In this document: one piece after another, positions 1 through 37,506 of the stretch
Layout: the number at the start of each line of letters is the position of its first letter
Numbering within the stretch: position 1 is the stretch's first letter
NCBI GenBank assembly: GCA_946411835.1
Contig: CAMKFK010000013.1
Coordinates: forward strand, 1 to 37,506
DNA from: an uncultured Clostridia bacterium
GTDB taxonomy: Bacteria; Bacillota; Clostridia; Oscillospirales; Oscillospiraceae
Length of the DNA stretch: 37,506 bases
Direction: 5' to 3'
Translations under genes and position numbers: made by a program
Notes under the pieces: generated by a model
Databases searched by the model: none
What the model saw: the letters and a program-made list of their open reading frames with translations, nothing else
What the model was told of the DNA's origin: nothing

Positions 1-134
1 CCTTGAGTTTACATAGTATCACGTCGGCTTAAGAAAGTAAATGCTGTCGCCGTGGCGGAATGACAGAAAGGGGTAGTATTCCACGGCGTTTCGTGTTATG
101 CTAAGGGGCGAATCTAAACCGACAAGGATGAGCC

Positions 135-1409
135 ATGATGAAAACTGTTCGCAAGGAACTCTCCCCCGGCGTATTTTTCAACTATATCCACGCCACAAAA
201 TTCAAGACCGGGCTGCTGTCGGCGCAGCTCGTCGTCCCGCTTGACGCGGCGCGCGCCTCGGCGGGGGCGCTGCTGCCCGCCGTTCTGCGCCGCGGCACGG
301 CGCGCCACGGCGACATGCTTGCGCTCTCCCGCGCGCTCGACCTGCTCTACGGGGCGGGGCTGAGCTTCACTGTGCGCAAGAAGGGCGAAAACCAGTGCCT
401 CGGCTTCCTCGCCAGCTTTATTGACGATCGCTTCGCCCTCGGCGGCGAAAAGCTGCTCGAACCCACCGCCGCGCTGCTTGGCGAGGTGCTGCTGCGCCCG
501 GCGACGGAGGGCGGCGTCTTCCGCCGGGACTATGTGGACGGCGAAAAGGACAACCTCATCGACGCCATCCGCGCCGTGCTGGACGATAAGCGCGACTACG
601 CCGACAAGCGCCTGCTCGAGGAGATGTGCCGCCTTGAGCGCTACGGCGTCTCCCGCCTCGGCACGGAGGAGGCGGTCGCCGCGCTGGACGGCGCGGGACT
701 GTGGGACTTCTACCAGCAGACCCTGATGACCGCGCGCGTCGAGCTGTTCTACTGCGGCAGCGCGGAGGAGGCGCGCGTGGAAGACGCGCTGCGGCGCGGC
801 GTCGCGGCGCTGCCACACGGCGCGCGCGTCTCCCCCGCCGCCTCCGTCCGCGTCGCCGCGCCGGAGACGCCGCGCAGCATCACGGAGACGATGGACGTGA
901 CGCAGGGCAAGCTGTCGATGGGCTGGCGCGCCGCGACGGACGACCGGCACGCGATGATGGTCGCCAACCTGATTTTCGGCGGCTACAGCAATTCCCGCCT
1001 CTTCCTCAACGTGCGCGAGAAGCTGTCCCTGTGCTACTACGCCTCCTCCGGCTACCACCGCTCCAAGGGCATCGTGACGGTGTCCTCCGGCGTGGAGTTT
1101 GCGGACGAAGCGCGCGCGAAGAGCGAGATTTTCGCCCAGCTGGCAAGCATCCAAAGCGGCGAGCTGGAGCCGTGGGAGCTGGAGGGCGCGAAGGGCGTGC
1201 TCCGCAGCGCCGTTCGCTCGCGGGAGGACTCCGGCACGCGCATGGAGGAAAACCTGCTCGGCCAGGCGGTGACCGGCCTGTGGGAGAGCGAGGAGGAGCT
1301 GCTTGACGCGCTTGACGCCGTGACGCCGGAGCGTGTCGTCGCCGCCGCGCGGAGCATGACGCTGGACACCGTGTATTTCCTCAAGGGGGAGGGCGAAGCC
1401 AATGAATAA
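135..1409 (+). CDS. yfmF: M16-family protein YfmF, non-catalytic partner
   Basis: A 424-residue M16 (pitrilysin-like) family protein. It has the usual two-lobe length but no HXXEH zinc motif in the N-terminal lobe, where residues around 35-60 read as a helix without the His-His-Glu set. This matches the inactive member of the YfmF/YfmH pair (B. subtilis ymfF/ymfH), which in Bacillus is linked genetically to the 5-aminopentanol modification of elongation factor P. The ATG at 135 follows an AAGGATGAG Shine-Dalgarno; a second ATG directly after is an equal alternative. The stop overlaps the start of yfmH by 8 nt, so translation of the pair is probably coupled. Inference: it forms a heterodimer with the downstream active protease. 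The family assignment is firm, the substrate is not visible. Confidence 0.88.
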   Translation: MMKTVRKELSPGVFFNYIHATKFKTGLLSAQLVVPLDAARASAGALLPAVLRRGTARHGDMLALSRALDLLYGAGLSFTVRKKGENQCLGFLASFIDDRFALGGEKLLEPTAALLGEVLLRPATEGGVFRRDYVDGEKDNLIDAIRAVLDDKRDYADKRLLEEMCRLERYGVSRLGTEEAVAALDGAGLWDFYQQTLMTARVELFYCGSAEEARVEDALRRGVAALPHGARVSPAASVRVAAPETPRSITETMDVTQGKLSMGWRAATDDRHAMMVANLIFGGYSNSRLFLNVREKLSLCYYASSGYHRSKGIVTVSSGVEFADEARAKSEIFAQLASIQSGELEPWELEGAKGVLRSAVRSREDSGTRMEENLLGQAVTGLWESEEELLDALDAVTPERVVAAARSMTLDTVYFLKGEGEANE

Positions 1410-2685
1410 GACCGAATACCCGCGCATCGGCGAAACGGTGCTGTCCGAGACGCTGCCGAACGGGCTGCGCGTCGCCGTGCTGCCCAAGCCGGGCTACCGC
1501 AGGCGCTACGCTTTCTTTGCCACGCGCTACGGCGGCATGGACATGCGCTTCCGGCTCGGCGGCGTCTGGCACGACACGCCCGCCGGCATCGCGCACTATC
1601 TCGAACACAAGATGTTCGACACCGAGGATGGGAACGCCCTGCAGGAGCTGTCCCGGAACGGCGCGGAGCCGAACGCCTTCACCGCCAATTCCATGACGGC
1701 GTACTACTTCGACTGCACCGACTACTTTGAAGAAAACCTGCGGATCCTGCTGTCCTTCGTCTCCGTGCCGTACTTCACGCAGGAGAGCGTGGACAAGGAA
1801 CGCGGCATCATCGCGCAGGAAATCCGCATGACCGAGGACACGCCCGACTGGCGCGTGTACAAAAACCTGCTCGGCTGCCTGTACCGCACAAGCCCCGCGC
1901 GCGTCCCCATCGCGGGCACGGTGGAGAGCATTCAGGAGATCACGCCCGAGACGCTCTACGCCTGCCACAAGGCGTTCTACGCGCCGTCGAACATGCTGCT
2001 GTGCGTCGTGGGCAATGTGGAGCCGGAGACGGTGTTCTCGCTGGCGCGGGAGGTGCTGCCGAAGGAGGCGGGCGGCGTCATCGAGCGCGACTACGGCGCG
2101 GCGGAGGAGCCCGCCGTTGCCGAGAAGTCCGTCGCCTGCGCGATGGAGGTCGCCCAGCAGCAATTCCTCGTGGGCTTCAAGTGTCCGGCGGTCGCGGACG
2201 GAGAGGCGCTGTTCCGTCAAAGCCTGATCGGGGAGCTTGCCTGCGACCTGCTTTTCGGCGAATCCTCCCCGCTGTATATGCGCCTGTACGACGAAGGGCT
2301 CATCAACAGCAGCTTCGGCGGCGACTTTGACCAGCTCCCCGGTGCCGCCTACGTCTTTGCGGGTGGCGAGGGGCGCGAGAGTGAGGCGGTGGCACGCGCG
2401 ATCATGGACGAGGCGGCGCGCCTCGGGCGCGAGGGCGTGGACGCGGACTACTACGAGCAGATCCGCCGGGCGAACTTCGGCGCGTCGCTGCGCTCGCTCA
2501 ACTCGTTCGAGAACCTTGCCATCTCTCTGGCGGACGGCTGCTTCCGGGGCTTTGACGCGCTGCGCTTCCCGGAGGTCTACGACGCCATCTCCAAGGCGGA
2601 CGTGGAGGCGTTTCTGCGCGAGAACATCGTCGAGACGCGGCGCGCGACCTCGATCATCGTTCCGAAAGGCGAGGCGGACGCATGA
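1402..2685 (+). CDS. yfmH: M16 zinc metallopeptidase YfmH
   Basis: A 427-residue M16 peptidase with an intact inverted zinc site: HYLEH at residues 65-69 and the downstream glutamate region with KERGIIAQEIRM around 130-145, which supplies the third metal ligand. The second M16 lobe fills the C-terminal half. It overlaps yfmF by 8 nt at the start and lgt by 4 nt (ATGA) at the end, so the three genes form one tight operon. Family knowledge: the YfmF/YfmH pair is named for its association with EF-P 5-aminopentanol modification in Bacillus. The presence of HXXEH here and its absence upstream give the typical active/inactive heterodimer arrangement. Cytoplasmic, since no signal peptide is seen. 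Confidence 0.92.
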   Translation: MNKTEYPRIGETVLSETLPNGLRVAVLPKPGYRRRYAFFATRYGGMDMRFRLGGVWHDTPAGIAHYLEHKMFDTEDGNALQELSRNGAEPNAFTANSMTAYYFDCTDYFEENLRILLSFVSVPYFTQESVDKERGIIAQEIRMTEDTPDWRVYKNLLGCLYRTSPARVPIAGTVESIQEITPETLYACHKAFYAPSNMLLCVVGNVEPETVFSLAREVLPKEAGGVIERDYGAAEEPAVAEKSVACAMEVAQQQFLVGFKCPAVADGEALFRQSLIGELACDLLFGESSPLYMRLYDEGLINSSFGGDFDQLPGAAYVFAGGEGRESEAVARAIMDEAARLGREGVDADYYEQIRRANFGASLRSLNSFENLAISLADGCFRGFDALRFPEVYDAISKADVEAFLRENIVETRRATSIIVPKGEADA

Positions 2686-3539
2686 GGCTCAAGGACGTCA
2701 TTCCCAGCACCTCGCCCATCGCCTTCCCCGGGCTGTTCGGGGACCGGCAGTTCACCGCGAGCAACAAGGCGCTCGACATCGGACACGGCGTCTACTGGTA
2801 CGGCATTTTCATCGCGGCGGGGCTGCTGCTGGGCCTGTGGTTCTGCACGAAGCAGGCGCGGCGCTTCCGGCTCCGCGAGGACGATATCACGGACGGTACG
2901 CTCTGGGCAATGCCGATGGGCATCCTCGGCGCGCGGCTGTACTATATCGTCTTCTACCTCGACCTGTACCGCGCGGCGGACGGCTCGCTCGACTTCGGCA
3001 GGATGCTGCGCATTTGGGACGGCGGACTCGCCATCTACGGCGGCATCATCGCCGCGTTCCTCACCGCCTATATCGTCAGCCACGTGAAGGGCTTCCCCTA
3101 CCTCGCGGCGATGGACGACGCGGTGATGGGCGTGCTGATCGGGCAGATGATCGGGCGCTGGGGCAACTTCATGAACCGCGAGGCGTTCGGCTCGGTGACG
3201 GACGTACCGTGGCGGATGCGCCTCTGGGCATCCACCGGCGAAGCCTATGACGTGCACCCGACCTTCCTCTACGAAAGCCTGTGGAACCTCGTCGGCTTCC
3301 TGCTGATCTGGCTGGTGCTGACGAAGCGCCGCCGCTTCGACGGGCAAAACCTTCTCTTTTACCTGTTCTGGTACGGGCTGGGGCGGACCTGGATCGAGGG
3401 CCTGCGCGAGGACAGCCTTCACCTCTTCGACCTGACCCTCTTCGGCGCGCCCGTGCGCGTGTCGCAGGCGCTCTCCGCCGTGCTGGCGGTCGGATCGGCG
3501 GCGGCGCTGACGCTCCGTCTGCGGCGGGCAAGGCGATAA
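2682..3539 (+). CDS. lgt: Prolipoprotein diacylglyceryl transferase
   Basis: A 285-residue polytopic membrane enzyme that transfers diacylglycerol from phosphatidylglycerol to the lipobox cysteine of prolipoproteins, the first step of lipoprotein maturation. The Lgt signature is clear: GRWGNFMNREAFG at about residues 155-167, preceded by GARLYYIVFY and GGLAIYGGIIA, and followed by HPTFLYES. Seven hydrophobic segments can be traced. Its ATG overlaps the yfmH stop by 4 nt, so it is translated from the same mRNA. A strong hairpin follows 20 nt after the stop. The length is typical for Firmicutes. Function is confident; the reason for coupling with the M16 pair is unknown. Confidence 0.95.
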   Translation: MRLKDVIPSTSPIAFPGLFGDRQFTASNKALDIGHGVYWYGIFIAAGLLLGLWFCTKQARRFRLREDDITDGTLWAMPMGILGARLYYIVFYLDLYRAADGSLDFGRMLRIWDGGLAIYGGIIAAFLTAYIVSHVKGFPYLAAMDDAVMGVLIGQMIGRWGNFMNREAFGSVTDVPWRMRLWASTGEAYDVHPTFLYESLWNLVGFLLIWLVLTKRRRFDGQNLLFYLFWYGLGRTWIEGLREDSLHLFDLTLFGAPVRVSQALSAVLAVGSAAALTLRLRRARR

Positions 3540-3558
3540 TATAAGACGATAAAAAAGA

Positions 3559-3604
3559 GACCGTGAAGAAAAGGCGAGACAAAACGCGCCCGGACTTCAC
3601 GGTC
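3559..3604. terminator. Bidirectional terminator-like hairpin after lgt
   Basis: A perfect 10-bp stem (GACCGTGAAG at 3559-3568 with CTTCACGGTC at 3595-3604) and a 26-nt loop. On the minus strand it is followed by a T-run (complement of 3551-3556); on the plus strand by a weaker TTGTTTTA. It lies between convergent lgt and the NlpC/P60 gene and probably ends both transcripts. Confidence 0.6.
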
Positions 3605-3613
3605 CCTTGTTTT

Positions 3614-3771
3614 ATACTATTATCTGATTAGAATATCGGAAAAATCTCCGAGCAGTTTTTTCGCCAGACGAGGCGGAGGACGCAGATGGGCTGGCGCCCA
3701 TCAAGGACGACAACGAAGTATGGCGGAAAAAATGCCGGAGAGATTCCGTTCTTTTAGTCAGATAATAGTAT
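3614..3771. repeat. 158-bp imperfect inverted-repeat element (MITE-like or structured RNA)
   Basis: The ends are a perfect 14-bp inverted repeat: ATACTATTATCTGA at 3614-3627 and its complement at 3758-3771. Inward, the arms keep pairing imperfectly for about 45 nt more (CTCCG, TTTTTTCGCCA and similar). The middle holds a smaller GATGGG/CCCATC hairpin. No ORF of note lies inside. The ends look like those of a miniature inverted-repeat element, but no clear target duplication is visible. It could equally be an RNA with a terminator role between convergent genes. Confidence 0.55.
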
Positions 3772-3794
3772 TAAATTATGTCATATCATGTGCG

Positions 3795-5237
3795 TCACGC
3801 GAGGCGGATCGCGCCGACGTAGTTCTTGTTATAGTAGTTCTCGTAGAGGTAGTTGACATACACCTTGCCGACGCTGTAGCGGGCGTGAATGATCTGGTCG
3901 TTGCCTGTGTACACGCCGACGTGGGTGATGCGCCCGCCGGAGCCGGAGCTGGTGAAGAACACAAGGTCGCCCGGCTGGAGCTCGCTGCGCGAGACCTTGA
4001 CGCCGCAGTTTGCGTACTGGCCCGACGCCGTGTGCGGCAGAGAGTAGCCGAACTGCTTGTAGAGGTACAGCGTGAAGCCGGAGCAGTCAAACCCGCCGGG
4101 GGCGGCGCCGCCGTAAACATAGCGCGTGCCGACATACTGCGCCGCCATCGCCGCGACCTGCTGTCCGACGGAGGAAACGGGCAGGCTCTCGCCCTCGTAG
4201 ACATACTTGCTCAGCACATAGCCGGTCTTCCCGTCAAAGCCGATCTGGAACCAGCCGTTTTCCTCGCCGAGAATCGTCACTTTCTTGCCGGTGCTGACCT
4301 GCGTGATGCGGTCGCTGTCCGTGCTCGGACCGACGCGGACGTTGATTGTGCCGCCGGTGATGACGCCGGGACGGCTCTCGCTGGGCGTACCCTCGGCGTC
4401 GTCGGCGGAAAGGGCGACCGCTTCCACCGTAATGGTGGGGAAATCGTCCGCCGCCGCCTCTGCCGCGACGACGCTCTCCATCGCCCCGGCATCCGGCGTG
4501 AGATAGGTGCCGAGGAGGTAGCCGACCTTGCCGTCGAAGCCGATCTTGACCCAGCCCCCTTCTTCGCCCAGCAGCGTGACGCGCTTGCCCGTGCCGACCA
4601 CGGCGATGCGATCGTACCCCGTGCCGGGGCCGGTGCGCACGTTGATGTTGCCGCCCTTGATCGTGGCGTTGCCCTCGACGGTCACGGCGGCGGGCTCCGC
4701 AGGCGCCGTCTCCGCAGCGGGGACCTGCGCGCCGTCGCGGATGATGTAGGAGCTTATGATATAGCCCGCCTTGCCGTCGAAGCCGATCTTCCACCAATTG
4801 CCGCTGGTCTCGAGCATAGCGACGCGCTTGCCCGTGCCGACCACGGCGACGCGGCTGTACCCCGTGCCGGGGCCGGTGCGCACGTTGATGTTGCCGCCGG
4901 TGACGGTTGCGTTGGGCGTCACGTCGGCGGGCGCGGAGACGGAGGCGCCGCTCGCCGAAACGTAGCTCTTACTGACATAGCCCGTGGAGTTGTTCCACGC
5001 GATCTTGTACCAGCCGTTCTCCTCGGCGAGAATCGAGACCTGCCTGCCCTTGGCAAGCTGCTCGACCCGGTCATAGCCGGTGCCGGGACCCTTGCGGACG
5101 TTGACAACGTCGCCGGTGATGATACCGGCGTCTGCGGCGAGCGCGCCCGCCGTCATCGCGCAGACCAGAGCGGCGCTGACCGCCGCCGTGCGCAGTACAT
5201 GCAGCCTGGAGCCTGTTTTCTTCATCGTGTTCTTCAT
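3795..5237 (-). CDS. Secreted NlpC/P60 peptidoglycan hydrolase with four SH3 domains
   Basis: A 480-residue exported wall hydrolase. Residues 1-35 form a signal peptide (basic start, hydrophobic core, ALAADA-type cleavage). Four bacterial SH3 (SH3_3) repeats follow, each with an NVRxGPGTGY-type motif, at roughly residues 37-95, 108-165, 182-240 and 288-345. The C-terminal NlpC/P60 domain (about 355-480) has the catalytic cysteine in FDCSGF (Cys385), a histidine in HVGVYTG and a second histidine in IIHARY. The family cleaves the gamma-D-Glu to diamino acid bond in stem peptides, while SH3 domains hold it on the wall. The second and third SH3 repeats are almost identical in DNA (4578-4655 and 4821-4898, 74 of 78 bases). 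It follows the small gene at 5273-5563 by 35 nt and likely shares its promoter. The first of two nearby ATGs was chosen. Confidence 0.92.
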   Translation of the reverse strand: MKNTMKKTGSRLHVLRTAAVSAALVCAMTAGALAADAGIITGDVVNVRKGPGTGYDRVEQLAKGRQVSILAEENGWYKIAWNNSTGYVSKSYVSASGASVSAPADVTPNATVTGGNINVRTGPGTGYSRVAVVGTGKRVAMLETSGNWWKIGFDGKAGYIISSYIIRDGAQVPAAETAPAEPAAVTVEGNATIKGGNINVRTGPGTGYDRIAVVGTGKRVTLLGEEGGWVKIGFDGKVGYLLGTYLTPDAGAMESVVAAEAAADDFPTITVEAVALSADDAEGTPSESRPGVITGGTINVRVGPSTDSDRITQVSTGKKVTILGEENGWFQIGFDGKTGYVLSKYVYEGESLPVSSVGQQVAAMAAQYVGTRYVYGGAAPGGFDCSGFTLYLYKQFGYSLPHTASGQYANCGVKVSRSELQPGDLVFFTSSGSGGRITHVGVYTGNDQIIHARYSVGKVYVNYLYENYYNKNYVGAIRLA

Positions 5238-5272
5238 AACTCTTTCGTAATCCTTTTCAAAATTTACATCGT

Positions 5273-5563
5273 TTACATCTTGCCGGACAGCGCACGGTTG
5301 AGCCAGATGGAGGCAAACTCCATCGCCTCCGCCAGGCTGCCCTTCTCCGTGCTGCGCACCACCCGGTCGCGGGACTTGAGGTTGGGGCTGGTGAGCTGGA
5401 GCTGGATGGAAACACGCTTGGCCAGCGTGATGTCCTTGAGCGGCTCGCTGGCGAGCACCTGCATCATGACGATGTACTTATCCGCCATGGAGCCGTAATA
5501 AATCAGGTTGTCCGCGCGGCGCAGCGGATGACCGTCGTACATGAGGACCTTTTCTTCAGCCAT
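5273..5563 (-). CDS. Small conserved-looking protein of unknown function
   Basis: A 96-residue soluble protein without signal peptide or membrane segment. It is not a family I recognise. It starts at an ATG 8 nt after a strong GGGAGG site and is preceded by a consensus sigma-A promoter, so it is very probably expressed. The sequence has a short beta-rich N-terminal half (MYDGHPLRR, YIVMMQVLAS), a central VSIQLQLTS strand and a C-terminal helix ending in an acidic-aromatic stretch (EAMEFASIWLNRAL). It is the first gene of a two-gene unit with the SH3-NlpC/P60 hydrolase 35 nt downstream, which could hint at a wall or growth-related role, but nothing in the sequence proves this. Confidence 0.75.
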   Translation of the reverse strand: MAEEKVLMYDGHPLRRADNLIYYGSMADKYIVMMQVLASEPLKDITLAKRVSIQLQLTSPNLKSRDRVVRSTEKGSLAEAMEFASIWLNRALSGKM

Positions 5564-5584
5564 AATGACCTCCCTTTATAATCT

Positions 5585-5599
5585 GTTACAATTTGTAAC
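5585..5599. promoter_or_regulatory. Operator-like palindrome
   Basis: GTTACAATTTGTAAC is a perfect 7-bp inverted repeat around one central base. It begins one base downstream of the -10 hexamer of the promoter at 5601-5629, so it covers the expected start of transcription on the minus strand. A repressor bound here would block the small gene and the NlpC/P60 hydrolase. The regulator is not identifiable from the window. Confidence 0.5.
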
Positions 5600-5600
5600 T

Positions 5601-5629
5601 ATTTTAACACCTTGATTCGCATCTGTCAA
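5601..5629 (-). promoter_or_regulatory. Sigma-A promoter for the 5273-5563 gene and NlpC/P60
   Basis: A perfect -35 TTGACA (complement of 5624-5629), a 17-nt spacer and -10 TAAAAT (complement of 5601-5606), about 38 nt upstream of the start codon. Confidence 0.75.
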
Positions 5630-5679
5630 CCGCAGGCAATGGAAAAAGCGGAGAGAATCCGCGCGATATCTTGTGCAAA

Positions 5680-5714
5680 ATAACAAAAGGCTTTCCGCGC
5701 GCGGCGGAAAGCCT
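5680..5714 (-). terminator. Rho-independent terminator after ireB
   Basis: An 11-bp perfect stem, AGGCTTTCCGC at 5688-5698 with its complement at 5704-5714, and a 5-nt loop. Read on the minus strand it is followed by TTTTGTTATTTT. It lies 25 nt after the ireB stop. The plus-strand side also has a long T-run, so it could work both ways. Confidence 0.75.
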
Positions 5715-5738
5715 CTGTTTTTTTGTGTGGGAATCCTC

Positions 5739-5984
5739 TCACTTATTCAGATAGTTGCGCACCAGCACCTGCAGCAGCTCGTCCCGGTCCAGCTTGCGGA
5801 TCAGGGTACGCGCCTCGTGGTGGTTGGTGATGTAGGTGGGGTCTTCGGAGAGGATATAACCCACGATCTGGTTCACCGGATTGTAGCCCTTCTCCTCCAG
5901 CGCGGCGTAGACCGTGGTGAGAATATGGCGAATCGCGGCGTCCTTTTCCTGTACAGCGTCAAATTTACGGGTGAAGTCATCCAT
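5739..5984 (-). CDS. ireB: IreB family regulatory phosphoprotein
   Basis: An 81-residue protein of the IreB (UPF0297/YrzL, DUF965) family. The family hallmarks are present: a variable N-terminus with a phosphorylatable threonine region, then [19 protein letters not shown], the [20 protein letters not shown] core, and a conserved tail. In Enterococcus, IreB is the substrate of the PASTA Ser/Thr kinase IreK and phosphatase IreP, and modulates cephalosporin tolerance; in many Firmicutes it stands near ruvX and alaS. Here it stands alone, between pheT and a wall-hydrolase unit, with its own promoter (6010-6038), an AAGGAGGGG ribosome binding site and a terminator, so it is monocistronic. Full length for the family. 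No kinase or phosphatase gene is in view. Confidence 0.92.
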
Positions 5985-6009
5985 GTCCTGTCCCCTCCTT
6001 TATGCTGGT

Positions 6010-6038
6010 AGTATAACGCAGCTCAGCCAAAAAGTAAA
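6010..6038 (-). promoter_or_regulatory. Sigma-A promoter for ireB
   Basis: -35 TTTACT (complement of 6033-6038), 17-nt spacer, -10 TATACT (complement of 6010-6015), 25 nt before the start codon. Confidence 0.55.
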
Positions 6039-6065
6039 GGCTTTTGTGCGAACTGTTGAAAAGAA

Positions 6066-8480
6066 TCAGCGCAGGCGCGCGTCCAGCGTTTCGTTCAGCG
6101 CGGCGACGATGCGCTTCATGGCGGCGTCCGCCTCCTCGCTGGTGAGACTGCGGTCGTCAGCGCGGAGCACAAGCGAGAACGCAACGCTCTTGCTGCCCGG
6201 GGCGATGCCGGGTCCGCGATAGACGTCAAACAGCGTCACCTCGCGCAGGAGGCCGCCCGCCGCGTCGCGGATGCAGTCCTCCAGCGCGCCGACGGTCACG
6301 CACTCGGCGCAGACCACGGCGATGTCGCGCGTGGCGGCGGGGAACTTCGGCAGCGGCTGATATTCCGGCTTGCCGCCGCGCACGGCACACAGCGCCTCAA
6401 AGCTCAGCTCGGCGGCGTAGACCTCCGCCTCGACGCCGTAGGCCGCGGCGACGAGCGGGTGTATCTGGCCGAACACGCCCAGCAGCGTCTCGCCCGCGCG
6501 GACCCTGGCGCAGCGGCCGGGGTGGTAGGCGGCGTTGTCGCCGCAGGCCTCGAAGCGGACGGCGCCGACCTTCGCCTCGCGCAGAATCGCCTCGACCGCG
6601 CCCTTGAAGCCGAAAAAGTCGATCCCGTCGCCGTAGGCGCCGAGGGAGAGCACCTTCGGCTCGTCCGCCAGACCGTCGGCGCGGGGGCGGTAGACCTTGC
6701 CCAGCTCATAGAGGCGCGCGGACCGGTTGCGGTAGTTGTAGTTGCGGGTGATGATTTCGAGCATGGAGGGCAGGGTGGTCGTGCGCATGATGGAGGTGTC
6801 TTCGCCCAGCGGGTTGAGGATCCGCAGGCTTGCGCGGCGGGGATCGTCCTCCGCCATACGGATCTTGTCGTAGTACGACGGGGAGATGAATGAATAGGTG
6901 ATGATCTCGTCAAAGCCCAGCGCGCGGCAGGAGACACCCAGCGAGCGCTCAAACTTCTGCACGTCGGTGAAGCCGCCGCGCGTGGACGCGCCGTTGGTCA
7001 GGGTGTTGGGAATGTTGTTATAGCCGTAGAAGCGGGCGACCTCCTCCGCCAGGTCCGCCATCGCCAGCACGTCGCCGCGCCACGAGGGCACGCGCACATC
7101 GGCGTCGGGAAAGCTGTCGTCCAGCCTTTCGATGCCCACGCGGGCGAGATAGGCGTACATATCCTCCGCCGGGATGTCCGTGCCGAGGAAGGCGTTGATT
7201 CCGGCAGGCTCCATGTGGATGACCGTCTCCGCCCGGTCGCGGGCGATGACGTCCATCACGCCATCCACAACCTCGCCGCAGCCCAGCAGCTCGACCAGCT
7301 CGCAGGCGCGTTCGACCGCCTTGATCGTGTTCATCGGGTCGAGCCCCTTCTCATAGCGGGAGGAGGCGTCGGTGCGCATGCCCAGCGCCGTCGCCGTGCG
7401 GCGGACGGACACGCCGTTGAAGTTCGCGCTCTCAAAGAGCACCATCGCCGTGTCGCCGACGATCTCGCTGTTCGCGCCGCCCATGACGCCCGCCACGCAG
7501 ACGGGGCGGCTCTCGTCACAGATGCAGAGCATATTTGCGGTCAGCTTGCGCTCGTTGCCGTCCAGCGTCCGGATGGTCTCGCCCTCGCGCGCGGTGCGGA
7601 CGACGATCCGGTTGCCCTCCACGCAGGAGAAGTCAAAGGCGTGCATCGGCTGGCCGTATTCGAGCATCACGTAATTCGTGATGTCCACGATGTTGTTGAT
7701 CGGCCGCACGCCGGAGGCGCGCAGGCGCTCGCGCATCCACAGGGGGGACGGCGCGATTGTAACGTTCCGGACCATGCGCGCGGTGTAGCGCGGACAGAGG
7801 TCCCCGTCCTCGATCTCGATGTCCACGAGGTCGGCGATGCTGCCGCCGCAGCCCCTGACGTCCGGCCGGTGCAGCCTGAGCGGACGGTCAAACGTCGCGC
7901 TCGCCTCGCGGGCGAGGCCGATGACGCTCAGGCAGTCGGGACGGTTCGGCGTAATCTCGAACTCGACCACGGAGTCGTCATAGCCCAGCACGCCGGTGAT
8001 CTCGTCGCCGGGGCCGGGGTCCTTCGCCATGAGCTCGGGGTCGGCGTTGAGGATCATCAAGCCGTCGGCTGCGGCATGGGGCCAGTCGTGCGCGGTCATG
8101 CCCAGCTCCGCGAAGGAGCAGCACATCCCCTCGGACAGGACGCCGCGCAGCTTGCCCGCCTCAATGCGCTTGCCGCCGGGCAGCTCCGCGCCGTCCAGCG
8201 CGACGATGACGAGATCGCCCGCCTTCTGGTTCTGCGCGCCGGTAACGACCTGGATGGGGGCTTCCCTTCCCACGTCGATCCGGCAGACCCACATATGGTC
8301 GCTGTTCTCGTGGCGGACCATCTCGACGATCCTGCCGACGACGACGTTTTTGATCTCCGCGCCCTCGCGCTCGACGGTCTCGACCTTGGAGCCGGAGAGG
8401 GTCATTTCATCGTTGAACCGCTTGTCGCTGACATCGCTGAGGTCAACGAACTCATTGAGCCATTTTCTGCTTAACTTCAT
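6066..8480 (-). CDS. pheT: Phenylalanyl-tRNA synthetase beta subunit
   Basis: An 804-residue beta chain of the alpha2-beta2 enzyme that charges tRNA-Phe. Domains run in the usual order: N-terminal part, EMAP-type tRNA-binding fold (about residues 40-150, with IQVVTGAQN and AGKLRGVLSEGMCCS), B3/B4 editing region (about 210-385, ending near GMRTDASSRYEKGLDP), B5 (about 405-475), catalytic-like core (TRNYNYRNRSARLYELGKVY), and a C-terminal anticodon-binding FDX-ACB domain (from about 710, KFPAATRDIAVV to the end). Length is normal for bacteria. It starts 18 nt after pheS in the same operon. No frameshift is seen. Confidence 0.97.
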   Translation of the reverse strand: MKLSRKWLNEFVDLSDVSDKRFNDEMTLSGSKVETVEREGAEIKNVVVGRIVEMVRHENSDHMWVCRIDVGREAPIQVVTGAQNQKAGDLVIVALDGAELPGGKRIEAGKLRGVLSEGMCCSFAELGMTAHDWPHAAADGLMILNADPELMAKDPGPGDEITGVLGYDDSVVEFEITPNRPDCLSVIGLAREASATFDRPLRLHRPDVRGCGGSIADLVDIEIEDGDLCPRYTARMVRNVTIAPSPLWMRERLRASGVRPINNIVDITNYVMLEYGQPMHAFDFSCVEGNRIVVRTAREGETIRTLDGNERKLTANMLCICDESRPVCVAGVMGGANSEIVGDTAMVLFESANFNGVSVRRTATALGMRTDASSRYEKGLDPMNTIKAVERACELVELLGCGEVVDGVMDVIARDRAETVIHMEPAGINAFLGTDIPAEDMYAYLARVGIERLDDSFPDADVRVPSWRGDVLAMADLAEEVARFYGYNNIPNTLTNGASTRGGFTDVQKFERSLGVSCRALGFDEIITYSFISPSYYDKIRMAEDDPRRASLRILNPLGEDTSIMRTTTLPSMLEIITRNYNYRNRSARLYELGKVYRPRADGLADEPKVLSLGAYGDGIDFFGFKGAVEAILREAKVGAVRFEACGDNAAYHPGRCARVRAGETLLGVFGQIHPLVAAAYGVEAEVYAAELSFEALCAVRGGKPEYQPLPKFPAATRDIAVVCAECVTVGALEDCIRDAAGGLLREVTLFDVYRGPGIAPGSKSVAFSLVLRADDRSLTSEEADAAMKRIVAALNETLDARLR

Positions 8481-8498
8481 GCTGAATGCCCTCCCTCC

Positions 8499-9527
8499 TC
8501 AGAACTGCTCCAGGAACCGCACGTCGTTCTCAAAGATAAGACGCAGGTCGCTGATCTTATACTGTCCCAGCGCCAGACGCTCCAGCCCGAAGCCGAACGC
8601 CCAGCCGGAATACACGGAGGAGTCGATGCCGCAGCCCTCAAGCACCTTCGGGTGGATCATGCCGGCGCCCAGCACCTCGATCCAGCCCTCGCCCTTGCAG
8701 GTGGGGCAGCCCGCGCCATGGCATTTGTAGCACTGGATGTCCATCTCGCAGCTCGGCTCCGTGAACGGAAAGTGGTGCGGGCGGAAGCGGGTAACGGTAT
8801 CCTCGCCGTAGAGCCGGCGCACGACCTCGTTGAGTGTGCCCTTCAGGTCCGCCATCGTGATGCCCTTGTTGATCGCCATGCCCTCGATCTGGTGGAACAT
8901 GGGCGAATGCGTGGCGTCCACCTCGTCCTTGCGGTAGACGCGCCCGGGGGCGATCATGCGGATGGGCAGCGGGCGGGTCTCCATGGCGTGGATCTGCATG
9001 GGGCTTGTCTGGGTGCGCAGAAGGACGGAGCTGTCCTCGGTAAAATAAAAGGTGTCGCTCCACTCGCGGGCGGGATGTCCCTCCTCCACGTTGAGCTTAG
9101 TGAAGTTGTACTCGGAAAGCTCCACCTCACGGTCCTCGATAACCTCAAAGCCCATGCCGATGAAGATATCCTCAATCTCGTCGAGCACCTGATACATCGG
9201 GTGCTGCTTGCCGAGGCGGCGCGGCTCGCCGGGAATGGTCACGTCCACGGTCTCGCTGAGCAGCTTCGCCGCCATCACGCGCTCGGCGATCAGCGCGGCG
9301 CGGCTTTCGATGGCGCTCTCCAGCTTCGCGCGGACGTCGTTGGCGAGCTGCCCGATCACGGGACGCTCCTCGGCGGAGAGCTTGCCCATCTGCTTGAGCA
9401 CGGCGGTCAGTTCGCCCTTCTTGCCGAGGTACCGGACGCGAAGCGTCTCCAGCTCCTCCGCCTTCTCAGCCTTCTCCATCGCCGCGACCGCCGCCGCGCG
9501 GATGGCTTCGAGTTGTTGTTTTATCAT
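8499..9527 (-). CDS. pheS: Phenylalanyl-tRNA synthetase alpha subunit
   Basis: A 342-residue class II aminoacyl-tRNA synthetase alpha chain. The N-terminal 80 residues form the tRNA-binding coiled coil (KQQLEAIRAAAVAAMEKAEKA-like helices). The catalytic core contains motif 2 (RPLPIRMIAPGRVYRKDEVD), the FRPHHFPFTEPS stretch, a CYKC/CPTC zinc-like cysteine pair known from Bacillus-type PheS, and motif 3 (FGFGLERLAL). The ATG at 9527 was chosen over one 24 codons upstream because an AGGAG site lies 8 nt before it and the extension resembles no PheS. It is the first gene of pheST. The leader is only about 35 nt, so no T-box is present, although many Firmicutes have one here. Confidence 0.96.
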   Translation of the reverse strand: MIKQQLEAIRAAAVAAMEKAEKAEELETLRVRYLGKKGELTAVLKQMGKLSAEERPVIGQLANDVRAKLESAIESRAALIAERVMAAKLLSETVDVTIPGEPRRLGKQHPMYQVLDEIEDIFIGMGFEVIEDREVELSEYNFTKLNVEEGHPAREWSDTFYFTEDSSVLLRTQTSPMQIHAMETRPLPIRMIAPGRVYRKDEVDATHSPMFHQIEGMAINKGITMADLKGTLNEVVRRLYGEDTVTRFRPHHFPFTEPSCEMDIQCYKCHGAGCPTCKGEGWIEVLGAGMIHPKVLEGCGIDSSVYSGWAFGFGLERLALGQYKISDLRLIFENDVRFLEQF

Positions 9528-9570
9528 TTTGCAGTCTCCTTTTGCGGGATTCAACATTACATAAGCTATA

Positions 9571-9599
9571 TTTATAGCATACTCGTCAACGCCTTGCAA
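9571..9599 (-). promoter_or_regulatory. Promoter for pheST
   Basis: -35 TTGCAA (complement of 9594-9599), 17-nt spacer, -10 TATAAA (complement of 9571-9576). The predicted leader is about 35-40 nt. Confidence 0.5.
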
Positions 9600-9622
9600 G
9601 CGCCAATTTTACCGAGATACGC

Positions 9623-9650
9623 TTGACTTTTGCCGTGCCTCTTGTATAAT
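9623..9650 (+). promoter_or_regulatory. Promoter for the phosphoribosyltransferase gene
   Basis: -35 TTGACT at 9623-9628, 16-nt spacer and a perfect -10 TATAAT at 9645-9650. It is divergent from the pheST promoter, 23 bp away. Confidence 0.7.
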
Positions 9651-9687
9651 TATAGCGTTATTTTCTGTACGAAAGGGAGTTTTCGTT

Positions 9688-10248
9688 ATGGCGACTTACA
9701 CGATGCACATCGCGGGGCTGACCCGCGAGCTTCCCATCTGCAAGGTGAACGACGAGCTTTCCATCGGCGCGTTTATCATGTTTGGCGATCAGGAGCTGAC
9801 CGTCGCCTGCGCGCGCGACCTGCTCAAGCTGGCGGAACAGGTGGATTACGACTACCTCTTCACCGCAGAGGCGAAGAGCATCCCCCTGATCCACGAGATG
9901 GCGCGGCAGAGCGGCGCGGCGAAGTACTTCATCGCGCGCAAGGGACCCAAGGTCTATATGCCCGACCCGCTCAGCGTGGACGACCAGTCCATCACCACGC
10001 TGTCCCTCCAGAAGCTCTATCTCGGCAGCGACGACGCGGCGATCATGCGGGGAAAGCGAATCCTCATCGTGGACGACGTGATCTCCACCGGCGGCTCGCT
10101 CAAGGCGATGGAGGCGCTGGTCGAAAAAGCGGGCGGCACGGTCGCCGGGCGCATGGCGGTCCTTGCCGAGGGCGGCGCAGCAGAGCGCAAGGACATCCTG
10201 TTCCTCAAAAAGCTGCCCACCTTCAACAGCGACGGCACCGTGCAGTAA
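9688..10248 (+). CDS. Type I phosphoribosyltransferase
   Basis: A 186-residue soluble enzyme with the type I PRPP-binding loop ILIVDDVISTGGSL at about residues 128-141. An upstream KVNDELSIGAFIMFGD segment and an AEAKSIPLIHEMARQ region resemble adenine and xanthine phosphoribosyltransferases, in which the second stretch forms the base-side hood contact. Such enzymes salvage a purine base with PRPP. The exact base cannot be told from sequence; adenine or xanthine are the leading candidates. The start has a GAAAGGGAG site and a strong promoter. It is monocistronic and followed by a hairpin-rich intergenic region. Confidence 0.82.
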   Translation: MATYTMHIAGLTRELPICKVNDELSIGAFIMFGDQELTVACARDLLKLAEQVDYDYLFTAEAKSIPLIHEMARQSGAAKYFIARKGPKVYMPDPLSVDDQSITTLSLQKLYLGSDDAAIMRGKRILIVDDVISTGGSLKAMEALVEKAGGTVAGRMAVLAEGGAAERKDILFLKKLPTFNSDGTVQ

Positions 10249-10266
10249 GCGCGCCCGTTTGCGTCA

Positions 10267-10572
10267 AAAGAGGACGCCTGCGTCGACGGCAGGCGTCCTC
10301 TTTCAATCGTCGACAAAGGCATTCGCCTTTGTCGACGAGAAGAGCGTCAAAAAAGCGGCTTCGCCGCTTTTTTGAGGGGGTTTCGCTCCGCTTCTCGCAC
10401 GCTTTGTCCGCGAACGCGGACAAAGCGCACGAACGCTCCGCGCAAGGTGTTTTTCTGACGCACATGTCGTCAGAAAAAGGGATCAGGTTCCTTTCGCGCC
10501 TGCGGGCGCGAAACCCTGCGGGGCTTGTCTACGGTCTGAGAGGACGCCTGCGTCGACGGCAGGCGTCCTCTT
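10267..10572. repeat. Array of seven strong hairpins flanked by identical 34-bp palindromic copies
   Basis: Seven consecutive hairpins fill this stretch. H1: 10267-10281/10289-10303 (15 bp). H2: 10307-10320/10325-10338 (14 bp, loop ATTC). H3: 10347-10359/10363-10375 (13 bp). H4: 10400-10411/10416-10427 (12 bp). H5: 10450-10460/10468-10478 (11 bp). H6: 10492-10500/10505-10513 (9 bp). H7 is a second copy of H1. The 34 bp at 10269-10302 and 10539-10572 are identical and exactly 270 bp apart. All stems are perfect. The region has no credible ORF. It is not a CRISPR, since stems differ from one another. Confidence 0.85.
10347..10375. terminator. Strong bidirectional terminator within the hairpin array
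   Basis: Stem TCAAAAAAGCGGC/GCCGCTTTTTTGA with a 3-nt TTC loop, giving six Ts on either strand. It can end the phosphoribosyltransferase transcript (+) and the HAD phosphatase transcript (-). Confidence 0.75.
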
Positions 10573-10576
10573 GATT

Positions 10577-10629
10577 TCGGCAGCTTTATATCGGCAGCTT
10601 TATATCGGCAGCTTTATATCGGCAGCTTT
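10577..10629. repeat. 14-bp tandem repeat at the end of the HAD gene
   Basis: Three perfect copies of TCGGCAGCTTTATA (10577-10590, 10591-10604, 10605-10618) and a fourth partial copy (10619-10629). The fourth lies in the coding end of the HAD gene: each unit read on the minus strand gives codons for Lys-Leu-Pro-Ile plus TAA. The array looks like slippage duplication of the gene's last codons and stop. Confidence 0.9.
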
Positions 10630-11261
10630 CGGATGGTCTCCCATGCCACGCTCAGGCTGGGATAGACGCCCCAGCACATATCGCGCGCCTCATCCGTCGG
10701 GGCGACCTGATCGGGGATCATGACCGTGCGGCAGCCCGCGCGCCAGCCCGCCTCCACGCCGATGACGCCGTCCTCGAAAACCCAGCACTGCGGCGGCGGC
10801 AGACCGATGCGCTCCGCCGCCAGCAGGAAAACGTCCGGCTCGGGCTTGCCGTGCGCGACCTCGCGCCCCGACACCAGCGCGTCAAAGCAGCCCTCGATGC
10901 CGTGAAAGCGCAGGTTGCGCTCGATCATGTCCATGGGGCTGCTGCTCGCCACGGCGATGCGGAAGCCCCGCTCCCGCAGCCCGTCCAGGATCGTGCGCAC
11001 ACCCGGCATGAGCGGCACACCCCGCTCCTCCCGCCGGTACACCCGCCCGGCACAGTCACGCAGGATGGGCTCCGGATCGTCCGTTCCATAGCAGCGGCGC
11101 ACCACCTCCCGCGTCCGCTCGCCGCCGGTGCCGCAGATCTGCGCGGCGAAATCCTCCGGCAGCGTGACGCCGCGCTCCCGCGCGATGCTGTGCCACTCGT
11201 CCTGCCAGATGCGCTCCGAGTCGATCAGCAGCCCGTCCATATCAAAAATCGCACCCTGCAT
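10614..11261 (-). CDS. HAD-family phosphatase (beta-phosphoglucomutase-like)
   Basis: A 215-residue HAD superfamily subfamily IA hydrolase. Motif I is FDMDGLLIDSE at residues 6-16 with the nucleophile Asp and the general acid Asp. Motif II is VASSSPMD near 103-110. Motif III lysine is in GREVAHGKPEPDVF, and motif IV is VFEDGVIGVEAG. The helical cap lies between motifs I and II, as in beta-phosphoglucomutase and related sugar-phosphate phosphatases. The substrate is not inferable. A GGGGAGGA site and a consensus promoter (11295-11323) precede it. The stop codon lies inside a 14-bp repeat array. Monocistronic. Confidence 0.9.
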   Translation of the reverse strand: MQGAIFDMDGLLIDSERIWQDEWHSIARERGVTLPEDFAAQICGTGGERTREVVRRCYGTDDPEPILRDCAGRVYRREERGVPLMPGVRTILDGLRERGFRIAVASSSPMDMIERNLRFHGIEGCFDALVSGREVAHGKPEPDVFLLAAERIGLPPPQCWVFEDGVIGVEAGWRAGCRTVMIPDQVAPTDEARDMCWGVYPSLSVAWETIRKLPI

Positions 11262-11294
11262 GGCACAATCCTCCCCTTATTTTGTGTCAAAGCC

Positions 11295-11323
11295 ATTATA
11301 GCCGCTTCCCCGTCCTGCGTCAA
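11295..11323 (-). promoter_or_regulatory. Sigma-A promoter for the HAD phosphatase
   Basis: -35 TTGACG (complement of 11318-11323), 17-nt spacer and a perfect -10 TATAAT (complement of 11295-11300). Confidence 0.75.
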
Positions 11324-11369
11324 TTCTCTGTTATGAAATTTTTTAATAAGTGTTATTATATTTTTTTCC

Positions 11370-11398
11370 TTTACAAACAAGGGCGTATTTAGTAAAAT
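11370..11398 (+). promoter_or_regulatory. Sigma-A promoter for the NSS transporter
   Basis: -35 TTTACA at 11370-11375, 17-nt spacer, -10 TAAAAT at 11393-11398, in an AT-rich stretch, about 38 nt before the start codon. Confidence 0.7.
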
Positions 11399-11435
11399 TA
11401 CTATGTTTTTTATAAAATAAGGAGACGTGTCACAC

Positions 11436-12839
11436 ATGGAAAACAATCGTGCACAATGGGGAAGCAAGCTCGGCTTCATCCTCGCCGCCGCAGGCTCCGC
11501 CGTAGGCCTGGGCAACATCTGGAAATTTCCCGGCAAAGCCTTTGAGGGCGGCGGCGGAGCGTTCCTGCTGATGTATCTGCTGATCGTGCCGCTGCTGGGT
11601 ATGCCCGTCATGCTCTCGGAGCTATCTCTCGGCCGCGCCAGCCAGTCCAACGTCGTTGACGCCTTTAAGAAGCTCGGGCACAAGGGCTACACCTGGGTCG
11701 GCTGGATCGGCTGGGCGGTTGCGTTCATCATCACCTGCTACTACTCCCACGTCGGCGGCTGGGTGCTGCGCTACGTCGCCAGTTACGCCGTCGAGCCGCA
11801 CAAGGTCTACGGCGATCCGCTGGGCTACTTCTACGGCATGCTGGGCTACGACGCCGCAGGCGGCGCAACCTTCATGCCATGGACGGTCATCCTCTTCGCT
11901 GCGCTGTTCCTCGCCATCTGCGCGGTCGTTATCATCCGCGGCGTCGAGGGCGGCATCGAGAAGTTCAACAAGGTCGGTATGCCCGCACTCTTCATCATCC
12001 TCATTGTCCTGTTCGTCCGCGCGGCGACGCTGCCCGGCGCGGGCGATGGTCTGCGCTATATGCTCTCGCTGGACTGGGCGAAGGTCACGCCTCAGACCTT
12101 CCTGATCGCGCTGTCGCAGGCGTTCTATTCCCTCTCGCTCGGTATGTCCATCATGGTGACCTACGGCTCCTATCTGCCCAAGAGCGAGAACATCGCCAGA
12201 AACACCTTCCTCGTGTGCACGATGGACACGATGGTCGCGGTGCTGGCGGGCTTCATCGTCGTGCCCGCCGTGTTTGCGACCCTCGGTCCCGACGGCGTGG
12301 GCAAGGGCGGCGGCTTCGCGTTCGTGTCGCTGGCGGGCGTGTTTGAGCATATGCCCGGCGGCGCGTTCTTCGGCTTCCTGTTCTATCTGCTGCTGCTGTT
12401 CGCGGCGCTGACCTCCAGCGTGTCGCTCATCGAGGGCATCGTCGCCTTCCTCATCGAGCGCATGGGCTGGAAGCGCACCCCGACCACGATCGGCGCCTGC
12501 GTGGTGCTGTTCCTCATCGGCTGCCTCTACACCTGCTCGCAGGCGGCGTTCCCGCTCAAGGGCATCTGGTTCGACTTTGCCAACGGCGTCACCTTCCCCG
12601 CGCTGTGCGACGCGATGGAGTTCCTGACCGACCGCATTATGATCCCGCTGTGCGCGCTGGGCACCTGCATCTTCGTCGGCTGGGTCTGGAAGCCCGAAAG
12701 CGCCGTCGCGGAGGTGGAGCGCTGCGGCGTGAAGTTCGGTCTGGTGAAGGCGTACGGCTTCCTCATCCGCTTTGTCGCCCCCATCGCCATCATCGCCATC
12801 CTGCTCGTCAGCCTGTTCACCGGCACGACGCTTTCCTGA
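11436..12839 (+). CDS. Sodium-dependent transporter, NSS/SNF family
   Basis: A 467-residue membrane transporter of the neurotransmitter:sodium symporter family (LeuT/MhsT fold). The first helix carries the signature GSAVGLGNIWKFP, whose GLGN asparagine belongs to a sodium site in LeuT, followed by GGGGAFLLMYLL. About 11-12 hydrophobic segments can be traced, the number usual for bacterial members. Bacterial NSS proteins import amino acids with Na+; the substrate here is not determinable. The ATG at 11436 was chosen over a GTG at 11427 because AAGGAGA ends 10 nt before the ATG and only about 1 nt before the GTG. A strong terminator follows directly, so it is a single-gene unit. Confidence 0.93.
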   Translation: MENNRAQWGSKLGFILAAAGSAVGLGNIWKFPGKAFEGGGGAFLLMYLLIVPLLGMPVMLSELSLGRASQSNVVDAFKKLGHKGYTWVGWIGWAVAFIITCYYSHVGGWVLRYVASYAVEPHKVYGDPLGYFYGMLGYDAAGGATFMPWTVILFAALFLAICAVVIIRGVEGGIEKFNKVGMPALFIILIVLFVRAATLPGAGDGLRYMLSLDWAKVTPQTFLIALSQAFYSLSLGMSIMVTYGSYLPKSENIARNTFLVCTMDTMVAVLAGFIVVPAVFATLGPDGVGKGGGFAFVSLAGVFEHMPGGAFFGFLFYLLLLFAALTSSVSLIEGIVAFLIERMGWKRTPTTIGACVVLFLIGCLYTCSQAAFPLKGIWFDFANGVTFPALCDAMEFLTDRIMIPLCALGTCIFVGWVWKPESAVAEVERCGVKFGLVKAYGFLIRFVAPIAIIAILLVSLFTGTTLS

Positions 12840-12851
12840 GAAATAACACGG

Positions 12852-12888
12852 AAACCGAAGGGGATTTGCCGTCCCCTTCGGTTTTTTT
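12852..12888 (+). terminator. Rho-independent terminator after the NSS transporter
   Basis: A 13-bp perfect stem (12852-12864 with 12872-12884), a 7-nt loop and a run of seven Ts. Confidence 0.92.
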
Positions 12889-12891
12889 ATG

Positions 12892-12920
12892 TGGACTTTT
12901 CCCTGTGCGCATGATATCAT
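12892..12920 (+). promoter_or_regulatory. Promoter for the pyrophosphatase gene
   Basis: -35 TGGACT at 12892-12897, 17-nt spacer, -10 TATCAT at 12915-12920. Confidence 0.5.
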
Positions 12921-12956
12921 GAATCGGATGAAGCTGCTCAGAAAGGTGTGAACGCC

Positions 12957-14639
12957 GTGTCAACGGAACAGGATTTCTCCCGCCCCAATTTTCACGCGGT
13001 CAAAATCATCGGCCACCGCAACCCGGACACCGACTCGATCTGCGCCGCGATCTCCTACAGCCGACTGAAGAACAAAATCGACGCGAACCTCTCATACAAG
13101 CCCTGCCGCGCGGGTCAGCTCAGCCGCGAGACCAAGTTTGTGCTCGAACGCTTCGGCGCGGAGGCGCCCCAGCTCTATACCGACGTCAGCCCGCAGATGC
13201 GCGACGTGGACATCCGCCTCGCCCCGGGCGTGGACGGCGGCATGAGCCTGCGCCAGGCGTGGGAGCGGATGCGCGACCAGGACCTCGGCACCCTCTGCAT
13301 CGTGGATGACGAGAACAACCTGCAGGGCCTCATCACGTTGCAGGACGTTGCCACCGCAAACATGGACGGCGTGGACCCCTTCATCCTCGCCCAGGCGGAG
13401 ACGAGCTATGACAACGTGATCGAGACGATCAACGGCACGGTGCTCGTCGGAGACAGCAAGGGCAAAACCGTGGAGGGGCGCATCATCGTCGGCGCGGGCA
13501 GCTCGGAAATGATGGAGCGCGCCATCCGAAAGGGCGACATCGTCATCGTCAGCAACCGCAGCGAAAGCCAGCTCACCGCCATCGAGATGGAGGCGGGCTG
13601 TCTGGTGGTCGGCATGGACTCCAGGGTGTCCAAGACCATTCAGATGCTGGCGGAGGAAAACAACTGCCTCATCATCAGCACCCCGCTGAACACCTATGCC
13701 ACCGGCCAGATCATTTCGCAGGCGGCGCCGATCCGGTACTATATGCTCAGGAACCGCCTGATGACCCTAAACCTCAACACCCCGGTCGAGACGGCGACGA
13801 AGATCATGGGCTCCGTGCGCCACCGCTACTTCCCCGTCCTCGGCGACGACGGGAAGTATCTCGGCGTGGTCTCCCGCCGAAACCTGCTGAACCTGCACAA
13901 AAAGCAGCTCATCCTCGTCGATCACAACGAAAAGGCACAGGCGGTCGAGGGCCTGGAGAACGCGGAGGTGCTGGAAATCATCGACCACCACCGCATTGGC
14001 TCGCTGGAAACGGACAACCCCGTCTACTTCCGCAATATGCCGGTGGGCTGCACCTGCACCATCATCTACCAGATGTATCAGGAGAACGGCGTCGAGCCCG
14101 ACCCGCAGACGGCGGGCCTGATGCTCTCCGCCATCCTGTCCGATACGCTGATGTTCCGCTCGCCCACCTGCACCCCCAGCGACGAGCAGGCGGCGCGCCG
14201 CCTCGCGGAGATTGCCAACGTCGACCTGGAGACCTACGCCGACGAGATGTTTGAACACGGCGGCGACATCAGCGGCGAAACCGCCGAGCAGATCTTCGGC
14301 ACGGATTACAAAGTCTTCAACAGCGGGCGCTACCACTTCGGCGTCGGTCAGGGCAGCTACATGAGTGAGAAGAACCGCAAGGCGGCGGAGGCGCTGGTCG
14401 GCCCGTATCTGGAAACCGCACGGAAGGCGCAGGCGCTGGACTTCGTGTTCTACCTCTTCACCGACGTGCGCGGCAGCTCCAGCGACCTGCTGATGTCCGG
14501 CAAGGGCGCGGACGAGGTCGTCCGCCTTGCCTTCGGCGCCGAGGTATCGGACAGCTTCGCCACCCTCCCCGGCGTGCTGAGCCGCAAAAAGCAGTTCGTC
14601 CCGAAGCTGATTGACACGCTCAAGCGCGAGCCGGTGTGA
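12957..14639 (+). CDS. ppaC: Manganese-dependent inorganic pyrophosphatase with CBS and DRTGG domains
   Basis: A 560-residue family II (DHH) pyrophosphatase. The N-terminal catalytic part begins with IIGHRNPDTDSICAAI, the metal-binding HxNPDxDS motif. A regulatory insert of about 240 residues follows: first CBS (LCIVDDENNLQGLIT), DRTGG-type domain (VEGRIIVGAGSSEMME to ISTPLNTYATGQII) and second CBS (RYFPVLGDDGKYLGVVSR). The catalytic part resumes with ILVDHNE and EIIDHHRIG, the DHH signature, and ends with the substrate-binding SRKKQ. In Clostridium perfringens this architecture is inhibited by AMP/ADP and activated by diadenosine polyphosphates. The start is a GTG: 12957 has GAAAGG 10 nt before it; a GTG at 12948 is possible but sits against the ribosome binding site. 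Confidence 0.95.
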   Translation: MSTEQDFSRPNFHAVKIIGHRNPDTDSICAAISYSRLKNKIDANLSYKPCRAGQLSRETKFVLERFGAEAPQLYTDVSPQMRDVDIRLAPGVDGGMSLRQAWERMRDQDLGTLCIVDDENNLQGLITLQDVATANMDGVDPFILAQAETSYDNVIETINGTVLVGDSKGKTVEGRIIVGAGSSEMMERAIRKGDIVIVSNRSESQLTAIEMEAGCLVVGMDSRVSKTIQMLAEENNCLIISTPLNTYATGQIISQAAPIRYYMLRNRLMTLNLNTPVETATKIMGSVRHRYFPVLGDDGKYLGVVSRRNLLNLHKKQLILVDHNEKAQAVEGLENAEVLEIIDHHRIGSLETDNPVYFRNMPVGCTCTIIYQMYQENGVEPDPQTAGLMLSAILSDTLMFRSPTCTPSDEQAARRLAEIANVDLETYADEMFEHGGDISGETAEQIFGTDYKVFNSGRYHFGVGQGSYMSEKNRKAAEALVGPYLETARKAQALDFVFYLFTDVRGSSSDLLMSGKGADEVVRLAFGAEVSDSFATLPGVLSRKKQFVPKLIDTLKREPV

Positions 14640-14648
14640 TACTGTCAC

Positions 14649-14695
14649 AAAAACGGCGCGTTGTTCGCAGGCCAGCAAACAACGCGCCGTTTTTT
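14649..14695. terminator. Bidirectional terminator between pyrophosphatase and AEC permease
   Basis: A 17-bp perfect stem (14649-14665 with 14678-14694), a 12-nt loop, and poly-T tails encoded on both strands. It separates two convergent genes. Confidence 0.92.
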
Positions 14696-14707
14696 CATGC
14701 TCCGCAA

Positions 14708-15640
14708 TCACAGCAGCAGCATCAGCACAGGGATCACGACGAAGCTCGCCAGCGTGGAGACCGCCGCGCCGCGGGCGGCGAACTGCTCGTCCGCGCCGTA
14801 CTGCGCGGCGGCGACGACCGACTGCGTCACGGTCGGCATGGACGCCTGCACGATAAACGTGCTGCGCGCCAGCCCCTCGATACCGAGAACGCCGCAGAAC
14901 GCCACGAAAATCGCGGGGCCCAGCAGGAAGCGGCAGAGCATCGCCACACTGAGGTCCCGGTCGAGGCGCAGCTTGTCCCAGCCCATCTCATAGATGATGT
15001 AGCCGGTCAGAAGCAGCGCCAGCGGCGAGACGACGCTGTTCATGTACTTCAGATACGACACGAGAAACGCCGGCAGCCGGACGCCCAGCAGCACGATGGC
15101 GATACCGGTGACGACGCCCAGCACCGTCGGCGAGCGCAGAAACGCGAACGACTGCCTCCACGAGCCGCCCGCCGCCTCCCCGCTGCGGCGGATGAGCCAC
15201 ATGGCGAGGGTCTGCGTGAAGCAGGTGCTGGCAAACCAGAAGAACATCACGTAGGGCACACAGGCGTCGCCGAAGAGCATGGTGCACATGGCGTAGCCGA
15301 CGAACATCGAGTTGGACAGGCTGCACATGACCATGAACACGCCCCGCCGTCCGCGCGGGAGCTTCAGCAGCCGCGCGAGCAGATACGAGAGCGCGAAGTT
15401 GAGCGTAATGCTGCTGTACGACACCGCCAGCAGCTTCGGCGACGCCGCCAGCATCTCGCGCGTGAGATTGTTGCTCAAGCCGTAGATGCTCATGCACGGC
15501 ACCGCCAGCGACAGCAGAAACTTGCTCAGAAACGTCTTGGTCTGCGCCGTCATCCAGCCCTTGAACCCACAGTACCAGCCCGTCGCCGTGAGCAGCAGGA
15601 TCACCGTCACCGATGCGACGGCGTGTAAAAAGGTTGCCAC
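14708..15640 (-). CDS. AEC family transporter
   Basis: A 310-residue polytopic membrane protein of the auxin efflux carrier (AEC) family, with about ten hydrophobic segments in two groups of five and a polar loop in the middle. Typical family marks are the N-terminal GWYCGFKGWM/FLSKFLLSLAVPCM stretch, a central conserved GYAMCTMLFGD, and the C-terminal VQASMPTVTQSVVAA segment. Bacterial members move malate, lactate or other organic acids, or amino acids; the substrate is unknown here. A GTG start at 15640 was chosen because GGGAGG ends 7 nt upstream, and the longer reading (ATG at 15724) adds a basic non-conserved extension that overlaps the promoter. Confidence 0.88.
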   Translation of the reverse strand: MATFLHAVASVTVILLLTATGWYCGFKGWMTAQTKTFLSKFLLSLAVPCMSIYGLSNNLTREMLAASPKLLAVSYSSITLNFALSYLLARLLKLPRGRRGVFMVMCSLSNSMFVGYAMCTMLFGDACVPYVMFFWFASTCFTQTLAMWLIRRSGEAAGGSWRQSFAFLRSPTVLGVVTGIAIVLLGVRLPAFLVSYLKYMNSVVSPLALLLTGYIIYEMGWDKLRLDRDLSVAMLCRFLLGPAIFVAFCGVLGIEGLARSTFIVQASMPTVTQSVVAAAQYGADEQFAARGAAVSTLASFVVIPVLMLLL

Positions 15641-15694
15641 AGTCTCGCCTCCCGCGTATTTCGCGTTTTTTTCGCGTATTTTTTTAATGAATAG

Positions 15695-15724
15695 AGTATA
15701 TACCAGAAGAGGCCGCACAATCAA
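15695..15724 (-). promoter_or_regulatory. Promoter for the AEC permease
   Basis: -35 TTGATT (complement of 15719-15724), 18-nt spacer, -10 TATACT (complement of 15695-15700). Confidence 0.5.
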
Positions 15725-15792
15725 CCGTCCACCTTCGTGAGAAACGACAAGGTTTTCCGCCTGCGCCCCGATTCTTTTGTGCCATCAACCGA

Positions 15793-15821
15793 TTGACGTT
15801 TCAGGCGGTTCGTGCTTTAAT
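15793..15821 (+). promoter_or_regulatory. Promoter for the glutamate dehydrogenase pair
   Basis: -35 TTGACG at 15793-15798, 17-nt spacer, -10 TTTAAT at 15816-15821, giving a leader of about 48 nt before the ATG. Confidence 0.6.
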
Positions 15822-15876
15822 AATCTTAATCAATATGTTGATAAAATTTAATAGCACTCTGAAGGAGGAGCACAAT

Positions 15877-17223
15877 ATGGAAATCAAAAACGAGTACCTC
15901 AGCGGCTTGATGGAGCGCGTGATTGCGCGCGATCCCGAGCAGAAGGAATTTCATCAGGCGGTCAGCGAGGTGCTGTATTCGCTCACGCCGGTCGTGGAGG
16001 CGCGTCCCGAGCTCATCACCGAGGGCGTGATGGACTGCCTGGTTGAGCCGGAGCGTCTGGTCAAGTTCCGCGTGCCCTGGGAGGACGATAAGGGTCAGTT
16101 CCACGTCAACCGCGGCTACCGCGTGCAGTTCAACAGCGCCATCGGCCCCTACAAGGGCGGCCTGCGCTTCCACCCCAGCGTCACCGAGAGCATCATCAAG
16201 TTCCTCGGCTTTGAGCAGACCTTCAAGAACAGCCTGACCGGTCTCCCCATCGGCGGCGGCAAGGGCGGCAGCGACTTCGACCCCAAGGGCAAGAGCGACG
16301 CTGAGGTCATGCGCTTCTGCCAGAGCTTCATGAACGAGCTGTTCAAGTATATCGGCGCGGACACGGACGTCCCGGCGGGCGACATCGGCGTCGGCGCGCG
16401 CGAGATCGGCTACCTGTTCGGCCAGTACAAGCGCCTGCGCAACGAGTTCACGGGCGTCCTGACCGGCAAGGGGCTCAGCTACGGCGGCTCCCTCGCCCGC
16501 ACGCAGGCGACCGGCTACGGTCTGTGCTACTTCGCCGCCAACCTGCTGCGCGACGCCGGAAAGAGCTTTGACGGCGCGACCGCGCTGGTCTCCGGCTCCG
16601 GCAACGTGGCGCTGTACGCCTGCCAGAAGGCACAGAGCATGGGCGCGAAGGTCGTCGCCATGAGCGACTCCGGCGGCTATGTCTACGATCCGGACGGCAT
16701 CAACTTTGAGCTGATGCGCCAGCTCAAGGAGGTCGAGCGCAAGCGTATCAGCGCCTACGCCGAGCTCCAGCCCGCCGCAACCTATCACGAGGGCTGCCGG
16801 GGCATCTGGACGATCCCCTGCGACATCGCGCTCCCCTGCGCCACGCAGAACGAAATCGACCTCGAGAGCGCGAAGACGCTGCTCAAAAACGGCTGCTACG
16901 CCGTGTGCGAGGGCTCGAACATGAGCTCCACGGCGGACGCGGTGGAGGCGCTTCAGGCGTCCGGCATCCTCTTCGCCCCGTCCAAGGCGTGCAACGCGGG
17001 CGGCGTGGCGGTCTCGGCGCTGGAGATGAGCCAGAACTCCATGCGCTTCTCGTGGACGTTTGAGGAGGTGGACGATCACCTCAAGCAGATCATGAACAGC
17101 CTGTACAAGAACGTGGTCAACGCCGCCGAGCAGTACGGCATGGCGGGCAACCTCGTCGCCGGCGCGAACATCGCGGGCTTCCTCAAGGTGGCGGATTCCA
17201 TGCTCGCCTACGGTCTGGTGTAA
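15877..17223 (+). CDS. gdhA: Glutamate dehydrogenase
   Basis: A 448-residue hexameric-type glutamate dehydrogenase that interconverts 2-oxoglutarate plus ammonia and glutamate with NAD(P)H. All key residues are present: the substrate-binding lysine in IGPYKGGLRFHP, the second lysine in EQTFKNSLTGLP, the catalytic lysine in GGGKGGSDFDPKGKS (Lys129), the catalytic aspartate in VPAGDIGVGAREIGY, and NAGGVAVSALEMSQN near the C-terminus. The Rossmann fingerprint is ALVSGSGNVALYA, followed by AMSDSGGY after the second strand, which suits NADP(H) (inferred). ATG 15877 follows a strong AAGGAGGAG. A second, altered copy starts 12 nt downstream. Codon use matches the neighbours. Confidence 0.97.
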   Translation: MEIKNEYLSGLMERVIARDPEQKEFHQAVSEVLYSLTPVVEARPELITEGVMDCLVEPERLVKFRVPWEDDKGQFHVNRGYRVQFNSAIGPYKGGLRFHPSVTESIIKFLGFEQTFKNSLTGLPIGGGKGGSDFDPKGKSDAEVMRFCQSFMNELFKYIGADTDVPAGDIGVGAREIGYLFGQYKRLRNEFTGVLTGKGLSYGGSLARTQATGYGLCYFAANLLRDAGKSFDGATALVSGSGNVALYACQKAQSMGAKVVAMSDSGGYVYDPDGINFELMRQLKEVERKRISAYAELQPAATYHEGCRGIWTIPCDIALPCATQNEIDLESAKTLLKNGCYAVCEGSNMSSTADAVEALQASGILFAPSKACNAGGVAVSALEMSQNSMRFSWTFEEVDDHLKQIMNSLYKNVVNAAEQYGMAGNLVAGANIAGFLKVADSMLAYGLV

Positions 17224-17235
17224 GGAGGGCGCAGA

Positions 17236-18582
17236 ATGAATCAATACGCAGAACGGGTGCTGTCCCGTCTGACGGAGCGGTACTTCAACGAAACGGAGTA
17301 TTTTCAGTCCGTCCGCGCGTGGCTCGAAATGATCGACCCCGCGCTCGACGACCCGCGCTACGAAAAGCTCGACCTGCTCACGCGCATGGTGGAGCCGGAG
17401 CGCATGGTGTCCTTCCTCGTGCCGTGGACGGACGATCGGGGCGTCGCCCACACGAACCACGGCTGGCGCGTCCAGTTTTCCAGCGCCATCGGCCCCTACA
17501 AGGGCGGTCTGCGCTTCCACCCGGACGTCAACGCCTCGGTGGTCAAGTTCCTCGGCTTTGAGCAGACCTACAAAAACGCGCTCACCGGGTTGCCCATCGG
17601 CGGCGCGTCGGGCGGCGCGGACTTCGACCCGCGCGGCAGGAGCGACCACGAGATCATGCGCTTCTGCCAGAGCTTCATGACCGCGCTCTACCGCTATATC
17701 GGCGCGGACACGGACGTTCCCGCCGGCGACATCGGCGTCGGCACCCGCGAGATCGGCTACCTCTACGGTCAATATAAGCGCATCTGCGGGCGCGCCGAGA
17801 GCAGCGCCCTGACCGGCAAGGGACTGACCTACGGCGGCAGCAAGATTCGCCAGGAAGCGGCGGGCGCGGGCGCGGTCTACTTCCTCGACCGGATGCTGGA
17901 GCATCAGGGCGACACGATCAAGGGCAAGCGCATTGCCGTGTCCGGCTTCGGCAACATGGCGTGGGGCGTGTGCAAGAAGGCGACGGAGCTGGGCGCGAAG
18001 GTCGTCACCGTCTCCGGTCCCGACGGTTACGTCCTCGATGAGGACGGCGTCGGCGCCCCCGAAAAGCTCGCGTTCCTGACCGAGCTGCGCGCGGGCGGTT
18101 CGGACAGGATCGCCTCCTATGCCGAGCGCTTCCCCGGCGCGGCGTTCTTCCCCGGCAGGAAGCCCTGGGAGCAGCCGGTCGACGTCGCCATGCCCTGCGC
18201 CACGCAGAACGAGATCGACGTCAGCGACGCGGTGCACCTGCTGGCGGGCGGCGTGAAGTACTACGTCGAGGCGGCGAATATGCCCGCCACGGCGGAGGCG
18301 CTCAAGCTCCTGCGCCTGAGCCCCAAAATTTTGACCGCCGGCTCCAAGGCGGCGGGCTCCGGCGGCGTGGCGGTATCCGCGCTGGAAATGGCGCAGAACA
18401 GCATCCGCTACAGCTGGTCGCGCAAGGAGGTGGACGAAAAGCTGCACGGCATCATGAGCAGCATTTACGACGCCTCCGCCGCCGCAGCGGAACGCTACGG
18501 TCTCGGCTACGACCTGATCGCGGGCAACGACATTGCGGCGTTTCTGAAGATCAGCGAAGCCATGATCGCGCAGGGACTGTAA
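17236..18582 (+). CDS. Glutamate dehydrogenase paralogue lacking the catalytic lysine
   Basis: A 448-residue protein, the same length as the gene before it and clearly homologous from end to end. The C-terminal half (VKYYVEAANMPATAEALKLL, AAAERYGLGYDLIAGNDI) resembles Clostridium symbiosum GDH even more. The glutamate-binding KGGLRFHP and EQTYKNAL lysines, the VPAGDIGVG aspartate and the AVSGFGNMAWG dinucleotide fingerprint are all kept. The catalytic lysine is not: GGxKGGSDFDP reads GGASGGADFDP, with TCG for Ser125 at 17608-17610. NAGG also becomes GSGG (Asn to Gly). The frame is open and codon use is normal, so it is not decaying. It may be a regulatory partner of the active GDH or bind another ligand. 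The AGGAGGG site overlaps the gap after gdhA; the two are co-transcribed. Confidence 0.93.
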   Translation: MNQYAERVLSRLTERYFNETEYFQSVRAWLEMIDPALDDPRYEKLDLLTRMVEPERMVSFLVPWTDDRGVAHTNHGWRVQFSSAIGPYKGGLRFHPDVNASVVKFLGFEQTYKNALTGLPIGGASGGADFDPRGRSDHEIMRFCQSFMTALYRYIGADTDVPAGDIGVGTREIGYLYGQYKRICGRAESSALTGKGLTYGGSKIRQEAAGAGAVYFLDRMLEHQGDTIKGKRIAVSGFGNMAWGVCKKATELGAKVVTVSGPDGYVLDEDGVGAPEKLAFLTELRAGGSDRIASYAERFPGAAFFPGRKPWEQPVDVAMPCATQNEIDVSDAVHLLAGGVKYYVEAANMPATAEALKLLRLSPKILTAGSKAAGSGGVAVSALEMAQNSIRYSWSRKEVDEKLHGIMSSIYDASAAAAERYGLGYDLIAGNDIAAFLKISEAMIAQGL

Positions 18583-18592
18583 CAGAGAATAA

Positions 18593-18634
18593 CGCACGGG
18601 TTGGGAGGCAATCTCTCAGCCCGTGCGATTTTTT
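18593..18634 (+). terminator. Terminator after the GDH pair
   Basis: An 8-bp stem CGCACGGG (18593-18600) with CCCGTGCG (18620-18627), a 19-nt loop with a small internal GGGAG/CTCTC pairing, and a six-T run. Confidence 0.82.
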
Positions 18635-18636
18635 GC

Positions 18637-18665
18637 TTGCCATTCCGATTTGCGGCGGCTATACT
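18637..18665 (+). promoter_or_regulatory. Promoter for hom operon
   Basis: -35 TTGCCA at 18637-18642, 17-nt spacer, -10 TATACT at 18660-18665, right after the GDH terminator. Confidence 0.6.
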
Positions 18666-18698
18666 GTGATACAATCATACTACGGGAGGGTGAGCCAT

Positions 18699-19991
18699 AT
18701 GGCAAGGACGATCCATGCCGCGCTGCTGGGCGCGGGTACCGTGGGCGGCGGCGTGTACCGGCTGCTGGAGCGGCGCGAGGGCGAGATGGTCAACAAGCTC
18801 GGCGCGGCGCTGGAAATCAAGACGATCCTCGTGCGCGACGCGAAAAAGCCGCGGGCCGGCATCCCGCCGGAGAAGCTGACCGAGCGCTTTGAGGACATTC
18901 TGAGCGACCCGGAGATCGACATTGTGATCGAGCTGATGGGCGGCATCGACCCGGCGAAGCGCTATGTCGAGGAGGCGCTGGCGGCGGGCAAGCACGTCGT
19001 CACCGCGAACAAGGACCTGCTCGCGGAGCACGGCTTTGAGCTGGCGGAGACGGCGGCGGCGCGCGGGCTCGACCTGCGCTTTGAGGCGTCGGTCGCGGGC
19101 GGCATCCCGATCCTGACGCCGCTGATGACCTGCCTCGAGGGCAACGACATCACCGAGGTCATGGGCATCGTGAACGGCACGACGAACTTTATCCTCACCA
19201 GGATGACCAACGAGGGCACGGACTTTGCCGACGCGCTGCGCGAGGCGCAGGCGTTGGGCTTCGCCGAGGCGGACCCCACCGCCGACGTCGAGGGGCTGGA
19301 CGCGGCGCGCAAGGTTGCGATCCTCGCCTCGCTCGCGTTCCACTCCCATGTCACGTTCAGCGACGTGCCCACCGTCGGCATCACGAAGATCACCGCGAAG
19401 GACATCGGCTACGCGCGGGAGATGGGCTACGTCATCAAGCTCATCGGCATCGCGCGCAGCACGAACGGCGAGATCGAGGTCGGCGTGTCGCCGATGATGA
19501 TCCCGAAGCGCCACCCCCTCGCCTCCGTCAACGACTCGTTCAACGCGGTGTTCGTCCACGGCGACGCGCTGGACGACGCCATGTTTCAGGGGCGCGGCGC
19601 GGGCGCGTTCCCGACGGCGAGCGCCGTCGTGGGCGACCTGATCGCCGTCAGCCGCGACATTCTCGCGGGCTGCAACGGGCGCGTCCGCCTCAACCCCTAT
19701 CGGGGACTGCCGCTGCAATCGCGCGGCAACGCGGCGCACCGCTTCTATCTGCGCCTGCGCGTCGAAGATCGCCCCGGCATCCTCGCCAGCGTCGCGGGCG
19801 TGCTGGGCAACAACGACGTGGGCATCAGCCAGGTCATCCAGAAGCAGCGCACGGAGGACGACGCGGAGATCGTCGTCATCACCGACCGGGTGCAGACCCG
19901 CCACATGGAGGACGCGCTGACGATTTTCGGCAGCATGTCGGTGATTCGGGACGTCTCCTCGGTCATCCGCGTGTACAGCGAAAAACCGTAG
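18699..19991 (+). CDS. hom: Homoserine dehydrogenase
   Basis: A 430-residue NAD(P)-dependent enzyme that reduces aspartate semialdehyde to homoserine, the branch to threonine and methionine. The N-terminal Rossmann motif is LLGAGTVGGGVYRLL (about residues 9-23). The catalytic domain carries VTANKDLLAEHG, the signature GTTNFILTRM, and EAQALGFAEADPTADVEGLDAARK. A C-terminal ACT domain (RLRVEDRPGILASVAGVLG onward, about residues 350-425) suggests feedback control by an amino acid, usually threonine. The ATG at 18699 has GGGAGGG 8 nt upstream; the longer reading frame before it has no support. First gene of a three-gene unit with an alcohol dehydrogenase 15 nt downstream. Confidence 0.96.
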   Translation: MARTIHAALLGAGTVGGGVYRLLERREGEMVNKLGAALEIKTILVRDAKKPRAGIPPEKLTERFEDILSDPEIDIVIELMGGIDPAKRYVEEALAAGKHVVTANKDLLAEHGFELAETAAARGLDLRFEASVAGGIPILTPLMTCLEGNDITEVMGIVNGTTNFILTRMTNEGTDFADALREAQALGFAEADPTADVEGLDAARKVAILASLAFHSHVTFSDVPTVGITKITAKDIGYAREMGYVIKLIGIARSTNGEIEVGVSPMMIPKRHPLASVNDSFNAVFVHGDALDDAMFQGRGAGAFPTASAVVGDLIAVSRDILAGCNGRVRLNPYRGLPLQSRGNAAHRFYLRLRVEDRPGILASVAGVLGNNDVGISQVIQKQRTEDDAEIVVITDRVQTRHMEDALTIFGSMSVIRDVSSVIRVYSEKP

Positions 19992-20006
19992 AAGGAGGCA
20001 GAGCCC

Positions 20007-21194
20007 ATGAACGACTTTCAGTATTACGCGCCCACCCGCGTGGTGTTCGGCAGGAACACGGAGGAGCAGACCGGCGCGCTGGTGCGCGCCTTCGGCGGTA
20101 CGCGGGCGCTGGTGCACTACGGCGGCGGCAGCGCCGTGCGCAGCGGACTGCTTGCGCGGGTGCTTGCGTCGCTGGAGCGCGCGGGCGTCTCGCACGTGGA
20201 GCTGGGCGGCGTCGTCCCCAACCCGAGGCTGTCCAAGGTGCGCGAGGGCATGGCGCTCTGCCGCCGCGAGCAGGTGGACTTTCTGCTCTCCGTCGGCGGC
20301 GGCAGCGTGATCGATTCCAGCAAGGCGATCGGCTACGGCCTGTGCTGCGACGGCGACGTCTGGGACCTGTACACGCGCAAGGCGACGCCCAAGGCGTGCA
20401 TGCCGATGGGCTGTGTGCTGACCATCGCCGCCACGGGCAGCGAAATGAGCGATTCCAGCGTCATCACGAATGAGGATGGCTGGATCAAGCGCGGCCTGAG
20501 CAGCGACCTTTCCCGCCAGCGCTTCGCGGTGTTGAACCCGGAGCTGACCTTCACGCTTCCGGCGTGGCAGACCGCGTCCGGCTGCGCGGACATCCTCAGC
20601 CACACGCAGGAGCGCTACTTCTCCTCCCCGGCGGACGCGGAGCCCACCGACTCCATCGCCGAGGGGCTGATGCGCAGCGTGATCGAGATGGCGCGCCGCG
20701 CCGTGCGCAACCCGACGGATTACGAGGCGCGCGCCGCGATCCTGTGGGCGGGCAGCCTGTCGCACAACGGCCTCACCGGCTGCGGGCGCGGCAGCGGCGG
20801 CCGCGCGGGCGACTGGGCGTGCCACCAGCTCGAACACGAGCTGAGCGGCATGTTCGACGTGACGCACGGCGCGGGGCTCGCGGCGCTCTGGGGCGCGTGG
20901 TCACGCTACGTCGTCGACGCCGCGCCGTCGCGCTTCGCGCGCTTTGCCCGGAACGTCATGGGCATCGCCGAGGCGGACGACATGACGGCGGCGCTCGCCG
21001 GAATCGCGGCGTATGAGGACTTTCTGCGCGGCGTCGGATTGCCCGTGACCATCGGTGGGCTGGGCATTTCGCTGACCGACGAGCTGGCGGAACAGCTGGC
21101 GTGGAAGTGCTCCTTCGAGGGCAGCCGCACCATCGGCAGCCTTCGCGTGCTTGACCGCGCGGACATGGCGGAAATCTACCGCCGCGCAAGATGA
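20007..21194 (+). CDS. Iron-containing alcohol dehydrogenase (butanol dehydrogenase type)
   Basis: A 395-residue group III metal-dependent alcohol dehydrogenase of the BdhA/YqhD type. These are NAD(P)H-dependent aldehyde reductases. The nucleotide-binding GGGSVIDSSKAIG lies at about residues 95-107. Metal ligands appear in order: Asp and His of GCADILSHTQERYF (about 193-206), then His of WACHQLEHELSG (about 273) and His of DVTHGAGLAALWG (about 287). The N-terminal YYAPTRVVFG is typical of the family. It begins 15 nt after hom with an AAGGAGG site and ends 30 nt before a cupin gene. The natural substrate is not visible, and a link with homoserine synthesis is only suggested by the gene order. 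Confidence 0.93.
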   Translation: MNDFQYYAPTRVVFGRNTEEQTGALVRAFGGTRALVHYGGGSAVRSGLLARVLASLERAGVSHVELGGVVPNPRLSKVREGMALCRREQVDFLLSVGGGSVIDSSKAIGYGLCCDGDVWDLYTRKATPKACMPMGCVLTIAATGSEMSDSSVITNEDGWIKRGLSSDLSRQRFAVLNPELTFTLPAWQTASGCADILSHTQERYFSSPADAEPTDSIAEGLMRSVIEMARRAVRNPTDYEARAAILWAGSLSHNGLTGCGRGSGGRAGDWACHQLEHELSGMFDVTHGAGLAALWGAWSRYVVDAAPSRFARFARNVMGIAEADDMTAALAGIAAYEDFLRGVGLPVTIGGLGISLTDELAEQLAWKCSFEGSRTIGSLRVLDRADMAEIYRRAR

Positions 21195-21224
21195 CGCGGC
21201 GACATCGGACAAGGAGGCGGAACC

Positions 21225-21572
21225 ATGGAAATCAACTTTCAGAACCTTCCGGAGGAGGTCGTCCACCGGATGCGCGACGGCGAGGGCAACGTCCGCAAGA
21301 AGACCTTCGAGGACGACGCGGCGCGGATCATGATCCTCACGCTGGAGCCGGGCGCGTCCATCGGACCGCACACGCACGACACGAACTTTGAGGTCTTCTA
21401 CGGCGTCAGCGGCAGGGGCAAGGTGCTCATTGGGGACGCGCTCGACACGGCGGACCCGATGTACCCCGGCATGTGCCACTATTGCCCCCAGGGCAGCCGC
21501 CACAGCCTCGTCAACGACGGCGACGAGCCGCTGTCCGTTTTCGCGCTGGTGGCAAAGCATATCGACGAATAA
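21225..21572 (+). CDS. Single-domain cupin protein
   Basis: A 115-residue small beta-barrel cupin. Motif 1 is GASIGPHTHDTNFEVFYGVSGRG with the two histidines and the glutamate that bind metal. Motif 2 is GMCHYCPQGSRHSLVN with the last histidine ligand. Both motifs are complete, so a bound divalent metal is likely. Such proteins serve as isomerases, dioxygenases or small-molecule sensors; no specific function follows. It has a strong AAGGAGG site and sits third in the hom-adh-cupin unit. Confidence 0.88.
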   Translation: MEINFQNLPEEVVHRMRDGEGNVRKKTFEDDAARIMILTLEPGASIGPHTHDTNFEVFYGVSGRGKVLIGDALDTADPMYPGMCHYCPQGSRHSLVNDGDEPLSVFALVAKHIDE

Positions 21573-21576
21573 ACTG

Positions 21577-21618
21577 ATTTCGGCGCACGCCGCATGATGA
21601 TGCAGCGTGCGCCGAAAT
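21577..21618. terminator. Terminator-like hairpin between cupin and GGDEF genes
   Basis: A 14-bp perfect stem (21577-21590 with 21605-21618) with a short loop, between convergent genes. The T-tracts are weak on both strands. Confidence 0.55.
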
Positions 21619-21667
21619 ATATTCTGCATTATCACGCCCGCAGCGAAGAGCAGATGACTTGCGCGGG

Positions 21668-23467
21668 CTATCTTCTCCGTTTCCCGGTCTCGCGGTAATA
21701 GCGGTCCTTATCCTCGTACATCCGCTTGTCGGCGGTGGCCTGCATGACGGCAAAGTCGGCGTTGTAACAGTGGCTGTACGAATAACCGATCGCCGCGCTG
21801 GCGTTCCGCTCCGCCATCAGCTGCCGGAACCGCGCGATACCGTCCCGGCACTCCTCCTCCGAATGGTCCTGCTGGATGACGATAAACTCATCCCCGCCCA
21901 TCCGGAACACGCACTTTTCCCCGAAAACCGCCGACAGGCAGCCCGCCACGTCAATGAGCAGATGGTCGCCCGCCTCGTGACCGCAGGTATCGTTTGTCTC
22001 CTTGAGACCGTTGACGTCCACCGCAAGCACGGCGAGGGGCTTGCCGCCGTACTGGTTGGCAAGAACGCTTTGCAGGCCGCTTCGGTTCATGACGCCGGTG
22101 AGATGATCGTTCATCGACAGGCGCTCGAGGCGGATCGCCTCGTCCATTTCGTAGTGCAGGCAGCTTTCCTTCGTGTTGAACCCGTTGAAGATGGCGACCA
22201 TCATATCGTAGCAGCTGTTGTAGCCGCACGCCGTGCAGTTGATATACCGGGATTCCGGCGTCGTCTTGTGCATTTTGCGGAAGATTTGCTCCGCCTCCTC
22301 CGCGCTGGGAATGCGCATTCCACTCTCGGTGCTCCGATCGACAAAGCGGCGCAGATAGTGCGAAAGGTCCAGGTCCTTGAACTGCTCGTTCAGGCGGGCA
22401 AGGCGCTCCTCCGGAGAGAGCGCGGGGTTCCACGGGGAATCCGAACGGTTGTTCTTGCTCTCCGTCCGGATCCGCTGAATCGCGTAGATCGTGCGGTCCT
22501 CCTCAAAGCGGCCCGCCTCGCACGCCGTGCCCTCGATGCAGCCCTCCTGACAGTTCAGCGCGTCCACCATCAGGAACGGGGTGTCCTGCTTTACCAGATG
22601 CTCGGCATTTTTCGCCAGCCAACCGTACAAATACGTCTTGCCCGAGACAACGCGAATCAGCGCGTCGTCCCCAAGGAACCAGCGCACATTGTCCGCAAGC
22701 CCTCCCGGCGCGGGATAGAACGACCCCAGACCGTATTCGATCTCATCCGAGGCGTCGGGTCCGGACACCGGATGCCGGCGCAGATGCTCCATCAGCTTCA
22801 GGAACGTGAGATTGTAGTGCACGTGGCTGTCGCCGTATTCGTCCGTTTCCAGCTTTTTCCCAATACACGGGCCGAGGAACGCAAGCCGGTCGGTGACGCC
22901 CAGCTGCTCGCGACAGTAGGTCGCCGCGCAGCCCATAGGGCTTTTCACCGGGATCAGGCGGGGGATCAGCTCCGGCAGGCAATGCTCAACATAGGAGACC
23001 GCGACCGGACAGGGGGTTGAAATCCCGCCGTAAAACCGGTTCTCCCGGATGTATTTGAGATAGGCCCATGTACAGATGTCCGCTCCGAAGGCGACCGAAA
23101 TGATCCGGCGAACGCCGAGCGCCTTCAGGCTGCCCAGAATCGAGCCGTATTCTTCCGGATATGACGCGCGAAAGGCGGGCGCAACCAGAAGCGTGATCGG
23201 CTCGCCCTGTGCCAGATCGCGGAAAAACACCTCTGTATCGTCGCGATAATCGCGCGCGTTGTGGTCGCACAGCGCAAAGCACGCGCCGCACGAGATGCAC
23301 CGCTCCGCGTTGATAAAAACGGCGGACGATGTGCCGTCGGTCCTGACGTAGCTCGCCCCCGGCGAGGTGCAGACTCTGACACATTTGTTGCAGCTGATGC
23401 AGTTCTCGTTTGTAAAGATCAGGCCATTCGTCCCGGCGTCCTCTCCATCCATCCTGTTTCTCTGCAT
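21668..23467 (-). CDS. Ferredoxin/[FeFe]-hydrogenase-like/GGDEF fusion, putative redox-sensing diguanylate cyclase
   Basis: A 599-residue cytoplasmic multidomain protein. Two 4Fe-4S ferredoxin motifs lie at residues 23-33 (CISCNKCVRVC) and 57-67 (CISCGACFALC). An iron-hydrogenase large-subunit C-terminal domain follows (about 85-370), but the H-cluster motifs are altered: STPCPVAVSY in place of TSCCPxW, GPCIGKKLE in place of MPCxxKxxE, and NCQEGCIEG in place of ACPGGC. Another Fe-S motif (NCTACGYNSC, about 405-425) precedes an intact GGDEF domain with RMGGDEF near residue 522, so cyclic di-GMP synthesis is expected. Loss of the exact H-cluster motifs, as in sensory group C/D hydrogenases, suggests signalling rather than hydrogen turnover. 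It has its own promoter and is monocistronic. Confidence 0.9.
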   Translation of the reverse strand: MQRNRMDGEDAGTNGLIFTNENCISCNKCVRVCTSPGASYVRTDGTSSAVFINAERCISCGACFALCDHNARDYRDDTEVFFRDLAQGEPITLLVAPAFRASYPEEYGSILGSLKALGVRRIISVAFGADICTWAYLKYIRENRFYGGISTPCPVAVSYVEHCLPELIPRLIPVKSPMGCAATYCREQLGVTDRLAFLGPCIGKKLETDEYGDSHVHYNLTFLKLMEHLRRHPVSGPDASDEIEYGLGSFYPAPGGLADNVRWFLGDDALIRVVSGKTYLYGWLAKNAEHLVKQDTPFLMVDALNCQEGCIEGTACEAGRFEEDRTIYAIQRIRTESKNNRSDSPWNPALSPEERLARLNEQFKDLDLSHYLRRFVDRSTESGMRIPSAEEAEQIFRKMHKTTPESRYINCTACGYNSCYDMMVAIFNGFNTKESCLHYEMDEAIRLERLSMNDHLTGVMNRSGLQSVLANQYGGKPLAVLAVDVNGLKETNDTCGHEAGDHLLIDVAGCLSAVFGEKCVFRMGGDEFIVIQQDHSEEECRDGIARFRQLMAERNASAAIGYSYSHCYNADFAVMQATADKRMYEDKDRYYRETGKRRR

Positions 23468-23521
23468 TTGCGACCATTCCCCCCGTGCAAGCGCCTCCCG
23501 GCGCTCGATTGTGACAGCTGT

Positions 23522-23550
23522 ATTCTACCAGAACATCACTGCGCCGTCAA
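23522..23550 (-). promoter_or_regulatory. Promoter for the GGDEF fusion gene
   Basis: -35 TTGACG (complement of 23545-23550), 17-nt spacer, -10 TAGAAT (complement of 23522-23527). Confidence 0.65.
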
Positions 23551-23596
23551 GAAACAGTCTCTTCCGATCGATAAACGGCTGTCCCTCCCGATTGAT

Positions 23597-23638
23597 AAAC
23601 GCCCTTGCCGCGTCGTTGCAGGCGCAGCAAGGGCGTTT
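23597..23638 (-). terminator. Terminator-like hairpin after the surface operon
   Basis: A 12-bp stem (AAACGCCCTTGC at 23597-23608 with its complement at 23627-23638), about 90 nt after the SLH gene stop. The trailing T-tract on the minus strand is short (TTTATC). Confidence 0.5.
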
Positions 23639-23727
23639 TCAGGTAAATGCTTTAGAACAGGACAGAATCATACGATTCTATTTTTCCTGTGCTTGATGTG
23701 AAGGATGCTGTAGTCCATTTGGCTTTG

Positions 23728-26280
23728 TCAGTCCTTCAGCTCGTCGCCGGTCAGCTTGGTCCAGGTCTCGCTGCCGCTGTTCCTGTCGTACAGGTGCGCG
23801 TTGGAGGACTCCACCATGTCGAAGTAGTACCACTGCGCGGCGTCCTGCAAGTCGGAGAACTGATTCAGCTCGCCCTTGTGCGCCGTGACGTACGACTGAT
23901 CCGCCGCGCGGCCCAGCATGTGGTTGACGATCGTGGCGACCTCGGCGCGCGTGATGTTGTTCGCGGGACCGAAGTTTCCGTCTCCGAACCCGTTGATCCA
24001 GCCGTACGCCGCCGCCGTCGCGATGTTGCTGCGCGCCCAGTGGTTCTCCGGAACGTCCAAAAACGTCGCCGTGCCGCCCGTTGCCTTGGCAAAGCGCGTC
24101 GCAATGGCGGCAAACTCCGCGCGGGTGATCGGCTCGTTCGGGTAGAAGTTTCCGTCGATGCCGCCGTTGATGATACCCATGCTTGCGAGCGTGCGAACCG
24201 CCTTGGCGTACCACGCGCCGTCCGGCACGTCCGGGAACGACTTCGTCAGCGTCACCTCGGGACGACGGAGGAGGCGATAGAACGCCTGCGCCGCCTCTGC
24301 GCGCGTCATGTTGCCCAGCGGACGAATGTCGCCCTCTACGTAACCGCGCAGGTACCAGATATGATCGTCCGTGTTGAGCAATCCGGACACGCCGGTGTCG
24401 TCCGGCGAGGCGACCTTCGTGGCGAACGTCGCGCGCACGGTCACGTCGCCCGAGGGCATGGCGAAGATGTAGACGCCGCCGACATTCAGCCGCGCGGTCG
24501 TGACCGTTCCGTCCGCCTTCGTCAGGGTCAGGCGGGTGAGCGCCTTGCCCTCGTCCGGGGTGATCGTGAGCGTCATCCTCGTCCCGGCGGGAACGCGCGC
24601 CGCCGGGCTGATCGTCATGCTGCCGCCGTCCGCCGACACGAGGTGGACGGTGTAGCCGTCTGTCGGCGTCGCCGTGCCGCCGCCGGAGCTGCCCGACTGA
24701 AAGACGGCGTAATACGTCACGCTTTCCGACAGGCTGGGCAGGCGGTCCGCCGGGATGCCGCTCGACGCGCCGGGCGCCGTGTTCCAGCCGGTGAAGGTCA
24801 TGCCCTCCCTGGCGGGCACCGTGCCGTTAAACTCCGGCTTCGTGCCGGCGGGGACGTTTTCGTCCGTCTCCAGCACCGTGTCGCCGTCCTTCCACGTCAC
24901 GGTGTACGCCCCGTCGTCCCGCTCGAAGAGCACGGACACCGTCGCGTCGGCGGAGGGCCGCCATTTCTTGCTGCCGCCGGAGACGGGATAGCGCGTCTGC
25001 CCCGCCGCGTCGCGGACCAGCGAGTTGCCCTGCGTCAGGCTCTTGATGTGCCAGCCGGGGTCCGCCTGGACGTAATACTGGTCCTCGCCGCCGGGCGCCA
25101 CCGTCGTCTCTGCGGCGGGGCTGATGATCCCCTCGCCGCCCTCGACGACATGGCGGACGCGGAGCCGCTGCTGCGCCGCAGCGCTGCCGACGACCACCAT
25201 CGCCTTGGGGCTAGGGAACTTGTCCTCCGTCCCCGGATACCAGACGTAATAGGTCCCCGCCGGGAGACCGGCGGTCGTGCCGTCGCCGCAGGGGGCGCCT
25301 GCGTTCGGATCGTCCGTGTCGACGGATTCGTCCTTTGCGTAGCGCATGGCGGAGGTCGTGCCCCGGAGCGCGCCGTCGGACGCGCCGGGCGCGGAGGCAT
25401 CCGCCCCGCTCACAACGGGCGCGGCCTGCGTGTGCGCCGTCCACACCGGGGTCAGCGCCGTGTCCGCCGTGACGGGAAAGTTGCTGCCCGCCTCGCGCGC
25501 CGTCGACTCGCCGGGCGCCTTCCAGCCCACGAACGTGTAGCGCGGCCTCGCCTCCGCCGGGACGGCGAGGCGGATGCTCGCGCCGTCGTCCGCCTCCGCC
25601 GTGAAGTCGGGCGTGCCGTCGGACTTCAAATAGGTCACGGTGTGGCGCGCGGCGGGCTCGCCCAGCTGCACAAGCAGGTTCTCAAACCGGCTCGTACCGG
25701 TCACGACGTCGGCAAGACTCGTGCCGTACCGGTACACGGACATCGTGTTCCCGCCGCCGGGGTTGCCCTCCACGTACACGGGATGGCACACGTCCACCAC
25801 GCTGCTCTCGCCGAGCGTCCTCGTGTCCTTGACCTTGAGCGTGAGCGTCAGGACCTCCGCGCCGGACGAGAGGCTGACGCGCCGCCCGTCGCTTGCCTTG
25901 AAGTAGTTCGCGCCCTTGCCGTGGGCGTTGTCGAGCGCGACGTCGTTATACATCTGAAACTCGACGCCGTCGCTCGTGGAATAGCTCGTGCGGTCGAAAA
26001 AGTCTTCGTCGTAATACAAATAGACGCCGCCGCCGCGCATGGGGACGTCCGTGTCGCTGGACACGGTCAGCGTGACCGTGACCGTGACCGTGTCGCCGGG
26101 GTTGACCGAGATTCGGTTTTGGTAGTTCGCACCGCTCGCCGGCTCCGACACGGCGCCGTCCGGTCCGGCGGCGGTGAGGGCGTAGGTCGTGACGGGGGCG
26201 GCCGCAGCGAGCGCCGTCAGCGTCAGGAGCAGGGACGCGGCGACGGCAAGCGATATGCTGCGGAAAAAGAATCGTTTCAT
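23728..26280 (-). CDS. SLH-anchored surface protein with cohesin-like and InlB-type repeats
   Basis: An 850-residue exported protein. Residues 1-28 are a signal peptide. A cohesin-like beta-sandwich (about 45-205: ISVNPGDTVTVTVTL, GGVYLYYDEDFF) follows. An InlB B-repeat-like module (TVTYLKSDGTPDF to RYTFVGWKAPGES, about 215-285) and a second one (YTVTWKDGDTVLE to MTFTGWNTAPG, about 455-530) flank a beta-rich linker. Three C-terminal SLH modules, at about 632-680, 685-735 and 748-800, have TRAEAAQAFYRLL, ITRAEFAAIATRF and ITRAEVATIVNHML. SLH modules bind pyruvylated secondary wall polymers, so this is the likely wall anchor for the operon. The ribosome binding site AGGAG is 9 nt before the ATG. 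Second gene of the surface operon, 98 nt after the giant gene. Confidence 0.92.
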   Translation of the reverse strand: MKRFFFRSISLAVAASLLLTLTALAAAAPVTTYALTAAGPDGAVSEPASGANYQNRISVNPGDTVTVTVTLTVSSDTDVPMRGGGVYLYYDEDFFDRTSYSTSDGVEFQMYNDVALDNAHGKGANYFKASDGRRVSLSSGAEVLTLTLKVKDTRTLGESSVVDVCHPVYVEGNPGGGNTMSVYRYGTSLADVVTGTSRFENLLVQLGEPAARHTVTYLKSDGTPDFTAEADDGASIRLAVPAEARPRYTFVGWKAPGESTAREAGSNFPVTADTALTPVWTAHTQAAPVVSGADASAPGASDGALRGTTSAMRYAKDESVDTDDPNAGAPCGDGTTAGLPAGTYYVWYPGTEDKFPSPKAMVVVGSAAAQQRLRVRHVVEGGEGIISPAAETTVAPGGEDQYYVQADPGWHIKSLTQGNSLVRDAAGQTRYPVSGGSKKWRPSADATVSVLFERDDGAYTVTWKDGDTVLETDENVPAGTKPEFNGTVPAREGMTFTGWNTAPGASSGIPADRLPSLSESVTYYAVFQSGSSGGGTATPTDGYTVHLVSADGGSMTISPAARVPAGTRMTLTITPDEGKALTRLTLTKADGTVTTARLNVGGVYIFAMPSGDVTVRATFATKVASPDDTGVSGLLNTDDHIWYLRGYVEGDIRPLGNMTRAEAAQAFYRLLRRPEVTLTKSFPDVPDGAWYAKAVRTLASMGIINGGIDGNFYPNEPITRAEFAAIATRFAKATGGTATFLDVPENHWARSNIATAAAYGWINGFGDGNFGPANNITRAEVATIVNHMLGRAADQSYVTAHKGELNQFSDLQDAAQWYYFDMVESSNAHLYDRNSGSETWTKLTGDELKD

Positions 26281-26306
26281 AGAAGAGTTCTCCTGTCAGG
26301 TAGAAT

Positions 26307-26334
26307 GCGGGGGGCGGCGTGAGCCGCCCCCCGC
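26307..26334 (-). promoter_or_regulatory. Very GC-rich hairpin between the two surface genes
   Basis: A perfect 12-bp stem GCGGGGGGCGGC/GCCGCCCCCCGC with a GTGA loop, inside the 98-nt gap. There is no T-run, so it is not a standard terminator. It could act as an RNA processing or decay barrier, or reduce read-through into the SLH gene. Confidence 0.5.
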
Positions 26335-26378
26335 CGGGTCATGTGCGATGATGCCAGGGGTTTGCGCTGAGATTTGGC

Positions 26379-29300
26379 TTAGTACAGATCGAGGTACTCA
26401 CCGACCTCAACGTCTATTGTTACCTTCTTGCTCATGTCGTCGCTCTCGCTGCCGTCGCCGCGGGCGAAGTCGCTCTTGAGCGCGACGTCGTTGTAGCTTT
26501 CGAGCATTTCCGTGAAGCCGCTGCTGGTCACGTTCGTATCCTCCCTGCCGCCGCCGACCGCGATCATCTTGACCGCGCACGCGTCGCCCAGGGTGACGTT
26601 GCCGTCGCCGTTGACGTCGAGAATCGCGTCGTCGTTAAACGAAGAGGTGTGCGTGACGGTGCGGTCCTGCGTAGCGTCGATGGCACTCAGCTTATTATCC
26701 TTCACCCACTCCTCAGCCTTTTCCATGCTGAAGCCTTCCGCGCCAACCGCAGCAATCAGCTTGTTCATGTCGACCACCAGACCGTAGACGTACGGGGTGT
26801 TGTTCGGGCTGGCGTCAACAATCTTCTTGTAATTCGCGTCTTCGGCATTGTTGTGGTAGACATAGCCTGCCTGCGGGACGCTCCAGAACTTGGAGGCGTC
26901 ATCGGGACCGGGCGCAACGCTCTCGTCGTTCAGCAGGAAGGTGGCGGGCTCGTTGGTGTAGGCCAGGATCAGGGCGGCGTTGTCGCCGTAACCGGTGACC
27001 TCAACAATGTGGTTGAAGTCCTTGATGATGTAGGTCGCGGTGAGGACCAGCGGCTGATAGCCGGGCTTGGTGATCGTCGCGGTTACAACATAGGTGCCGG
27101 GATCCTTGAACGCGGGGACGTTGGACGGGTCGACCGGGAACTCCACCTTCTTGTCGTTGGTCTCCGGGTCAAAGGTCGCGGTGGTGGTGAGCTTGGCGTT
27201 CTCGGGCTCGCCGTCCTTGGTCCAGGTGTAGGTGACGGTCACGTCGTCCGTGGGATCGAGGGCGCTGACGTCCGTCGCCGGGCAGGCCTGGTACGTGATC
27301 TTGTTGTTGACGGTGGTCAGCTTCTCGTTCGCCTGCTGAATCAGCTCGACAGAGGGATGGTTCGCGTCGGTGAAGAAGACCTGACCGGTGGTCTTGCTGG
27401 AGTCAATGGGATCGAGCGCGTTGAGCGTGTAGCCGGTGATCTTCGGGTAGATGATGTTGATGTACTCGTTGTTGAGCTCCGCCGCGACCTCGCTGCCGAT
27501 GCCCTGGGTCGTCATCAGGCTGCCGTCGGTCACCTTGATCGGGATGAGCTCCTCGACCTCGGTCTTGGGCTCTTCGATCTCCTTGACCACGAAGTGGAAG
27601 GTGCCGAGCAGCGCCTCTTTCTGCGGGTTCTCAATGCTGGACGGGGCGTAGAACATGTCATCCGTATCCAGGACGTCCGCCAGCTTCCAGGTCTGGATGT
27701 TGTCGTTGCCGACGGTGCGGTTCTTCCAATCGATGCCGCGCGCGCTGGGCTCGATCTTGTTGTGGGTGTAGGTCGGGTTGCCTTCGCCGTCGAGGACCGG
27801 GTTGTTCTCGCTGTCAAGAACCTCCTTCTCGGTCTCGACGAGGTCGATGTAGCGCGAGTCAAAGGTCACGGTGGCGTAAGCGCCGAAGTGCGCCTTGTCG
27901 GCGTAGACCTTGACGTCGAACTTGTCGCCGGGCTGGAGGTCAAGGATGCTCTTGGTCTCGTAGGTGTTGCTCGTCACCAGATCCTTCGCGGGGTCGACGG
28001 CGAACGCCTTGACCAGGATGTTGTACTTCGAGCTGTCGCTGATTCTCCACGTGGAGAAGTGCGTCGTCTCAAAGGTGACGGTGTCGGCGGTGCTGGTGAT
28101 CTTTTCCGCGGGGTGCAGCGTCCAGTTGCCGCCGCTCTGGTAGTACAGCTTGCAGTTCTCGTTCCAGCCCGCGTAGGGGATGGTGACGGTGGCAACCTGA
28201 CCCGGGGTCTTGAAGGTGTAGTCGGAGTTGCCGTTGCCGATGGTCAGAATCTGGAAGATGTAGTCGCCGGTCTGCAGCTTGCCCTTCGCGGTGGCGTTGG
28301 TGACAGCGCTCGCGTCGGCGGGCTTGACGTACCAGCCGCCGCCGGACTGCTGATAGTCAAGGGCGTTGAGCGGCAGGGCGAACGTGATCCCGCTGCCGTC
28401 CGGCGAGTAGGACTGCGGCGTCACGACGGGGACCATCTCGGTCTTCATGACGGGCTCCTGAACCGGCTGGCCGTTCGCGTCGAGCACGGGCTCCATCACC
28501 GGCTCCATCACCGGCTCGGTCTCCTGCACGTAGACGGGGTTGCCCTGATCGTCGACCTTGGGGGTGCCGTCCTCGTTGGTCGCCTGCTTGTAGACGGGGT
28601 TGCCCTGCTCGTCGGTCTTGGGCGTGCCGTCCTCGTTGGTCTCCTGCACGTAGACGGGGTTGCCCTGCGCGTCGACCTTGGGCTGGGTGACGGTGTTGCC
28701 CTGCTCGTCCTTCTTCTCCTGGAAGACGGGCTGGCCGTTCTCGTCGGTGCTCTGCACCATCTTATCCTGCGTCTTGGGGGTGCCGTCCTCGTTGTAGACG
28801 GGGGTCTGCTTGGGGGTGCCGTTGCTGTTGAGCGCCGGCTGCATCTTGGGCTCGCCGCTCTCGTCGGTCTCCGGCGTGGCGACGGACACGGCGCCGGTGG
28901 CGGCGTTGACGGTCGCGGTCTGGCCGGGCTCAACGGTGACGGGGGTGTCGCCGACGTTGATCGTCGTGGGCTCCGCCGCGTCAGCGGGGACGGAGACGTT
29001 CACGTTGCCGTTGCTCGACACGGTGACGTCGTTGTTCTCGGTGGACGGGACCTCGGTGCCCTTCACCTCGGCGGTCGCGTTGTCGGGGACGACGGTGTTG
29101 CCGTTCTCGTCCTTCGCAACGGGCATGGACTGGCCGTCGTTGCCGGTGACGGTGGTGTTGCCGACGCTGATCTCCTTCGCGGAGACGTCGCCCTCCGGGG
29201 AGATGGTGCCGCCGCTCTCGAGCGGGATGGACTTGACCGGCACCTGCTCGTAGACGGGGTTGCCGTCCTCGTCAACCACGTCCTCATAGATGACGTTGCC

Positions 29301-31850
29301 GTTGATGTCCTTCTTGTTCTGCGTGACGGGCTGCACGGTCTCCTCATAGACGATCTTGCCGTCCACGTCACGCACGTATTCGCCGGTCTCGGGATCGACC
29401 TTCGGGGTCTTGACGGTTTCGGTCTTCTGCACCATGACGGGCTTGGTCTGCTCCTCGTCCTCCCAGAGGGGGTTGCCGTCCTCGTCCTTCGCCTGGACCA
29501 TGACGGGCTCCTGCACCGGCTGGCGCTTGGGCTGGGTCACGGTCTCGTTCGCGGTGGAGCCGGCGGGCAGGGAGACGCCGTCCCCGTCCTTCTTGATCTC
29601 GGTCGCGGCGTTCGCCGGGACCGTGTAGGACTGGTCTTCGGGGACGGTGACGGTTTCGCCGTCGGTGCCGTCGGCGTTCTTCGGGGTGATCTTGGTGCCC
29701 TCGGTCGCGGTGAGGACGCCCTTGTTGCTGATGGTCGCGGGGACGTAGGCGGCGTTCTCGTCGACCGTGCCGTCGGCCTTGGTGGGCAGCTCGGGCGCCT
29801 CGAGCTTGGACGTGGTGGTCTTGCCGGAGGCGTCGGTGGTGGTCACGTTGACGGTCTCGCCCGGCTTGATCGTGACGGTGCCGTCCGGCGCGACCTCGGT
29901 CGCGGACGCGGGCGTGATCGTCGTGGTCTTCTTCTCGCCGTCCTCGTAGGTCGTGACGGTGACGGACTTGGGGGTGCCGGATTCGTCTAGTATGGACGTG
30001 CTGGTAGTCTGGTTCTCTCCGTCAGTGTAGACGGATTCCTTGCGGAGGTCCCCTGTGTAACCCTTTGCATCGAGTCCGGTTAGGCTGGTGTCTGTCCCGG
30101 CTTTCCCGTAGTTTTTTATCACGGGGTTCGATCCACCGGTCGTGCGGAACGAGCCGTCGCCCTTGAGGTCCTCCACGCGTGCAGACGAGTCGCGTGGGAT
30201 CGTAATAGCCCAGTCCGGTCCGACCAACTTGCTTGTTTTGAGATCGGCGGGATCGTCTGCCGAGTCCCCGGTCCAGTCACTAAGTCGATAGAAGATTTCG
30301 CCTTCTGGCGTTCCGATCGTCACGGTTGCGCGGTCTGCGTGCACCGTAACATAGGTTGAGTCGTAGCTTTCATAGTCGTAATTGCCGTTCTGCGTGTAGT
30401 TCATTATTCGTACTCGGGGCACCGGACTTCCGTCAGAATGAACACGCCATCCGTCAGATGTTTGCGGGAATGTGAAGCTCCCATCGGGGTTCCGAGTGAA
30501 AATCATGTTGTTGTCCGCGTCAACATCGGCGTATATCATCAGCAGAGCGTCCTCGAACCGCTTGTCGCGACCGAGGTCAATTCGTGCCTCTCCCCATCTG
30601 TCGACTGGGCAGTTGCCGTATTCGTCGATCACGGCAAAAGGATATCTCGGGTTGTTCATTTCGCTATTTCCGTTATGGAACATCAGGCCTTCATTAAAAC
30701 TCGGAGCAAGCGCTGAGCTCACCGCTCGAGTGTCAGAGTTGGTGTAAATCAAAGCGTCTAATGTCGACCGTCCGTAAACCGGAAGACTGCTTTCATCGGG
30801 ACTTTGCGCAGACGACATCTGAAAAGTTGTGGAGTAAATTGCATAGTGCGAGAGTCGGCAAGATTCGTACCCGCGCGTGACTCCAAGCTGGTAGCAGTAG
30901 TTGGTCATGCTGCTGTTGAGGTAACAGTGGGTGCTTAAGCCGTTCTGTCCCACGCCGAAGAACGGCCTGATGTTCGTCCCTTTTATGTAGCAGTTGTGCA
31001 AGCGAGCACTACTCGTCTCTACAATTGTCGTATCTCCGGTCATGCCGATGTTCGAAAACATGCCGCCCTGGATCTTGTCCCTTGCGAAAGTCAACCATCC
31101 GCACAACACTTGTGTTCTAATAGGCGTAATCGCGCGTACCATAGCGGGTGTAAATTGGGATGTCGAAACCAGCGTAAAGTTCGACATTATCAAATCTGAT
31201 GTGGTTTTAGCAGAAAACGGATAAGGGTATCCGGACACGGAGTAGTCGCTCAGCACGAAGTTGAACACACCGCACGGACTGTTCCCGTTTCCTTGCATCC
31301 GAGCATATATAGTGCTCCGTTGACCACAAATCGTGGCCCCCTTCATGTCGATCATCCCGTTGAAGACGATCGTCGACTCAGCAAGTCGTGTCGCCAAGTT
31401 AAGGCCAGCGGGGAGACCGGCTGGTTTCGTGCCCTTGCTGAGTTCGGTCAGCCCGGCGTATTCCTCTGCGGTCGAAATCGTAAAGCTTGTAGCGTTCGGG
31501 TCTGCAGCCAAAGCCGATGTAAACCAGCCATAATCTGGCGTCCAGCTCTCAACATAATCCTCGTCCTCGGGCTGGGTCAGGACGCCGACGGGCACGCCCT
31601 TGACCAGGCCGTAGCCGGGGATGTCCTCCCAGTCCTCGTCCGTCCAGTTCCACCAGTTGGGGGAACCGTCTTCGTTCCAAATCTGGAGCACCTTACCGCT
31701 CGCGGTGGTGACGATTGTGATCTCCTCCTCCGCCGGTTCCTCCGGGTCTGCGGGCGGGTCGTCGTCCGCGAACGCGGCGGTGGGCAGCAGGGACAGGCAC
31801 ATCACGAGTGTGAGTGCCAGCGCGGCGAGCCGCTTTTTCATCGTAAACAT
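26379..31850 (-). CDS. Giant secreted mosaic surface protein with dockerin-like C-terminus
   Basis: A 1823-residue exported protein. Residues 1-28 form a signal peptide (KKRLAALALTLVMCLSLLPTAAFA). A Trp/acid-rich head (about 30-97) precedes a beta-helix-like passenger (about 98-620) in which most of the protein's cysteines lie. A Thr/Val/Pro/Glu-rich stalk with DEDGNPVY and EPVM repeats runs to about 1140; a beta-sandwich (to 1270), a cohesin-like domain (about 1275-1470: LQPGDKFDVKVYADK) and Ig-like domains (1480-1620) follow. Near 1740 a single dockerin-type EF-hand-like repeat occurs, DVNGDGNVTLGDA. No transmembrane, LPXTG or SLH anchor is seen. DNA encoding residues 98-620 is clearly lower in GC than the rest. 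A predicted leader peptide and promoter lie upstream. The exact binding target is unknown. Confidence 0.88.
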   Translation of the reverse strand: MFTMKKRLAALALTLVMCLSLLPTAAFADDDPPADPEEPAEEEITIVTTASGKVLQIWNEDGSPNWWNWTDEDWEDIPGYGLVKGVPVGVLTQPEDEDYVESWTPDYGWFTSALAADPNATSFTISTAEEYAGLTELSKGTKPAGLPAGLNLATRLAESTIVFNGMIDMKGATICGQRSTIYARMQGNGNSPCGVFNFVLSDYSVSGYPYPFSAKTTSDLIMSNFTLVSTSQFTPAMVRAITPIRTQVLCGWLTFARDKIQGGMFSNIGMTGDTTIVETSSARLHNCYIKGTNIRPFFGVGQNGLSTHCYLNSSMTNYCYQLGVTRGYESCRLSHYAIYSTTFQMSSAQSPDESSLPVYGRSTLDALIYTNSDTRAVSSALAPSFNEGLMFHNGNSEMNNPRYPFAVIDEYGNCPVDRWGEARIDLGRDKRFEDALLMIYADVDADNNMIFTRNPDGSFTFPQTSDGWRVHSDGSPVPRVRIMNYTQNGNYDYESYDSTYVTVHADRATVTIGTPEGEIFYRLSDWTGDSADDPADLKTSKLVGPDWAITIPRDSSARVEDLKGDGSFRTTGGSNPVIKNYGKAGTDTSLTGLDAKGYTGDLRKESVYTDGENQTTSTSILDESGTPKSVTVTTYEDGEKKTTTITPASATEVAPDGTVTIKPGETVNVTTTDASGKTTTSKLEAPELPTKADGTVDENAAYVPATISNKGVLTATEGTKITPKNADGTDGETVTVPEDQSYTVPANAATEIKKDGDGVSLPAGSTANETVTQPKRQPVQEPVMVQAKDEDGNPLWEDEEQTKPVMVQKTETVKTPKVDPETGEYVRDVDGKIVYEETVQPVTQNKKDINGNVIYEDVVDEDGNPVYEQVPVKSIPLESGGTISPEGDVSAKEISVGNTTVTGNDGQSMPVAKDENGNTVVPDNATAEVKGTEVPSTENNDVTVSSNGNVNVSVPADAAEPTTINVGDTPVTVEPGQTATVNAATGAVSVATPETDESGEPKMQPALNSNGTPKQTPVYNEDGTPKTQDKMVQSTDENGQPVFQEKKDEQGNTVTQPKVDAQGNPVYVQETNEDGTPKTDEQGNPVYKQATNEDGTPKVDDQGNPVYVQETEPVMEPVMEPVLDANGQPVQEPVMKTEMVPVVTPQSYSPDGSGITFALPLNALDYQQSGGGWYVKPADASAVTNATAKGKLQTGDYIFQILTIGNGNSDYTFKTPGQVATVTIPYAGWNENCKLYYQSGGNWTLHPAEKITSTADTVTFETTHFSTWRISDSSKYNILVKAFAVDPAKDLVTSNTYETKSILDLQPGDKFDVKVYADKAHFGAYATVTFDSRYIDLVETEKEVLDSENNPVLDGEGNPTYTHNKIEPSARGIDWKNRTVGNDNIQTWKLADVLDTDDMFYAPSSIENPQKEALLGTFHFVVKEIEEPKTEVEELIPIKVTDGSLMTTQGIGSEVAAELNNEYINIIYPKITGYTLNALDPIDSSKTTGQVFFTDANHPSVELIQQANEKLTTVNNKITYQACPATDVSALDPTDDVTVTYTWTKDGEPENAKLTTTATFDPETNDKKVEFPVDPSNVPAFKDPGTYVVTATITKPGYQPLVLTATYIIKDFNHIVEVTGYGDNAALILAYTNEPATFLLNDESVAPGPDDASKFWSVPQAGYVYHNNAEDANYKKIVDASPNNTPYVYGLVVDMNKLIAAVGAEGFSMEKAEEWVKDNKLSAIDATQDRTVTHTSSFNDDAILDVNGDGNVTLGDACAVKMIAVGGGREDTNVTSSGFTEMLESYNDVALKSDFARGDGSESDDMSKKVTIDVEVGEYLDLY
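28521..28680 (-). repeat. 60-bp in-frame tandem repeat in the stalk
   Basis: A 20-residue unit (GNPVYVQETNEDGTPKTDEQ-like) is repeated at exactly 60-bp spacing, seen as TAGACGGGGTTGCC at 28531, 28591 and 28651. Degenerate relatives continue on both sides. Repeat number is likely to vary between strains. Confidence 0.85.
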
Positions 31851-31869
31851 ACTGTTCTCCTTTCGTATT

Positions 31870-31959
31870 TCATCTGTTTGTTGTGTCCTCCGCCCCGGGA
31901 GGCGGCGCGCGGCACAACGCCGCGCCCGGCGGGCCCGTCCCGGCCCCGTGCGCCCTCAT
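31870..31959 (-). CDS. Predicted 29-residue leader peptide (uORF)
   Basis: A short ORF upstream of the giant surface gene. Its ATG at 31959 has a near-perfect Shine-Dalgarno, AAAGGAGGTGA, with 9 nt between GGAGG and the ATG, better than that of the surface gene itself. It encodes MRAHGAGTGPPGAALC and a further 13 residues, ending in TGA 19 nt before the surface gene start. The peptide is rich in Gly, Ala and Pro, and its DNA can form GC-rich stems. Function as a translation-coupled leader is inferred; it could also be a chance ORF behind a strong SD. Confidence 0.5.
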   Translation of the reverse strand: MRAHGAGTGPPGAALCRAPPPGAEDTTNR

Positions 31960-32068
31960 GGGTCCTCACCTCCTTTGCCGAAAAATGTATCCAGAATGCA
32001 ACAGAATAAAAATTCCGTTTCTCCTCATCCGAATAAAAAAGACAAAGAGGCATTCTTTATCACAGGGC

Positions 32069-32097
32069 ATCATATCATGGTTTCGACAAAATAGCAA
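32069..32097 (-). promoter_or_regulatory. Promoter for the surface operon
   Basis: -35 TTGCTA (complement of 32092-32097), 17-nt spacer, -10 TATGAT (complement of 32069-32074). It implies a leader of about 210 nt that contains the predicted uORF. The 31851-32112 stretch holds no other gene. Confidence 0.5.
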
Positions 32098-32114
32098 GCA
32101 GAATTTTCCGCGTT

Positions 32115-32146
32115 AAAACGCCCCCCGCGTTCCGGCGCCGGGGGCG
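32115..32146 (-). terminator. Weak terminator-like hairpin downstream of kdpE
   Basis: A GC-rich stem with CGCCCCC (32119-32125) against GGGGGCG (32140-32146) and further imperfect pairing, followed on the minus strand by TTTTAA. Confidence 0.4.
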
Positions 32147-32253
32147 GCATAACAGGCGTCGGCGTCCGTTTTGTAGGACTCGATCATCGGTGTGACGCTG
32201 CTGTTCTCCCAATCAACCGAATCCGGCAGCATCATCGCTCTCCCGGCGGCTGA

Positions 32254-32375
32254 CGGTCCGCGCTCCGGCGGAATCGCGTCCCATGTGCGCAGCATCGCGT
32301 CGCTCCAGCACTCCTGCGCATCCTCTGCGGAGACGTACCGCTCCGCCAGCGCGCGGCCCGAACGCTCGGCGGCGC
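32254..32375 (-). pseudogene. Remnant of an ECF-type sigma factor region 2
   Basis: Directly after the kdpE stop, the minus strand encodes in frame AERYVSAEDAQECWSDAMLR followed by TWDAIPPERGP. This strongly resembles the region 2 stretch EDAEECVNDTWLxxWNAxPPxRP of Firmicutes sigma-70-like factors. There is no proper start before it, and after PERGP the resemblance ends in an unrelated tail that stops at 32113. It is therefore read as a truncated, non-functional piece. The residue pattern is convincing, but its short length limits certainty. Confidence 0.5.
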
Positions 32376-33065
32376 CTACAGCTTGTTCATGCGATACCCG
32401 ATCCCCACGTGCGTCTGGAACAGCTTCGGCTGCGCGGGAGCGGTTTCCAGCTTCCGGCGCAGAGACGCCATGAAGACCCGCAATGTGGCGACGTCGCTCT
32501 CCAGACTGTTGCCCCAGAGCTTGTCCGTGATGTAGGTGTGCGTGAGCACCTTTCCGGCGTTTTTGGCGAACAGGCACAGCAGCTTGTATTCGTTCGGCGT
32601 CAGGGCGACCGTCTGCCCCGCGACGCGCACCTCCGCCGCCCGGTAGTCGATCTCCAGCGCGCCGTTCACGAACACCGGCTCGCTGTCCGGCGCGGAGCGG
32701 GCAAGGCGGCGCTGCACCACGCGCAGCCGCGCCAGCAGCTCGTCCACGGAGAACGGCTTGGTCAGGTAATCGTCCGCGCCGGCGTCCAGCGCCGCGATCT
32801 TGTCGGAATCCTCGCTGCGCGCGCTGATGACGATGATCGGCAGCTCGCTCCACGCGCGCACGCTTTTGATGATGTCCACGCCGTCCATGTCCGGCAGCCC
32901 CAGATCGAGCAGCACCACATCCGGCGCGCGGGCGGTGAGCTCCCGCATCGCGCCCTCGCCGCTTGCCGCCGTGCGGTAGCGGTACTGGTGCGCGCGCAGG
33001 GTCATCGCCATCAGGTTGCGCACGGAGGCGTCGTCCTCCACGACCAGGATCGTCAGGTCATTCAT
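32376..33065 (-). CDS. kdpE: KdpE-type response regulator
   Basis: A 229-residue OmpR/PhoB-class response regulator. The receiver domain (residues 1-120) has the acidic pair VVEDD, the phosphorylated Asp in LLDLGLPDMDG, the Ser/Thr switch VISA and the lysine in DDYLTKPF. The C-terminal winged helix (about 130-229) has LTPNEYKLLCLFAKNAGKVLTH. KdpE normally activates high-affinity K+ uptake genes. The ATG at 33065 overlaps the kdpD end by 8 nt, so the two are translationally coupled. It is the last functional gene of the ktrB-ktrA-kdpD-kdpE unit. Target genes are not known here because no kdpFABC is in view. Confidence 0.92.
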   Translation of the reverse strand: MNDLTILVVEDDASVRNLMAMTLRAHQYRYRTAASGEGAMRELTARAPDVVLLDLGLPDMDGVDIIKSVRAWSELPIIVISARSEDSDKIAALDAGADDYLTKPFSVDELLARLRVVQRRLARSAPDSEPVFVNGALEIDYRAAEVRVAGQTVALTPNEYKLLCLFAKNAGKVLTHTYITDKLWGNSLESDVATLRVFMASLRRKLETAPAQPKLFQTHVGIGYRMNKL

Positions 33066-34926
33066 GCAAATCCACCTCACTTAAGGGAAGCGTAAAGGTA
33101 AAGACCGCGCCGTGCGGCTCGTTGTCCCGCAGGCTGATCTCCCCGCCGTGCGCCTGCACGATGGAGCGGCAGAGCGCCAGCCCCATGCCCACGCCGCGCC
33201 GACTGTCCGAGCTGCGCTTCTCCCCGCTGTAAAACATCTCGAATACCCGCTCTCGCGCCTCGGCGGGAACGCCCGCCCCGTCGTCGGCGACGCTGACGGA
33301 GGCATACTGCCCGCGCTTCGCCGTGATGATTTGAATGCTCGAGCCGCGCGGCGTGTACTGGATCGCGTTGTTGACCAGATTGATGAGCACCTGCACGATC
33401 AGCCGCGCGTCGATCTTGACCAGCAGCAGCTCGCCGCAGGGCTGCGCCGTGATCGTATGCTCCGCGCCGTGACGGTCAATGTGCAGCAGCGCCTCGTCGA
33501 TCACGTCGTCCAGCAGCTCGACCTCGCGCTTGAGGCGGATCCTCCCCTCCTCGACCCGGCTGACGGAGAGCAGATTCTCCACCAGATTGGTCAGCCACAC
33601 AGAGTCGTCGTAGATGTCCTGATAGAGCCTGGCGCGCATATCCTCGTCAAACGCCGCGCCGTCGCGCAGCAGATTGCTGGCGTTGCCGGAGATCGCGGTC
33701 AGCGGCGTGCGCAGATCGTGGGAGATCGAGCGCAGCAGGTTCGAGCGGAACTGCTCGTTCTGGGCGCGGACGGCGGTCTCCTCCTTCTCCTTGCCGATGC
33801 GCTGATTCTCCAGCGTCAGCGCGCACTCGCCGAGGATCGAGAGGATCAGGCTGCTTTCAAAGGCGTCCAGAGGGTGGCCGTTCGCGGCGATGCCCGCCTC
33901 GCCGTAAACGGTGTCGCGGAAACGGATCGGGTATCGCGTGAAGCCGGACAGGTCGGACGGACAGCCCGTCCCCGCTTCCGCCGGATAGAAGGAAACGTCC
34001 TCCGCCGTCGGGAGCATGACCACGTCCCGTTCCAGCAGCTTGACGAGCTGCTTTGCCGTCGTTTCAAAGATCTGTTCCCGCTCGTCCGCCTGATGCAGCA
34101 TCTGCGCGGTGTCGAAGAGCACCTGCGTGCGGAACGACGTGCGGGAGAACTGCCGCGCCGTGGATTTCAACCGCTCCGCGAGAGAGCAGGTGAGGATGGA
34201 CACGAGAAACATCACGACGAAGGTGACCGGATAATCCTGCTCATAGGCGAGCAGCGTGTATTTCGGCTCCGTGAAGAAAAAATTGAAGGTGATGACGCTC
34301 AGCAGCGAAACGAACGCGCCGCTCATGTAGTTGCGCACCAGAACCGCCGCGATCAGGACGCCGAGGATATAGACGCTGATGACGGTGGAGACGGAAAAAC
34401 CCATCGCGTCGAACCACAGCCCGATCAGCGTCGCCGCCGCCATCATCAGCGCGCAGAGCAGAACGTCCCGCAGCCCCGGCTTTTTCGGGCGTATCTTTTT
34501 CACGCGCGGGTATGCCGCCGTCTGGTTCCTCCGCTCGGGGATCACATAGATGCGCTGCCCGGGCAGCAGGGCGGAGATGCGCTCGGTCACGGACCGTTTG
34601 CGCGAGAGCAGCGCGCGGACGCCGCGCGGCGGCGCGCCCTCGCCGAGGATGATCCGCGTGACATGGTGCAGTCGGACGTACTCCGCAATCTGATAGGCGA
34701 CGTCCTCGCCGTACACCGTCTCGACCCTTGCGCCCGCAGCCTCCGCCAGGCGGATGTTCCCCTCAAGCTGCCGCCGGTTCCGCTCCTGCGGCAAGGAGGC
34801 GTCCGGCGTCTGGACATAGAGCGCCGTGAACATCCCTCCGGTATGCTCCGCCATCTCCCGCGCGCAGGACACGATCCGCTCATTCGACGGAGCCGAGGAC
34901 AGGCACACCAGAATATGCTCGCGCAT
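33058..34926 (-). CDS. kdpD: Short KdpD-type sensor histidine kinase
   Basis: A 622-residue membrane sensor kinase. It starts directly with the universal-stress-protein-like domain (residues 1-130, HILVCLSSAPSNERIV), so the roughly 220-residue N-terminal KdpD domain with its Walker-type motifs in standard KdpD is absent. Four close hydrophobic segments (DUF4118, about 155-260) and a GAF-like domain (about 275-385) follow. The HisKA box SHDLRTPLTAIS has the phosphorylated His near residue 404. HATPase motifs are NLVNNAIQYTP, DDGAGVPAE and GVGMGLALC. KdpD senses low K+ or turgor. It lies 13 nt after ktrA and overlaps kdpE by 8 nt. The AGGAGGG site supports the chosen start and the short form. 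Confidence 0.9.
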   Translation of the reverse strand: MREHILVCLSSAPSNERIVSCAREMAEHTGGMFTALYVQTPDASLPQERNRRQLEGNIRLAEAAGARVETVYGEDVAYQIAEYVRLHHVTRIILGEGAPPRGVRALLSRKRSVTERISALLPGQRIYVIPERRNQTAAYPRVKKIRPKKPGLRDVLLCALMMAAATLIGLWFDAMGFSVSTVISVYILGVLIAAVLVRNYMSGAFVSLLSVITFNFFFTEPKYTLLAYEQDYPVTFVVMFLVSILTCSLAERLKSTARQFSRTSFRTQVLFDTAQMLHQADEREQIFETTAKQLVKLLERDVVMLPTAEDVSFYPAEAGTGCPSDLSGFTRYPIRFRDTVYGEAGIAANGHPLDAFESSLILSILGECALTLENQRIGKEKEETAVRAQNEQFRSNLLRSISHDLRTPLTAISGNASNLLRDGAAFDEDMRARLYQDIYDDSVWLTNLVENLLSVSRVEEGRIRLKREVELLDDVIDEALLHIDRHGAEHTITAQPCGELLLVKIDARLIVQVLINLVNNAIQYTPRGSSIQIITAKRGQYASVSVADDGAGVPAEARERVFEMFYSGEKRSSDSRRGVGMGLALCRSIVQAHGGEISLRDNEPHGAVFTFTLPLSEVDLHE

Positions 34927-34939
34927 CCGCTTCGCCCTC

Positions 34940-35584
34940 CTATCTCAGTATCTTCTGCACGTCCCGCTCCCTGCCCAGCACCAGCAGCGTCTGGTCGGCC
35001 GACAGCGGCGCGTCGGGATCGACGTCCAGCGTCAGCTCGCCGCCGCGCTTCACCGCGATTACGTTGATCTGGTAGCGTCTGCGGACGTTGAGCTCCAGCA
35101 GCGACCGTCCGACCCACTTTTCCGGCGGCTCGATCTCGTAGACGGTGAACTCGTCGCTGATGGCGATGTAATCGAGAATATAGTCTGAACTATAGCAAAT
35201 CGCCGTCCATTCCGCAAGCTGCTTCTCGGGATAGACCACGGCGTCCGCGCCGTTGTTGCGCAGCAGCTTTTCCTGCACGCCGCGCGCGGCGCGGGAGACG
35301 ATGAACCGCGCCCCGGCGTCCTTGAGCAGCGCGGTGGTTTCCAACGACGCCTGAAAGTTGTCGCCGATGGCGACGATGCACAGATCGTAGCTCTCCACGC
35401 CCAGTGTGGCGAGGAACTCGGGGCTGGTGCTGTCCCCGATCATCGCCGTCGTCACATAGGGCAGCACGGCGCGGGTGTTCTCCTCCCGTTGATCCACCGC
35501 CATGACCTGGTGCCCCAGCTCGTTCAGCTTTTGCGCGGTATGACGCCCGAAGCGCCCCAAGCCGATCAGCAGTACGTTTTTCAT
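34940..35584 (-). CDS. ktrA: Potassium channel gating subunit KtrA/TrkA
   Basis: A 214-residue cytoplasmic RCK protein. The N-terminal Rossmann domain has LLIGLGRFGRHTAQKLNELG (residues 5-24), the acidic end of the second strand VMAVDQRE, and the GDST loop. The C-terminal RCK_C (TrkA_C) domain spans about 135-214. In the family, ATP/ADP gates the partner channel through the N-domain and cyclic di-AMP can bind the C-domain. The ATG at 35584 has AAGGAGG 7 nt upstream; the longer reading overlaps ktrB without family support. It is 13 nt after ktrB and 13 nt before kdpD. Confidence 0.94.
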   Translation of the reverse strand: MKNVLLIGLGRFGRHTAQKLNELGHQVMAVDQREENTRAVLPYVTTAMIGDSTSPEFLATLGVESYDLCIVAIGDNFQASLETTALLKDAGARFIVSRAARGVQEKLLRNNGADAVVYPEKQLAEWTAICYSSDYILDYIAISDEFTVYEIEPPEKWVGRSLLELNVRRRYQINVIAVKRGGELTLDVDPDAPLSADQTLLVLGRERDVQKILR

Positions 35585-35597
35585 TCCGTTCCCCTCC

Positions 35598-36929
35598 TTA
35601 TCCGACGCTGACAGTCTCCTCCGGATATCTCGCGCAGGCGTTCCCATCCTTCGGCAGGGCCGCAAAGATCATCGTCAGTCCGCCCACGCGGCCAAAGTAC
35701 ATCAAAAAAATCAGCAGCAGCTTTGACGCCGCGCCGAGCTGCGGCGTGACGCCCAGCGTCAGTCCGACCGTGCCGATGGCGGACGCGGTCTCGAACATCG
35801 CCGTCAGCAGCGGCAGCCCCTCAACGCGGCATATGACGCCCGACGCCGCCAGAAACAGCGTCAGATACGCGGTCAGGATCGCCGAAGCGGCGCGCAGCGT
35901 CTGCGTGCCGATCGTTCTGCCGAACGCGGTCGGGTACGGCTTGCGCCGGAACACCGCCGCCGCCGAAAGCAGCAGCACGGCGAGCGTCGTCGTCTTCATG
36001 CCGCCCGCCGTCGAGCCGGTGGAGCCGCCGACCAGCATCAGCAGGATCGTCAGCAGCTGTCCCGTCTCGCTCATGGCCGCGTAATCCACCGTGTTGAAGC
36101 CCGCCGTCCGCGTCGTGACGGACTGGAACAGCGCCGCGAGGACGCGCTCGCCGCCGGACAGCCCGGTCAGCTCGACGCAGTAGTACCACGCGGCGCCCAG
36201 CAGGATCAGCGCCGCGCTCGTCGCAAGCGCCAGCTTGCTTTGCAGCCGGCAGCGGCGCAGCCTGACCCCGTGGGTCCGCACGTCCTCCAGCGTGCCGAAC
36301 CCGACGCCGCCAAGCACGATCAACGCCATCACGACGAGGTTGACCGCCGCGCTTGCCCGCCACGCCGTCAGCGACGAGAACGCCGCCGGTTCTCCCATCA
36401 GGTCAAAGCCCGCGTTGCAGAAGGCGGAGATCGCGTGAAAGATCGCGAAGCCCGCGCCCTTCTGCGGCCCGTAGACCCGCGCGAACGCGGGGAACAGCGC
36501 CAGCGCGCCCGCCGTCTCCAGCGCCAGCGTCGCGCGCAGGATGAAGCGCGTGTAGCGCAGGATACCGCCCAGCCGAGGCGCGGCGACGGACTCCTGCAGG
36601 ACGCTCCGCTGGCGCAGGCCGACGCGCCTGCCCGCCATGACGCCGAGCAGCGTCGCCATCGTGACCACGCCAAGCCCGCCGATTTGTATTAAAGCCAGGA
36701 TGACGGCCTTTCCGAACAGCGACCAGCAGCGCGCCGTGTCCCGCACCACAAGCCCCGTGACGCACAGCGCAGAGGTCGCGGTGAACAGCGAATCCAGCCA
36801 CGTCGCCGCCTCCCCATCCCGTGACGCAACAGGCAGCGCCAGCAGCGCCGCGCCCAGCAGGATCACGGCAAGGAAGCCGAGCAAAATGATTTGGAACGAC
36901 GTCAGACGCAGCTTTCTGAAATATAGCAT
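35598..36929 (-). CDS. ktrB: Potassium uptake channel KtrB/TrkH
   Basis: A 443-residue TrkH/KtrB membrane protein made of four pore-loop M1-P-M2 units. Selectivity-filter-like stretches are TATSALCVTGLVV, AISAFCNAGFDLMG, SVTTRTAGFNTVDY and ETASAIGTVGLTLG, each with the central Gly. The gating-loop area GGSTGSTAGGMKTTT is present in the third unit. It pairs with ktrA, which follows after 13 nt. The start at 36929 (MLYFRKLRL) has GGAG 9 nt upstream; an alternative is the ATG at 36938. Longer readings reach into non-conserved DNA. First gene of the potassium operon. Confidence 0.93.
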   Translation of the reverse strand: MLYFRKLRLTSFQIILLGFLAVILLGAALLALPVASRDGEAATWLDSLFTATSALCVTGLVVRDTARCWSLFGKAVILALIQIGGLGVVTMATLLGVMAGRRVGLRQRSVLQESVAAPRLGGILRYTRFILRATLALETAGALALFPAFARVYGPQKGAGFAIFHAISAFCNAGFDLMGEPAAFSSLTAWRASAAVNLVVMALIVLGGVGFGTLEDVRTHGVRLRRCRLQSKLALATSAALILLGAAWYYCVELTGLSGGERVLAALFQSVTTRTAGFNTVDYAAMSETGQLLTILLMLVGGSTGSTAGGMKTTTLAVLLLSAAAVFRRKPYPTAFGRTIGTQTLRAASAILTAYLTLFLAASGVICRVEGLPLLTAMFETASAIGTVGLTLGVTPQLGAASKLLLIFLMYFGRVGGLTMIFAALPKDGNACARYPEETVSVG

Positions 36930-36967
36930 TTCCCTCATCTCCGCATAGGAAGCATATCGCAGCGAGG

Positions 36968-36996
36968 ATAAAATCGGTATTAACGATTTGCGGCAA
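36968..36996 (-). promoter_or_regulatory. Possible promoter for the ktrB operon
   Basis: -35 TTGCCG (complement of 36991-36996), 17-nt spacer, -10 TTTTAT (complement of 36968-36973). Moderate match. Confidence 0.35.
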
Positions 36997-37102
36997 GTAT
37001 TAAGATTCCATAAGGCTGTCCGGCATTCAGGATACGCCGAAGCGCTCTGCAAAGGCCCGCCCCTCCTCTGCCGCGCCGTTGTCGGCGGCAAAGGCAAAGA
37101 AG

Positions 37103-37131
37103 TGGACATCCCCGGCGCAGTATGTTATACT
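37103..37131 (+). promoter_or_regulatory. Promoter for the truncated flavin-binding gene
   Basis: -35 TGGACA at 37103-37108, 17-nt spacer, -10 TATACT at 37126-37131. Confidence 0.6.
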
Positions 37132-37181
37132 ATCCGCAACACTGATACCGCGCAGGCGTCCGGAATCAAGGAGGAATGGCA

Positions 37182-37460
37182 ATGTTTAGAGAAATGCTTC
37201 GTATCAGGCAGCAGTTATCACGTGAAGAATGTATTGACATCTTGAAACAGGAGCCGAGAGGCGTTCTGTCTGTGCTGGGAGATGACGATTATCCCTATGG
37301 AATGCCGATGAACCATTTCTATTGCGAGGCAGATGGAAAAATATATTTCCACGGCGGAAAAAACGGCCACAAAATTGATGCGCTCAAACGACACAGCAAG
37401 GTATCCTTCTGTGTTTACGATCAGGGCTTTCGTCGGGAGGGCGAATGGTTTTTACACTAA
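37182..37460 (+). pseudogene. Truncated pyridoxamine 5'-phosphate oxidase-like (NimA-type) flavin protein
   Basis: A 92-residue reading frame that matches the N-terminal half of the split-barrel FMN-binding family often annotated pyridoxamine 5'-phosphate oxidase-related or nitroimidazole resistance protein. Recognisable stretches are GVLSVLGDDDYPYGMPMNHF, IYFHGGKNGHKIDALKRHSK and VSFCVYD. Family members have about 150-160 residues and continue beyond this point; here a TAA follows EGEWFLH and the next 46 bases are AT-rich without a continuing frame. The ATG at 37182 has AAGGAGG 7 nt upstream. The local GC content is clearly lower than in neighbouring genes. It is either a broken gene or a fusion point with foreign DNA near the window end. 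Confidence 0.65.
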
Positions 37461-37506
37461 ACTCTAAATAAAACAATTGATAATCCAACTACGACCGGTA
37501 ACACTT

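Follow-up and report, generated by a model that had tools for sequence, protein, structure and literature searches.

The second of two tandem glutamate dehydrogenase (GDH) genes in an uncultured Oscillospiraceae bacterium belongs to a clade of full-length GDHs in which the catalytic lysine is absent from all copies found (n = 15), each copy being situated directly downstream of an NADP-type GDH gene on the same strand. GDH is the textbook hexamer that assimilates ammonium. Judging from the residue pattern and from the analogy with the Thermus enzyme, we lean towards the interpretation that this protein, further called pseudo-GDH, works with its operon partner in a mixed GDH, as a subunit that does not catalyse but probably binds a ligand.

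The GDH pair and its surroundings

The window, that is, the whole stretch of DNA that was analysed (37,506 nucleotides), is one complete contig (G000:C13) of a 2.1-Mb draft genome (G000; 142 contigs, 75% complete). As the original prediction had it, the window contains two full-length GDH genes, both of 448 codons. They are located head to tail with a 12-base spacer between them. The unit comprises the following features:

15862..15868, + strand: ribosome-binding-like AAGGAGG upstream of GDH1, read from the sequence
15877..17223, + strand: GDH1, NADP-type glutamate dehydrogenase (NF006929, PRK09414), 448 aa, catalytic Lys present, first gene of the unit
17224..17235, + strand: spacer of 12 bases with GGAGG at 17224-17228, preceding the second ATG
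17236..18582, + strand: pseudo-GDH, 448 aa, ATG to TAA, NAD-type lineage, Lys125 replaced
17608..17610, + strand: TCG codon, Ser where the catalytic Lys125 is expected
17860..17862, + strand: codon 209, Ala in place of an otherwise nearly invariant Thr
18355..18366, + strand: GSGG instead of NAGG, codons 374-377
18593..18627, + strand: terminator-like hairpin, 16 pairs and a T run

The short spacer with its GGAGG suggests tight co-translation of GDH1 and pseudo-GDH, and the hairpin is likely the end of the two-gene unit; beyond it lie genes for homoserine dehydrogenase and iron alcohol dehydrogenase. The number of terminator-like sites in the scan (three, vs. 2.4 in shuffles) is not significant, hence it is the stem length, not the count, that supports the hairpin: 16 pairs here and 6 pairs in each other site. 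No RNA control element was observed at the gathering score in the Rfam scan of the window.

Pseudo-GDH belongs to the ELFV (Glu/Leu/Phe/Val) dehydrogenase fold family, with full-length matches to PF02812 (171.8 bits, cut-off 25.3) and PF00208 (239.9 bits, cut-off 23.4). The closest named records to the protein are the Oscillospiraceae MAGs RUI382 (93% identity) and RGIG6629, from sheep rumen (88%). Both window GDHs also score above the cut-off of 536 of the NADP-specific model NF006929 (604 and 738.7 bits), but while the partner is of this type, pseudo-GDH falls in the other half of the GDH tree and has Phe238 where the partners have Ser. This standard model names pseudo-GDH 'NADP-specific glutamate dehydrogenase', and metabolic models would accordingly count an enzyme, which calls for caution in annotation. 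Outside the window, the same genome encodes a third GDH, which is Lys-bearing and of the NAD type (G000:C19:24284-25630), and a distant fourth ELFV dehydrogenase homologue (G000:C37:808-1341, - strand).

Loss of the lysine and the changes linked to it

By sequence, the closest solved structure is the NAD-specific GDH of C. symbiosum (1bgv; E 9.9e-177), which has the same substrate residues. In the alignment with it, the motif GGASGGADFDP, with Ser125 (TCG) opposite the Lys of GGAKGGSDFDP, and GSGG for NAGG are both seen as had been predicted, and the substrate lysines K89 and K113, the catalytic D165 and the Rossmann GxGN are indeed kept. The same alignment defines the numbering: window position 125 is C. 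symbiosum 125, there is a one-residue gap near 304, and window 374 is C. symbiosum 373. Lys125, Thr209, Asn373 and Ala374 (C. symbiosum numbering) are replaced in pseudo-GDH. We take K89, Q110, K113, R205, S380, T209 and N373 to have roles in the C. symbiosum GDH site, position 209 presumably being on its nicotinamide side. In Arabidopsis GDH1, as described in PMC7326016, the lysine activates the attacking water and an aspartate passes protons.

The catalytic Lys is absent in 15/15 pseudo-GDHs and present in 128/128 comparison GDHs. The latter set comprises 110 reference GDHs, 13 partner NADP-GDHs and 5 NAD-type genes, a few genes being duplicated under different locus ids; the references were taken from the fetched loci after removal of identical rows and of matches that contained stops or fell short of about 420 residues. 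Lys is also found at position 125 in 12 further NAD-type genes and in all 20 stand-alone NADP-GDHs, taken among the matches listed in the 400-genome family search. In the pseudo-GDHs this position is occupied by Ala (n = 10; codons GCC/GCG) or Ser (n = 5; TCC/TCG). Thus, in the proposed check of whether Ser125 is conserved among homologues, the loss of lysine proves to be conserved, while Ser itself does not.

We considered a position as altered if at least 90% of the 115 NAD-type and reference rows had one residue that never occurs in the 15 pseudo-GDHs. There are 13 such positions: 29, 112, 125, 206, 209, 241, 369, 374, 375, 431, 432, 435 and 439. Seven replacements are fixed in all 15 copies (T209A, V241M, P369G, N374G, A375S, A431N and N432D, window numbering); at position 209, Ala is found in 15/15 pseudo-GDHs, and Thr in 114/115 NAD-type and reference rows and in 13/13 partners. 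Eight of the 13 altered positions (112, 125, 206, 209, 241, 369, 374, 375) coincide with active-site residues or are close to them in the sequence, the anchors presumably being K113 (next to 112), R205 (next to 206), N240 (next to 241) and NAGG (369, 374 and 375 being within it or just ahead of it). All 15 pseudo-GDHs have in common four changes close to the nicotinamide site as presumed here.

The glutamate/2-oxoglutarate residues and the adenosine side of the NAD site are retained. D165, K89, K113 and S380 are kept in 15/15 pseudo-GDHs, and so are three residues of the presumed NAD site of 1bgv, Phe238, Pro262 and Asp263. All 12 positions of the substrate set and all 10 of the dinucleotide set are invariant in the 15 proteins, both sets being our own choice from the GDH structure. 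At position 238, the pseudo-GDHs have Phe (15/15), the partners Ser (13/13), and the five NAD-type genes Tyr (n = 3) or Phe (n = 2). According to a paper on Pantoea GDH (PMC12364357), the site that it calls P2 is Ser or Ala in NADP-GDHs and usually Phe in NAD-GDHs; if P2 is position 238 here, which is our mapping, then the pseudo-GDHs are NAD-like and the partners NADP-like.

In four genomes of the window's genus (loci L164, 9285-10631; L166, 9063-10409; L169, 8707-10053; L170, 3-1034), the Lys-bearing NAD-GDH has NACG for NAGG close to the C-terminus.

Distribution, ancestry and selection

Fourteen of the 15 pseudo-GDHs, the window's included, are in the 400-genome sample of the family, and one more (G010) is in the genus. 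The protein search in 119 relatives yielded three clear orthologues besides the window's protein (93, 88 and 77% identity), and the search in the 400 family genomes, 14 matches of at least 76% identity including the window's, followed by the next match at 61%; the G010 copy was found via the relatives and genus searches. The reading frame is open throughout in all 15 genomes, and one copy is on a single 3.58-Mb contig (G411). Within genera the occurrence of pseudo-GDH is patchy (3/18 genomes in the window's genus), hence the pair may have spread horizontally; in the comparison made for such spread, the NAD-GDHs from the genus groups may be paralogues.

Independent losses of the lysine were sought with a broad codon pattern, which gave 65 places in 54/400 family genomes. 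Fourteen of these are pseudo-GDHs, one is a chimeric fragment, and at E 1e-5 the other 50 match no GDH. The pattern omits codons starting with A and requires exact flanking codons, so that losses to such codons escape it. A stricter pattern matched 2/394 genomes of the order sample, both from the window's genus. The chimeric fragment (L146, 7594-8784, - strand, genome G195) has Ala125, starts like pseudo-GDH, continues like the partner and stops at the contig edge; either the tandem pair was collapsed during assembly or the two genes are truly fused.

The tandem order, whose conservation among homologues had been proposed as a check, is retained in all 15 cases. The partner gene is complete on the contig in 13/15 cases and cut by the contig end in two (G397, G424); its Lys is seen in all 13 complete genes and in the G424 fragment, and the G397 fragment does not include the site. 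The spacer is 12 bases long in ten genomes and 13 in one, the others being 24, 53, 170 and 302 (n = 15; the spacers of G397 and G424 were computed from coordinates). When six flanking window genes were used as probes, matches were obtained for two, the carrier and homoserine dehydrogenase genes, and only in G010, the closest relative, some of the loci being short. Thus, the GDH pair forms a conserved unit, and no conserved neighbourhood that could serve as a pathway clue was observed beyond it with these six probes, several loci being short.

In the quick tree (144 rows, midpoint-rooted), the pseudo-GDHs group in a single clade (SH-aLRT 100) within the half occupied by clostridial NAD-type GDHs, and the partners form one clade in the opposite half; C. 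symbiosum GDH is absent from this tree, and the halves were named via the 1bgv alignment and position 238. In the careful tree (53 rows, two NAD-type references only), both clades have support of 100/100, and the stem is 0.69 for the pseudo-GDHs vs. 0.17 for the partners. As the two genes fall in opposite halves of the tree, a recent tandem duplication was rejected, and the pair was assembled from two old subfamilies. Hence the description of the gene as a tandem paralogue fails if it is read as a duplicate of the neighbour: a member of the NAD-type lineage stands beside an NADP-type gene.

Selection was assessed by dN/dS (NG86) in those 13 genomes in which the partner gene is complete. In seven close pairs, pseudo-GDH has a dN/dS of 0.08-0.13, and the partner, 0.07-0.12; the medians over the 77/78 pairs with dS < 1.5 are 0.19 and 0.18, respectively, and the mean dN is slightly higher in pseudo-GDH (0.142 vs. 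0.127). The sequences thus indicate that the pseudo-GDH clade is under purifying selection much like that on the partner, and, as a single long-stemmed clade among NAD-type GDHs that is held by such selection, pseudo-GDH is neither a decaying copy nor a recent tandem duplicate. The original prediction that an intact pseudoenzyme accompanies an active copy agrees with the full open reading frame, the lysine loss in 15/15 copies and dN/dS, which shows that this pseudoenzyme is also under selection. Restriction of Ser to one strain together with relaxed selection, which would have spoken against the prediction, was not observed: Ser is present in five copies, and dN/dS is low. With 15 lysine-less copies, a Ser or Ala codon in each of them, and dN/dS at about the partner's level, sequencing error, considered unlikely from the outset, was rejected along with relaxed selection.

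The distances of the two genes over the 13 genomes are strongly correlated (Mantel r 0.906; 0/5000 permutations as high). This is a correlation of shared inheritance, not of binding, and adjacency is likewise expected from co-inheritance alone. Some convergence might be expected of two proteins with a common interface. Yet only 2 columns are shared by pseudo-GDH solely with the partners, vs. 7 shared solely with stand-alone NADP-GDHs. The similarity of the N-terminal 49 residues to the partner is 0.28 for pseudo-GDH and 0.38 for ordinary NAD-GDHs, and that of the C-terminal 33 residues, 0.48 and 0.59; these terminal segments are also less similar to stand-alone NADP-GDHs, and the remaining segments differ by at most 0.05. 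With 2 vs. 7 columns and termini that are less partner-like, no convergence that would point to a common interface was found. Fourteen positions separate the 13 partners from the 20 stand-alone NADP-GDHs, and nothing is drawn from them, as the main residue of pseudo-GDH is the partner's at three only (72, 154 and 246).

Possible role of pseudo-GDH

On its own, pseudo-GDH very probably has no GDH activity, given its residues. It rather probably acts through the partner, and in our judgement the chances that it is a ligand-sensing subunit of a mixed hexamer are evenly balanced. A non-catalytic tuning subunit is favoured because the substrate and adenosine sites are kept and the gene is always found beside an NADP-GDH. 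The mechanism would be as follows. Judging from the sequence and what is known of the family, pseudo-GDH would be unable to turn over glutamate. It would co-assemble with the NADP-GDH into mixed hexamers; within the hexamer, its ligand would be glutamate or 2-oxoglutarate, which it may bind along with NAD(H) or other adenine nucleotide, and it would alter how active or how stable the catalytic subunits are. We would only tentatively go further and suggest that, in this family of gut bacteria (the named relatives are Oscillospiraceae), dead NAD-type GDHs have become a dedicated sensor subunit of the NADP-GDH, whose intact non-catalytic site reads glutamate or 2-oxoglutarate jointly with NAD(H) or an adenine nucleotide. 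If so, the sensor subunit would let the catabolic cofactor state gate ammonium assimilation.

The same retained residues of the glutamate and NAD-adenosine sites (15/15) would also suit a pseudoenzyme that forms its own hexamers, binds glutamate/2-oxoglutarate or an adenine nucleotide and regulates something other than the neighbouring GDH, its co-expression with GDH1 resulting only from a shared signal. The failure to find convergence with the partner fits this alternative; however, we consider it unlikely, as all 15 copies are directly behind an NADP-GDH with the other flanking genes tried not being kept, and the spacing is tight in 11/15. Somewhat less likely still is a new enzyme, in which the loss of the lysine and of the NAGG asparagine and the change of Thr209 would have made the site accessible to a different reaction, the substrate being a glutamate-like acid and the cofactor a dinucleotide or some other compound. 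The location of 8/13 replacements at or near active-site residues looks like remodelling rather than decay, provided that the assumed site roles are correct, and the long stem followed by strong conservation points in the same direction. Against this reading, position 125 is Ala or Ser and no new catalytic group is fixed there, and K125, T209 and N374 have all changed to smaller, less polar residues.

That pseudo-GDH is still an active GDH, with another residue substituting for the lysine, seems very improbable. D165 and the substrate lysines are present, but the Lys, which activates water in Arabidopsis GDH1 (PMC7326016), is kept in 128/128 comparison GDHs, and residues on the presumed nicotinamide side are altered as well. 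A decaying duplicate or a sequencing or assembly error is hardly conceivable: the draft state of the window's genome and the chimeric fragment at a contig end in the relative G195 could be cited for it, whereas the frame is open in 15 genomes, including one in which it lies on a single 3.58-Mb contig, dN/dS is about as low as the partner's, and every copy has a Ser or Ala codon.

The preferred reading, a non-catalytic subunit working with the partner, has a precedent. In PMC9570180, Thermus thermophilus GDH is described as four inactive GdhA and two GdhB subunits, GdhA being the regulatory one. There, an inactive GDH paralogue serves an active one (PDB 3aoe; PMC9570180), which is what we propose here from sequence. 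In the Thermus GDH, leucine is an allosteric effector acting through the inactive subunit. The Thermus GdhA and GdhB genes adjoin each other, and likewise each pseudo-GDH gene is next to a catalytic GDH paralogue (15/15). However, pseudo-GDH is of another subfamily: the 3aoe chains score only E 1.7e-50 and 3.1e-38 against it, compared with 9.9e-177 for C. symbiosum GDH, and here a putative NAD-type pseudo-subunit is combined with an NADP-type enzyme. Common descent with Thermus GdhA was not observed: the clade is among clostridial NAD-type GDHs and the 3aoe chains are distant, GdhA itself being absent from the tree. GDH hexamers mixing different paralogues are described for Arabidopsis GDH1-3 in PMC7326016. 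For pseudo-GDH, such hexamers are a proposal. To our knowledge, all subunits of the mixed Arabidopsis GDHs are catalytic, and inactive regulatory GDH subunits are known only from Thermus.

Among the matches listed in the open-licence literature (titles and abstract openings), we found no lysine-less GDH of the pseudo-GDH family. Thus, the inactive regulatory subunit as such is known from Thermus, while the pseudo-GDH lineage, the pairing of NAD-type with NADP-type and the residue pattern are new to us. If the preferred reading holds, this would be a second, separately evolved case of an inactive subunit, present in several genera of one family, in which the catalytic lysine was lost naturally and the nicotinamide side was altered too, and would provide a pair for testing the control of a live subunit by a dead one.

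Several other genes of the window deserve mention. A frame of 1823 residues (26379-31850, - strand) has no Pfam match at E 0.01 and contains 60-base tandem repeats at 28518-28683; opposite to it there is a frame of 1113 residues, and either strand may code. The product of 23731-26280 (- strand) has cohesin-like, Listeria-Bacteroides-repeat and S-layer homology domains, which suggests cell-surface anchoring. In the product of 21671-23467 (- strand), an iron-hydrogenase-like C-terminal domain with 4Fe-4S motifs is fused to a GGDEF (diguanylate cyclase) domain. Finally, 12948-14639 (+ strand) encodes a DHH/DHHA2 phosphatase into which CBS and DRTGG domains are inserted, presumably of the nucleotide-regulated pyrophosphatase type.
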